From Nitrospirota bacterium (GTDB lineage Bacteria; Nitrospirota; Thermodesulfovibrionia; Thermodesulfovibrionales; UBA6898), in assembly GCA_004321925.1 (NCBI GenBank), contig SCQH01000101.1, positions 1 to 33,703 on the forward strand: a DNA stretch of 33,703 bases, read 5' to 3'. Below, piece by piece: positions 1 through 33,703 of this stretch. The position numbers and the translations under genes are program-made. How positions within the stretch are numbered: the stretch's first letter is position 1; each line of letters opens with the position of its first letter. The notes under the pieces are model-generated. The model ran no database searches, was not told the DNA's origin, and saw nothing but the letters and a program-made list of their open reading frames with translations.

Positions 1-1745
1 GCATCAGGCGTTCCGAAGTGGGCCAGGGTCCTGAGCGCCTCGCTGCAGATCTTTTTATTGCTGTGTTTTAAGAACGGCCTGATATGTTTGAGATGCTTAC
101 TGCCCCCTGCCTCACGTATAAGGTATATCATGTTCCTGACGACATGCCAGCGCGGGTCATCGAGCAGTTTTACGGCGGACGGGATGACATCGCTGCCGAG
201 CCCGCTTAACAGCTGCAGGACAAATTTCCGGTGTGCCGCGTCCTCTGAATCCGCCAGGACCCCGAAGAGCGGGTCGATCAGCTGCCTTCTCTGGACGTTG
301 ACCAGTCTCATGACCCCTTCCCGGTTAAGCCGGCCCCATATCTTCAGTGAGTCCAGGAAGGACCGGATGAACTGTTCTGAATGAAAATAATAAGCAAGCA
401 TGCTTGAGGCATCCTCCCGGTATCTCCCGGTCAGGGTGTGTGAGTAGACCGTGTTGTAGATGTCGGATATCTCATGATACCTGCCGGTATCGATAAAATC
501 AGTGACGATCTCCGAGGTCTTCGTCAGCAGGACCAGGTAGTCCTCACGGGTTGTTATTGCGGACTCGAGCATTTCAATGACGAGGTCGGAGAATTTTCTG
601 TCTATGGCGCTCTTTCTGCATTCCTGCTCGATCTCTTTCGGCGGCACCGGCGCTTTTCTGCGGGGGCCCTTCAGCATCTCTGCAAGGTCCTCCGTGTAGT
701 CTGTTGAGACAAAGCTCTTGAAATGGTCATCACTGAAGAGCCTGATGACGCTGTCGTCTATCTCGATGTCATCGATCAGTGCCGTGTGGGCGCTGATCGC
801 ATCAAAGACCGTCCTGCCTGACTTTGAACCCCCGAGCTTGTCCATGACATTCCGCAGGCTTTCCGGGATCAGCGAGGCGTTGCTCCTGAATATCTCGGCA
901 AGCTTCTCCATATCGTAGGCAGACAGGCCGGAGATGAGATGGTCTATGTCCCCGGCATCGATGACCGGATTGTTGAAGGCCCTCCTGAGGAGCTGCTGTT
1001 TGATCTCGGGGCTGAGGGAGTCGACCATGGTGATGAACCGGCTGAAGAGTTCCGACTTGACGCCGGTATGCTCTTTCTTTCTCATATAGGTGGTTATGAC
1101 CCGGTCGTAGGTGGCCTCCTGCAGGCCGTCAGGTGATTGCTCGTTCAGATAGAGCGCCATTTCCTCCGGCGGAAGGTTAAGCGCTATACCCTCGGCGTCG
1201 GAGTCGGCGAGTTTTCCCTCAAGGAGGGCTGTAATATAATTCCCCCAGAAATCAATATCGCTCCCCTCCTGTCTTTCCCCGCCTTCGGTGTACTTGAGCT
1301 TTGACAGGTCTACCGGGACCAGTTTGATATGCCGGAGCTTTTTCTCCCCGGCCATAGTCAGGATCGCCTGTCCGATGACCTCATCCCCGGTCACCAGGAG
1401 TTCATGGAGACCGATGAGCTCTTCCATCTCGAGTCCGGAACTGAAGGTGATGGCAATGATGCCCTTGCGGTACTGGCTGCGGGCGAATTCCCTGAAGACG
1501 GGGTTGCGTGTATCGAGGATGTAATCATCGATGATCAGCACGTCCTTTGCGATGCCGAGCGTTATGCTGTTCCTGATCTCAAAGAGCCTGCTCAAAAAGC
1601 CGAAGGCCTTCTGTATCGACTCACGTACGATCGGGTGGTCGCGAGGATACATCCCGACGCTCCGCCGGGAGATATTCAGCTCTATGACGGCATCGGTCAG
1701 GAGTTTTGCGTCAATAGCGATCTTTTCTGTCTTGTCGTCTGTCAT
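1..1745 (-). CDS. HEAT-repeat protein, 3' end beyond the window
   Basis: An open minus-strand frame starts at ATG 1745 and runs off the left edge, giving 581 visible residues without a stop. The first residues read MTDDKTEKIAIDAKLL. There is no signal peptide or membrane segment, so the protein is probably cytoplasmic. The middle is helical and charged. From about residue 490 it shows HEAT-like helical repeats (LLSGLGSDVIPSAVKLLDD, then DPRWHVVRNMIYLIREAGG), where one would expect scaffold or protein-binding activity. An in-frame TGA lies two codons upstream of the ATG, which fixes the start. Shine-Dalgarno complementarity is weak. A 9-codon ORF (ATG 1771 to TGA 1742) ends in an ATGA overlap with this start. 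I recognise no enzyme domain; function unknown. Confidence 0.8.
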   Translation of the reverse strand, partial: MTDDKTEKIAIDAKLLTDAVIELNISRRSVGMYPRDHPIVRESIQKAFGFLSRLFEIRNSITLGIAKDVLIIDDYILDTRNPVFREFARSQYRKGIIAITFSSGLEMEELIGLHELLVTGDEVIGQAILTMAGEKKLRHIKLVPVDLSKLKYTEGGERQEGSDIDFWGNYITALLEGKLADSDAEGIALNLPPEEMALYLNEQSPDGLQEATYDRVITTYMRKKEHTGVKSELFSRFITMVDSLSPEIKQQLLRRAFNNPVIDAGDIDHLISGLSAYDMEKLAEIFRSNASLIPESLRNVMDKLGGSKSGRTVFDAISAHTALIDDIEIDDSVIRLFSDDHFKSFVSTDYTEDLAEMLKGPRRKAPVPPKEIEQECRKSAIDRKFSDLVIEMLESAITTREDYLVLLTKTSEIVTDFIDTGRYHEISDIYNTVYSHTLTGRYREDASSMLAYYFHSEQFIRSFLDSLKIWGRLNREGVMRLVNVQRRQLIDPLFGVLADSEDAAHRKFVLQLLSGLGSDVIPSAVKLLDDPRWHVVRNMIYLIREAGGSKHLKHIRPFLKHSNKKICSEALRTLAHFGTPD

Positions 1746-1782
1746 GGTATCTCAGTCAGCTGCTGCGGCATCCCCCTCTGAA

Positions 1783-1812
1783 ATATTACCTAGTAAGGAC
1801 AATAAAACTCAA
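1783..1812 (-). promoter_or_regulatory. Putative promoter of the HEAT-repeat gene
   Basis: On the minus strand TTGAGT (1812-1807) is followed after 18 nt by TAATAT (1788-1783). The inferred start site near 1776 would leave a leader of about 30 nt that contains the 9-codon mini-ORF overlapping the HEAT gene start. Confidence 0.4.
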
Positions 1813-1903
1813 CAGGCAGAGGAAACGTCCGTTCCTCTGAACCGGGAGATGTTATAATGATGCATACTAATATGTTCAGTAGTAAGATGACATATTTCAG
1901 ATA

Positions 1904-1973
1904 ATCTCCCCTCACCCCTCTTTTCCAAAGAGGGGGACGATACCTCCCTTTGGAAAAGGGAGAACAGGAGGGA
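1904..1973. repeat. REPIN-like pair of inverted hairpins
   Basis: Two small palindromes lie head to head. The first is CCCCTCTTTTCCAAAGAGGGG and the second, in opposite orientation, is TCCCTTTGGAAAAGGGA. The reverse complement of the second arm aligns with the first around the shared core CTTTTCCAAAG and its flanking C-rich/G-rich tails. This paired-inverted architecture is that of REPIN elements, which are moved by REP-associated tyrosine transposases, and one such transposase is encoded at 32528-33499. It lies between the divergent HEAT and lgt genes. The rest of 1746-2035 holds only the promoter noted above and the lgt ribosome-binding site. Confidence 0.55.
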
Positions 1974-2035
1974 TTCCCTGATCAATGTCTTCATACTTAA
2001 GAACTCCTTAGTAACATTACGCTCAAGGAGAAGAT

Positions 2036-2809
2036 ATGTATCCTGAACTTATAAAGATCGGGCCGGTGACCGTACATACGTACGGGTTCCTTATTGCTGT
2101 CGGTTTTCTGGTCGCCCTCTGGCTGGCGGTCAGGCAGGCCAAAAGGACCGGGGTACCGGAGGAGAAGATAATCGACCTTGCCTTTTACTGCCTGGTTGCG
2201 GCAGTGGCCGGCTCGCGGCTCTTTTTCATCCTGACGAACTTTTCATACTACCAGGGCCATCTTCTGGACATCTTCAAGATATGGGAGGGCGGGCTGGTGT
2301 TTTACGGCGGCCTTCTCTGCGCGGTGCCTGTCGGCCTCTGGATCGTCAGACGGTATGCCCTGCCGATATGGAAGACCTTTGATATCTTTGCCCCTTCGAT
2401 CGCGATAGGGCATGCCATCGGGAGACTGGGATGTTTCTGCGCCGGCTGCTGTCATGGCAGGCCTGCCGAGGGGCTTCCCTGGGCCGTGATATTCAGCGAC
2501 CCCCATACCCTGGCGATCAGGGGCGTCCCGCTGCATCCGACCCAGCTCTATGAATCCGCAGCCGAGTTCCTGAACTTCCTCTTCCTGGTGACCCTGCGGA
2601 AGCGGCAGTCGTTCGACGGCCAGCTCTTCTTTGTCTATATCATGAACTATGCGGTCATACGGGCCGCGGTGGAGCTCTTCCGGGGGGATGATGTCAGGGG
2701 CTTCATAGCCCGGGGGGTCTCCATATCACAGGGGATCAGCATGCTCATGTTCGCTGTCGCGGCGATCATGTATCTGAAACGCAGGAAAGAGAGCAGGGCC
2801 GCGCAATAA
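2036..2809 (+). CDS. lgt: Prolipoprotein diacylglyceryl transferase
   Basis: The 257-residue integral membrane enzyme transfers diacylglycerol from phosphatidylglycerol to the lipobox cysteine of prolipoproteins, the first step of lipoprotein maturation. Seen: hydrophobic segments along the whole length, the N-terminal HTYGFLIAVGFLVALW helix, the Lgt signature region IGHAIGRLGCFCAGCCHGRP around residues 125-144, and HPTQLYES near 175, all hallmarks of Lgt. Length is normal for the family. The ATG at 2036 is preceded by AAGGAGA with good spacing. The gene stands alone, bounded upstream by the REPIN-like element and downstream by a bidirectional terminator. Several lipobox proteins in this window (2859-3272, 16460-17146, 31724-32464) would be its substrates. 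Confidence 0.96.
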   Translation: MYPELIKIGPVTVHTYGFLIAVGFLVALWLAVRQAKRTGVPEEKIIDLAFYCLVAAVAGSRLFFILTNFSYYQGHLLDIFKIWEGGLVFYGGLLCAVPVGLWIVRRYALPIWKTFDIFAPSIAIGHAIGRLGCFCAGCCHGRPAEGLPWAVIFSDPHTLAIRGVPLHPTQLYESAAEFLNFLFLVTLRKRQSFDGQLFFVYIMNYAVIRAAVELFRGDDVRGFIARGVSISQGISMLMFAVAAIMYLKRRKESRAAQ

Positions 2810-2810
2810 A

Positions 2811-2838
2811 AAAAGGACAGCCGGGGGCTGTCCTTTTT
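2811..2838. terminator. Bidirectional intrinsic terminator after lgt
   Basis: A perfect 12-bp stem, AAAAGGACAGCC with GGCTGTCCTTTT, closes on a GGG loop. It has A- and T-tracts on its two sides, so it can terminate lgt from the left and the convergent lipoprotein gene from the right. Confidence 0.9.
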
Positions 2839-2858
2839 GGGCTGAAATACAAAAGAGG

Positions 2859-3272
2859 TCAGTAGCGCCTCTCGTACCTGTCTTCGCAGATCTCCCTGAC
2901 CTGGTCCTTGACGAGCCTGTCGTCCTCCCAGACCCGTTCATGTATCCTCTTGCAGCGGGTCCTGTCGTTGTACCCGACCGGTTCCGCGCGGTAAATGCCC
3001 CGTCCGTTCTCGGTCCGGTACTCGACCGGCCGGTCATGCATGGCCGCCTCGCGCGAGGCCTGATATGAGATATCCGCAAGTGTTGCCCCGGCAACGGCCC
3101 CGATGATCCCGCCGATAATGCCGCCTCTCCAGGGGTTGCGGTGGTCGATGAGTGCCCCGCTTACCCCGCCGATGACGGCGCCGGTGCCTGCCCCCTGCTG
3201 GTGATACTCGGTGCAGCCTATGCTCAAGCCCAGTAACGAAACAATGACGATCAATGATGCTATCCGCTTCAT
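2859..3272 (-). CDS. Glycine-zipper surface lipoprotein
   Basis: The protein is 137 residues starting at MKRIASLIVIVSLLGLSIGC. This is a classic lipoprotein signal, with the lipobox LSIGC placing the lipidated cysteine at residue 20. Residues about 30-70 are Gly/Ala-rich (GTGAVIGGVSGALID, then GGIIGGIIGAVAGATLAD), matching the glycine-zipper 2TM type seen in the 17-kDa surface antigen and YMGG-like families, which insert into or lie on membranes. The C-terminus is charged with two cysteines (RTRCKRIHE, REICEDRY). I chose ATG 3272 rather than the longer in-frame ATG at 3329 because GGGAGGTAC sits directly upstream and the signal peptide then begins correctly. Probably outer-membrane or periplasmic; specific role unknown. 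Confidence 0.85.
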   Translation of the reverse strand: MKRIASLIVIVSLLGLSIGCTEYHQQGAGTGAVIGGVSGALIDHRNPWRGGIIGGIIGAVAGATLADISYQASREAAMHDRPVEYRTENGRGIYRAEPVGYNDRTRCKRIHERVWEDDRLVKDQVREICEDRYERRY

Positions 3273-3339
3273 AGTACCTCCCGACTGATATAGTGGCAGC
3301 TGAAATATCCTGATTCTTATATACCACAATATCCGGTCA

Positions 3340-3359
3340 AAGTAAAATGAACTTTACTT
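3340..3359. promoter_or_regulatory. Interrupted palindrome, possible operator
   Basis: AAGTAAA and TTTACTT form a perfect 7-bp dyad spaced by 6 nt, about 70 bp upstream of the lipoprotein start and 140 bp upstream of the nitroreductase. The position between divergent genes suits an operator, but no regulator can be assigned. The remaining sequence of 3273-3497 has no gene. Confidence 0.3.
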
Positions 3360-3497
3360 CATGTTGAGGGGTAGAAAGCCTGTACATATTGACTTTATTG
3401 GAGGTTGTGATAAGGTATTAGATAAGGACGTTCGGGTGCCGGGTTTTGCATGGTTCGTGCATAAAAACAGATAAAAAACAAGGGAGGTGCAGGTATT

Positions 3498-4121
3498 ATG
3501 GATGTTATCCAGGCCATCAGGGAGAGGCGTTCTATTAACTTTTTCGATCCGGACAGGAAAGTGCCTGACGAAAAACTCCGGGAGCTTCTGGAACTGGCAA
3601 ATCTTTCTCCCTCATCATTCAACCTTCAGCCCTGGAGGGTCATTGCGGTGCGTGACCCAAAAAGGAAAAAAGCGCTTCGGGTCTGCGCGTTCGACCAGCC
3701 GAAGGCCGAGGAGGCCTCTGCTGTCCTGATCATCATTGCAGACCCGAAGGGCCTTGAAAAGAACATCGACCGGGTCCTCGACAGCTGGTCCTCCCTGGGC
3801 TATTTCAAGCCGGAGATGCGGGCGACCATGGACGGCATGGCGCGCGGCCTGTATGATGCCGAGGACAGCCCCAAGAGAAGATACTTTGCGGTCAAGAATG
3901 CGTCCCTCTTTGCCATGCACCTCATGCTGGGGGCAAAGGGGCTGGGGCTTGAGACCCATCCCATGGACGGGTTCGATGAGGCCTGTGTCAAGAAGGAGTT
4001 CAACATCCCGGAAGAGATGATCATTCCGATGCTGGTGGCCGTGGGATACCTGAAGCCGGGGATCACGCTCCTGCCGAGGGCCTTCCGCAGAGATATCGAC
4101 GAGTTTGTCACATTTGAATAG
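3498..4121 (+). CDS. Nitroreductase-family flavoprotein
   Basis: The 207-residue protein is of the FMN-dependent nitroreductase fold, whose members use NAD(P)H to reduce nitro groups, quinones, flavins or related acceptors, usually as cytoplasmic homodimers. Seen: the N-terminal FMN phosphate-binding region AIRERRSINFF (residues 6-16), the SPSSFNLQPWRVIAV segment at about 37-51, and the C-terminal GLGLETHPMDGF and VAVGYLKPG stretches typical of the family. A good GGGAGG lies 13 nt upstream of the ATG. It is followed after 37 nt by superoxide dismutase and before the shared terminator, so the two may be co-transcribed as an oxidative-stress unit. The natural substrate cannot be read from sequence. 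Confidence 0.88.
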   Translation: MDVIQAIRERRSINFFDPDRKVPDEKLRELLELANLSPSSFNLQPWRVIAVRDPKRKKALRVCAFDQPKAEEASAVLIIIADPKGLEKNIDRVLDSWSSLGYFKPEMRATMDGMARGLYDAEDSPKRRYFAVKNASLFAMHLMLGAKGLGLETHPMDGFDEACVKKEFNIPEEMIIPMLVAVGYLKPGITLLPRAFRRDIDEFVTFE

Positions 4122-4158
4122 ACCATCACAAACTTAGCAAAAAGAAAAGGAGGAGATT

Positions 4159-4737
4159 ATGTCGTATAGCGCAAAGGATTACAGTAAGCTTATCGGGATG
4201 GAAGGGTTCAGCGAGACGCTGCTGAAGAACCATTTTACCCTCTATCAGGGGTATGTCACTAACACCAATAAACTGGTCGAGATTCTCGACCAGATGCTGA
4301 AGGACGGGAAGACCGCGGTCCCGGAGTATGCCGAGCTCAAGAGGAGGTTCGGCTGGGAGTTCAACGGCATGAGGCTCCATGAGTATTATTTCGAGAACCT
4401 CGGCGGCAAGGCCGCCATAAATAAGGGCGGAGCACTTGCCAAGAAGCTTTCAGAGCGTTTCGGAAGCGTTGAGGACTGGGAAAAGGACTTCCGGGCGACC
4501 GGGGCCATGCGCGGGGTCGGCTGGGTGGTGCTCTACCAGGACGCAGCATCCGATGCTCTCTTTAATGTCTGGATCAATGAACATGATGTTTCACACCTGG
4601 CAGGCTGCACGCCGATATTGATCATGGACGTATTTGAACATGCCTTTATGATCGATTACGGGCTCAAGAGGCCTGATTATATCGGGGCGTTCTTTAAGAA
4701 CATCGACTGGGCCGCAGCAGAGGCGCGTCTGAAATAG
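4159..4737 (+). CDS. sod: Superoxide dismutase, Fe/Mn family (divergent)
   Basis: This 192-residue enzyme dismutates superoxide to peroxide and oxygen. The four metal ligands are visible as H25 (KNHFTLYQGYV), H74 (MRLHEYYFEN), D157 and H161 (IMDVFEHAF). The active-site Tyr of the YV motif is kept at residue 32. Differences from textbook SodA/SodB: the KHH segment after the first ligand is replaced by FTLYQ, one residue shorter. Gly70 takes the place of the Fe-type Gln69, and by motif alignment a His near 142 replaces the Mn-type Gln146. These fit the less-studied Gly/His subgroup of the Fe/Mn family, so metal choice is uncertain. There is no signal peptide, so it is cytoplasmic. AGGAGG precedes the ATG. 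Confidence 0.93.
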   Translation: MSYSAKDYSKLIGMEGFSETLLKNHFTLYQGYVTNTNKLVEILDQMLKDGKTAVPEYAELKRRFGWEFNGMRLHEYYFENLGGKAAINKGGALAKKLSERFGSVEDWEKDFRATGAMRGVGWVVLYQDAASDALFNVWINEHDVSHLAGCTPILIMDVFEHAFMIDYGLKRPDYIGAFFKNIDWAAAEARLK

Positions 4738-4760
4738 GGCTTACCGGGAGATGCAGGAAT

Positions 4761-4789
4761 AAAAAAGGGGTCGAACAGACCCCTTTTTT
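4761..4789. terminator. Strong bidirectional intrinsic terminator
   Basis: A perfect 12-bp stem AAAAAAGGGGTC / GACCCCTTTTTT closes on a 5-nt loop. It ends the nitroreductase-sod transcript. On the minus strand it lies 18 nt beyond the stop of the Cys-rich peptide gene, so it also ends the radical SAM transcript. Confidence 0.93.
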
Positions 4790-4807
4790 ATGGCTTAATT
4801 CTGAACC

Positions 4808-4870
4808 TTAGCAAGAGCTTTTGCACTTGCAGGTCATGGCAACTTTTCTTGAGACCTTCGTGATCTTCAT
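4808..4870 (-). CDS. 20-residue Cys-rich peptide, candidate radical SAM substrate
   Basis: A minus-strand ORF encodes MKITKVSRKVAMTCKCKSSC. It is strongly basic with three cysteines in the last seven residues (C14, C16, C20) and ends at TAA 4808. AAAGGTGG lies 8 nt upstream of the ATG, a convincing ribosome-binding site. It starts 43 nt after the stop of the radical SAM/SPASM gene on the same strand and is followed after 18 nt by a strong terminator, so it should be the last gene of that transcript. The frame is open upstream to 4921, so a GTG at 4882 or 4879 could add four or three residues. Short peptides with a C-terminal Cys/Ser core beside a PqqD-like radical SAM enzyme are typical RiPP precursors. 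Its role as precursor is inference; a chance ORF is possible. Confidence 0.5.
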   Translation of the reverse strand: MKITKVSRKVAMTCKCKSSC

Positions 4871-4913
4871 CCGTAGCACCACCTTTCTGAGTGGAATCAG
4901 GGCTTCATACCCT

Positions 4914-6053
4914 TTACGTTTTCATTATATCATAAAGATGACATCTGTAAAGGTCTCGCCCCCCTGGGCCTCCGAGGAGCTCAGCCCGGTAGCGGCAGCC
5001 GCCTCTGCAGGACTCAAGAAAGTCGCAGTCGCAGTCCAGGGAATCGAGCCTGACCGGCCTGATCCGTTCCCAGCATTCCCTTAGGCCTTCACTGACGCTG
5101 CCGACTGCCTTGTCAGCATAGAAGGTGCATTTCGCCGCCTCTCCCTGGGCAGTGACCGACATGAGGTGAAGGCCGCAGCCATAACCCTCGGCGCTGCCAT
5201 GCAGGCCGCTCCCGTATCCATACTTGAGATATTTGCCCCCCTGCTTGGGAGTTACGATGAAGTCGCTGTTTTCGATGAGTCTGCCTGCTGAACAGGGCAC
5301 ATCGACCGTCCAGTCCCGTATGCCCATCTCCCTGAACATCCTGTCCATCGCCTCAAAGTCAGAGAGGTTCTTCTGATGCACCATCGTTGAGACGGAGGTC
5401 TCGATACCGGCCTCCCTGCAGAGACGCACTGCCTCTGTCGCTGCCCGGAAACTGCCCCTGCCGCGCAGGCTGTCATGGGACGCCTCAAGGCCGTCAATGC
5501 TGACCTGGACCTCGTCGACGAAGAGTGAATCAAGCAGGTCCCTGGTCACCAGAAGCCCGTTCGTGAAGAGGACCTTCCTGAAGGAATGATCAGGGAGGAG
5601 ATTGTTGATGGCCGCAAACCCGGTATGCAGCAGCGGCTCGCCGCCGGTAATGAGGAGTCTGAGCCCCTGCATCTGCTCAAACTCGGCCAGGATCCTCCGG
5701 ATCTCATCGAGAGGAAGCTCCGTATGAACATTGTTGCTGCCGATATAACAGTGCCTGCATCTGAGGTTGCAGCGGTCCGTGATCTGGAGTTCGAGGTACC
5801 GCAAAGACGGGACAGGGGATTGGACCGGCTCAGGACGGGACACCGCCACAGTCTCTGTTGTCAGAATTCCCTCTTCGAGACAGTACGCAGTAAAGTCATT
5901 TTCATCCGAAAGGGCCCCGCCCTCAGAGGAGCAAGCCAGCAGAAAGACGAACGCAGACTCATCGAGCTCATAGAGTTCGTCCTTCCCGATGTGATAGACA
6001 GCTGGCGTTTCGAGCCGCTTTAAAGCAGCATCTTTTGAGAGGAACCAACGCAT
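4914..6053 (-). CDS. Radical SAM/SPASM peptide-maturase-like enzyme with PqqD-like N-domain
   Basis: The protein is 379 residues in three parts. Residues 1-75 resemble the PqqD/RRE fold that binds leader peptides (FLSKDAALKRLETPAVYHI). Residues 85-260 are a radical SAM core with the CxxxCxxC cluster at C95, C99 and C102 and the SAM-binding GGEP at 137-140. Residues 290-375 are a SPASM domain with C293-x15-C309 (preceded by Gly304), C343-x5-C349-x3-C353 and C371. The usual CxxC of SPASM is CDC here (C341, C343). Enzymes of this build install thioether, C-C or epimer modifications on ribosomal peptides. The adjacent 20-residue Cys peptide is the obvious candidate substrate. The gene lacks a Shine-Dalgarno, and its -10 box sits 7 nt from the ATG. 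It is divergent from the cupin operon. Confidence 0.85.
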   Translation of the reverse strand: MRWFLSKDAALKRLETPAVYHIGKDELYELDESAFVFLLACSSEGGALSDENDFTAYCLEEGILTTETVAVSRPEPVQSPVPSLRYLELQITDRCNLRCRHCYIGSNNVHTELPLDEIRRILAEFEQMQGLRLLITGGEPLLHTGFAAINNLLPDHSFRKVLFTNGLLVTRDLLDSLFVDEVQVSIDGLEASHDSLRGRGSFRAATEAVRLCREAGIETSVSTMVHQKNLSDFEAMDRMFREMGIRDWTVDVPCSAGRLIENSDFIVTPKQGGKYLKYGYGSGLHGSAEGYGCGLHLMSVTAQGEAAKCTFYADKAVGSVSEGLRECWERIRPVRLDSLDCDCDFLESCRGGCRYRAELLGGPGGRDLYRCHLYDIMKT

Positions 6054-6060
6054 AATCTTT

Positions 6061-6088
6061 ATTATACAGCAGGCCTTATTTCTGGTAA
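6061..6088 (-). promoter_or_regulatory. Leaderless-type promoter of the radical SAM gene
   Basis: On the minus strand TTACCA (6088-6083), a 16-nt spacer and a consensus TATAAT (6066-6061) stand 7 nt before the ATG at 6053. Transcription would start at or next to the start codon, consistent with the absence of a ribosome-binding site. Confidence 0.6.
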
Positions 6089-6091
6089 TAT
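6063..6091 (+). promoter_or_regulatory. Overlapping divergent promoter of the cupin operon
   Basis: TATACA (6063-6068), a 17-nt spacer and TAATAT (6086-6091) stand 7 nt before the ATG at 6099. The -10 of each divergent promoter overlaps the -35 of the other, so polymerase binding in the two directions should be mutually exclusive. Confidence 0.5.
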
Positions 6092-6098
6092 CATAGTA

Positions 6099-6788
6099 AT
6101 GGAAAAAAGAGAACTTCAGCAGGAACTCTGCGAGAACTACTGCGCCTATTACCGGCCGGGCAAGGACGAGACGCTCGCCTGCCTGGGCTATCTTATCCTG
6201 TCATGGCTGCAGGAACGCGACAGCAGCCTCAGTTTTAAGAAGAGGGAGCAGCCTTACAGCCCCCTGGCAGCGGACCAGTTGCAGAAGATCATCTGCAACG
6301 CCTGCCCCTTCTATGACGGCGATTGCGATTTCGTGCTGCAGGTGGAGAAGGCTGACCCCTGTGGCGGGTTCGTGCTGCTTTCGCATCTGCTGGGCGAGGG
6401 TGCCATATCGGTTGACGACATAAGAAAATATGGACTAAACTCAGAGGCGATGAAACAATATGACCTTTCAGAACTTGCCAGGGCAAAGGGCGGTGAGGCG
6501 GTACTCGGTTCAGAGCAGCTGCATACCCACGCGTGTTACCTTGTCTACGGCACTCTCAGCCCAGGTGAAAAGGGGCGCAAGGTCAGCCCGGGGAAAGGGC
6601 ATGAGGAGATCTTCTGTCTTGTGGCCGGTCTGGTCGAGCTGACGCGGGCCGGGCAGAGGCTGAGGTTTGTCCCGGGCCAGGCCTTCCATTTACGCGGCGA
6701 GGAATCCTGGTCAATGGACAATGCAGGAGAGACCGAGGCAGTATATGTCCTGGCGGGCGGGCATAGCGAAGCGCATGAACATCACTAA
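6099..6788 (+). CDS. Cupin-domain protein with N-terminal Cys cluster
   Basis: The protein has 229 residues. The N-terminal 90 carry seven cysteines: C11-x3-C15, C28, C66-x2-C69-x6-C76 and C88. This is a pattern suited to a metal or Fe-S site. Residues about 140-222 form one cupin barrel (LHTHACYLVYGTLSPGEKG, GKGHEEIFCLVAGLVEL, FVPGQAFHL). The protein ends in HSEAHEHH, a likely metal-binding tail. No signal peptide is present. It heads the operon with the ferritin-like protein (26 nt apart) and korAB, and is divergent from the radical SAM gene with interlocked promoters. The context suggests a redox or metal-sensing role, but no function can be assigned. There is no Shine-Dalgarno, in keeping with a leaderless start. 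Confidence 0.75.
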   Translation: MEKRELQQELCENYCAYYRPGKDETLACLGYLILSWLQERDSSLSFKKREQPYSPLAADQLQKIICNACPFYDGDCDFVLQVEKADPCGGFVLLSHLLGEGAISVDDIRKYGLNSEAMKQYDLSELARAKGGEAVLGSEQLHTHACYLVYGTLSPGEKGRKVSPGKGHEEIFCLVAGLVELTRAGQRLRFVPGQAFHLRGEESWSMDNAGETEAVYVLAGGHSEAHEHH

Positions 6789-6814
6789 CATATCAATCTC
6801 ATAAAGGGGGCTTC

Positions 6815-7288
6815 ATGGAACATTATTCGATACGGGAAGTTGTGGAACAGGCGGTCAGGGCAGAAAGGCTCGGGTATGATTACTATTCTTCCATGTCACT
6901 GCGGCATGCAAAAGACAGGGGACTCAGTGACCTCTTCGGGAAGCTTGCGGCGAAGGAGCTCGAGCATGAAAAGAAATTTCAGGACCTTGAGAAAGGCTTG
7001 CATGATGAGGAACCTGAAGGCTGGGAAGAGGTCTCTGAGTATCTTCGGGTGATCGTCGAATCAGAGTTCTTTCTCGGCAGCAACAAGGCGCTTCGGTCGC
7101 TTGAGCAGGTCACGACCGTGGAGGCTGCAGTGAAGTTTGCCGTAGGATTTGAAAAGGAGACCCTGCTCTATTACTATGCGGTCAGGAAGATGCTTAAAGA
7201 TAAGAGCATCATTGATGCGATCATCGAGGAGGAAAAGAGCCATATCCTCCAACTGGGCAAGTTCGCCCAGGGGCTTGCGCAGCTATAA
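6815..7288 (+). CDS. Ferritin-like / rubrerythrin-like diiron protein
   Basis: A 157-residue four-helix ferritin-like protein. The carboxylate motifs of a diiron site are in order: E17 with RLGYDYY, ELEHEKKF near residue 50, FEKETLLYYYAV near 112, and IEEEKSHILQL near 142. It lacks the C-terminal rubredoxin domain of full rubrerythrin, so electrons would come from another protein. Family members detoxify peroxide or handle iron. AAGGGGG precedes the ATG. It sits between the Cys-cluster cupin and the oxygen-sensitive korAB, only 8 nt from korA, which suggests protection of the oxidoreductase from oxygen products. This role is inferred from context. Confidence 0.85.
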   Translation: MEHYSIREVVEQAVRAERLGYDYYSSMSLRHAKDRGLSDLFGKLAAKELEHEKKFQDLEKGLHDEEPEGWEEVSEYLRVIVESEFFLGSNKALRSLEQVTTVEAAVKFAVGFEKETLLYYYAVRKMLKDKSIIDAIIEEEKSHILQLGKFAQGLAQL

Positions 7289-7296
7289 GGGACTGC

Positions 7297-9015
7297 GTGG
7301 ACTATTCGATAAAGATAGGCGGCGAGGCCGGCCAGGGGATCCAGACGATCGGGGACACCCTTGCGAAGGTCTTTGCGAGGTCCGGCTATCACGTCTTTTC
7401 GCACCAGGACTATGAATCGAGGGTCAGGGGCGGGCATAACTTCTATCAGGTCCGTTTTTCGGACAGCGTCATCTCTGCCTCGCGCGACAGCATCGATATC
7501 CTGATAGCGTTCGACCAGGAGAGCATCACGCGCTACGAAAAAGAGCTCTCTGGAAACGGCCATGTGATCTACGATCCCTCGTCATTGAAAACCAGGTTCG
7601 AAGGCCCCCATTTTCTTGATGTGCCGTTTTCGGACCTGGCGCTGGAGCATGGCGGCAGCAAGATCATGGCAAATACTGTTTCCATCGGCGCTGTCATGGG
7701 CATGCTCGGGATGGAGCTCAATATCCTCAGCGACCTTATCCGTGAGACCTTTATTGCCAAGGGGGAAGAGGTTGTCAAGGCGAATCTCAATGCGCTCAGG
7801 TCAGGGCATCTGTTTTCCGTAGAACATTGCGAACGCTGTTCGTTTACCGTTACCCGGTCATCCGAAGCGAAACTGCTCATCTCCGGCACCGAGGCGATCG
7901 CCCTCGGCGCCCTTGCCTCGGGCTGCCGGTTCTATTGCGCCTACCCGATGACGCCCTCCACCGGCATCATGAACTACATTGCCGGCAAGGAAAAAGAATA
8001 TGGAGTTGTCGTTGAGCAGGCAGAAGACGAGATATCGGCTATCAATATGGCCCTCGGGGCATCTTTCGGCGGGGCGCGGTCCATGACCGGCACCTCGGGC
8101 GGCGGTTTCGCGCTGATGGTCGAGGGGCTTTCACTTGCAGGCATGACCGAGACACCGGTGGTCATTGCACTCGGCCAGAGGCCGGGGCCTGCGACCGGAT
8201 TGCCCACACGCACCGAACAGGGCGACCTGCAGTTTGCCTTGTATACGGCCCACGGCGAGTTCCCGCGGGTTCTCTTTGCCCCGGGAACGCCTGAACAGGC
8301 ATTTTATCTGACGAACAAGGCCTTCGACCTCGCCGAGAAGTACCAGGTGCCGGCCATCGTCCTGTTCGACCAATACCTTGCAGACACCTGCTGGACGTAC
8401 GACGGACTGGATACGGGGAAACTTGTATATCAGGACTACCGGGTCAGGGGCGAGGAACTGAAGGGCCTCGCTGCATATAAGCGGTACGCCTATACGGACA
8501 ACGGTGTCTCCCCGCTCGGCATCCCGGGCGATTCAAAGCACCTTATCGTTGCCGACAGCGACGAGCATGATGAGGAGGGCCATATCATCGAGGATGCGGC
8601 GACGCGCAATGCGATGATCGAAAAGAGGCTCATTAAAAAGCTCCCCCTGATCAGGAAAGAAATAAGCGGCCCGCTCTATCATGGCGGCCCAGACCCCGAG
8701 CATATCATCGTCGGCTGGGGTTCTACATACGGGGTCATGCGCGAGGCGGTGGCAGCACTCTCAACTCAGTACAGCATCGGCATGCTCCACTTTAGCGAGC
8801 TCAGTCCTTTCCCGTCGGCAGAGGCCTTTGATTACCCCGGGCTTCTCCGAAAGGCTAAAAACACGCTCTGCATCGAAAACAATGCAACGGGGCAGTTTGC
8901 GAGGCTGCTGAGGGCAGAGACAGGCTTTGAATGCAGCGGTCTGCTCAGCAGGTATGACGGCAGGCCCTTTACCCTTGAGACCCTCACAGGAGAGATACGT
9001 GCCAAACTTGGATGA
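7297..9015 (+). CDS. korA: 2-oxoacid:ferredoxin oxidoreductase, fused gamma-alpha subunit
   Basis: The 572-residue subunit of a thiamine-diphosphate oxidoreductase interconverts a 2-oxoacid plus CoA with acyl-CoA, CO2 and reduced ferredoxin. Residues 1-180 are the gamma domain (GGEAGQGIQTIGDTLAK, then ESRVRGGHNFYQVRF). From about 190 the alpha domain begins (GTEAIALGALASGC, AYPMTPSTGIMNY, EQAEDEISAINMALGAS, MTGTSGGGFALM). The gamma-alpha fusion with a separate beta is the two-subunit KorAB layout. 2-Oxoglutarate is the most likely substrate, but 2-oxoacid specificity cannot be fixed by eye. The start is GTG 7297 with AAGG upstream. The 3' end overlaps korB by 17 nt. In such organisms the enzyme feeds an oxidative or reductive TCA cycle; aconitase is encoded at 29624. 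Confidence 0.93.
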   Translation: MDYSIKIGGEAGQGIQTIGDTLAKVFARSGYHVFSHQDYESRVRGGHNFYQVRFSDSVISASRDSIDILIAFDQESITRYEKELSGNGHVIYDPSSLKTRFEGPHFLDVPFSDLALEHGGSKIMANTVSIGAVMGMLGMELNILSDLIRETFIAKGEEVVKANLNALRSGHLFSVEHCERCSFTVTRSSEAKLLISGTEAIALGALASGCRFYCAYPMTPSTGIMNYIAGKEKEYGVVVEQAEDEISAINMALGASFGGARSMTGTSGGGFALMVEGLSLAGMTETPVVIALGQRPGPATGLPTRTEQGDLQFALYTAHGEFPRVLFAPGTPEQAFYLTNKAFDLAEKYQVPAIVLFDQYLADTCWTYDGLDTGKLVYQDYRVRGEELKGLAAYKRYAYTDNGVSPLGIPGDSKHLIVADSDEHDEEGHIIEDAATRNAMIEKRLIKKLPLIRKEISGPLYHGGPDPEHIIVGWGSTYGVMREAVAALSTQYSIGMLHFSELSPFPSAEAFDYPGLLRKAKNTLCIENNATGQFARLLRAETGFECSGLLSRYDGRPFTLETLTGEIRAKLG

Positions 9016-9850
9016 CTATAAAGGCCAGACACCCGCCTGGTGCCCCGGCTGCGGCAATTTCGGCATCCTCAATGCATTTAAGGAAGCGGCGGTGGAACTC
9101 GGCCTGGAGCCTCACCAGTTCACGATCGTCTCAGGCATCGGCCAGTCCTCCAAATTTCCGCATTACCTCAAATGCAACACCTTTAACGGCCTGCATGGAA
9201 GGACGCTTCCGGTCGCCACCGGCATCAGGCTTGCCAATCATGCCATGCCGGTCATGGCGGTTGCCGGCGACGGGGATTGCTACGGCGAAGGCGGCAACCA
9301 CCTTATCCATGCCATGCGCCGCAATATTAACGTCAAGCTCTTTGTGCATGACAACCAGATATACGGCCTGACAAAAGGGCAGGCATCCCCGACCAGCATG
9401 GAGGGCATGAAGACCAAGAACCAGCCCTTCGGCGTCGCCTCGGAGCAGCTTAACCCGATGGCCCTCGCGATCGCGATGGACTGCAGTTTTGTGGCCCGCG
9501 GTTTTGCCGGAGAGCCCGGCCCTCTGAAGGAACTGATAAAAGAAGCCTTTAACCATAAGGGGTTTTCCCTTGTCGATATCTTGCAGCCCTGTGTGACCTT
9601 CAATAAGATAAACACCTTCGGCTGGTACCGCCAGCGGGTCTATCACCTTACACCGGAATATGATCCCCTCAACAGGGCAGCAGCCTTCGAAAAGGCTCTC
9701 GAATGGGGCGACCGCATCCCGCTTGGGGTCATCTACAAAAACAACCGCCCAACCTACGAAGAGCGCACCCCCATCATTGCCGACCAGCCGCTGATACAAC
9801 AGCCCTTCGACCCATCAAAGATCGAACAGACACTGAAAGAGTTCTACTAG
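8999..9850 (+). CDS. korB: 2-oxoacid:ferredoxin oxidoreductase, beta subunit
   Basis: The 283-residue ThDP-binding partner of KorA. Seen: TPAWCPGCGNFGILNAF at the N-terminus with the CxxC of the beta family, AGDGDCYGEGGNHLIHAM (the GDG metal-ThDP motif, with the N ligand following), and the DNQIYGLTKGQASPTS loop. I placed the start at GTG 8999 because AGGAGAG lies 4 nt upstream and the product then begins PNLDDYKGQTPAWCPG, the normal N-terminus. The longer in-frame ATG at 8927 would add 24 residues that only mirror korA. The 17-nt overlap with korA implies translational coupling in equal stoichiometry. No intrinsic terminator is visible after the stop; the sequence becomes AT-rich within 50 nt. 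Confidence 0.93.
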   Translation: MPNLDDYKGQTPAWCPGCGNFGILNAFKEAAVELGLEPHQFTIVSGIGQSSKFPHYLKCNTFNGLHGRTLPVATGIRLANHAMPVMAVAGDGDCYGEGGNHLIHAMRRNINVKLFVHDNQIYGLTKGQASPTSMEGMKTKNQPFGVASEQLNPMALAIAMDCSFVARGFAGEPGPLKELIKEAFNHKGFSLVDILQPCVTFNKINTFGWYRQRVYHLTPEYDPLNRAAAFEKALEWGDRIPLGVIYKNNRPTYEERTPIIADQPLIQQPFDPSKIEQTLKEFY

Positions 9851-9897
9851 GCCTTGGGCCATATCTTTTGAACCATAGTAACGGAAGGATCAGGATC

Positions 9898-10953
9898 ATG
9901 AGGGATAAATGCAGTTTCACCTCAAGTATCATTTCGACCAAAGGGAGAAATCTCAAGCCCTCTGACGAGGCTAAATTGTTATTTCGAATAATGTTATGGA
10001 CCGTATTTTTCACCATCAGTTCCTTTAATGTTTGCGATGCGGCGCAGATGCAAGTTCGAAAAATAACGTTAGCTGAGTTTAAGGTGAAGAATGGCAATAT
10101 TGTGGGGTTGCCGCAAGGTTCACCTTATTGGCCCCAAGTCGACAGACATATTGTAACTGCTGATGACGCAGGAAATATCTATGTCTTGAATCTCTGGAAC
10201 AACGAGATGCTACGCTTTGACGGCCGCGGGAAGCTACAGTCGAAGATTAAACTACAATTCACATTTACACGATCTGATTACAGGAATGGGGCACTTGAGG
10301 TGTCCGGAGACGGCAAGCGGTTTTATGTATATGGAGCCGATAGCCCTGGCCAGTCTGCTTTGCTGATCTTTGATAAAACGGGCAGGATAGTTAAACAATT
10401 TCCCCATGATGAAAGTCTCATAAATTTCCCTGATCACCGCCTCTGTAATAGCCCCTACTTTCTTTTTGGAAAAGGACAGCTCCTCTACGATGAGGATTTC
10501 AAATTGATGAGAGAACCTTTTTCGGGATTCTTTGATTCATCTGGGCGATATGTTCATGAATCTAGAAAGCTCACAAAGTTTGCTAAGGACGGTCAGATAA
10601 TTTGGGAAAAGCGGTTTGAGAAAGATTTTGTCATTATCGGGCTGGATGGAAACAGCAATTTATATTTAGTGGGTACCCTTAGGAAGGGCGACCCGTACAG
10701 CCTGTATCATCTTAATCCAAAAGGAAATCTTTTATCTCAAACACCAATCCCTAATCCTTTCCCTTTCAAAACTGCTGAGGAAAAAAATGAGTGGGAAATG
10801 CATGCGTCTGAAGAGCCCTTATCTTTTTTCCGACTAGCATGCGACGGGAGCGTCTATGTGATCTATCAACTATCAGATTTACCTAAGCGTACATTTGAAA
10901 GATGGTCAAAAGGCGGTCAATATTTCATTTACAAATTTGAATCGGCTAAATAA
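9898..10953 (+). CDS. Secreted propeller-like protein of unknown function
   Basis: The protein is 351 residues, starting at ATG 9898 with GGAAGGATCAGG just upstream. A hydrophobic signal-type segment follows a longer polar N-terminus (residues about 29-48, LLFRIMLWTVFFTISSFNVCDA). The mature part shows repeated beta-strand units with DxxGNIYVL, DGKRFYVYG, DKTGRIVKQF, DGNSNLYLVG and CDGSVYVIYQ, as in six-bladed NHL/SMP-30-like propellers, though no exact repeat family is certain. It begins an AT-rich block that differs visibly in composition and codon use from korB before it, a sign of acquisition. It is probably exported to the periplasm or surface. A terminator-like hairpin follows. Confidence 0.65.
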   Translation: MRDKCSFTSSIISTKGRNLKPSDEAKLLFRIMLWTVFFTISSFNVCDAAQMQVRKITLAEFKVKNGNIVGLPQGSPYWPQVDRHIVTADDAGNIYVLNLWNNEMLRFDGRGKLQSKIKLQFTFTRSDYRNGALEVSGDGKRFYVYGADSPGQSALLIFDKTGRIVKQFPHDESLINFPDHRLCNSPYFLFGKGQLLYDEDFKLMREPFSGFFDSSGRYVHESRKLTKFAKDGQIIWEKRFEKDFVIIGLDGNSNLYLVGTLRKGDPYSLYHLNPKGNLLSQTPIPNPFPFKTAEEKNEWEMHASEEPLSFFRLACDGSVYVIYQLSDLPKRTFERWSKGGQYFIYKFESAK

Positions 10954-10993
10954 AATGAACGCATTAGAGATAGATCAAGGACATGCGAAGATC

Positions 10994-11021
10994 AAAGACG
11001 ACAATCGTCTTGTCGTTTTTT
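10994..11021 (+). terminator. Possible intrinsic terminator
   Basis: AAGACGA, loop CAA, TCGTCTT, followed by GTCGTTTTTT. An alternative stem, ACGAC with GTCGT, ends directly on the T-run. It lies 41 nt after the propeller-like gene. Confidence 0.5.
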
Positions 11022-11088
11022 GCAGTACAGGTTTGCCCCCCGAAAGGTTTCATTATGGAGATCGCTTTGTCAAATTGGTGCCGTTGCC

Positions 11089-12186
11089 ATGAAAAACTAT
11101 AAGAAAATAAGTTTCTTGTGCTTAGCCAGTATATGCGTTGCGATACTTGTCTATTTCATGGGATTATTTTCGGTCCGTGCATATCGAGACAATAAAGCAT
11201 ATCGCGAGAATCAAAACAAGCATAATGTACTGAAGGCAAGTTTATCCAAAAGCTGTGAAGGATTTAGTGAAGATGCTGTTATGAAAGCCAAGGAGTTTTG
11301 TAATAGATTTGATCTCGCCTGCGGCGATAGTCAAGTGCCATCGAGTTGGGTGTTCATAGATTATACAGTGCCGGAATCCCAAAACAGGCAATCTTCCTGG
11401 CTTAGATTGTATAGGACTTATGGTACGAAAACCTTTATGTTTGAGAAAAACGATCCATCACGGATTCTCAAAGAAATTCGCTTTGGTGTTGACTGTAAAA
11501 CCAAGGAAGTTTATTTATATGACAATAAGTGGCAGCATTGGAAATATGTTGAGAAATATGGTGGTTCAAGTCCCTTCAAAACGAGATGGCCTGAACCTAT
11601 GTTGGAAAAAAATGCAAAACAAATTGTTGATCGGATTGCACAACGAATGGTAATGCCTGAAGATATGGTTTTCGATGGAATGAAGAACGAAATTACACTA
11701 GGTGTCTGGAACGCCTTCTGGGTGAGAAAAAAAGATGGTTATGCCTACGAAGATGATTGGATGGTTATCAGTATTATGGCTGCTACCGGCGAGCTCATTG
11801 GCTATGAAAAGAGATATCGGATGCAGCCATGTCCAACAGTCGCTAATATTACAAGAGAGCATGCTATAGAAATTGCACGGGGTATTTTCAGGAATAAAGT
11901 TCCTGATAGGGTTTTGGAGAAAGAGAAGGATCTATTTACCGTCAGTTCAAACACTTTGATTGTTCAACCAAGTAGATACAAACGACCAGTCAATGAGTCG
12001 GAAGCAATAACTGATACAAGTTCGAGGCTTGCGTGGGTTATTGAATATCATCCAAGCGAGCCGGACAATCCTCCTGAAGGGATCAATTTATATCTTTTGC
12101 ATATGCATTTTAAAGTAATCATAGATGCGGCGACAGGCGAAGTGATCTATACATCTGACGTACCGTCAAGTGTGACGAAGAAATGA
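11089..12186 (+). CDS. Membrane-anchored protein of unknown family, paralog 1
   Basis: The protein is 365 residues with an N-terminal membrane anchor (MKNYKKISFLCLASICVAIL) and a long exported domain. It is a clear paralog of the next gene. Shared blocks, in order, are KA-EFC--FD--CGDS, VPES---SSW---YR--G, G-DC--K, NKWQ, YV-KYGG, MPEDMVF-G, WNA-W-RKK-G--YEDD-MVISIM, YEKRYRM, NITRE-A and a closing IDAATGEVIY. The two units of the type (DG)MVISI(M)xxTGE and IDAATGEVIY recall PepSY-like folds. I cannot assign a named family. No Shine-Dalgarno is visible before ATG 11089; a 45-codon ORF upstream (ATG 10955) ends in an ATGA overlap with it and may couple translation. AT-rich, probably acquired. 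Confidence 0.65.
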   Translation: MKNYKKISFLCLASICVAILVYFMGLFSVRAYRDNKAYRENQNKHNVLKASLSKSCEGFSEDAVMKAKEFCNRFDLACGDSQVPSSWVFIDYTVPESQNRQSSWLRLYRTYGTKTFMFEKNDPSRILKEIRFGVDCKTKEVYLYDNKWQHWKYVEKYGGSSPFKTRWPEPMLEKNAKQIVDRIAQRMVMPEDMVFDGMKNEITLGVWNAFWVRKKDGYAYEDDWMVISIMAATGELIGYEKRYRMQPCPTVANITREHAIEIARGIFRNKVPDRVLEKEKDLFTVSSNTLIVQPSRYKRPVNESEAITDTSSRLAWVIEYHPSEPDNPPEGINLYLLHMHFKVIIDAATGEVIYTSDVPSSVTKK

Positions 12187-12226
12187 TCCTAGTCAAAAAC
12201 TACTTTCCCTCATTGCGTTCACTCCT

Positions 12227-13387
12227 ATGAATAGAGCTAAGAAGAATAAAATCATTGGTATAACATTAATTTTATTCTTTTTCGGTACCATCTTTTTCCT
12301 CAGTGGTATATCCGGATTATTCAAGACATGTAAGAACACCAACGAACAGGATGCAGCCATTGCCAAATTAGAGGCTTCCTGCAAAGGTCTTGATGGACTC
12401 GCGTTCTCGAAGGCCGAGGAGTTCTGCAAAGAATTTGATATATCGTGTGGTGATAGTCATACCGTCAAGATAGGGGTGAATCGACTGAGTTATATTGTTC
12501 CGGAATCATCTTTAAGGGAAAGTTCGTGGGATGACCAGTACAGAAGTCATGGAGCATTACTTATCGATTTCAATAAGACGGAGACAGGCAGAAACATGCC
12601 ATCTTTTTCTCTGGGCTTTGACTGTGCGTCTAAAGACATATTCATCTTTGAAAATAAATGGCAATACCAGGAATATGTTCATAAATATGGCGGCTTGGTT
12701 CCTCGGGACGTGAAATGGGAATTTATGTCAGAAGATCAGGCTTTGAATATTATGAAGCAAATAGCTTTGAAACTGAAGATTCCTGAAGACATGGTCTTTA
12801 ATGGAATAGCAAAAAATTCAAACGAGGGTTTATGGAATGCATATTGGATCAGGAAGAAAGAAGGGATTCAGTATGAAGATGATGGGATGGTTATAAGTAT
12901 CATGGGTAAAACCGGTGAATTCGTGGCTTATGAAAAGCGTTACCGTATGTCGGCGCCCGCCCAAATGGCGATAAATATAACCAGGGAAGAAGCAGTGAAT
13001 AAAGGATGGACTGAACTTTTGAATAAAATCCCTGATAAGGGTCGGAAACAAATTACGGATATCAAAGCTGTATACGAGGTCAAGGCTGAAACGCGGATTA
13101 TTCAAACTGACAAATATGATGAAGAGAGAGGCACCTGGCTACCGTTAAGGCCAGAGAGCACAAAACTTGCCTGGACGATACAATATGAGTTTACCGGCGG
13201 CCTTAAAAAGATTAGCGTAAAGAACGAATTTGGGGAACGAACCCCTGAAGAAGAGAAGATGCTTCGAGAATATATAGGGAACCTGCAAAGCAAGCATGAC
13301 GAATATGGGAATCCCACAGCACAATTTTATGTAAAAATAAATGCAGTCAACGGTGAGATGATATATGAGGGCCAATCATCAAAATAG
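12227..13387 (+). CDS. Membrane-anchored protein of unknown family, paralog 2
   Basis: The protein is 386 residues. It has a basic N-terminus and one membrane helix (residues about 8-28, IIGITLILFFFGTIFFLSGI), then an exported domain collinear with the preceding protein. The CGDS, VPES, KYGG, MPEDMVF, YEDD and EKRYRM blocks are all kept, as are most cysteines (SCKGL, EEFCKEFDISCGDS, FDC). Its C-terminal third is about 20 residues longer. It closes with INAVNGEMIYEG, matching the PepSY-like ending of paralog 1. The two genes lie 40 nt apart and look like a tandem duplication within the AT-rich block. No function can be given. Confidence 0.65.
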   Translation: MNRAKKNKIIGITLILFFFGTIFFLSGISGLFKTCKNTNEQDAAIAKLEASCKGLDGLAFSKAEEFCKEFDISCGDSHTVKIGVNRLSYIVPESSLRESSWDDQYRSHGALLIDFNKTETGRNMPSFSLGFDCASKDIFIFENKWQYQEYVHKYGGLVPRDVKWEFMSEDQALNIMKQIALKLKIPEDMVFNGIAKNSNEGLWNAYWIRKKEGIQYEDDGMVISIMGKTGEFVAYEKRYRMSAPAQMAINITREEAVNKGWTELLNKIPDKGRKQITDIKAVYEVKAETRIIQTDKYDEERGTWLPLRPESTKLAWTIQYEFTGGLKKISVKNEFGERTPEEEKMLREYIGNLQSKHDEYGNPTAQFYVKINAVNGEMIYEGQSSK

Positions 13388-13457
13388 TGTTCTCGTTAGC
13401 CTCCCCGTAGTTGTTGGACTCTTTAATTAAAGGCATACAGGACTTACTGTCTCACCC

Positions 13458-13646
13458 TTAGCGCACTGCTATCTTTTCGATATCACGCATCGGATAGTGG
13501 CGGACATTTCCGGTGGCAAGGGCGGCTTTTCTGACGAAGGCGGTTGCGGCGATGAGGCAGTCGTCGAGTTTGGCGATCAGCGTAAACGTCTGTGCATCAA
13601 TGGTCACGGAACGGTTGTTGATCTTGACATATCCGTCTACCCGTAA
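13458..13646 (-). pseudogene. VapC-like PIN toxin remnant
   Basis: An open minus-strand frame without a credible start ends ...KLDDCLIAATAFVRKAA, then LATGNVRHYPMRDIEKIAVR, then TAA at 13460-13458. This is the C-terminal third of a VapC/PIN ribonuclease: the DCLIAATA helix with its acidic residues, followed by the TxNVRxF-like strand. The N-terminal half with the first catalytic Asp is missing; the frame is stopped by TGA at 13649-13647. No antitoxin partner is next to it. The flanking stretches 13388-13457 and 13647-13739 contain no gene. Confidence 0.7.
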
Positions 13647-13739
13647 TCATACCCATAAATACCCGTAAAAGAAACTGGTAAATTAAGCATGTCAGCCCCC
13701 TCCGTATCAATGTACCCTGCAGCTACATGGCACGGATCG

Positions 13740-14012
13740 CTATGCCTTATGATGCACCTTCTCTGCGAGCCAGACCTTGATGAGCGACTGATAGGGAACA
13801 TCACGTTTGTTGGCCTCGATCTTTATCTGTTCCAGCAGAGCAACGGGCAATCTGATGGATATTGATTGGGTGGACAGTTTGAGATTCGGGAATCTCACCT
13901 GTTCTGCTTTTGACCAGTCAAGATAATCCGTGGAGTCATGCGTTTCCCAGAATTCACGCTCGTCAGCTTCAGATCTGAATTGAGGGATTGGCTTAAGGTG
14001 TTTTCTGCTCAT
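13740..14012 (-). CDS. brnA: BrnA-type antitoxin
   Basis: The 90-residue ribbon-helix-helix protein neutralises BrnT and represses its own operon in known BrnTA systems. Seen: the N-terminal REFWETHDSTDYLDWSK region typical of BrnA/CopG-like antitoxins, and the DNA-binding strand TQSISIRLPVALLEQIKIEANKRDVPYQSLI at about residues 48-78. The start overlaps the end of brnT by 20 nt, and AGAGAGGAG lies just upstream of ATG 14012. The palindrome at 14299-14319 in the operon promoter is the natural operator. Confidence 0.88.
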   Translation of the reverse strand: MSRKHLKPIPQFRSEADEREFWETHDSTDYLDWSKAEQVRFPNLKLSTQSISIRLPVALLEQIKIEANKRDVPYQSLIKVWLAEKVHHKA

Positions 14013-14295
14013 AAATACTCCTCTCTTTACGGTGCATCGGCCGTGCCGAAATTATCCGTATTCTTGTCCCGTTGCCCCGGAATGTGAATGAGATGTGCAG
14101 CAGCCGTTCTTCATTTGTCTTTCCGAGGGCATAAAATCGAGCTTCACGGTGACTATGTTTATCATCCGCCAATAACAGCAACGGCTCGTTCACAAATATC
14201 TGCTCTGCTTCCGCCTGCGTTACTCCATGCTTTTCGTTCTTGCGCGCATTTCCAGGGTCCCATTCAAACCCTTCGACCCGATGCAGATCTATCAT
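13993..14295 (-). CDS. brnT: BrnT-type ribonuclease toxin
   Basis: A 100-residue toxin of the BrnT (RelE-fold) family, which cleaves RNA to arrest growth. Seen: FEWDPGNARKNEKHGVTQAEAEQIF near the N-terminus (the family hallmark with KHGV), REARFYALGKTNEERLLHISFTFRG, and the C-terminal RIRIISARPMHRKERSIYE with its conserved SAR-M-RKE-YE. Toxin-first order is normal for this system. The start at ATG 14295 has no Shine-Dalgarno and lies 6 nt from the -10 box, so the mRNA is probably leaderless, which would give low toxin translation compared with the SD-driven antitoxin. The pair sits at the edge of the accessory region. Confidence 0.9.
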   Translation of the reverse strand: MIDLHRVEGFEWDPGNARKNEKHGVTQAEAEQIFVNEPLLLLADDKHSHREARFYALGKTNEERLLHISFTFRGNGTRIRIISARPMHRKERSIYEQKTP

Positions 14296-14298
14296 GGC

Positions 14299-14330
14299 TG
14301 TATATTACAGTAATATACAAAAACTGTCAA
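14299..14330 (-). promoter_or_regulatory. brnTA promoter with perfect palindromic operator
   Basis: On the minus strand a consensus TTGACA (14330-14325), a 17-nt spacer and TAATAT (14307-14302) are followed 6 nt later by the brnT ATG. Overlaid on the -10 is a perfect 21-bp palindrome, with half-site TGTATATTAC at 14299-14308, a central base at 14309, and the complementary half to 14319. Binding of BrnA here would block polymerase. Confidence 0.85.
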
Positions 14331-14376
14331 GGACCTTGAGTGGGGTAATACAAAAAGGGTTGATCACTTCTGCCGC

Positions 14377-16287
14377 TTACGGGCAGGTGCCTGTTGCGGT
14401 TATGAAGGCGCCGGGAGGGGCGGTGTCGGTCCTTCTGCAGCCGTCGCGGTCGCGGGGGACGCCGTTATTGACATCTCCGAGGGGGGCAAGCGGCGGTTCT
14501 GGCCGGTCGTTGCCGAAGAAGATCGGAATTCTCAATGACTGGGATGAAAGGACTGTTCCTCCTGACAACGGACGGAAATTGCCTGAATCGGGAGCAGCCA
14601 AAACCGGCTCGAAAATATTGATCGAATTGTCGCTTGTTATCTGGCTCGGGTTGCAGGTTGAATTTCCGGGCTGACATCCCTGTCCGCTTTCGCCCAAACC
14701 CAAAGAACGATCTCCGGATCCGTTCCAGATGATGTTGCCTCGTATCTCAAGATTATCGTCAGAGAGAGCAGGGGACGGGATGTTCGATCCGGCAGGTGGA
14801 TCAGTCGGTCCGAATACCACAAAATGGCTGTCGAGCGTCTGCAGGGGCAGGGGGTTATAGAAGATATTATTATAGATGAAGACATTCCGGGTGGGGATCC
14901 ATTCCCCTCCGTCCCCGGCTGTGGCCGGACCCCAGCCTCCGGCCGAGTTCCTTGCCTGACAGGCCGGTGTATCCCCGTCACAAGACCGGCTGCCCGGGCT
15001 GAGCAAAAGCAGGCCAGAGCCCCTTGGGTCGTAGCCGACCCGGTATAACGTGTTGAAGGCCGCGAGGATATTATAGCCGCCCCTGACAGCGATTCCGGCA
15101 TTCTGAACATCATGGAGGATGTTGTTGGTGAACTTGATGTCAGAGGCCTCGTAATGCAGCCGGGGTGAGGTCATGAACTCAAAGCCCGTGCCCTCTCCTG
15201 CAGAGAACCCTATGGAATTGCAGTGGTCGATCTCATTGCCCTCGACCACGAAATTCGAACTGCCGCCTTTCAGGACAAGACAGTCTTCGGAGGCGTCATG
15301 GATGCGGCTCTGGCGTATATGCCCGTAGTCGACCGAAACAAAATCAAGGGCGAACCAGAAGGCGCCGGAAATATCGCTCCTTTCGACGTATATGTACTTT
15401 GACTGGTTTATCTTCAGCGTCTCCTGCGGCTGGCGGACAGAGCCGTCGTACCCGCTTAACCTGCTGCCGCGGATGAGCAGATGGTCTGCCCCGGCAATAT
15501 GGACGACATTGCCGCCACCGCCATATCCGGGATCGGTCACAAAATCGAGGTCGATAAGGTAAAGGTACCTGACATCAAACAGGTCGAAATAACCATGCAG
15601 CCGTGCCGTGTTCGGGCCGGAGGCGCTCTGGATGATGACCGGGAAGGCGTATGTCCCGTAGCGGGACTCCATCCAGCCTGGAATATCAGAGGCAGGGTAA
15701 TCTCCGGCCGCAAGCAGGATGCGGTAGCCCGTACCCGAAAGGACGACACCGGCAGGGATCCTGCCCCACGCCTCGCGGATCGTGCGCAGGGCCTGGCCTG
15801 GGCCGGAGCCTGAGTTCCCGTCATCTCCCCCGGCAGGATCGACCCATATATCGGTCAGAACCGGGTCCCCGATATGAAAATTATCATCAGGGGCATTTTC
15901 GGCATATGACGTGACCGCTACCCGAATCGGATCCCATGAGGCGACCCCGAGGGTGACCCGGAGGTTCGATCCGCCATAGTCCACGCAGGGGATGAAAACA
16001 GTATTGCTCATGGCATCAAAGGTCGAACACTGAGGGTTCGAGGATACATCAGACCCGAATCCCTGCAGGTCCAGTTCGATCGGCTCCCATGAAGAAAGAT
16101 GGAGATCCACCCAGATGTTCTCCCCGTTATAGTCCAGGCAGGGCAGGTGAAGCGTCTCGGTGCTGAAATCATAGACAGCGCAGCTGCCGGGGAAGGCATA
16201 CCCGAAGGCTGCTGCCGGAAGGCCGATGCAGGCGCAGACCATGATAAGAATAAAACAGAGCACTTCCAGTAACTGCTTTGTCTTCAT
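14377..16287 (-). CDS. Secreted right-handed parallel beta-helix protein
   Basis: The protein is 636 residues with a signal peptide (MKTKQLLEVLCFILIMVCAC, cleavage near PAAAFGYA). Residues 34-125 hold two copies of a Cys-paired module: SCAVYDFSTETLHLPCLDYNG, with WEPIEL later in the copy, then QCSTFDAMSNTVFIPCVDYGG with WDPIRV. From about 148 the text IWVDPAGGDDGNSGSGPGQA starts a parallel beta-helix with DUF1565-like entry, and short strand/turn rungs run to about 560 (VERSDIS, FVVEGNEIDHC, IKFTNNILHDVQNAG, VFIYNNIFYN, LEIRGNIIWNG). Such folds are polysaccharide lyases, hydrolases or adhesins; catalytic residues cannot be picked. GGGGGGTGTT lies before the ATG. It ends with a Cys and an apparent PA14-free tail, so it is simply secreted or surface-bound. 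Confidence 0.8.
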   Translation of the reverse strand: MKTKQLLEVLCFILIMVCACIGLPAAAFGYAFPGSCAVYDFSTETLHLPCLDYNGENIWVDLHLSSWEPIELDLQGFGSDVSSNPQCSTFDAMSNTVFIPCVDYGGSNLRVTLGVASWDPIRVAVTSYAENAPDDNFHIGDPVLTDIWVDPAGGDDGNSGSGPGQALRTIREAWGRIPAGVVLSGTGYRILLAAGDYPASDIPGWMESRYGTYAFPVIIQSASGPNTARLHGYFDLFDVRYLYLIDLDFVTDPGYGGGGNVVHIAGADHLLIRGSRLSGYDGSVRQPQETLKINQSKYIYVERSDISGAFWFALDFVSVDYGHIRQSRIHDASEDCLVLKGGSSNFVVEGNEIDHCNSIGFSAGEGTGFEFMTSPRLHYEASDIKFTNNILHDVQNAGIAVRGGYNILAAFNTLYRVGYDPRGSGLLLLSPGSRSCDGDTPACQARNSAGGWGPATAGDGGEWIPTRNVFIYNNIFYNPLPLQTLDSHFVVFGPTDPPAGSNIPSPALSDDNLEIRGNIIWNGSGDRSLGLGESGQGCQPGNSTCNPSQITSDNSINIFEPVLAAPDSGNFRPLSGGTVLSSQSLRIPIFFGNDRPEPPLAPLGDVNNGVPRDRDGCRRTDTAPPGAFITATGTCP

Positions 16288-16421
16288 AACACCCCCCGGA
16301 TGACCGCCAACGGCCTGCCTAAGTACAAGCTAGTACATTTACCGGCCGTTTGCAAGGAAAAATCCGAAAAAGAGGGAGCTGCTTAAATATGTCCGATCAG
16401 GGCCGGTGAGGCCGGGATGTC

Positions 16422-16451
16422 TTGACAGGTTAAACCCCCTGGAATTATTAT
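16422..16451 (+). promoter_or_regulatory. Leaderless-type promoter of the TPR lipoprotein gene
   Basis: A consensus TTGACA (16422-16427), an 18-nt spacer and TATTAT (16446-16451) stand 8 nt before ATG 16460. There is no ribosome-binding site between them. The rest of the 16288-16459 spacer has no gene. Confidence 0.65.
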
Positions 16452-16459
16452 AAAAAACA

Positions 16460-17146
16460 ATGAATATACACCTGAGGTCCTCCATTACAGTTATCTGCCT
16501 GCTTCTGCTGCCGGTTTTTGGCCTGTCCTCATGCGCAACGGACGCTAAGAAAGCGCCTGCGGATACGCCGGAAAAGAACCTCTCCCTGAGCGCCGAGGAG
16601 CAGGACAGCAGGGCCCTTGTGCTCTTCCAGAAGATCTTTGACCTGATCAGCGAGTCGGACCGCAAGACGGTCCTGCCGAAGATCGAGGCGATGTACGGCG
16701 AGATCGTCAATGACTATCCGAAGGCGGCCCTTGGTCAGGAGAGCTACTCGCGGCTCATTTATATTTATATGAACGATTACGACCCTCCCGCCTATGACAA
16801 GGCAGAAGAACTGTATCAGCGGTTCCTGAAAAAGTACCCCGGCTCGCAGTTTACGAATGATATTTCGGACTCGATAGCCCAGGGCTATTACCGCAACGGG
16901 AAATGGGAGCAGCTCCAGAAATTCTTCACCCCGGCCGTGAAGAAATATATTGAGACCGGCAAGCTCGAAAGGCCCCGGGAGCTTTTTTTGTATGCTGAGG
17001 CCAAGCTGAACCTCGGGGACCTTGCAGAGGCTGAAAAGGGATACCGGATCATCATTGCGGAGGCCCCAAAGACGAAAGAGGGATCAATTTCGAAACAGCG
17101 GCTTGATGTCATTCAAAAGAAGAAGAGCGGCAAGGACAAGAAGTAG
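16460..17146 (+). CDS. TPR-containing lipoprotein
   Basis: The protein is 228 residues. The signal peptide ends in a lipobox (LLPVFGLSSC, Cys at about 25). After a charged linker (residues 30-55), helical repeats of the tetratricopeptide type follow: MYGEIVNDYPKAALGQESYSRLI, AEELYQRFLKKYPGSQFTND, and AEKGYRIIIAEAPKTKEG with A/Y/P at TPR-like positions. This resembles the BamD/YbgF class of periplasmic TPR lipoproteins that support envelope complexes, but it is shorter than BamD and I do not claim orthology. It ends in a basic KKKSGKDKK tail. It is 37 nt upstream of yebC and probably co-transcribed with the following core genes. Confidence 0.78.
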   Translation: MNIHLRSSITVICLLLLPVFGLSSCATDAKKAPADTPEKNLSLSAEEQDSRALVLFQKIFDLISESDRKTVLPKIEAMYGEIVNDYPKAALGQESYSRLIYIYMNDYDPPAYDKAEELYQRFLKKYPGSQFTNDISDSIAQGYYRNGKWEQLQKFFTPAVKKYIETGKLERPRELFLYAEAKLNLGDLAEAEKGYRIIIAEAPKTKEGSISKQRLDVIQKKKSGKDKK

Positions 17147-17183
17147 CATTCAATAATCACTAATCCGTACTGGAGGTTTTTTC

Positions 17184-17939
17184 GTGTCAGGACATTCCAA
17201 ATGGTCTCAGATCAAACATAAAAAGGCCAACACCGATGCAAAGAGGGGCAAGGCATTCACCAAGATCGTCAAGGAGATCTCCATTGCCGCGCGGCTTGGG
17301 GGCGGCGACCCGGGGGGCAACCCGCGGCTCAGGACAGCGATAGAGAGCGCCAAGGAAGTGAACATGCCCCATGACAACATCAAGAAGGCGGTCATGAAGG
17401 GGACCGGCGAACTGCCGGGGGTCACCTACGAAGAGTTTGTCTACGAAGGGTATGGTCCTGCCGGCGTTGCGATCATCATGGAGGTGATGACCGACAACAA
17501 GAACAGGACGCTTCCGGAGATACGCTTCATACTTGCAAAGACCGGCGGCAACCTTGGTGAGACCGGCTGCGTCTCCTGGATGTTCGACAAAAAGGGCTAT
17601 ATTCTCGTCAGCAAGGCAAAGGCCTCCGAGGATACGGTCATGACGGTGGCGCTCGATGCAGGGGCCGAGGACATGAAGAACGACCCCGAGGAAGAGAACT
17701 TTGAGGTCATCACGCAGCCGGAGGACTTCACTGCAGTGAAGGAGGCCCTCGAGAAGGCCGGCCTTGCGATGGAATCCGCAGAGGTGACTATGCTGCCCAA
17801 GAACTACGTTGTGCTGGATGCAAAGGCTGCCGAGCAGATGCTGCGGCTCATGGACGCGCTGGAGGAGCATGACGACATCCAGAATGTTTACGCGAACTTC
17901 GATATCCCTGATGACGTTGCGGAGAAACTTGGCAAATAG
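17184..17939 (+). CDS. yebC: YebC/PmpR-family protein
   Basis: The 251-residue protein is a member of the universal YebC/TACO1 family. These proteins act as transcription regulators and, in more recent work, as aids to ribosomes at proline stretches. Seen: [27 protein letters not shown] at the N-terminus (the family signature), [57 protein letters not shown] and the closing [18 protein letters not shown]. The start is GTG 17184 with GGAGG 8 nt upstream. Length and all three domains are normal. It sits in a core gene run followed by DUF502 and glmU. Confidence 0.95.
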
Positions 17940-17957
17940 TCCTCATACCGGCAAACG

Positions 17958-18584
17958 ATGAACGGGTCAGTCATCAGCGCCACCTTAAAGCGGAAATTCA
18001 TCGCCGGTCTGTTCGTCTCGATACCGGCGATCATCACCTTTCTGCTCATCGGGAAGTTTGTCGCCTTTGTCGACAGTCTGCTTGAGCCCTTCTATTTCAA
18101 GGTCCTTGGTTATCATACCCCGGGACTGGGCTTCGTCTCGGCGATAGTCCTGATCTTTATCGTCGGCATCATATCGACCAATGTCTTCGGGAAAAAGATC
18201 ATAACCTGGTTCGAAAATATCTTTCTCAGGCTGCCTGTCTTCAAGGGCTTCTATACTGCGGTCAAACAACTGGTGGACGCCTTCTCTCCCGAGAGCAAGA
18301 ACTCCTCGTTCAAACGGTTTGTGATCATCGAGTACCCGCGGCCGGGGATGTACGCCTTCGGTTTCCTGACCAAGGAGAGCACGGTCCTGGCGGGCCAGGG
18401 CGGCAATGCCGAGTGCTGCCTGAGGGCCGTGTATGTTCCGACGAACAACCTCTACCTCGGAGATATCGTGCTCGTGAGCGAGAGGGAGGTCTTTTACACC
18501 GACATCCCGATAGACGAGGGGATCAAGATAATACTGTCCGGAGGCATTGCCTCGCCCAACAGGATCGGGGAGGCCCGGGAATGA
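17958..18584 (+). CDS. DUF502-family membrane protein
   Basis: The protein is 208 residues with two membrane helices near the N-terminus (FIAGLFVSIPAIITFLLIGKFV and GFVSAIVLIFIVGIIS). The family's PVFKGFYTAVKQLVDAF motif follows, then a soluble domain with YPRPGMYAFGFLTKE, VYVPTNNLYLGDIVLV and IPIDEGIKIILSGGI, the usual DUF502 ending. The family is widespread and its biochemical role is not established. The start has no clear Shine-Dalgarno and lies 18 nt after yebC. The stop overlaps the glmU start as ATGA, so translation is coupled to cell-wall precursor synthesis. Confidence 0.9.
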   Translation: MNGSVISATLKRKFIAGLFVSIPAIITFLLIGKFVAFVDSLLEPFYFKVLGYHTPGLGFVSAIVLIFIVGIISTNVFGKKIITWFENIFLRLPVFKGFYTAVKQLVDAFSPESKNSSFKRFVIIEYPRPGMYAFGFLTKESTVLAGQGGNAECCLRAVYVPTNNLYLGDIVLVSEREVFYTDIPIDEGIKIILSGGIASPNRIGEARE

Positions 18585-19954
18585 GCACTGCCTGTGTCAT
18601 CCTGGCGGCCGGGCTCGGCAAACGCATGCGCTCGTCGCTGCCGAAGGTGCTGCATCCTCTGGGCGGGGCCCCGATGCTGCAGAGCGTGATAGATTCTGTC
18701 CGCAAGATCAGGCCCCGGAAGATCGTTGTTGTGGCCGGCGTGCACCTGCACCGGATAGAGGAGGCTGTCGGCGCCCCTGACATTGTCTTTGCGCTCCAGA
18801 AGGAGCCGAAGGGGACAGGCCACGCCCTGCAGTCTGCTGTCCCCAGCCTGAAGGGGTTCGACGGGGACATCCTGATCATCAACGGGGACACTCCCCTTAT
18901 CCGTCCTGCCACGCTCAGAAGGCTGCTCGGCATGCACAAAAAGAACCGCAACGATGTCTCGGTCCTCTCCTTTGTCGCAAAAAATCCTGCTGCCTACGGC
19001 CGCGTGGTGAGAGACCGCGCCGGCAAGGTCCTCTCCATTGTCGAGGAAAAGGACGCTGACCTTGGCCAGAAGGCGATAACCGAGGTCAACAGCGGCGTCT
19101 ACGCCCTCAGGAGCACTGCCTTGAAGCTCCTCGGCAGGATACCGGAGAATCCTATCAAGAAAGAATATTACCTCACTGATATCATCTCGCTCGCCTCGCA
19201 GCAGGGGCTGAAGGCATCCGCCTACTGCATCGGGGAGGAAGAAGAGTTCATGGGGATCAATACCCGGCCTGAACTGGACAGGGCAGCGGACCTGATGAGA
19301 AAGAATATCATCGAGGACCTGAGGGACAGGGGGGTCCTCTTTGTTGACCCCGGGGCTGTTTACCTGGACAGGACCGTGAAGATCGGGTCCGGGACCGTGC
19401 TCTATCCGAATGTCTGCATAGAGGGAACAACAAAGATCGGGAAGGATTCGGTCGTCTACCCGAATACCCGGATAAAGAACAGCCTCATCGGCAACAGGGT
19501 CCTGATCAGGGACTCGACGGTCATCGAGGATTCAACGGTCAGGGACAAGGCCTCGGTCGGCCCCTTTGCCCACGTAAGGCCCGGCTCAGTGGTCGGCCCC
19601 GAGGCCCGGATAGGTAATTTTGTCGAGCTCAAAAAAGCGGTCGTCGGCAAAGGGAGCAAGGCATCCCACCTGAGCTACCTGGGCGATGCGCTGATAGGTT
19701 CCCGGGTCAATATCGGGGCAGGCACCATAACCTGCAACTATGACGGCGTGCATAAGCACCAGACCGTGATCGAGGACGGCGTCTTCATCGGGAGCGACTC
19801 CCAGCTCGTGGCGCCGGTGAGGATCTCGGCCGGGGCATATATCGGGGCAGGTTCGACCATCACCAGGGATGTGCCCCCGGATTCGCTTGCGGTCAGCAGG
19901 TCGGAGCAGAAGGTCTATAAGAACTGGGCAAAGAAAAGAAGGGCAGGGAAATAA
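18581..19954 (+). CDS. glmU: Bifunctional UDP-GlcNAc pyrophosphorylase / GlcN-1-P acetyltransferase
   Basis: The 457-residue cytoplasmic enzyme acetylates glucosamine-1-phosphate and then joins it to UTP, making UDP-GlcNAc for peptidoglycan and LPS. Seen: the nucleotidyltransferase signature LAAGLGKRMRSSLPKVLHPLGG (residues 8-29), NGDTPLIRP, and VNSGVYAL. From about 255 there is a left-handed beta-helix of hexapeptide repeats with HVRPGSVVGPEARIGNFVELK and the acetyltransferase SHLSYLGDALIGSRVNIGAGTITCNYDG. I chose ATG 18581, which overlaps the DUF502 stop as ATGA with GGGGAGG upstream; the longer open frame from 18413 is a shadow of DUF502. glmS follows after 63 nt, placing two steps of one pathway together. 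Confidence 0.97.
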   Translation: MSTACVILAAGLGKRMRSSLPKVLHPLGGAPMLQSVIDSVRKIRPRKIVVVAGVHLHRIEEAVGAPDIVFALQKEPKGTGHALQSAVPSLKGFDGDILIINGDTPLIRPATLRRLLGMHKKNRNDVSVLSFVAKNPAAYGRVVRDRAGKVLSIVEEKDADLGQKAITEVNSGVYALRSTALKLLGRIPENPIKKEYYLTDIISLASQQGLKASAYCIGEEEEFMGINTRPELDRAADLMRKNIIEDLRDRGVLFVDPGAVYLDRTVKIGSGTVLYPNVCIEGTTKIGKDSVVYPNTRIKNSLIGNRVLIRDSTVIEDSTVRDKASVGPFAHVRPGSVVGPEARIGNFVELKKAVVGKGSKASHLSYLGDALIGSRVNIGAGTITCNYDGVHKHQTVIEDGVFIGSDSQLVAPVRISAGAYIGAGSTITRDVPPDSLAVSRSEQKVYKNWAKKRRAGK

Positions 19955-20017
19955 CCGGGCCGTGCGCCTGATGATGGTATCAGTGCCGGCCGCGGAAAAG
20001 CGACGGGGGAATAAAGT

Positions 20018-21847
20018 ATGTGCGGGATAATAGGGTATACCGGCAGCAGGAATGGCGTCAGCGTCATCCTCGAAGGCCTGAAGAAGCTTGAGTACCGGGG
20101 ATATGACTCGGCCGGCGTTGCCTGGTTCACTGAGAACGGGAGCGTCGATGTCAGGCGCTGCACCGGAAAGATAAAGAACCTGGCCGCTGTCGTCGAAGGA
20201 GAGAAGCTCTCCGGTACGACAGCGATCGGACATACCCGCTGGGCCACACACGGAAAGCCGTCCGAGGAAAATGCCCACCCCCACCGGTCCGACGGCATTG
20301 TCATCGTCCATAACGGGATCATCGAAAACTACCTCGACCTCAAAAAAGGGCTCTCTGCCAAGGGATACACCTTCAGCTCCGATACGGACACCGAGGTCCT
20401 CTGCCATCTCATCAGGGAGCATTCCGGGAAGCTGCCGCTGGAAGATGCGGTACGGGAGGCGCTCAAAGAGGTGAAGGGCGCTTATGCGCTGGCGGTCATT
20501 AATGAAAAGGAGCCGGGCAAGGTGGTCGGCGTCAGAAAGGACAGCCCCCTGGTGGTCGGGCTCGGCGACGGGGAGTATTTCATTGCCTCCGACGTCCCTG
20601 CCTTCCTGAACTACTCGCGCGAAGTGATATTCCTCGATGATGGTGAGATGGTCGTGATGACCGCGGACGGGGTCTGCATAACCAGGCTCGACGGCAGCCC
20701 GGTCCGGAAGGACGTGGTGACCGTGACCTGGAGCCCGGCGATGGCTGAAAAGGGCGGGTACCGGCATTTTATGCTCAAGGAGATATTTGAGCAGCCCCGG
20801 GCGGTGAGCGATACGATACGCGGCAGGTTTTCGATCGAAAGCGGCGAGGTGAACATCGAGGAGTTCGGACTTTCTGCCGGGGAGCTCGGCGGCATCAAAA
20901 AGATCTTTATCGTGGCCTGCGGCTCGTCGTGGCACGCGGCCCTTGCCGGAAAATATATGATCGAAGAGCTTGCGCGGATCCCGGTGGAGGTCGATATAGC
21001 CTCTGAGTTCAGATACCGGGGGCCGATCATCAGTGCCGAAAACCTTATGATCGTCATCACCCAGTCGGGCGAGACCGCCGACACCCTGGCAGCCCAGAGA
21101 GAGGCCAGGAGGCTCGGCGCGCGGGTCCTGAGCATCTGCAATGTGGTCGGGAGCACCTCGGCCCGGGAGGCGGACGCGGTCTTCTACACGCACTCCGGCC
21201 CTGAGATCGGCGTGGCCTCGACCAAGGCCTTCCTCACCCAGTTTACCGCGGTCTACCTGCTGGCGGTTGCCCTCGGGCAGGAGAAAGGGAGTGTTGACCC
21301 GGCCCGGTCAAGGGAACTGCTGCAGGACCTTGTGCTGCTGCCGGGCAAGATCGAGGCCGCCCTGACGGTGGACGATGAGGTGAAGGCGATAGCTCAGGAT
21401 TACGTCAAGGCGCGCGGGTTCATCTATCTGGGCAGGGGGATCAACTACCCGATGGCCCTCGAAGGCGCGCTGAAGCTCAAGGAGATCTCATACATACATG
21501 CCGAAGGCTATCCTGCCGGCGAGATGAAGCATGGCCCCATAGCGCTGATCGATGAGGACCTGCCGGTCGTGATTCTCATCTCGAAGGACAGTCTGCTGGA
21601 CAAGATGCTCACCAGCATCCAGGAGGTCAAAAGCAGGGGGGGCAGGGTGATCGCCATATCGGCGGAGGCCTGCAGCGCTGTCTGCGAGGTCTCCCTCAAC
21701 TGCCTGCTGGTGCCTGACACGAACCATTTTCTCGCCCCTATGCTGCTGGCCGTACCGCTGCAGCTGCTGGCATACCATATCGGTGTGCTGAGGGGATGCG
21801 ACGTCGACCAGCCCCGGAACCTGGCAAAGAGCGTGACCGTGGAATAG
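20018..21847 (+). CDS. glmS: Glutamine-fructose-6-phosphate aminotransferase (isomerizing)
   Basis: The 609-residue enzyme makes glucosamine-6-phosphate from fructose-6-phosphate and glutamine, the entry step to UDP-GlcNAc. The N-terminal glutaminase starts MCGIIGYTGSRNG, with the catalytic Cys exposed after Met removal, and carries GHTRWATHGKPSEENAHPH. Two SIS domains bind the sugar (ACGSSWHAALAGKYMIEE, TQSGETADTLAAQREA; then GRGINYPMALEGALKLKEISYIHAEGYPAGEMKHGPIALI). It ends DQPRNLAKSVTVE, the normal family C-terminus. No glmS ribozyme fold or riboswitch was recognised in the 63-nt spacer upstream, so control probably comes with glmU. Confidence 0.97.
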   Translation: MCGIIGYTGSRNGVSVILEGLKKLEYRGYDSAGVAWFTENGSVDVRRCTGKIKNLAAVVEGEKLSGTTAIGHTRWATHGKPSEENAHPHRSDGIVIVHNGIIENYLDLKKGLSAKGYTFSSDTDTEVLCHLIREHSGKLPLEDAVREALKEVKGAYALAVINEKEPGKVVGVRKDSPLVVGLGDGEYFIASDVPAFLNYSREVIFLDDGEMVVMTADGVCITRLDGSPVRKDVVTVTWSPAMAEKGGYRHFMLKEIFEQPRAVSDTIRGRFSIESGEVNIEEFGLSAGELGGIKKIFIVACGSSWHAALAGKYMIEELARIPVEVDIASEFRYRGPIISAENLMIVITQSGETADTLAAQREARRLGARVLSICNVVGSTSAREADAVFYTHSGPEIGVASTKAFLTQFTAVYLLAVALGQEKGSVDPARSRELLQDLVLLPGKIEAALTVDDEVKAIAQDYVKARGFIYLGRGINYPMALEGALKLKEISYIHAEGYPAGEMKHGPIALIDEDLPVVILISKDSLLDKMLTSIQEVKSRGGRVIAISAEACSAVCEVSLNCLLVPDTNHFLAPMLLAVPLQLLAYHIGVLRGCDVDQPRNLAKSVTVE

Positions 21848-21923
21848 CGGCCGGAACCGTGCTGCCGCTGGATTTATAAGGCCCGTTTTTGTTATTCTAT
21901 ATATCACGGAGATAAATTAACAG

Positions 21924-24038
21924 ATGTCTAAAGAAGGGTTAATGCACGATCTCAATCCCCAGCAGAAAGAAGCCTTGCAGCATATTAACGGTCCGTTGCT
22001 GGTCCTTGCCGGGGCAGGCAGCGGCAAGACCAAGGTCATCACCCATAAGTTCGCCTATCTCGTAAAGACCCACAAGACCCCTGCCGACGCCATCTTTGCG
22101 GTCACCTTCACGAACAAGGCCGCCGGCGAGATGCGCGAGAGGATCGGTCATCTCCTGCCCAATGATATCCGGAGCGCCTGGATCGGCACACTCCATTCCC
22201 AGTGCGGCAGGATACTGAGGAAGGAGATCAAGAACCTCGGCTACGGCCCTGACTTCTCGATATATGATGAGGACGACCGCTGCAATCTCATCCGGCATAT
22301 CCTCAAGGACTTCAAGATATACGAAGCGCTGTACAAAGGGGTCTCCTCACGGATCAATATCCTGAAGGCCTCGCTGATAGACCCTGACACGTTCCTGGCC
22401 TCGGGGGACGGCTTCGGTTTTGACGAAAAGCTCGCCAAGGTCTATATCAGATATCAGGACGAACTGCAGAGGTCCAACGCCCTGGATTTTGACGACCTGA
22501 TCATGCTGACGGTCAAGCTCTTCAGGGAATTTCCGAAGGTGCTCAGGAAGTATCAGGATTCGCTGGCGCATGTGCTCGTTGACGAGTTCCAGGACCTGAA
22601 CGCCTCGCAGTATCACCTGGTGAAGCTCCTTGCAAAACAGCACAAGAACATCTGCGCGGTGGGGGATGACGATCAGAGCATCTACCGGTTCCGGGGTGCC
22701 GATGTCCAGCATATCCTGAACTTCGAAAAGGACTTCCCCGGCGCCAAGGTCGTCAGGCTCGAAAGGAACTACCGTTCTACCCAGAATATCCTGGACGTCT
22801 CGCATGCCGTGATCTCCGCAAACCCCAACCGGAAGGCCAAGAAGCTCTGGACCGACCGGGGCAGGGGGGAAAAGGTCCATTACTGCTGGCTCAATAACGA
22901 GGAAGAAGAGGCAAAACATATAGCCAAGGTCATCAAGGAGCTCTACCTGAAGGGTGCCGCCGCCTACAAGGACGTCGGGGTGCTCTACCGGGTGAACCTT
23001 CAGTCCCGGGCGCTCGAAGATGCCCTGCGGGACGCGGGCCTGCCCTACCGGGTGGTCGGCGGCATAAGCTTCTACCAGAGGAAAGAGATCAAGGACATCA
23101 TTGCATACGCCCGGCTTGTCACGAACCATGGCGACAATGTGAGCCTCAGGAGGGTCATCAATACCCCGCCCCGCGGCATCGGTGCCGCGACCCTGTCGAA
23201 GATCGAGGGGGAGGCCAAGAAGAAGTCGGCCTGCCTGTTCGATATCCTCAAAGTGGCTGCAAAGAACAGCGGCATCGTCTCTTCGACGAAGGACAAACTG
23301 GGCAGCTTTTCCTCTCTGATCGAGGAGCTTGCTCCCAGGGCAGGCCAGGATGCGGCAGAGCTTCTGAAGGCGATCGTGGAAAGGACCGGCTACCGTGAGA
23401 CGCTCGACGACGACAGAAAACAGAATATTGCCGAGCTTATCGTCTCTGCTGAAGGCAGGGACATCCGTGAGTTCCTTGACAAGGTCTCCCTGCAGACCTC
23501 TCACGAGGAGGCGGCCCCGGGAGACCATATCTCCCTGATGACCCTGCATAATGCCAAGGGCCTCGAGTTCCCTGTCGTATTTCTCACCGGGATCGAAGAA
23601 GGCGTGCTCCCGTACTTCAAGGCGATCGGCAAGGAAGATGAGATAGCGGAGGAACGCAGGCTCTTTTATGTCGGGATGACCCGTGCCAGGGACATGCTCC
23701 TGCTGTCAGGTTCACGCAAGAGACGGCTCTACTCGCGGATACAGGAGCAGGAGCCCTCGCGGTTCCTCAAGGCCCTGCCGCGGGAATACTGCCTCTGGAT
23801 CGAGAAGGTGGCTGAATATCATCCGTTCAAGGCCGGCGGCAGGGACAACAAAAAGGCCGAGATCGTCAAGGTCAAACCCCTGTTCGCCTCCGGCTGCAGG
23901 GTGAAGCATCCGGTATGGGGTGTGGGCGTCATCCGTGACTGCTACGGGGACGGCGAGGACCAGAAGGTGATGGTCAATTTCCCCACGATCGGGCTGAAGA
24001 GACTCTCCCTGAAGCTTGCCAACCTGACCAAGATATAG
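21924..24038 (+). CDS. pcrA: UvrD/PcrA-family superfamily 1A DNA helicase
   Basis: A 704-residue 3'-5' DNA helicase used in repair and in clearing stalled polymerase. Seen in order: Q-motif LNPQQKEALQ, Walker A AGAGSGKT (residues 29-36), TFTNKAAGEMRER, DEFQDLNASQY, VGDDDQSIYRFRGAD, ERNYRSTQNIL, LMTLHNAKGLEFPVVFLTGIEEGVLP, and EERRLFYVGMTRARDMLLLSGS. The C-terminal 50 residues (GCRVKHPVWGVGVIRDCYGDGEDQKVMVNFP) form the Tudor-like tail that in PcrA/UvrD contacts RNA polymerase. An ATG at 21942 (MHDLNPQQ) preceded by AAGAAGGG is an equally plausible start six codons in. GatC follows after 14 nt. UvrD and PcrA cannot be separated by eye. Confidence 0.95.
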   Translation: MSKEGLMHDLNPQQKEALQHINGPLLVLAGAGSGKTKVITHKFAYLVKTHKTPADAIFAVTFTNKAAGEMRERIGHLLPNDIRSAWIGTLHSQCGRILRKEIKNLGYGPDFSIYDEDDRCNLIRHILKDFKIYEALYKGVSSRINILKASLIDPDTFLASGDGFGFDEKLAKVYIRYQDELQRSNALDFDDLIMLTVKLFREFPKVLRKYQDSLAHVLVDEFQDLNASQYHLVKLLAKQHKNICAVGDDDQSIYRFRGADVQHILNFEKDFPGAKVVRLERNYRSTQNILDVSHAVISANPNRKAKKLWTDRGRGEKVHYCWLNNEEEEAKHIAKVIKELYLKGAAAYKDVGVLYRVNLQSRALEDALRDAGLPYRVVGGISFYQRKEIKDIIAYARLVTNHGDNVSLRRVINTPPRGIGAATLSKIEGEAKKKSACLFDILKVAAKNSGIVSSTKDKLGSFSSLIEELAPRAGQDAAELLKAIVERTGYRETLDDDRKQNIAELIVSAEGRDIREFLDKVSLQTSHEEAAPGDHISLMTLHNAKGLEFPVVFLTGIEEGVLPYFKAIGKEDEIAEERRLFYVGMTRARDMLLLSGSRKRRLYSRIQEQEPSRFLKALPREYCLWIEKVAEYHPFKAGGRDNKKAEIVKVKPLFASGCRVKHPVWGVGVIRDCYGDGEDQKVMVNFPTIGLKRLSLKLANLTKI

Positions 24039-24052
24039 GAACCAACCAGGAA

Positions 24053-24331
24053 ATGAAGATCTCCATAGACCACGTATCGCGCCTGGCCCGGCTCTCCCTC
24101 TCAGAAGGCGAAAAGGCCAGGTTCGGTTCGCAGCTCGACGACATCCTTTCCTATGTGGACAAGCTCAATGAACTCGACACCCGGGATGTAGGACCCACGT
24201 CCCATGTGGTCCCGATGAGCAATGTGGTCCGTTCGGACTCTGCCGTGCCGTCTCTTCCCGTGGACGAGGCGCTCAGGAATGCCCCTGACAGCACCGGCGA
24301 GTTCTACCGGGTCCCGAAGATCATAGAATGA
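24053..24331 (+). CDS. gatC: Asp/Glu-tRNA(Asn/Gln) amidotransferase subunit C
   Basis: The 92-residue GatC bridges GatA and GatB in the complex that converts mischarged Glu-tRNA(Gln) or Asp-tRNA(Asn) to the correct amide. Seen: MKISIDHVSRLARLSLSEGEKARFGSQLDDILSYVDKLNELDT, the family N-terminus, and the typical PMSNVVRSD and RNAPDSTGEFYRVPKIIE ending. CAGGAA lies directly upstream. gatA and gatB are not in this window. It is tightly spaced after pcrA and 22 nt before panD. Confidence 0.95.
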   Translation: MKISIDHVSRLARLSLSEGEKARFGSQLDDILSYVDKLNELDTRDVGPTSHVVPMSNVVRSDSAVPSLPVDEALRNAPDSTGEFYRVPKIIE

Positions 24332-24353
24332 CGGCAGGAGACGGGAGGTCATC

Positions 24354-24701
24354 ATGCTGAGGTGCATGCTGCGCACGAAGATACATATGGCAACGGTCAC
24401 CGAGTCCAACCTGGCCTATGAAGGCAGCATCACGATCGACGAAGACATCCTGAAGGCGGCAGGCATACTCCCCTTTGAGCAGGTGATGATCAGCAATATG
24501 AACAACGGGGAGCGGTTCGAGACCTATGTCATCACCGGGAAAAAAGGCTCCGGTGAGATCTGCCTCAATGGTCCGACAGCGCGCAAAGGCGTTGTCGGCG
24601 ATAAGGTCATCATCTTCTGCTACAGTTATCTTGAGGACGGCAGGGCACAGACCCTCACCCCGACGATCATCAAGCTCGACAGCCAGAACAGGATGAAATA
24701 A
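24354..24701 (+). CDS. panD: Aspartate 1-decarboxylase proenzyme
   Basis: The 115-residue pyruvoyl enzyme makes beta-alanine from aspartate for pantothenate and CoA. The self-cleavage site is visible as YEGS near residues 23-26 (Gly-Ser, with the Ser becoming the pyruvoyl group). Also seen are MLRCMLRTKIHMATVTESNLAYEG, the catalytic NNGERFETYVI, the TGKKGSGEICLNGPTARKG loop and GDKVIIFCYS. Length is slightly below the usual 120-130. GGAGG lies 8 nt before the ATG. It is the last gene of the plus-strand core run. The following 130 nt (24702-24831) hold only the next gene's leader. Confidence 0.95.
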   Translation: MLRCMLRTKIHMATVTESNLAYEGSITIDEDILKAAGILPFEQVMISNMNNGERFETYVITGKKGSGEICLNGPTARKGVVGDKVIIFCYSYLEDGRAQTLTPTIIKLDSQNRMK

Positions 24702-24831
24702 ACCTCCGCATTGCCGCACGCTGTTGCCCACCGCGGTCCGCCCTGAATAAAAGTACATTTTTTCACCTGATTTGGTTATACTGTAGCGTCCGAGTTCCGC
24801 TGTATTGATCTCATAGGGGTGAGAGGGATAT

Positions 24832-25587
24832 ATGAAAAAGATTCTTATTGCCGACGACAACAGGACCCTGCTGATGTATCTCGGTCTGCTCCTCAAGAGG
24901 TTCGAATTCGGGGTCCTGCCTGCAGAGAGCGGTGTCGAAGTGCTGCGGCTCTTAAAACTGGTTCCGATAGACCTGGTCGTCCTTGACGTCCATATGCAGC
25001 AGATGGACGGCATTACCCTTCTTCGCTATATCAAAGAAGATAAGAGGACCGCAGATATCCCGGTCATCATGCTCTCCACAGACTCCAGCAGCGACACCAT
25101 GGAGCAATGCAGGAGCCTGGGATGCTTCGACTACCTGACCAAGCCCGTCAAGATAGATACCTTCCACGACACGCTGCAGAGAGGTTTTTTTTCCGGCAGG
25201 GGGACGAACAGAAAATTCCTCAGGGTGCCTTATCCCGAGAAGGTCCGGGTATCCTCCAACGGAACGTCCTATGAACTTTATGCGGAGAGCCTTTCCACCG
25301 GCGGCATCTTCATCCGGAAAGAAGATCCGCTGCATCCCGGCACAGAGGTGAATGTAAAGTGCGACCTGAAGAACTTCGGCGTCGTTCAGCTGAAGGGCAG
25401 GGTCATCTATACGAAACAACTCTTCGGAGATTTCCTGAAACTTCCGCCAGGCATGGCAGTATCCTTCCAGGAGATGTCCGAGGGCGATTCAAGGTCATTG
25501 AACTGTTTTGTGGAGGACCGCCTTGCCAGGGATATTTTCGACAGTCAGCAGGAAGTATTCATTGAGAGGACTGAAGAGCCGAACTAG
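24832..25587 (+). CDS. Receiver-PilZ response regulator
   Basis: The 251-residue protein joins a CheY-like receiver and a PilZ domain. The receiver has acidic D8-D9, phospho-acceptor D52 (LVVLDVHM) and K104 (YLTKPVK). The PilZ part has the c-di-GMP arginines R127 and R131 (RKFLR) and a LSTGGIFI loop where the canonical D/N-x-S-x-x-G reads ESLSTGG, so the leading acid is Glu instead of Asp/Asn and nucleotide affinity is open. There is no DNA-binding domain. It would convert phosphorylation and c-di-GMP into protein-level output, such as motility or surface attachment. AGAGGG precedes the ATG. Its stop shares CTAG with the convergent receiver gene. Confidence 0.9.
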   Translation: MKKILIADDNRTLLMYLGLLLKRFEFGVLPAESGVEVLRLLKLVPIDLVVLDVHMQQMDGITLLRYIKEDKRTADIPVIMLSTDSSSDTMEQCRSLGCFDYLTKPVKIDTFHDTLQRGFFSGRGTNRKFLRVPYPEKVRVSSNGTSYELYAESLSTGGIFIRKEDPLHPGTEVNVKCDLKNFGVVQLKGRVIYTKQLFGDFLKLPPGMAVSFQEMSEGDSRSLNCFVEDRLARDIFDSQQEVFIERTEEPN

Positions 25588-26174
25588 GCCTTCAGGTGTG
25601 TGCACTTCGGGCAGACGAATTTGCCGCTGAACCAGGCGGTCTCCTGTGAAAAGTCCGGGATAAGGTCCAGGAGCATGGTCGTCTGGCAGACAGGGCAGCG
25701 GTAATTGCCGAGCTTGAAATCGTCCGAGAGCTTCCCCGCGTCATGCGCATCTACCCTGACCTCCAGGACATAGTGCGCGACCTCCTGAGCGGAATGCGTC
25801 TGGCTGATGATCGTCTTTATCTTTTCGATGACTTCTTTCGGCTTTGTCGTTGCCTTGACCACATACCCGGCAGCGCCGAGGCTGAGTGCCTTCTCGACCT
25901 CTTCGGGCTGGCCCTTTGCCGAAAAAACAAGCACCGGTATCTTTGAGAGCTTCGGGTCCGTCTTTACCACCTGCAGGACCTTATACCCGTCCATTATCGG
26001 CATCATCAGGTCCAGGAGTATTATGTCGGGTTTCTCCTGGGAGAGGACCTTTACCGCCTCCATGCCATTGCTGGCGGTCGAGACCTGGAACTGTTCGAAG
26101 GTGAGCGCATTCTTATAGATCGCCTGAATTGCGGGCGAATCCTCCACAAGAAGTACTTTTGTCCGGGTTATCAT
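25584..26174 (-). CDS. Receiver-domain protein with C-terminal zinc ribbon
   Basis: The protein is 196 residues. Residues 1-125 form a receiver domain with E11-D12, phospho-acceptor D55 (IILLDLMMPIMDGY) and K105 (GYVVKATTKP). The last 50 hold CPVC and CPKC, about 30 residues apart, which is a zinc-ribbon-like pair. There is no DNA-binding output domain; a ribbon suggests binding to protein or nucleic acid. The neighbour on the plus strand is the receiver-PilZ gene, and the two genes end on the same CTAG. The start ATG 26174 has no Shine-Dalgarno and stands 8 nt from a TATAGA box. The cognate kinase is not in the window. Confidence 0.88.
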   Translation of the reverse strand: MITRTKVLLVEDSPAIQAIYKNALTFEQFQVSTASNGMEAVKVLSQEKPDIILLDLMMPIMDGYKVLQVVKTDPKLSKIPVLVFSAKGQPEEVEKALSLGAAGYVVKATTKPKEVIEKIKTIISQTHSAQEVAHYVLEVRVDAHDAGKLSDDFKLGNYRCPVCQTTMLLDLIPDFSQETAWFSGKFVCPKCTHLKA

Positions 26175-26182
26175 ATCTTTAG

Positions 26183-26210
26183 TCTATAGGCCGGTCTGAC
26201 CTTCTGTCAA
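26183..26210 (-). promoter_or_regulatory. Leaderless-type promoter of the receiver/zinc-ribbon gene
   Basis: On the minus strand TTGACA (26210-26205), a 16-nt spacer and TATAGA (26188-26183) stand 8 nt before ATG 26174. The -35 lies in the left arm of the hairpin at 26205-26236. Confidence 0.55.
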
Positions 26211-26236
26211 TCTGCCCATGGCGAGGCAGATCGACA
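26205..26236. other. Long hairpin between dapA and the receiver gene
   Basis: TGTCAATCTGCC (26205-26216) and GGCAGATCGACA (26225-26236) pair over 12 positions with one mismatch around an 8-nt loop. There is no T-tract, so it may be a weak transcription boundary for dapA or an operator over the -35 of the receiver gene. Confidence 0.45.
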
Positions 26237-26244
26237 GAGCAGCC

Positions 26245-27117
26245 CTATATCAGCTTCAGGTCCTTCAGGACCTTCGCGAGCTTTTCCCTGTTGGCCGGTA
26301 CCATTTCGCAGAGCGGCATCCTGAATTCCTCCGCGATCCTGCCCATCATGGCCAGTGCGGTCTTGACCGGGATCGGGTTCGTCTCGATGAACATCGAGGC
26401 GTTCAGCGGCTCGAGTTTGAAGTGCAGTTTCCGTGCCTCATCGAATTTCCCTTTTTCCCAATACCTGCACATATCTGCGACCATCTTCGGTGCGACGTTG
26501 GCAGAGACGGATATGACCCCTTTGCCGCCGAGCGCCATCAGCGGAAGGGTGGTGAAGTCGTCTCCCGAAAGCACGGTAAAGCCGTCGCCGCAGAGCCTGA
26601 TCACCTCGCTCACCTGCTTCAGGTCTCCTGTCGCTTCCTTGATGCCGACGATATTCTTTATTGCGGAGAGGCGTGCAACGGTCGGCGGCAGCATGTTCAC
26701 GGCGGTGCGTCCCGGCACATTATACAGGATGATCGGGAGGTCGACCGCTTCGGCAAGGATCTTGTAATGGCGGTAGAGGCCTTCCTGAGTCGGTTTGTTG
26801 TAGTACGGGGTGACCACGAGCGCGGCATCCGCCCTGGCCTTCTTCGCCTCTTTGGTGATCATGACCGTCTCATCGGTGGAGTTGGCCCCGGTGCCGGCGA
26901 TGACCGGGACCCTTCTGCCTACGGCCTCGACCGTGAACCGGATGACCCGGTAGTGTTCTTTATAGTCAAGTGTAGCGGATTCACCGGTGGTGCCGCAGGG
27001 CACGATGGCCTTTGTCCCCTGCTTGATATGCCAGTCTATCAGGTCCCCGAGGGCCTTCTCATCCACCCTGCCTTTTTTGAAAGGTGTGACAATAGCTACA
27101 ATAGAACCTTTAAACAT
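26245..27117 (-). CDS. dapA: 4-hydroxy-tetrahydrodipicolinate synthase
   Basis: The 290-residue TIM-barrel enzyme condenses pyruvate with aspartate semialdehyde, the first committed step of diaminopimelate/lysine synthesis. Catalytic features are visible: Schiff-base Lys160 (VGIKEATGDL), Tyr132 (LYNVPGRT), the CGTTGESATL loop with Thr43-44, and Tyr106 with YYNKPTQEG. GGGAGGACAAC lies directly upstream of the ATG. It is the last gene of the lysA-dapF-PilZ-dapA operon, 23 nt after the PilZ gene. Length and active site are normal. Confidence 0.96.
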   Translation of the reverse strand: MFKGSIVAIVTPFKKGRVDEKALGDLIDWHIKQGTKAIVPCGTTGESATLDYKEHYRVIRFTVEAVGRRVPVIAGTGANSTDETVMITKEAKKARADAALVVTPYYNKPTQEGLYRHYKILAEAVDLPIILYNVPGRTAVNMLPPTVARLSAIKNIVGIKEATGDLKQVSEVIRLCGDGFTVLSGDDFTTLPLMALGGKGVISVSANVAPKMVADMCRYWEKGKFDEARKLHFKLEPLNASMFIETNPIPVKTALAMMGRIAEEFRMPLCEMVPANREKLAKVLKDLKLI

Positions 27118-27140
27118 GTTGTCCTCCCTGATGAAATAGT

Positions 27141-27440
27141 TTACACATTATACCAGAGAACCCCGACCCTCAGCTTGCCGTCGAGTTCTCCGACCCACCG
27201 CACTTCGGCATTCTGATAGGAGCCGTCCTCCTGTTTCACGCTGATGAGCAGTCCCGGTTCCAGCTGTATGCCGGTTGGGACCTCGGTCAGGAACCCGAGC
27301 CCCTGGTCGGTAATATCGACGCCCCGTCCGGAGAGATTCTCTATCCGGGGGGTACCGAACTCAAGGACATTGACCGAAAACTCCAGAGGCATATCATAAC
27401 CTATGCGGACATGTTTTCTCTTTTCCGGGGTCGAACCCAT
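27141..27440 (-). CDS. Single PilZ-domain protein inside the lysine operon
   Basis: The 99-residue single-domain PilZ protein starts MGSTPEKRKHVRIGYDMPLEF. The c-di-GMP pair RKHVR at residues 8-12 and the loop GVDITDQGLGFL (D-x-T-x-x-G, near 45-52) are both present. The start is coupled to dapF through TAATG (the dapF stop and this ATG share a base), with GAGG just upstream. A c-di-GMP-binding protein between two diaminopimelate enzymes suggests either coupled regulation or simple hitch-hiking; the sequence does not decide. Cytoplasmic. Confidence 0.85.
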   Translation of the reverse strand: MGSTPEKRKHVRIGYDMPLEFSVNVLEFGTPRIENLSGRGVDITDQGLGFLTEVPTGIQLEPGLLISVKQEDGSYQNAEVRWVGELDGKLRVGVLWYNV

Positions 27441-28273
27441 TACGGAACCTCTATCAGCCCTTCAAAGACCTCAGTGGCAGGTCCGGTCATATAGACGTGA
27501 TTGTCCGGGGCCCATTCAATGAGCAGGTCGCCACCCAGCAGTTTGACGGTGACCTTTCTGTTGGTCAGCCCCCTGAGGCTCGCGGCGACCCCTGCTGCCG
27601 ATGCGCCTGTACCGCAGGCCAGGGTCTCTCCGGAACCCCTTTCCCATACGCGCATCTTTATAACTTCAGGGCTTAGTATCTGGATGAACTCGACGTTCGT
27701 CCTGTTCGGGAAGAGTTCATGGTTTTCGATCAGGGGGCCGTATCCGGGGACATTGAATCCCTCAAGGTCATCCAGAACGGTCACCGCATGCGGATTGCCC
27801 ATCGAGACGCAGGTGATCCTGAACTCCCTGCCGCCTGCGGAGAGGGGATGATCCTCTATTGGCCCGTCGAGGTTCACCGGGATGCTCCTGCCGTCGAGGA
27901 CCGGTTCTCCCATGTCCACGCGGACCATATCGCCCGACCTCTCCGGCCTGATGATGCCTGCCTGTGTCTCGATGCTGAGGGTCGTCTTGTCGGAGAGCTT
28001 CCGGTCCCAGATATATTTTGCGAGGCAGCGTATGCCGTTGCCGCACATCTCGACCTCGCTCCCGTCGGCATTATGGATGCGCATGCCGAAATCGGCCTTT
28101 GCAGAGCTTTCAAGCAGCAGGATCTGGTCCGCGCCGATGCCGAACCTCCTGTCGCAGAGCCTTCTGCTCAGATCACCGAGGGCCGGCAGCGCTTCTCTGA
28201 ACGCGTTGTTGCGGAGGTCCATGACAATGAAGTCATTGCCGAGCCCATGCATCTTGGTGAAGGGGAGCTTCAT
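27440..28273 (-). CDS. dapF: Diaminopimelate epimerase
   Basis: A 277-residue cofactor-free epimerase that turns LL-diaminopimelate into meso-diaminopimelate for lysine and peptidoglycan. The two catalytic cysteines are visible: C77 in MCGNGIRCLAKY and C220 in ACGTGASAAG. N-terminal KMHGLGNDFIVMD and NPHAVTVLDD are family signatures. The start overlaps the lysA stop as ATGA and the end couples to the PilZ gene as TAATG, so four genes form one tightly packed operon. Length is typical. Confidence 0.97.
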   Translation of the reverse strand: MKLPFTKMHGLGNDFIVMDLRNNAFREALPALGDLSRRLCDRRFGIGADQILLLESSAKADFGMRIHNADGSEVEMCGNGIRCLAKYIWDRKLSDKTTLSIETQAGIIRPERSGDMVRVDMGEPVLDGRSIPVNLDGPIEDHPLSAGGREFRITCVSMGNPHAVTVLDDLEGFNVPGYGPLIENHELFPNRTNVEFIQILSPEVIKMRVWERGSGETLACGTGASAAGVAASLRGLTNRKVTVKLLGGDLLIEWAPDNHVYMTGPATEVFEGLIEVP

Positions 28274-29526
28274 TTGAGGAACCCCGGGATGACCTCATCG
28301 CGAACCAGGTCGTCAAGGGTGCCCCTTTTTCTGATAAGGCTGTGGGTGCTCCCTTTTACCATGACCTCGGCGGCCTGGGGCCGGCTGTTATAGGTGGAAC
28401 TCATCGACATGCCATATGCCCCGGCGCTCATGACCGCAAGGTATTCACCCCTGTTGACCTTCGGCATCCTTCTTTTTTTAGCAAGAAAATCCCCTGACTC
28501 GCAGATCGGCCCGACAACATCGGCTGTGACCGCGGCCCGTTTGTTCATGATCACCGGTTGTATGTGGTGATAGGCGTCGTAGAGAGACGGCCTCATCAGG
28601 TCGTTCATGCCGGCATCCACGATCACGAACTCCTTGCCCGCACCTTTTTTGAGGTAGAGGGCCCTGGTGATCAGGATCCCTGCATTGCCGACGATCGAGC
28701 GGCCGGGTTCCATGATCAGGGTGAGCTTCCGCCCGTTGATCAGCGGCAGGAGCTTCCGTGCAAGGTCGGCCGGCACCGGCGGTTTCTCGTCCTTGTAGGA
28801 GATGCCGAGGCCTCCCCCGATGTCAAGGTAGCGTATCCGGAACTTCCTGCTGCGAAGGGTGTCGAGGAGCAGGAGTATCTTTTCCATGGCCTCAACATAC
28901 GGCGAGATCTTGGTGATCTGCGAGCCGATATGTTTTTGCAGCCCGACCACCTCGATATTCTTCAGCCGGGCCGCAAGGCCGTAGTTCTGCAGGGCGCTGC
29001 CTATGGAGATCCCGAACTTATGCTCTTTCATGCCGGTCGAGATGTAGGGGTGGGTCTGCGCATTGATGTCAGGGTTGATCCTGAGCGCAATAGGGGCCTT
29101 GACCTTCATTCTGCCTGCGACGCGGTCGATCTCCCTGAGCTCGTCCTCGGATTCGACATTGAACATCAGGACCCTGTTCTTCAGGGCTGTCATTATCTCG
29201 GCCTCTGTCTTGCCGACCCCGGCATAGACGATCTTCTCCGGCGGGATGCCGGCCTTGAGCGCCCGAAAGAGTTCCCCCCCTGAGACGATATCAGCACCCG
29301 AGCCGCTCTTTGCCAGAAGCCTGAGGAGCGCGCCGTTGGTGTTCGCCTTGAGCGCATAACAGATGATATGGGGGTAGCTGGCAAAGGCCTCGTCATATGC
29401 CCTGAAGTGTCTCAGCACCGTACTATAGCTGTAAATATAAAGAGGGGTCCCGTAACGTTCTGCCAGGGTCCTTACCGGGACGTCCTCTGCATACAGCTCG
29501 TTGCCTTTATAGGTAAAAAAATGCAT
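28270..29526 (-). CDS. lysA: Diaminopimelate decarboxylase
   Basis: The 418-residue PLP enzyme decarboxylates meso-diaminopimelate to lysine. The PLP lysine is K60 (IICYALKANTN). Also seen are DIVSGGELFRALKAG, PYISTGMKEHKFGIS, the glycine-rich YLDIGGGLGISY, EPGRSIVGNAG, CESGDFLAKKRRMP and YGMSMSSTYNSRP, all lysA hallmarks. GGAGAAATATC gives the ribosome-binding site before ATG 29526. It heads the minus-strand operon, divergent from aconitase with overlapping promoters. Confidence 0.97.
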   Translation of the reverse strand: MHFFTYKGNELYAEDVPVRTLAERYGTPLYIYSYSTVLRHFRAYDEAFASYPHIICYALKANTNGALLRLLAKSGSGADIVSGGELFRALKAGIPPEKIVYAGVGKTEAEIMTALKNRVLMFNVESEDELREIDRVAGRMKVKAPIALRINPDINAQTHPYISTGMKEHKFGISIGSALQNYGLAARLKNIEVVGLQKHIGSQITKISPYVEAMEKILLLLDTLRSRKFRIRYLDIGGGLGISYKDEKPPVPADLARKLLPLINGRKLTLIMEPGRSIVGNAGILITRALYLKKGAGKEFVIVDAGMNDLMRPSLYDAYHHIQPVIMNKRAAVTADVVGPICESGDFLAKKRRMPKVNRGEYLAVMSAGAYGMSMSSTYNSRPQAAEVMVKGSTHSLIRKRGTLDDLVRDEVIPGFLK

Positions 29527-29553
29527 GATATTTCTCCGGCTTCTTAAATTCCC

Positions 29554-29583
29554 TTGATTTTTCTATATTTTTTAACATATAAA
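29554..29583 (+). promoter_or_regulatory. Putative aconitase promoter
   Basis: TTGATT (29554-29559), an 18-nt AT-rich spacer and TATAAA (29578-29583) lie about 40 nt before the aconitase ATG. A ribosome-binding site (AGAGGT) follows, so this transcript has a normal leader, unlike the leaderless cases nearby. Confidence 0.5.
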
Positions 29584-29598
29584 AAAAGGTATTGTCAA
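29570..29598 (-). promoter_or_regulatory. Putative lysA operon promoter
   Basis: On the minus strand a consensus TTGACA (29598-29593), a 17-nt spacer and TTAAAA (29575-29570) face the lysA gene. It overlaps the divergent aconitase promoter. Confidence 0.45.
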
Positions 29599-29623
29599 AA
29601 ATTTATCATAAAAAGAGGTCCAG

Positions 29624-31567
29624 ATGGGAAAAAACATTGTAGAAAAGATATTCGGTGCTCACGCCGCATACGGTGAGCTGAAGGCCGGCTCCCCGGTGGG
29701 GCTGACCGTTGACCAGGTATACACGCAGGATGCCACCGGCACCATGGCCTGGCTGCAGTTCGAGGCGATGGGGCTCGGCCGGGTGAAGGTCCCGCTTGCC
29801 GTTTCGTATGTCGATCACAACATGGTGCAGTCGGACTACATGAACCCCGACGACCACCTTTTCCTGCAGACGGCCGCTGCCCGCTACGGCGCCTATTTTT
29901 CGCGGCCGGGCAACGGTATCTGCCATCAGGTCCATCTCGAGCAGTTCGCTGCCCCGGGGAAGATCGCCCTCGGGACCGACAGTCATACGCCGACCGGCGG
30001 AGGCATGGGCATGATCTCGATCGGGGTCGGCGGCCTCGATGCGGCGACGGTCATGGGAGGGGCCCCCTTTGACCTCACCATGCCAAAGGTAGTGAAAATA
30101 CATCTCAAGGGCAGGCTTCAGCGGCCCTGGGTCACGGCAATGGACGTCATCCTTGAGGTGCTCAGGCGGCTTACCGTCAAGGGCGGCGTCGCCAAGATCA
30201 TGGAATACGGCGGACCCGGCGTGAAGGACCTGAACCTCACGGAGCGTGCGACCATAACGAACATGGGTGCCGAACTCGGCGCGACCACGTCCGTCTTCCC
30301 CAGTGACAAAAGGACGCTGCAGTACCTGACGGCGGTCGGGAGGGCAGACCAGTGGGTCGAGCTCTCGGCGGACAAGGGCGCAAAATACAGCGAGAAGATA
30401 ACGATCGACCTTGGGGCGGTCGAGCCGATGATAGCGCAGCCCCACAGCCCCGACAATGTCGTCACGGTCAGAAGCCTTGCCGGCACGAAGGTCGATCAGG
30501 TCTGCATCGGGAGCTGCACCAATTCATCCTACCAGTCCATGAAACTGGTTGCCTCGCTCCTGAAGGGCAACCGGGTGTCGGAGAGGGTGAACCTTCTGCT
30601 TAACCCCGGCTCCAAGCAGGTCTACGAGATGATCTCGCGCGAGGGCCTCAGCGCAGACATGATCGCCTCCGGGGCCCGCATGCTTGAGGCCTCCTGCGGC
30701 CCCTGCATCGGGATGGGCGGGGCGCCCGGTTCTGGTCAGGTATCGGTCCGCTCCTATAACAGAAATTTCAAGGGCCGCAGCGGGACAAAGGATGCCCTGG
30801 TCTATCTCGCCAGCCCTGTCTCCTGCGCCGTCTTTGCGCTAAAGGGTGAGATGGTCGATCCACGGGAATCTGGCCTGACGCTCAAGGCCTTCAAGGAGCC
30901 GAAGCAGTACCTGGTAAACAGGAGTTCCCTCATCCCGCCGAAGGAGGACACCAGCGGAGTCACGGTGATCAAAGGCCCCAACATAAAAGAGGTCTCGGTC
31001 AAGGCCCCCCTCGGCGGGACGATAGAGGCAGAGGTCCTTCTGAAGCTCGGGGACAATATTACGACCGATGATATCATGCCTGCCGGGTCAAAGGTCCTGC
31101 CCTTCAGGTCGAATATCCCGGCCATCTCGGAATTCGTATTCAGCGGCATCGATGCGACCTTCAGCGCCAGGGCCCTGGCAGCAAAACCGCAGGGCGGGGG
31201 CATCATCGTAGGCGGGGAGAACTACGGGCAGGGGTCGTCGCGGGAGCATGCAGCCATCGCCCCGATGTTCCTCGGCATACAGGCGGTCATCGTAAAGTCC
31301 TTTGCACGGATCCACCGCTCGAACCTGATCAACTTCGGTATCGTCCCCTTTCAGTTTCAGGACCCGAAGGATTACGACAGGATTGAAGCTGGTGACCGGC
31401 TGGCAATTGATGATATTGCCGCCGCCATGCAGGCGGGTGACTCTTTCGTCGTCAGGAACCTGACGAAGGGCTATTCCCTGAACGTGAGGTCAGGCCTGAA
31501 TGAGCGTGAACGGGAGATCATCATAAAAGGCGGTCTCCTTCCCTATACAAGGGCAAAGGCCGGATAA
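29624..31567 (+). CDS. acn: Aconitate hydratase
   Basis: The 647-residue [4Fe-4S] enzyme isomerises citrate and isocitrate in the TCA cycle. Seen: the three cluster cysteines in QVCIGSCTNSSYQ and ASCGPCIGMGGAPGSG, GTDSHTPTGGGMGMISIGVGGLDAA near residue 118, and the C-terminal swivel domain with LGDNITTDDIMPAGSK and GQGSSREHAAIAPMFLGIQAVIVKSFARIHRSNLINFGIVP. At 647 residues it is of the shorter aconitase class rather than the 890-residue AcnA or AcnB. It may feed isocitrate toward the 2-oxoacid enzyme encoded by korAB. No terminator is visible immediately after the stop; the 156 nt that follow hold the dyad listed next. Confidence 0.96.
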   Translation: MGKNIVEKIFGAHAAYGELKAGSPVGLTVDQVYTQDATGTMAWLQFEAMGLGRVKVPLAVSYVDHNMVQSDYMNPDDHLFLQTAAARYGAYFSRPGNGICHQVHLEQFAAPGKIALGTDSHTPTGGGMGMISIGVGGLDAATVMGGAPFDLTMPKVVKIHLKGRLQRPWVTAMDVILEVLRRLTVKGGVAKIMEYGGPGVKDLNLTERATITNMGAELGATTSVFPSDKRTLQYLTAVGRADQWVELSADKGAKYSEKITIDLGAVEPMIAQPHSPDNVVTVRSLAGTKVDQVCIGSCTNSSYQSMKLVASLLKGNRVSERVNLLLNPGSKQVYEMISREGLSADMIASGARMLEASCGPCIGMGGAPGSGQVSVRSYNRNFKGRSGTKDALVYLASPVSCAVFALKGEMVDPRESGLTLKAFKEPKQYLVNRSSLIPPKEDTSGVTVIKGPNIKEVSVKAPLGGTIEAEVLLKLGDNITTDDIMPAGSKVLPFRSNIPAISEFVFSGIDATFSARALAAKPQGGGIIVGGENYGQGSSREHAAIAPMFLGIQAVIVKSFARIHRSNLINFGIVPFQFQDPKDYDRIEAGDRLAIDDIAAAMQAGDSFVVRNLTKGYSLNVRSGLNEREREIIIKGGLLPYTRAKAG

Positions 31568-31623
31568 GATTGCATTAATAATATTGGATGTCGGTCGACT
31601 CTGAATATACAATCGCGACAAGG

Positions 31624-31698
31624 CCGGCTGGCAATAACGCTGGGTGGTTTTGACAAAGGTGCCTGTGCCAGCGGCTTACGCCCGGCGTTAACCCGGCT
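31624..31698. repeat. Long imperfect dyad, attC-like
   Basis: TAACGCTGGGTG (31636-31647) pairs over 12 positions with CGCCCGGCGTTA (31680-31691), with two G-U type wobbles. An outer CCGG/CCGG pair lies near 31625 and 31695, and the loop is 32 nt. TAACGC and GCGTTA ends resemble integron attC core ends, but the strict RYYYAAC/GTTRRRY patterns are not met. It is placed 26 nt before the orphan lipoprotein gene. Confidence 0.35.
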
Positions 31699-31723
31699 AA
31701 ATTAATAACTACAGGAGAACAGT

Positions 31724-32464
31724 ATGTCACGCTTTGCAGTTTTTTTGCTGGTTATTCTGGTCTTTACAAGTTGTGCTCCCGCCAAATCTATACAACCTGA
31801 ACGAATTACGGAAATTAGGAAGATAGGCCTCGTAACGAAAGTGGCCGATAATGATTTAATAGTCTTTGATCGTACCCGCACTATGAACAGGACTTACGGA
31901 GGGACGCAATTTGGTGCAGTGGGCGGATTAATCGAGGGCTTAATTCTTACTGGCATGGCGGCACATGCTATGAACAAGTCTCTACAAGGGGACCCTGATG
32001 ATATAAAGCAGTACCTAAAAGATATCAATTTCAAGTCAATGGTAGATAACAGAATAAGTGGCAGACTTTCTAGAAAATATGATCTTGTTTTACCTCAGTA
32101 TTTTGATACTAGGGCGCACGATAACCCTTCCAAATTTGCAACAGATAGCAATTATCTAAAAGAGGCAATGTCCCTTGGGATCGACACGTTAATTTTCATT
32201 GAATATTACTACGGGCTCGGTGCATTTAAAGATCGCCCAGCTTGTGTAGTTGTCGCTGGAAAAATAACAGTCTATGATGTTAAATCCGAGACGATAATAT
32301 TTGACAGGCTCATTGCATCAGATGATGATTTTGTTCCTGGCTATCGTACAGTGGATGAATTCGTGAATGACAATGCGAAACTCTTCAAAGAGGATTTAAA
32401 CACAGCGGTTGATGGTTTTTCATATTTAGTTGCCACTCAGCTTGGTATTACTGAAAGATATTAA
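31724..32464 (+). CDS. Lipoprotein of unknown function
   Basis: The protein is 246 residues. The signal peptide ends in FTSC with the lipidated Cys at 17 (FLLVILVFTSCAPA). A Gly-rich patch GAVGGLIEGLILTGMAA near residue 70 may insert in a membrane. The mature part has no recognised domain; it contains SGRLSRKYDLVLPQYFD and GKITVYDVKSETIIFDRLI, possibly beta-rich. CAGGAGA precedes ATG 31724. The gene is AT-richer than aconitase before it and uses different codons, so horizontal acquisition is likely. It lies between the long dyad and the RAYT element. Similar proteins are often single-gene hitch-hikers; function not known. Confidence 0.7.
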   Translation: MSRFAVFLLVILVFTSCAPAKSIQPERITEIRKIGLVTKVADNDLIVFDRTRTMNRTYGGTQFGAVGGLIEGLILTGMAAHAMNKSLQGDPDDIKQYLKDINFKSMVDNRISGRLSRKYDLVLPQYFDTRAHDNPSKFATDSNYLKEAMSLGIDTLIFIEYYYGLGAFKDRPACVVVAGKITVYDVKSETIIFDRLIASDDDFVPGYRTVDEFVNDNAKLFKEDLNTAVDGFSYLVATQLGITERY

Positions 32465-32485
32465 TCCAAAATAATGGGGTCAGAC

Positions 32486-32505
32486 TTGACTATTGACATT
32501 TGATT
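32486..32505 (+). repeat. RAYT left inverted repeat
   Basis: TTGACTATTGACATTTGATT, exact inverted match to 33453-33472. It lies 22 nt upstream of the transposase ATG. Confidence 0.85.
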
Positions 32506-32527
32506 CGGGCAGAGATAACCTTGTCGT

Positions 32528-33499
32528 ATGGCTAGGAAACCGAGGATAGAATTTGAGGGAGCTTTTTATCATGTAATAACGCGCGGAAATCAGAGACAGA
32601 AGATATTCAGGGACGAGGGGGATTTCGGAAAATACATTGAAATACTCTCCAGGTACAAGGCCTTGTACAAATACCGCCTGTATGCCTATGTCCTTATGAG
32701 CAACCATGTGCATCTTCTGATCGAGACGGGGGAAACTCCACTTTCAAAGATACTTCAGGGCATCAATCAGAGCTATACGGAGCGATTCAACAGAAAATAC
32801 AAAACGGTCGGCCATCTCTTCCAGGGCAGGTACAAGGCCATACTCTGCGACCGCGACGACTATCTGCTTTCCCTTGTCAAATATATTCACCTGAACCCGG
32901 GTAGGGCGCGTCTTGTGGAGACCCCTGAAGAATACACCTGGAGCAGCCATGGGGCATACCTTAAGCCTGTCAGTAAGAGTATCATAGACGAGGAGCAAGT
33001 GCTCAGAATGTTTTCTGAGAACAAGGGGATAGCGAGGCGGCTTTATGAAGCATATGTCGGAGACGGGATCGGTGTAAAGAAAGAGGACATATACTCCACC
33101 ATAGATAAGAGAATACTCGGGAATGAACAATTTGCAAATACGGTCATGGATAAGTGCGATGCTGCTGTTGAGCCCGGGAAAAGGGCGAGGGAATACTCAC
33201 TGGGGGCAGTTGCCGCTGCAGTCTCGGATATATTCGGTATAACGCTGACGCAGATGAGACACAAAGGCAAGGACAGAGACATCACAAAGGGAAGAAAGCT
33301 GTTCAGTATCGTTGCGCATGAGTACAGGTATAAAGGCAGAGAGATCGCCGAATATATGCGCAAGGACCCGGCCCTGATCACACGGCATGTCAAAGAGAGT
33401 AAGAAACTGGAAAAGGACACGGCAGAGGTGATAGCAATGTTAAAGGTTAAGAAATCAAATGTCAATAGTCAACAGGCTGTTGAAAAACACCCATATTGA
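32528..33499 (+). CDS. REP-associated tyrosine transposase (Y1/HUH)
   Basis: A 323-residue TnpA_REP-type transposase, which nicks single-stranded hairpin DNA and can mobilise REP/REPIN sequences. Seen: N-terminal MARKPRIEFEGAFYHVITRGNQRQKIF, the HUH metal-binding pair H60 and H62 (VLMSNHVHLLIE), and catalytic Tyr candidates Y83 or Y91 (INQSYTERFNRKYKTVGHLFQGRYKA). The C-terminal 110 residues form a helix-rich DnaA-like DNA-binding part (EYSLGAVAAAVSDIFGITLTQMRHKGK). The protein ends SNVNSQQAVEKHPY: the first residues of this tail are the inverted repeat, and the last are encoded by the following hairpin. Relatives would be expected to continue through the repeat differently, so the C-terminus is probably altered. 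No Shine-Dalgarno before the ATG. Confidence 0.93.
   Translation: MARKPRIEFEGAFYHVITRGNQRQKIFRDEGDFGKYIEILSRYKALYKYRLYAYVLMSNHVHLLIETGETPLSKILQGINQSYTERFNRKYKTVGHLFQGRYKAILCDRDDYLLSLVKYIHLNPGRARLVETPEEYTWSSHGAYLKPVSKSIIDEEQVLRMFSENKGIARRLYEAYVGDGIGVKKEDIYSTIDKRILGNEQFANTVMDKCDAAVEPGKRAREYSLGAVAAAVSDIFGITLTQMRHKGKDRDITKGRKLFSIVAHEYRYKGREIAEYMRKDPALITRHVKESKKLEKDTAEVIAMLKVKKSNVNSQQAVEKHPY
33453..33472 (-). repeat. RAYT right inverted repeat
   Basis: AATCAAATGTCAATAGTCAA, the exact reverse complement of the left repeat, overlaps codons for KSNVNSQ near the transposase C-terminus. Confidence 0.85.
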
Positions 33500-33518
33500 G
33501 TATTCTTTCAACAGCCTG
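33473..33518. repeat. Second hairpin at the transposase 3' end
   Basis: CAGGCTGTTGAAA (33473-33485) pairs perfectly with TTTCAACAGCCTG (33506-33518) around a 20-nt loop that contains the transposase stop codon. It starts at the base after the right inverted repeat. The motif looks like an insertion-sequence end or a terminator without a T-tract. The sequence 33519-33638 contains no recognisable gene; it holds a short dyad CAGTCG/CGACTG at 33608-33638. Confidence 0.6.
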
Positions 33519-33638
33519 GCGCGAGCGACCGCGCTGATCCAGAGTGAAACAAACCGTTGCTCAGACTCATTTCGACTATTATATGCACTAGTCACCATTT
33601 GTGTTGACAGTCGGTCTTCCGGTTAAGGACTTCGACTG

Positions 33639-33703
33639 CTAGGCCGCTGGTTCCATCACCTCCTTATCATAAACATATTGCTGGTAGAGTTCCAGTCCTT
33701 CTG
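33639..33703 (-). CDS. C-terminal end of a gene entering from the right
   Basis: The minus-strand frame enters at the right edge and ends EGLELYQQYVYDKEVMEPAA, stop TAG 33641-33639. Only about 20 residues are visible and I cannot name the protein. The same bases contain a perfect Shine-Dalgarno-like AAGGAGGTGAT (within codons for DKEV) before an in-frame ATG, which is probably chance. Whether this is a transposase or a resident gene cannot be told. Confidence 0.35.
   Translation of the reverse strand, partial: EGLELYQQYVYDKEVMEPAA

Follow-up and report, generated by a model that had tools for sequence, protein, structure and literature searches.

The window, a 33,703-nucleotide stretch from a Nitrospirota genome of 3.2 Mb, carries on its minus strand the gene for a candidate maturase of 379 aa (4914..6053), followed by the gene for a candidate 20-aa precursor peptide (4808..4870). 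The enzyme begins with a PqqD-like RiPP recognition element (RRE, approximately residues 1-70, 5844..6053), continues into a radical SAM core with the cluster motif CxxxCxxC (5748..5771), and ends in a SPASM region containing C293, C309, C341, C343, C349, C353 and C371 (4941..5177). The peptide ORF starts 43 nt past the enzyme stop on the same strand, has the Shine-Dalgarno (SD) sequence AAGGTGG (4879..4885) 8 nt before its ATG, and encodes MKITKVSRKVAMTCKCKSSC, a version with lysine at position 17, termed Lys-type here. A sigma70-type promoter for the peptide gene, TTTACA-16-TATAAT with an extended -10 (4924..4951, 11/12 matches), overlaps the end of the enzyme gene, and a conserved 5' leader RNA spans 4868..4927; both are on the minus strand, as are all the features above. 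An intrinsic terminator (4759..4791, minus strand) is bidirectional and common to the peptide gene and a convergent Fe/Mn superoxide dismutase (SOD) gene (4159..4737, plus strand; Pfam Sod_Fe_C, 1.2e-25), which is context outside the system. The initial annotation had read the enzyme, the small ORF with its good ribosome-binding site and a strong terminator 18 nt later as a candidate RiPP locus, and each of these parts was located as described. Elsewhere in the window, two small overlapping ORFs (13740-14295, minus strand) were recognised by eye as BrnT/BrnA toxin-antitoxin-like, and 32528-33499 (plus strand), also by eye, as a REP-associated tyrosine transposase-like protein.

The three cysteines of the cluster motif (C95-x3-C99-x2-C102) and all seven C-terminal SPASM cysteines are invariant in 75 homologs. 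The classical SPASM spacing at the point of C341 and C343 is CX2C, whereas this enzyme has CX1C. Pfam recognises only the radical SAM core (81.9 bits). The NCBIfam equivalogs NirJ, ScmE, WgkB, GeoRSP and mycofactocin all score far under cutoff, with GeoRSP (TIGR04303) at 73.8 bits against 400 and mycofactocin (MftC) at 72.8 bits against 265; ACGX reaches 79.6 bits, and the PqqE model is absent among the best 25 NCBIfam matches. In its radical SAM core, the enzyme belongs to the same broad group as GeoRSP, SCIFF/ranthipeptide, ACGX and other TIGR-defined systems. It differs from all of these in lying far below their cutoffs (400) and in having a precursor without an NCBIfam match, and from SCIFF/ranthipeptide, where the precursor has six Cys in about 45 residues, in that the peptide here has three Cys in 20 aa.

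The AlphaFold2 model of the enzyme has a mean pLDDT of 94.6, and the closest solved folds to the whole protein are SuiB (Z 26.9 over 348 residues, model residues 3-377) and SkfB (Z 26.1 over 328 residues). The N-domain, modelled separately (pLDDT 89), aligns in VIA-align with TbiB1 (Z 6.7), lasso B1 (6.2), PqqD 5sxy (5.3; 62 residues, 2.2 A), MccB (5.2) and SuiB (4.6). The top structural matches of residues 1-82 are nearly all RREs and also include ThcOx and PbtF, with Foldseek E-values that for so small a domain are weak alone (0.05). By fold, the N-domain is a leader-binding-type RRE, in agreement with its first description as PqqD-like, and leader binding is its predicted role. RRE/radical SAM/SPASM maturases of RiPPs are an already known kind. 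Like SuiB/streptide and the SkfB/AlbA-type sactisynthases, this system has a matching whole-length fold, an N-terminal RRE, seven SPASM cysteines and a small peptide gene beside the enzyme; unlike them, it has a 20-aa precursor with three Cys, precursors that also occur unlinked, and no exporter or peptidase near the locus, and the identity is 15-17%. In a Syntrophaceae-like genome, a second copy of the enzyme is interrupted by an internal stop and has no adjoining peptide (G314:C81:1344-2264, L279).

Scanned for the peptide pattern, 84,980 species yielded at least 118 contigs and, with other loci, gave at least 134 distinct peptide sites. An SD-like stretch is present at every one of the 134 sites listed and a 20-aa Cys-ending frame at nearly all, and the enzyme lies 13-198 nt upstream at 82 of the 134. 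Because the scan had fixed the motif, peptide invariance in that set partly reflects the search pattern itself, and the conservation test was therefore repeated on loci fetched via the enzyme alone (n = 50 with enough downstream sequence). An ORF of 15-40 aa with at least three Cys, Cys being the last residue, lies downstream in 42/50 of these loci, compared with 1/50 for the opposite-strand control. This is far beyond chance, and the small peptide gene is real. All 42 of the ORFs are exactly 20 aa long and follow the pattern [M/V]xIxK...CKCxxSC, with I3, K5, C14, K15, C16, S19 and C20 invariant and with variation at positions 13 (T/L/N) and 17 (K/S/H/C). The proposed split into a basic N-terminal leader and a CKCKSSC core fits this conservation, I3 and K5 falling in the former and the remaining invariant residues in the latter. 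The in-frame pN/pS of the peptide is 0.25-0.32 (0.315 in the enzyme-anchored set); the two remaining reading frames of that set give 1.72 and 0.91. Synonymous sites are free to vary and the protein is not, so selection on the small ORF acts on the protein. Both checks put forward in the initial annotation, a small ORF conserved downstream of the enzyme in homologs and selection visible at the codon level, thus turned out in favor of the gene.

The peptide gene was probably overlooked by standard annotation because of its small size. The initial annotation did not recognise the precursor family, and the peptide indeed has no NCBIfam match and no Pfam match; the phages and viral contigs searched contain no relative. 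Searches of open-licence papers for the core strings TCKCKSSC, CKCKSSC, CKCHSSC and TCKCKGSC gave no match, and the open-licence literature on radical SAM and copper peptides held nothing matching the peptide family or any radical-SAM copper peptide. With no NCBIfam model or open-licence paper found for the peptide, the family looks undescribed. One 7880-base contig (G006:C26, L185) has a tandem duplication of the enzyme 3' end, leader and peptide, in which the upstream enzyme copy runs off the end of the contig and the inner copy is a short remnant.

The Lys-type gene has its own transcription signals. A promoter with 10 or more of 12 positions matched, no more than 150 nt upstream of the peptide, is present at 52/82 enzyme-linked sites (1.0 expected) and at 14/34 unlinked Lys-type sites (1.3 expected), and at none of the 13 sites of the His/Tyr-type class described below (0/13 by the same test). 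Terminators follow 40/79 enzyme-linked sites (2.3 expected) and 6/38 unlinked Lys-type sites (0.6 expected), with no match in the His/Tyr-type class. The terminator in the window folds at -21.9 kcal/mol (z -5.5), its hairpin starts about 18 nt past the peptide stop, and 0/200 shuffles are equally stable. Since promoters and terminators are enriched at Lys-type sites, the Lys-type gene is transcribed independently of the enzyme, and probably strongly, as would be the case for a precursor produced in larger amounts than the enzyme acting on it.

The leader RNA consists of a first hairpin with a covarying stem and a loop that is mostly AUGAA, followed by another hairpin overlapping the SD. In the stem, 31 cells are altered on both sides, compared with 7.1 expected by shuffling, and 0/500 shuffles reach 31. 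Rfam gives nothing above gathering score for this RNA. A model built from it finds one copy in its own genome (1.5e-10), and among 31 genomes its confident matches are almost only upstream of the peptide gene. It is possible that the leader is a metal- or protein-responsive element. As a candidate regulon-wide element it was set aside, the extra matches inspected (L262, L253, L255 and L256) looking like chance.

The enzyme and the peptide have nearly the same distribution. Of 61 relatives, 46 encode the enzyme and 48 the peptide. By profile search of 296 Nitrospirota genomes, 98 encode the enzyme and 102 the peptide, the latter figure including 3 weak partial matches; both are present in 96 genomes, the enzyme only in 2 (one a fragment), the peptide only in 3, and neither in 195. 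The peptide-only genomes (G037, G039 and G296) showed no recognisable enzyme on renewed search. In the family of the source genome, both are missing from three genomes (G005, G009 and G010) and present in the sisters of these, so the loss is joint. Outside the phylum, by enzyme search alone, the enzyme is present in 17/199 Thermoleophilia genomes and in 10/17 genomes of the order of a Syntrophaceae-labelled genome, with the pair kept in both; these taxon names are metagenome-record labels, individual ones of which may be incorrect. The out-of-phylum loci are a true out-of-sample test of peptide conservation. A precursor gene linked to the enzyme (42/50) and co-occurring with it supports the reading as a candidate RiPP locus, in which the enzyme presumably modifies the peptide. 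The copper-operon paralogs described next, the separate promoter, the RNA leader and the spread across phyla go beyond the initial annotation.

The gene neighborhoods of the 134 sites listed, with clusters judged by eye, include no recurrent exporter, immunity gene or peptidase, and no MNIO (DUF692) enzyme was recognised among the recurrent neighbors. A leader peptidase could be encoded elsewhere or not be needed. SOD is near 16/134 of the peptide sites listed and is encoded in 148/296 genomes. It was considered as a functional partner and rejected, since it tracks the system only partly and, outside G027, synteny seems to account for most of its proximity. In that genome (C5, near 338488; L086) a Lys-type peptide directly precedes a SOD-nitroreductase-ferritin-like gene run and the enzyme is elsewhere; the neighbor genes of this peptide also flank the enzyme-peptide pair in the window.

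Extra peptide copies of the form [T/S]CKC[H/Y]xSC, in which position 17 is His or Tyr, are unlinked to the enzyme (n = 24). Ten of these came from profile searches and not from the fixed-pattern scan, and several of the ten have Ser13. Queried with the Cu-ATPase adjoining one such copy, a Cu-ATPase lies within 4 kb of 16/24 His/Tyr-type copies; a YHS-domain thioredoxin reductase is near 7/24, and a Met-rich small protein is encoded directly downstream of 13/24. At least one of the three is present at 21/24 His/Tyr-type copies compared with 0/118 Lys-type copies (Fisher 1.4e-15, or 2.7e-9 against unlinked Lys-type copies only, taking as independent sites that share phylogeny). Three of the ATPases beside His-type copies score 608-638 bits against the TIGR01511 copper cutoff of 397, and a CopA-type multicopper oxidase adjoins another His-type copy. 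The ATPase may come before or after the peptide, with the His-type ORF downstream of it at S2, S16, S107 and S122, and this varying gene order argues against one frozen copper block. The thioredoxin-reductase-like protein with an N-terminal YHS domain (L092:6007-7071, minus strand, and homologs) is recurrent in copper operons. The Met-rich protein directly after the His-type peptide at L092:4506-5084 (minus strand) is small and secreted-looking, with no Pfam or NCBIfam match.

The His/Tyr-type copies also appear tied to the enzyme. The enzyme is encoded elsewhere in 21 of 22 genomes that have a His/Tyr-type copy, against a background of 98/296 (p 2.7e-10, again with phylogenetically related sites taken as independent), and the N-terminal pattern MxIKKV.KK is common to His-type and Lys-type peptides. 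In two Thermoleophilia genomes the His-type peptide directly follows the enzyme, which links this type to the enzyme family.

These observations are best accounted for, with moderate confidence, by a two-gene RiPP-like system whose product is a thiol-rich metal ligand, the Lys-type being a housekeeping form and the His-type serving copper. The peptide would be a ribosomal precursor whose N-terminal part, MxIxKV.KK, is read by the RRE of the enzyme, and the C-terminal CKCxxSC would be the core, modified by the radical SAM/SPASM enzyme most likely at or through its cysteines. Since the peptide lacks an export signal and neither a transporter nor a peptidase is linked to it, the product probably stays in the cytosol and acts there, most likely as a thiol-rich metal ligand. 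The Lys-type would be a housekeeping ligand, its strong separate promoter allowing bulk production. The His-type paralog, made inside copper-resistance operons, may serve copper handling after maturation in trans by the enzyme that also modifies the Lys-type. A metal role for the Lys-type is suggested by analogy with the His-type, the copper context of the Lys-type being 0/118, and the role of the Lys-type is the weakest step of the model. Two further points count against it: many SPASM-enzyme chemistries can yield products that are not metal ligands, and three genomes (G037, G039 and G296, as above) have the peptide without a recognisable enzyme.

The main rival is that the peptide gives rise to a redox or catalytic cofactor, like those of the PQQ and mycofactocin systems, the copies in copper operons being a side use, because the grammar of the system resembles that of mycofactocin, in which a short conserved precursor and one radical SAM/SPASM enzyme co-occur near-perfectly and are sporadically lost (PMC3023750). 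The same features link MftA/MftC and PqqA/PqqE to the present pair: extreme conservation, one enzyme, a short precursor and sporadic co-loss. Lys-type genes also lie near those for SOD, rubrerythrin, nitroreductase and oxoacid:ferredoxin oxidoreductase, but these redox neighbors partly look like inherited synteny, and no client family was found here. Unlike mycofactocin and PQQ, the system has the core CKCxxSC, no separate MftB/PqqD gene and no further maturation genes adjoining. The invariant residues of that core are three cysteines, not quinone-forming residues, and a cofactor does not predict paralogs in copper operons. A cofactor is thus unlikely, although it deserves to be kept in view.

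It is quite improbable that the peptide is an unmodified mini-metallothionein that binds metal as translated while the enzyme has another target. Plain metal binding would agree with the three Cys in CKCxxSC and with the copper-operon location of the His-type, but not with the tight adjacency and co-occurrence with an enzyme of an RRE-bearing, peptide-modifying class, nor the lack of the peptide, the three peptide-only genomes aside, where the enzyme is missing.

Several His-type ORFs directly precede the Met-rich gene and the Cu-ATPase, and the Lys-type has a structured 5' leader, as might be expected of a regulatory leader peptide whose translation responds to metal or cysteine and so regulates the genes after it. 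In Bordetella, CruR (DUF2946) is such a small Cys-containing, copper-responsive upstream ORF (PMC9426467), and it likewise heads copper operons. The peptide differs from CruR in lacking the RAPP arrest motif, in its varying position relative to the copper genes (His-type ORFs also lie behind the ATPase), and in its enzyme linkage. The terminator that often follows the Lys-type (40/79) leaves no gene to control, and the dependence on an enzyme would be unexplained. A role as a leader peptide is therefore very unlikely. The same holds for a sactipeptide-like bacteriocin or exported signalling peptide, which the nearness of the enzyme fold to SuiB and SkfB might suggest. The pair has no recurrent exporter, immunity gene or peptidase nearby at the 134 sites listed, its peptide is near-fixed in sequence across phyla, unlike bacteriocins, and copies are located in copper operons. 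A chance ORF, for which nothing but the small size speaks, is refuted by conservation at no fewer than 134 distinct sites.

The metal-ligand model may extend to a radical-SAM-made family of intracellular copper (metal) peptides, in which one enzyme serves several scattered 20-aa precursors and the change from Lys17 to His17 marks the copper-operon version; this is put forward tentatively. Bufferins are Cys-rich ribosomal copper-handling peptides made by MNIO enzymes (PMC12452194), and the present peptide resembles these, the oxazolins and the methanobactins (MNIO/DUF692-made) in being a Cys-rich ribosomal peptide tied to copper handling. It differs from bufferins, which have Sec signals and are periplasmic, in that its enzyme is a radical SAM protein and the peptide is 20 aa long with no signal peptide. 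If the family is what it appears to be, it would be a cytosolic, radical-SAM counterpart of bufferins and methanobactins. Copper binding by its product would mean that modified peptides handling copper are made by radical SAM as well as MNIO enzymes, and that they act in the cytosol as well as the periplasm. The single-residue difference that goes with copper operons offers a direct and cheap handle on function. The pair adds a near-fixed peptide-plus-maturase family, present in mostly uncultured bacteria of the Nitrospirota, the Thermoleophilia and Syntrophaceae-like lineages.
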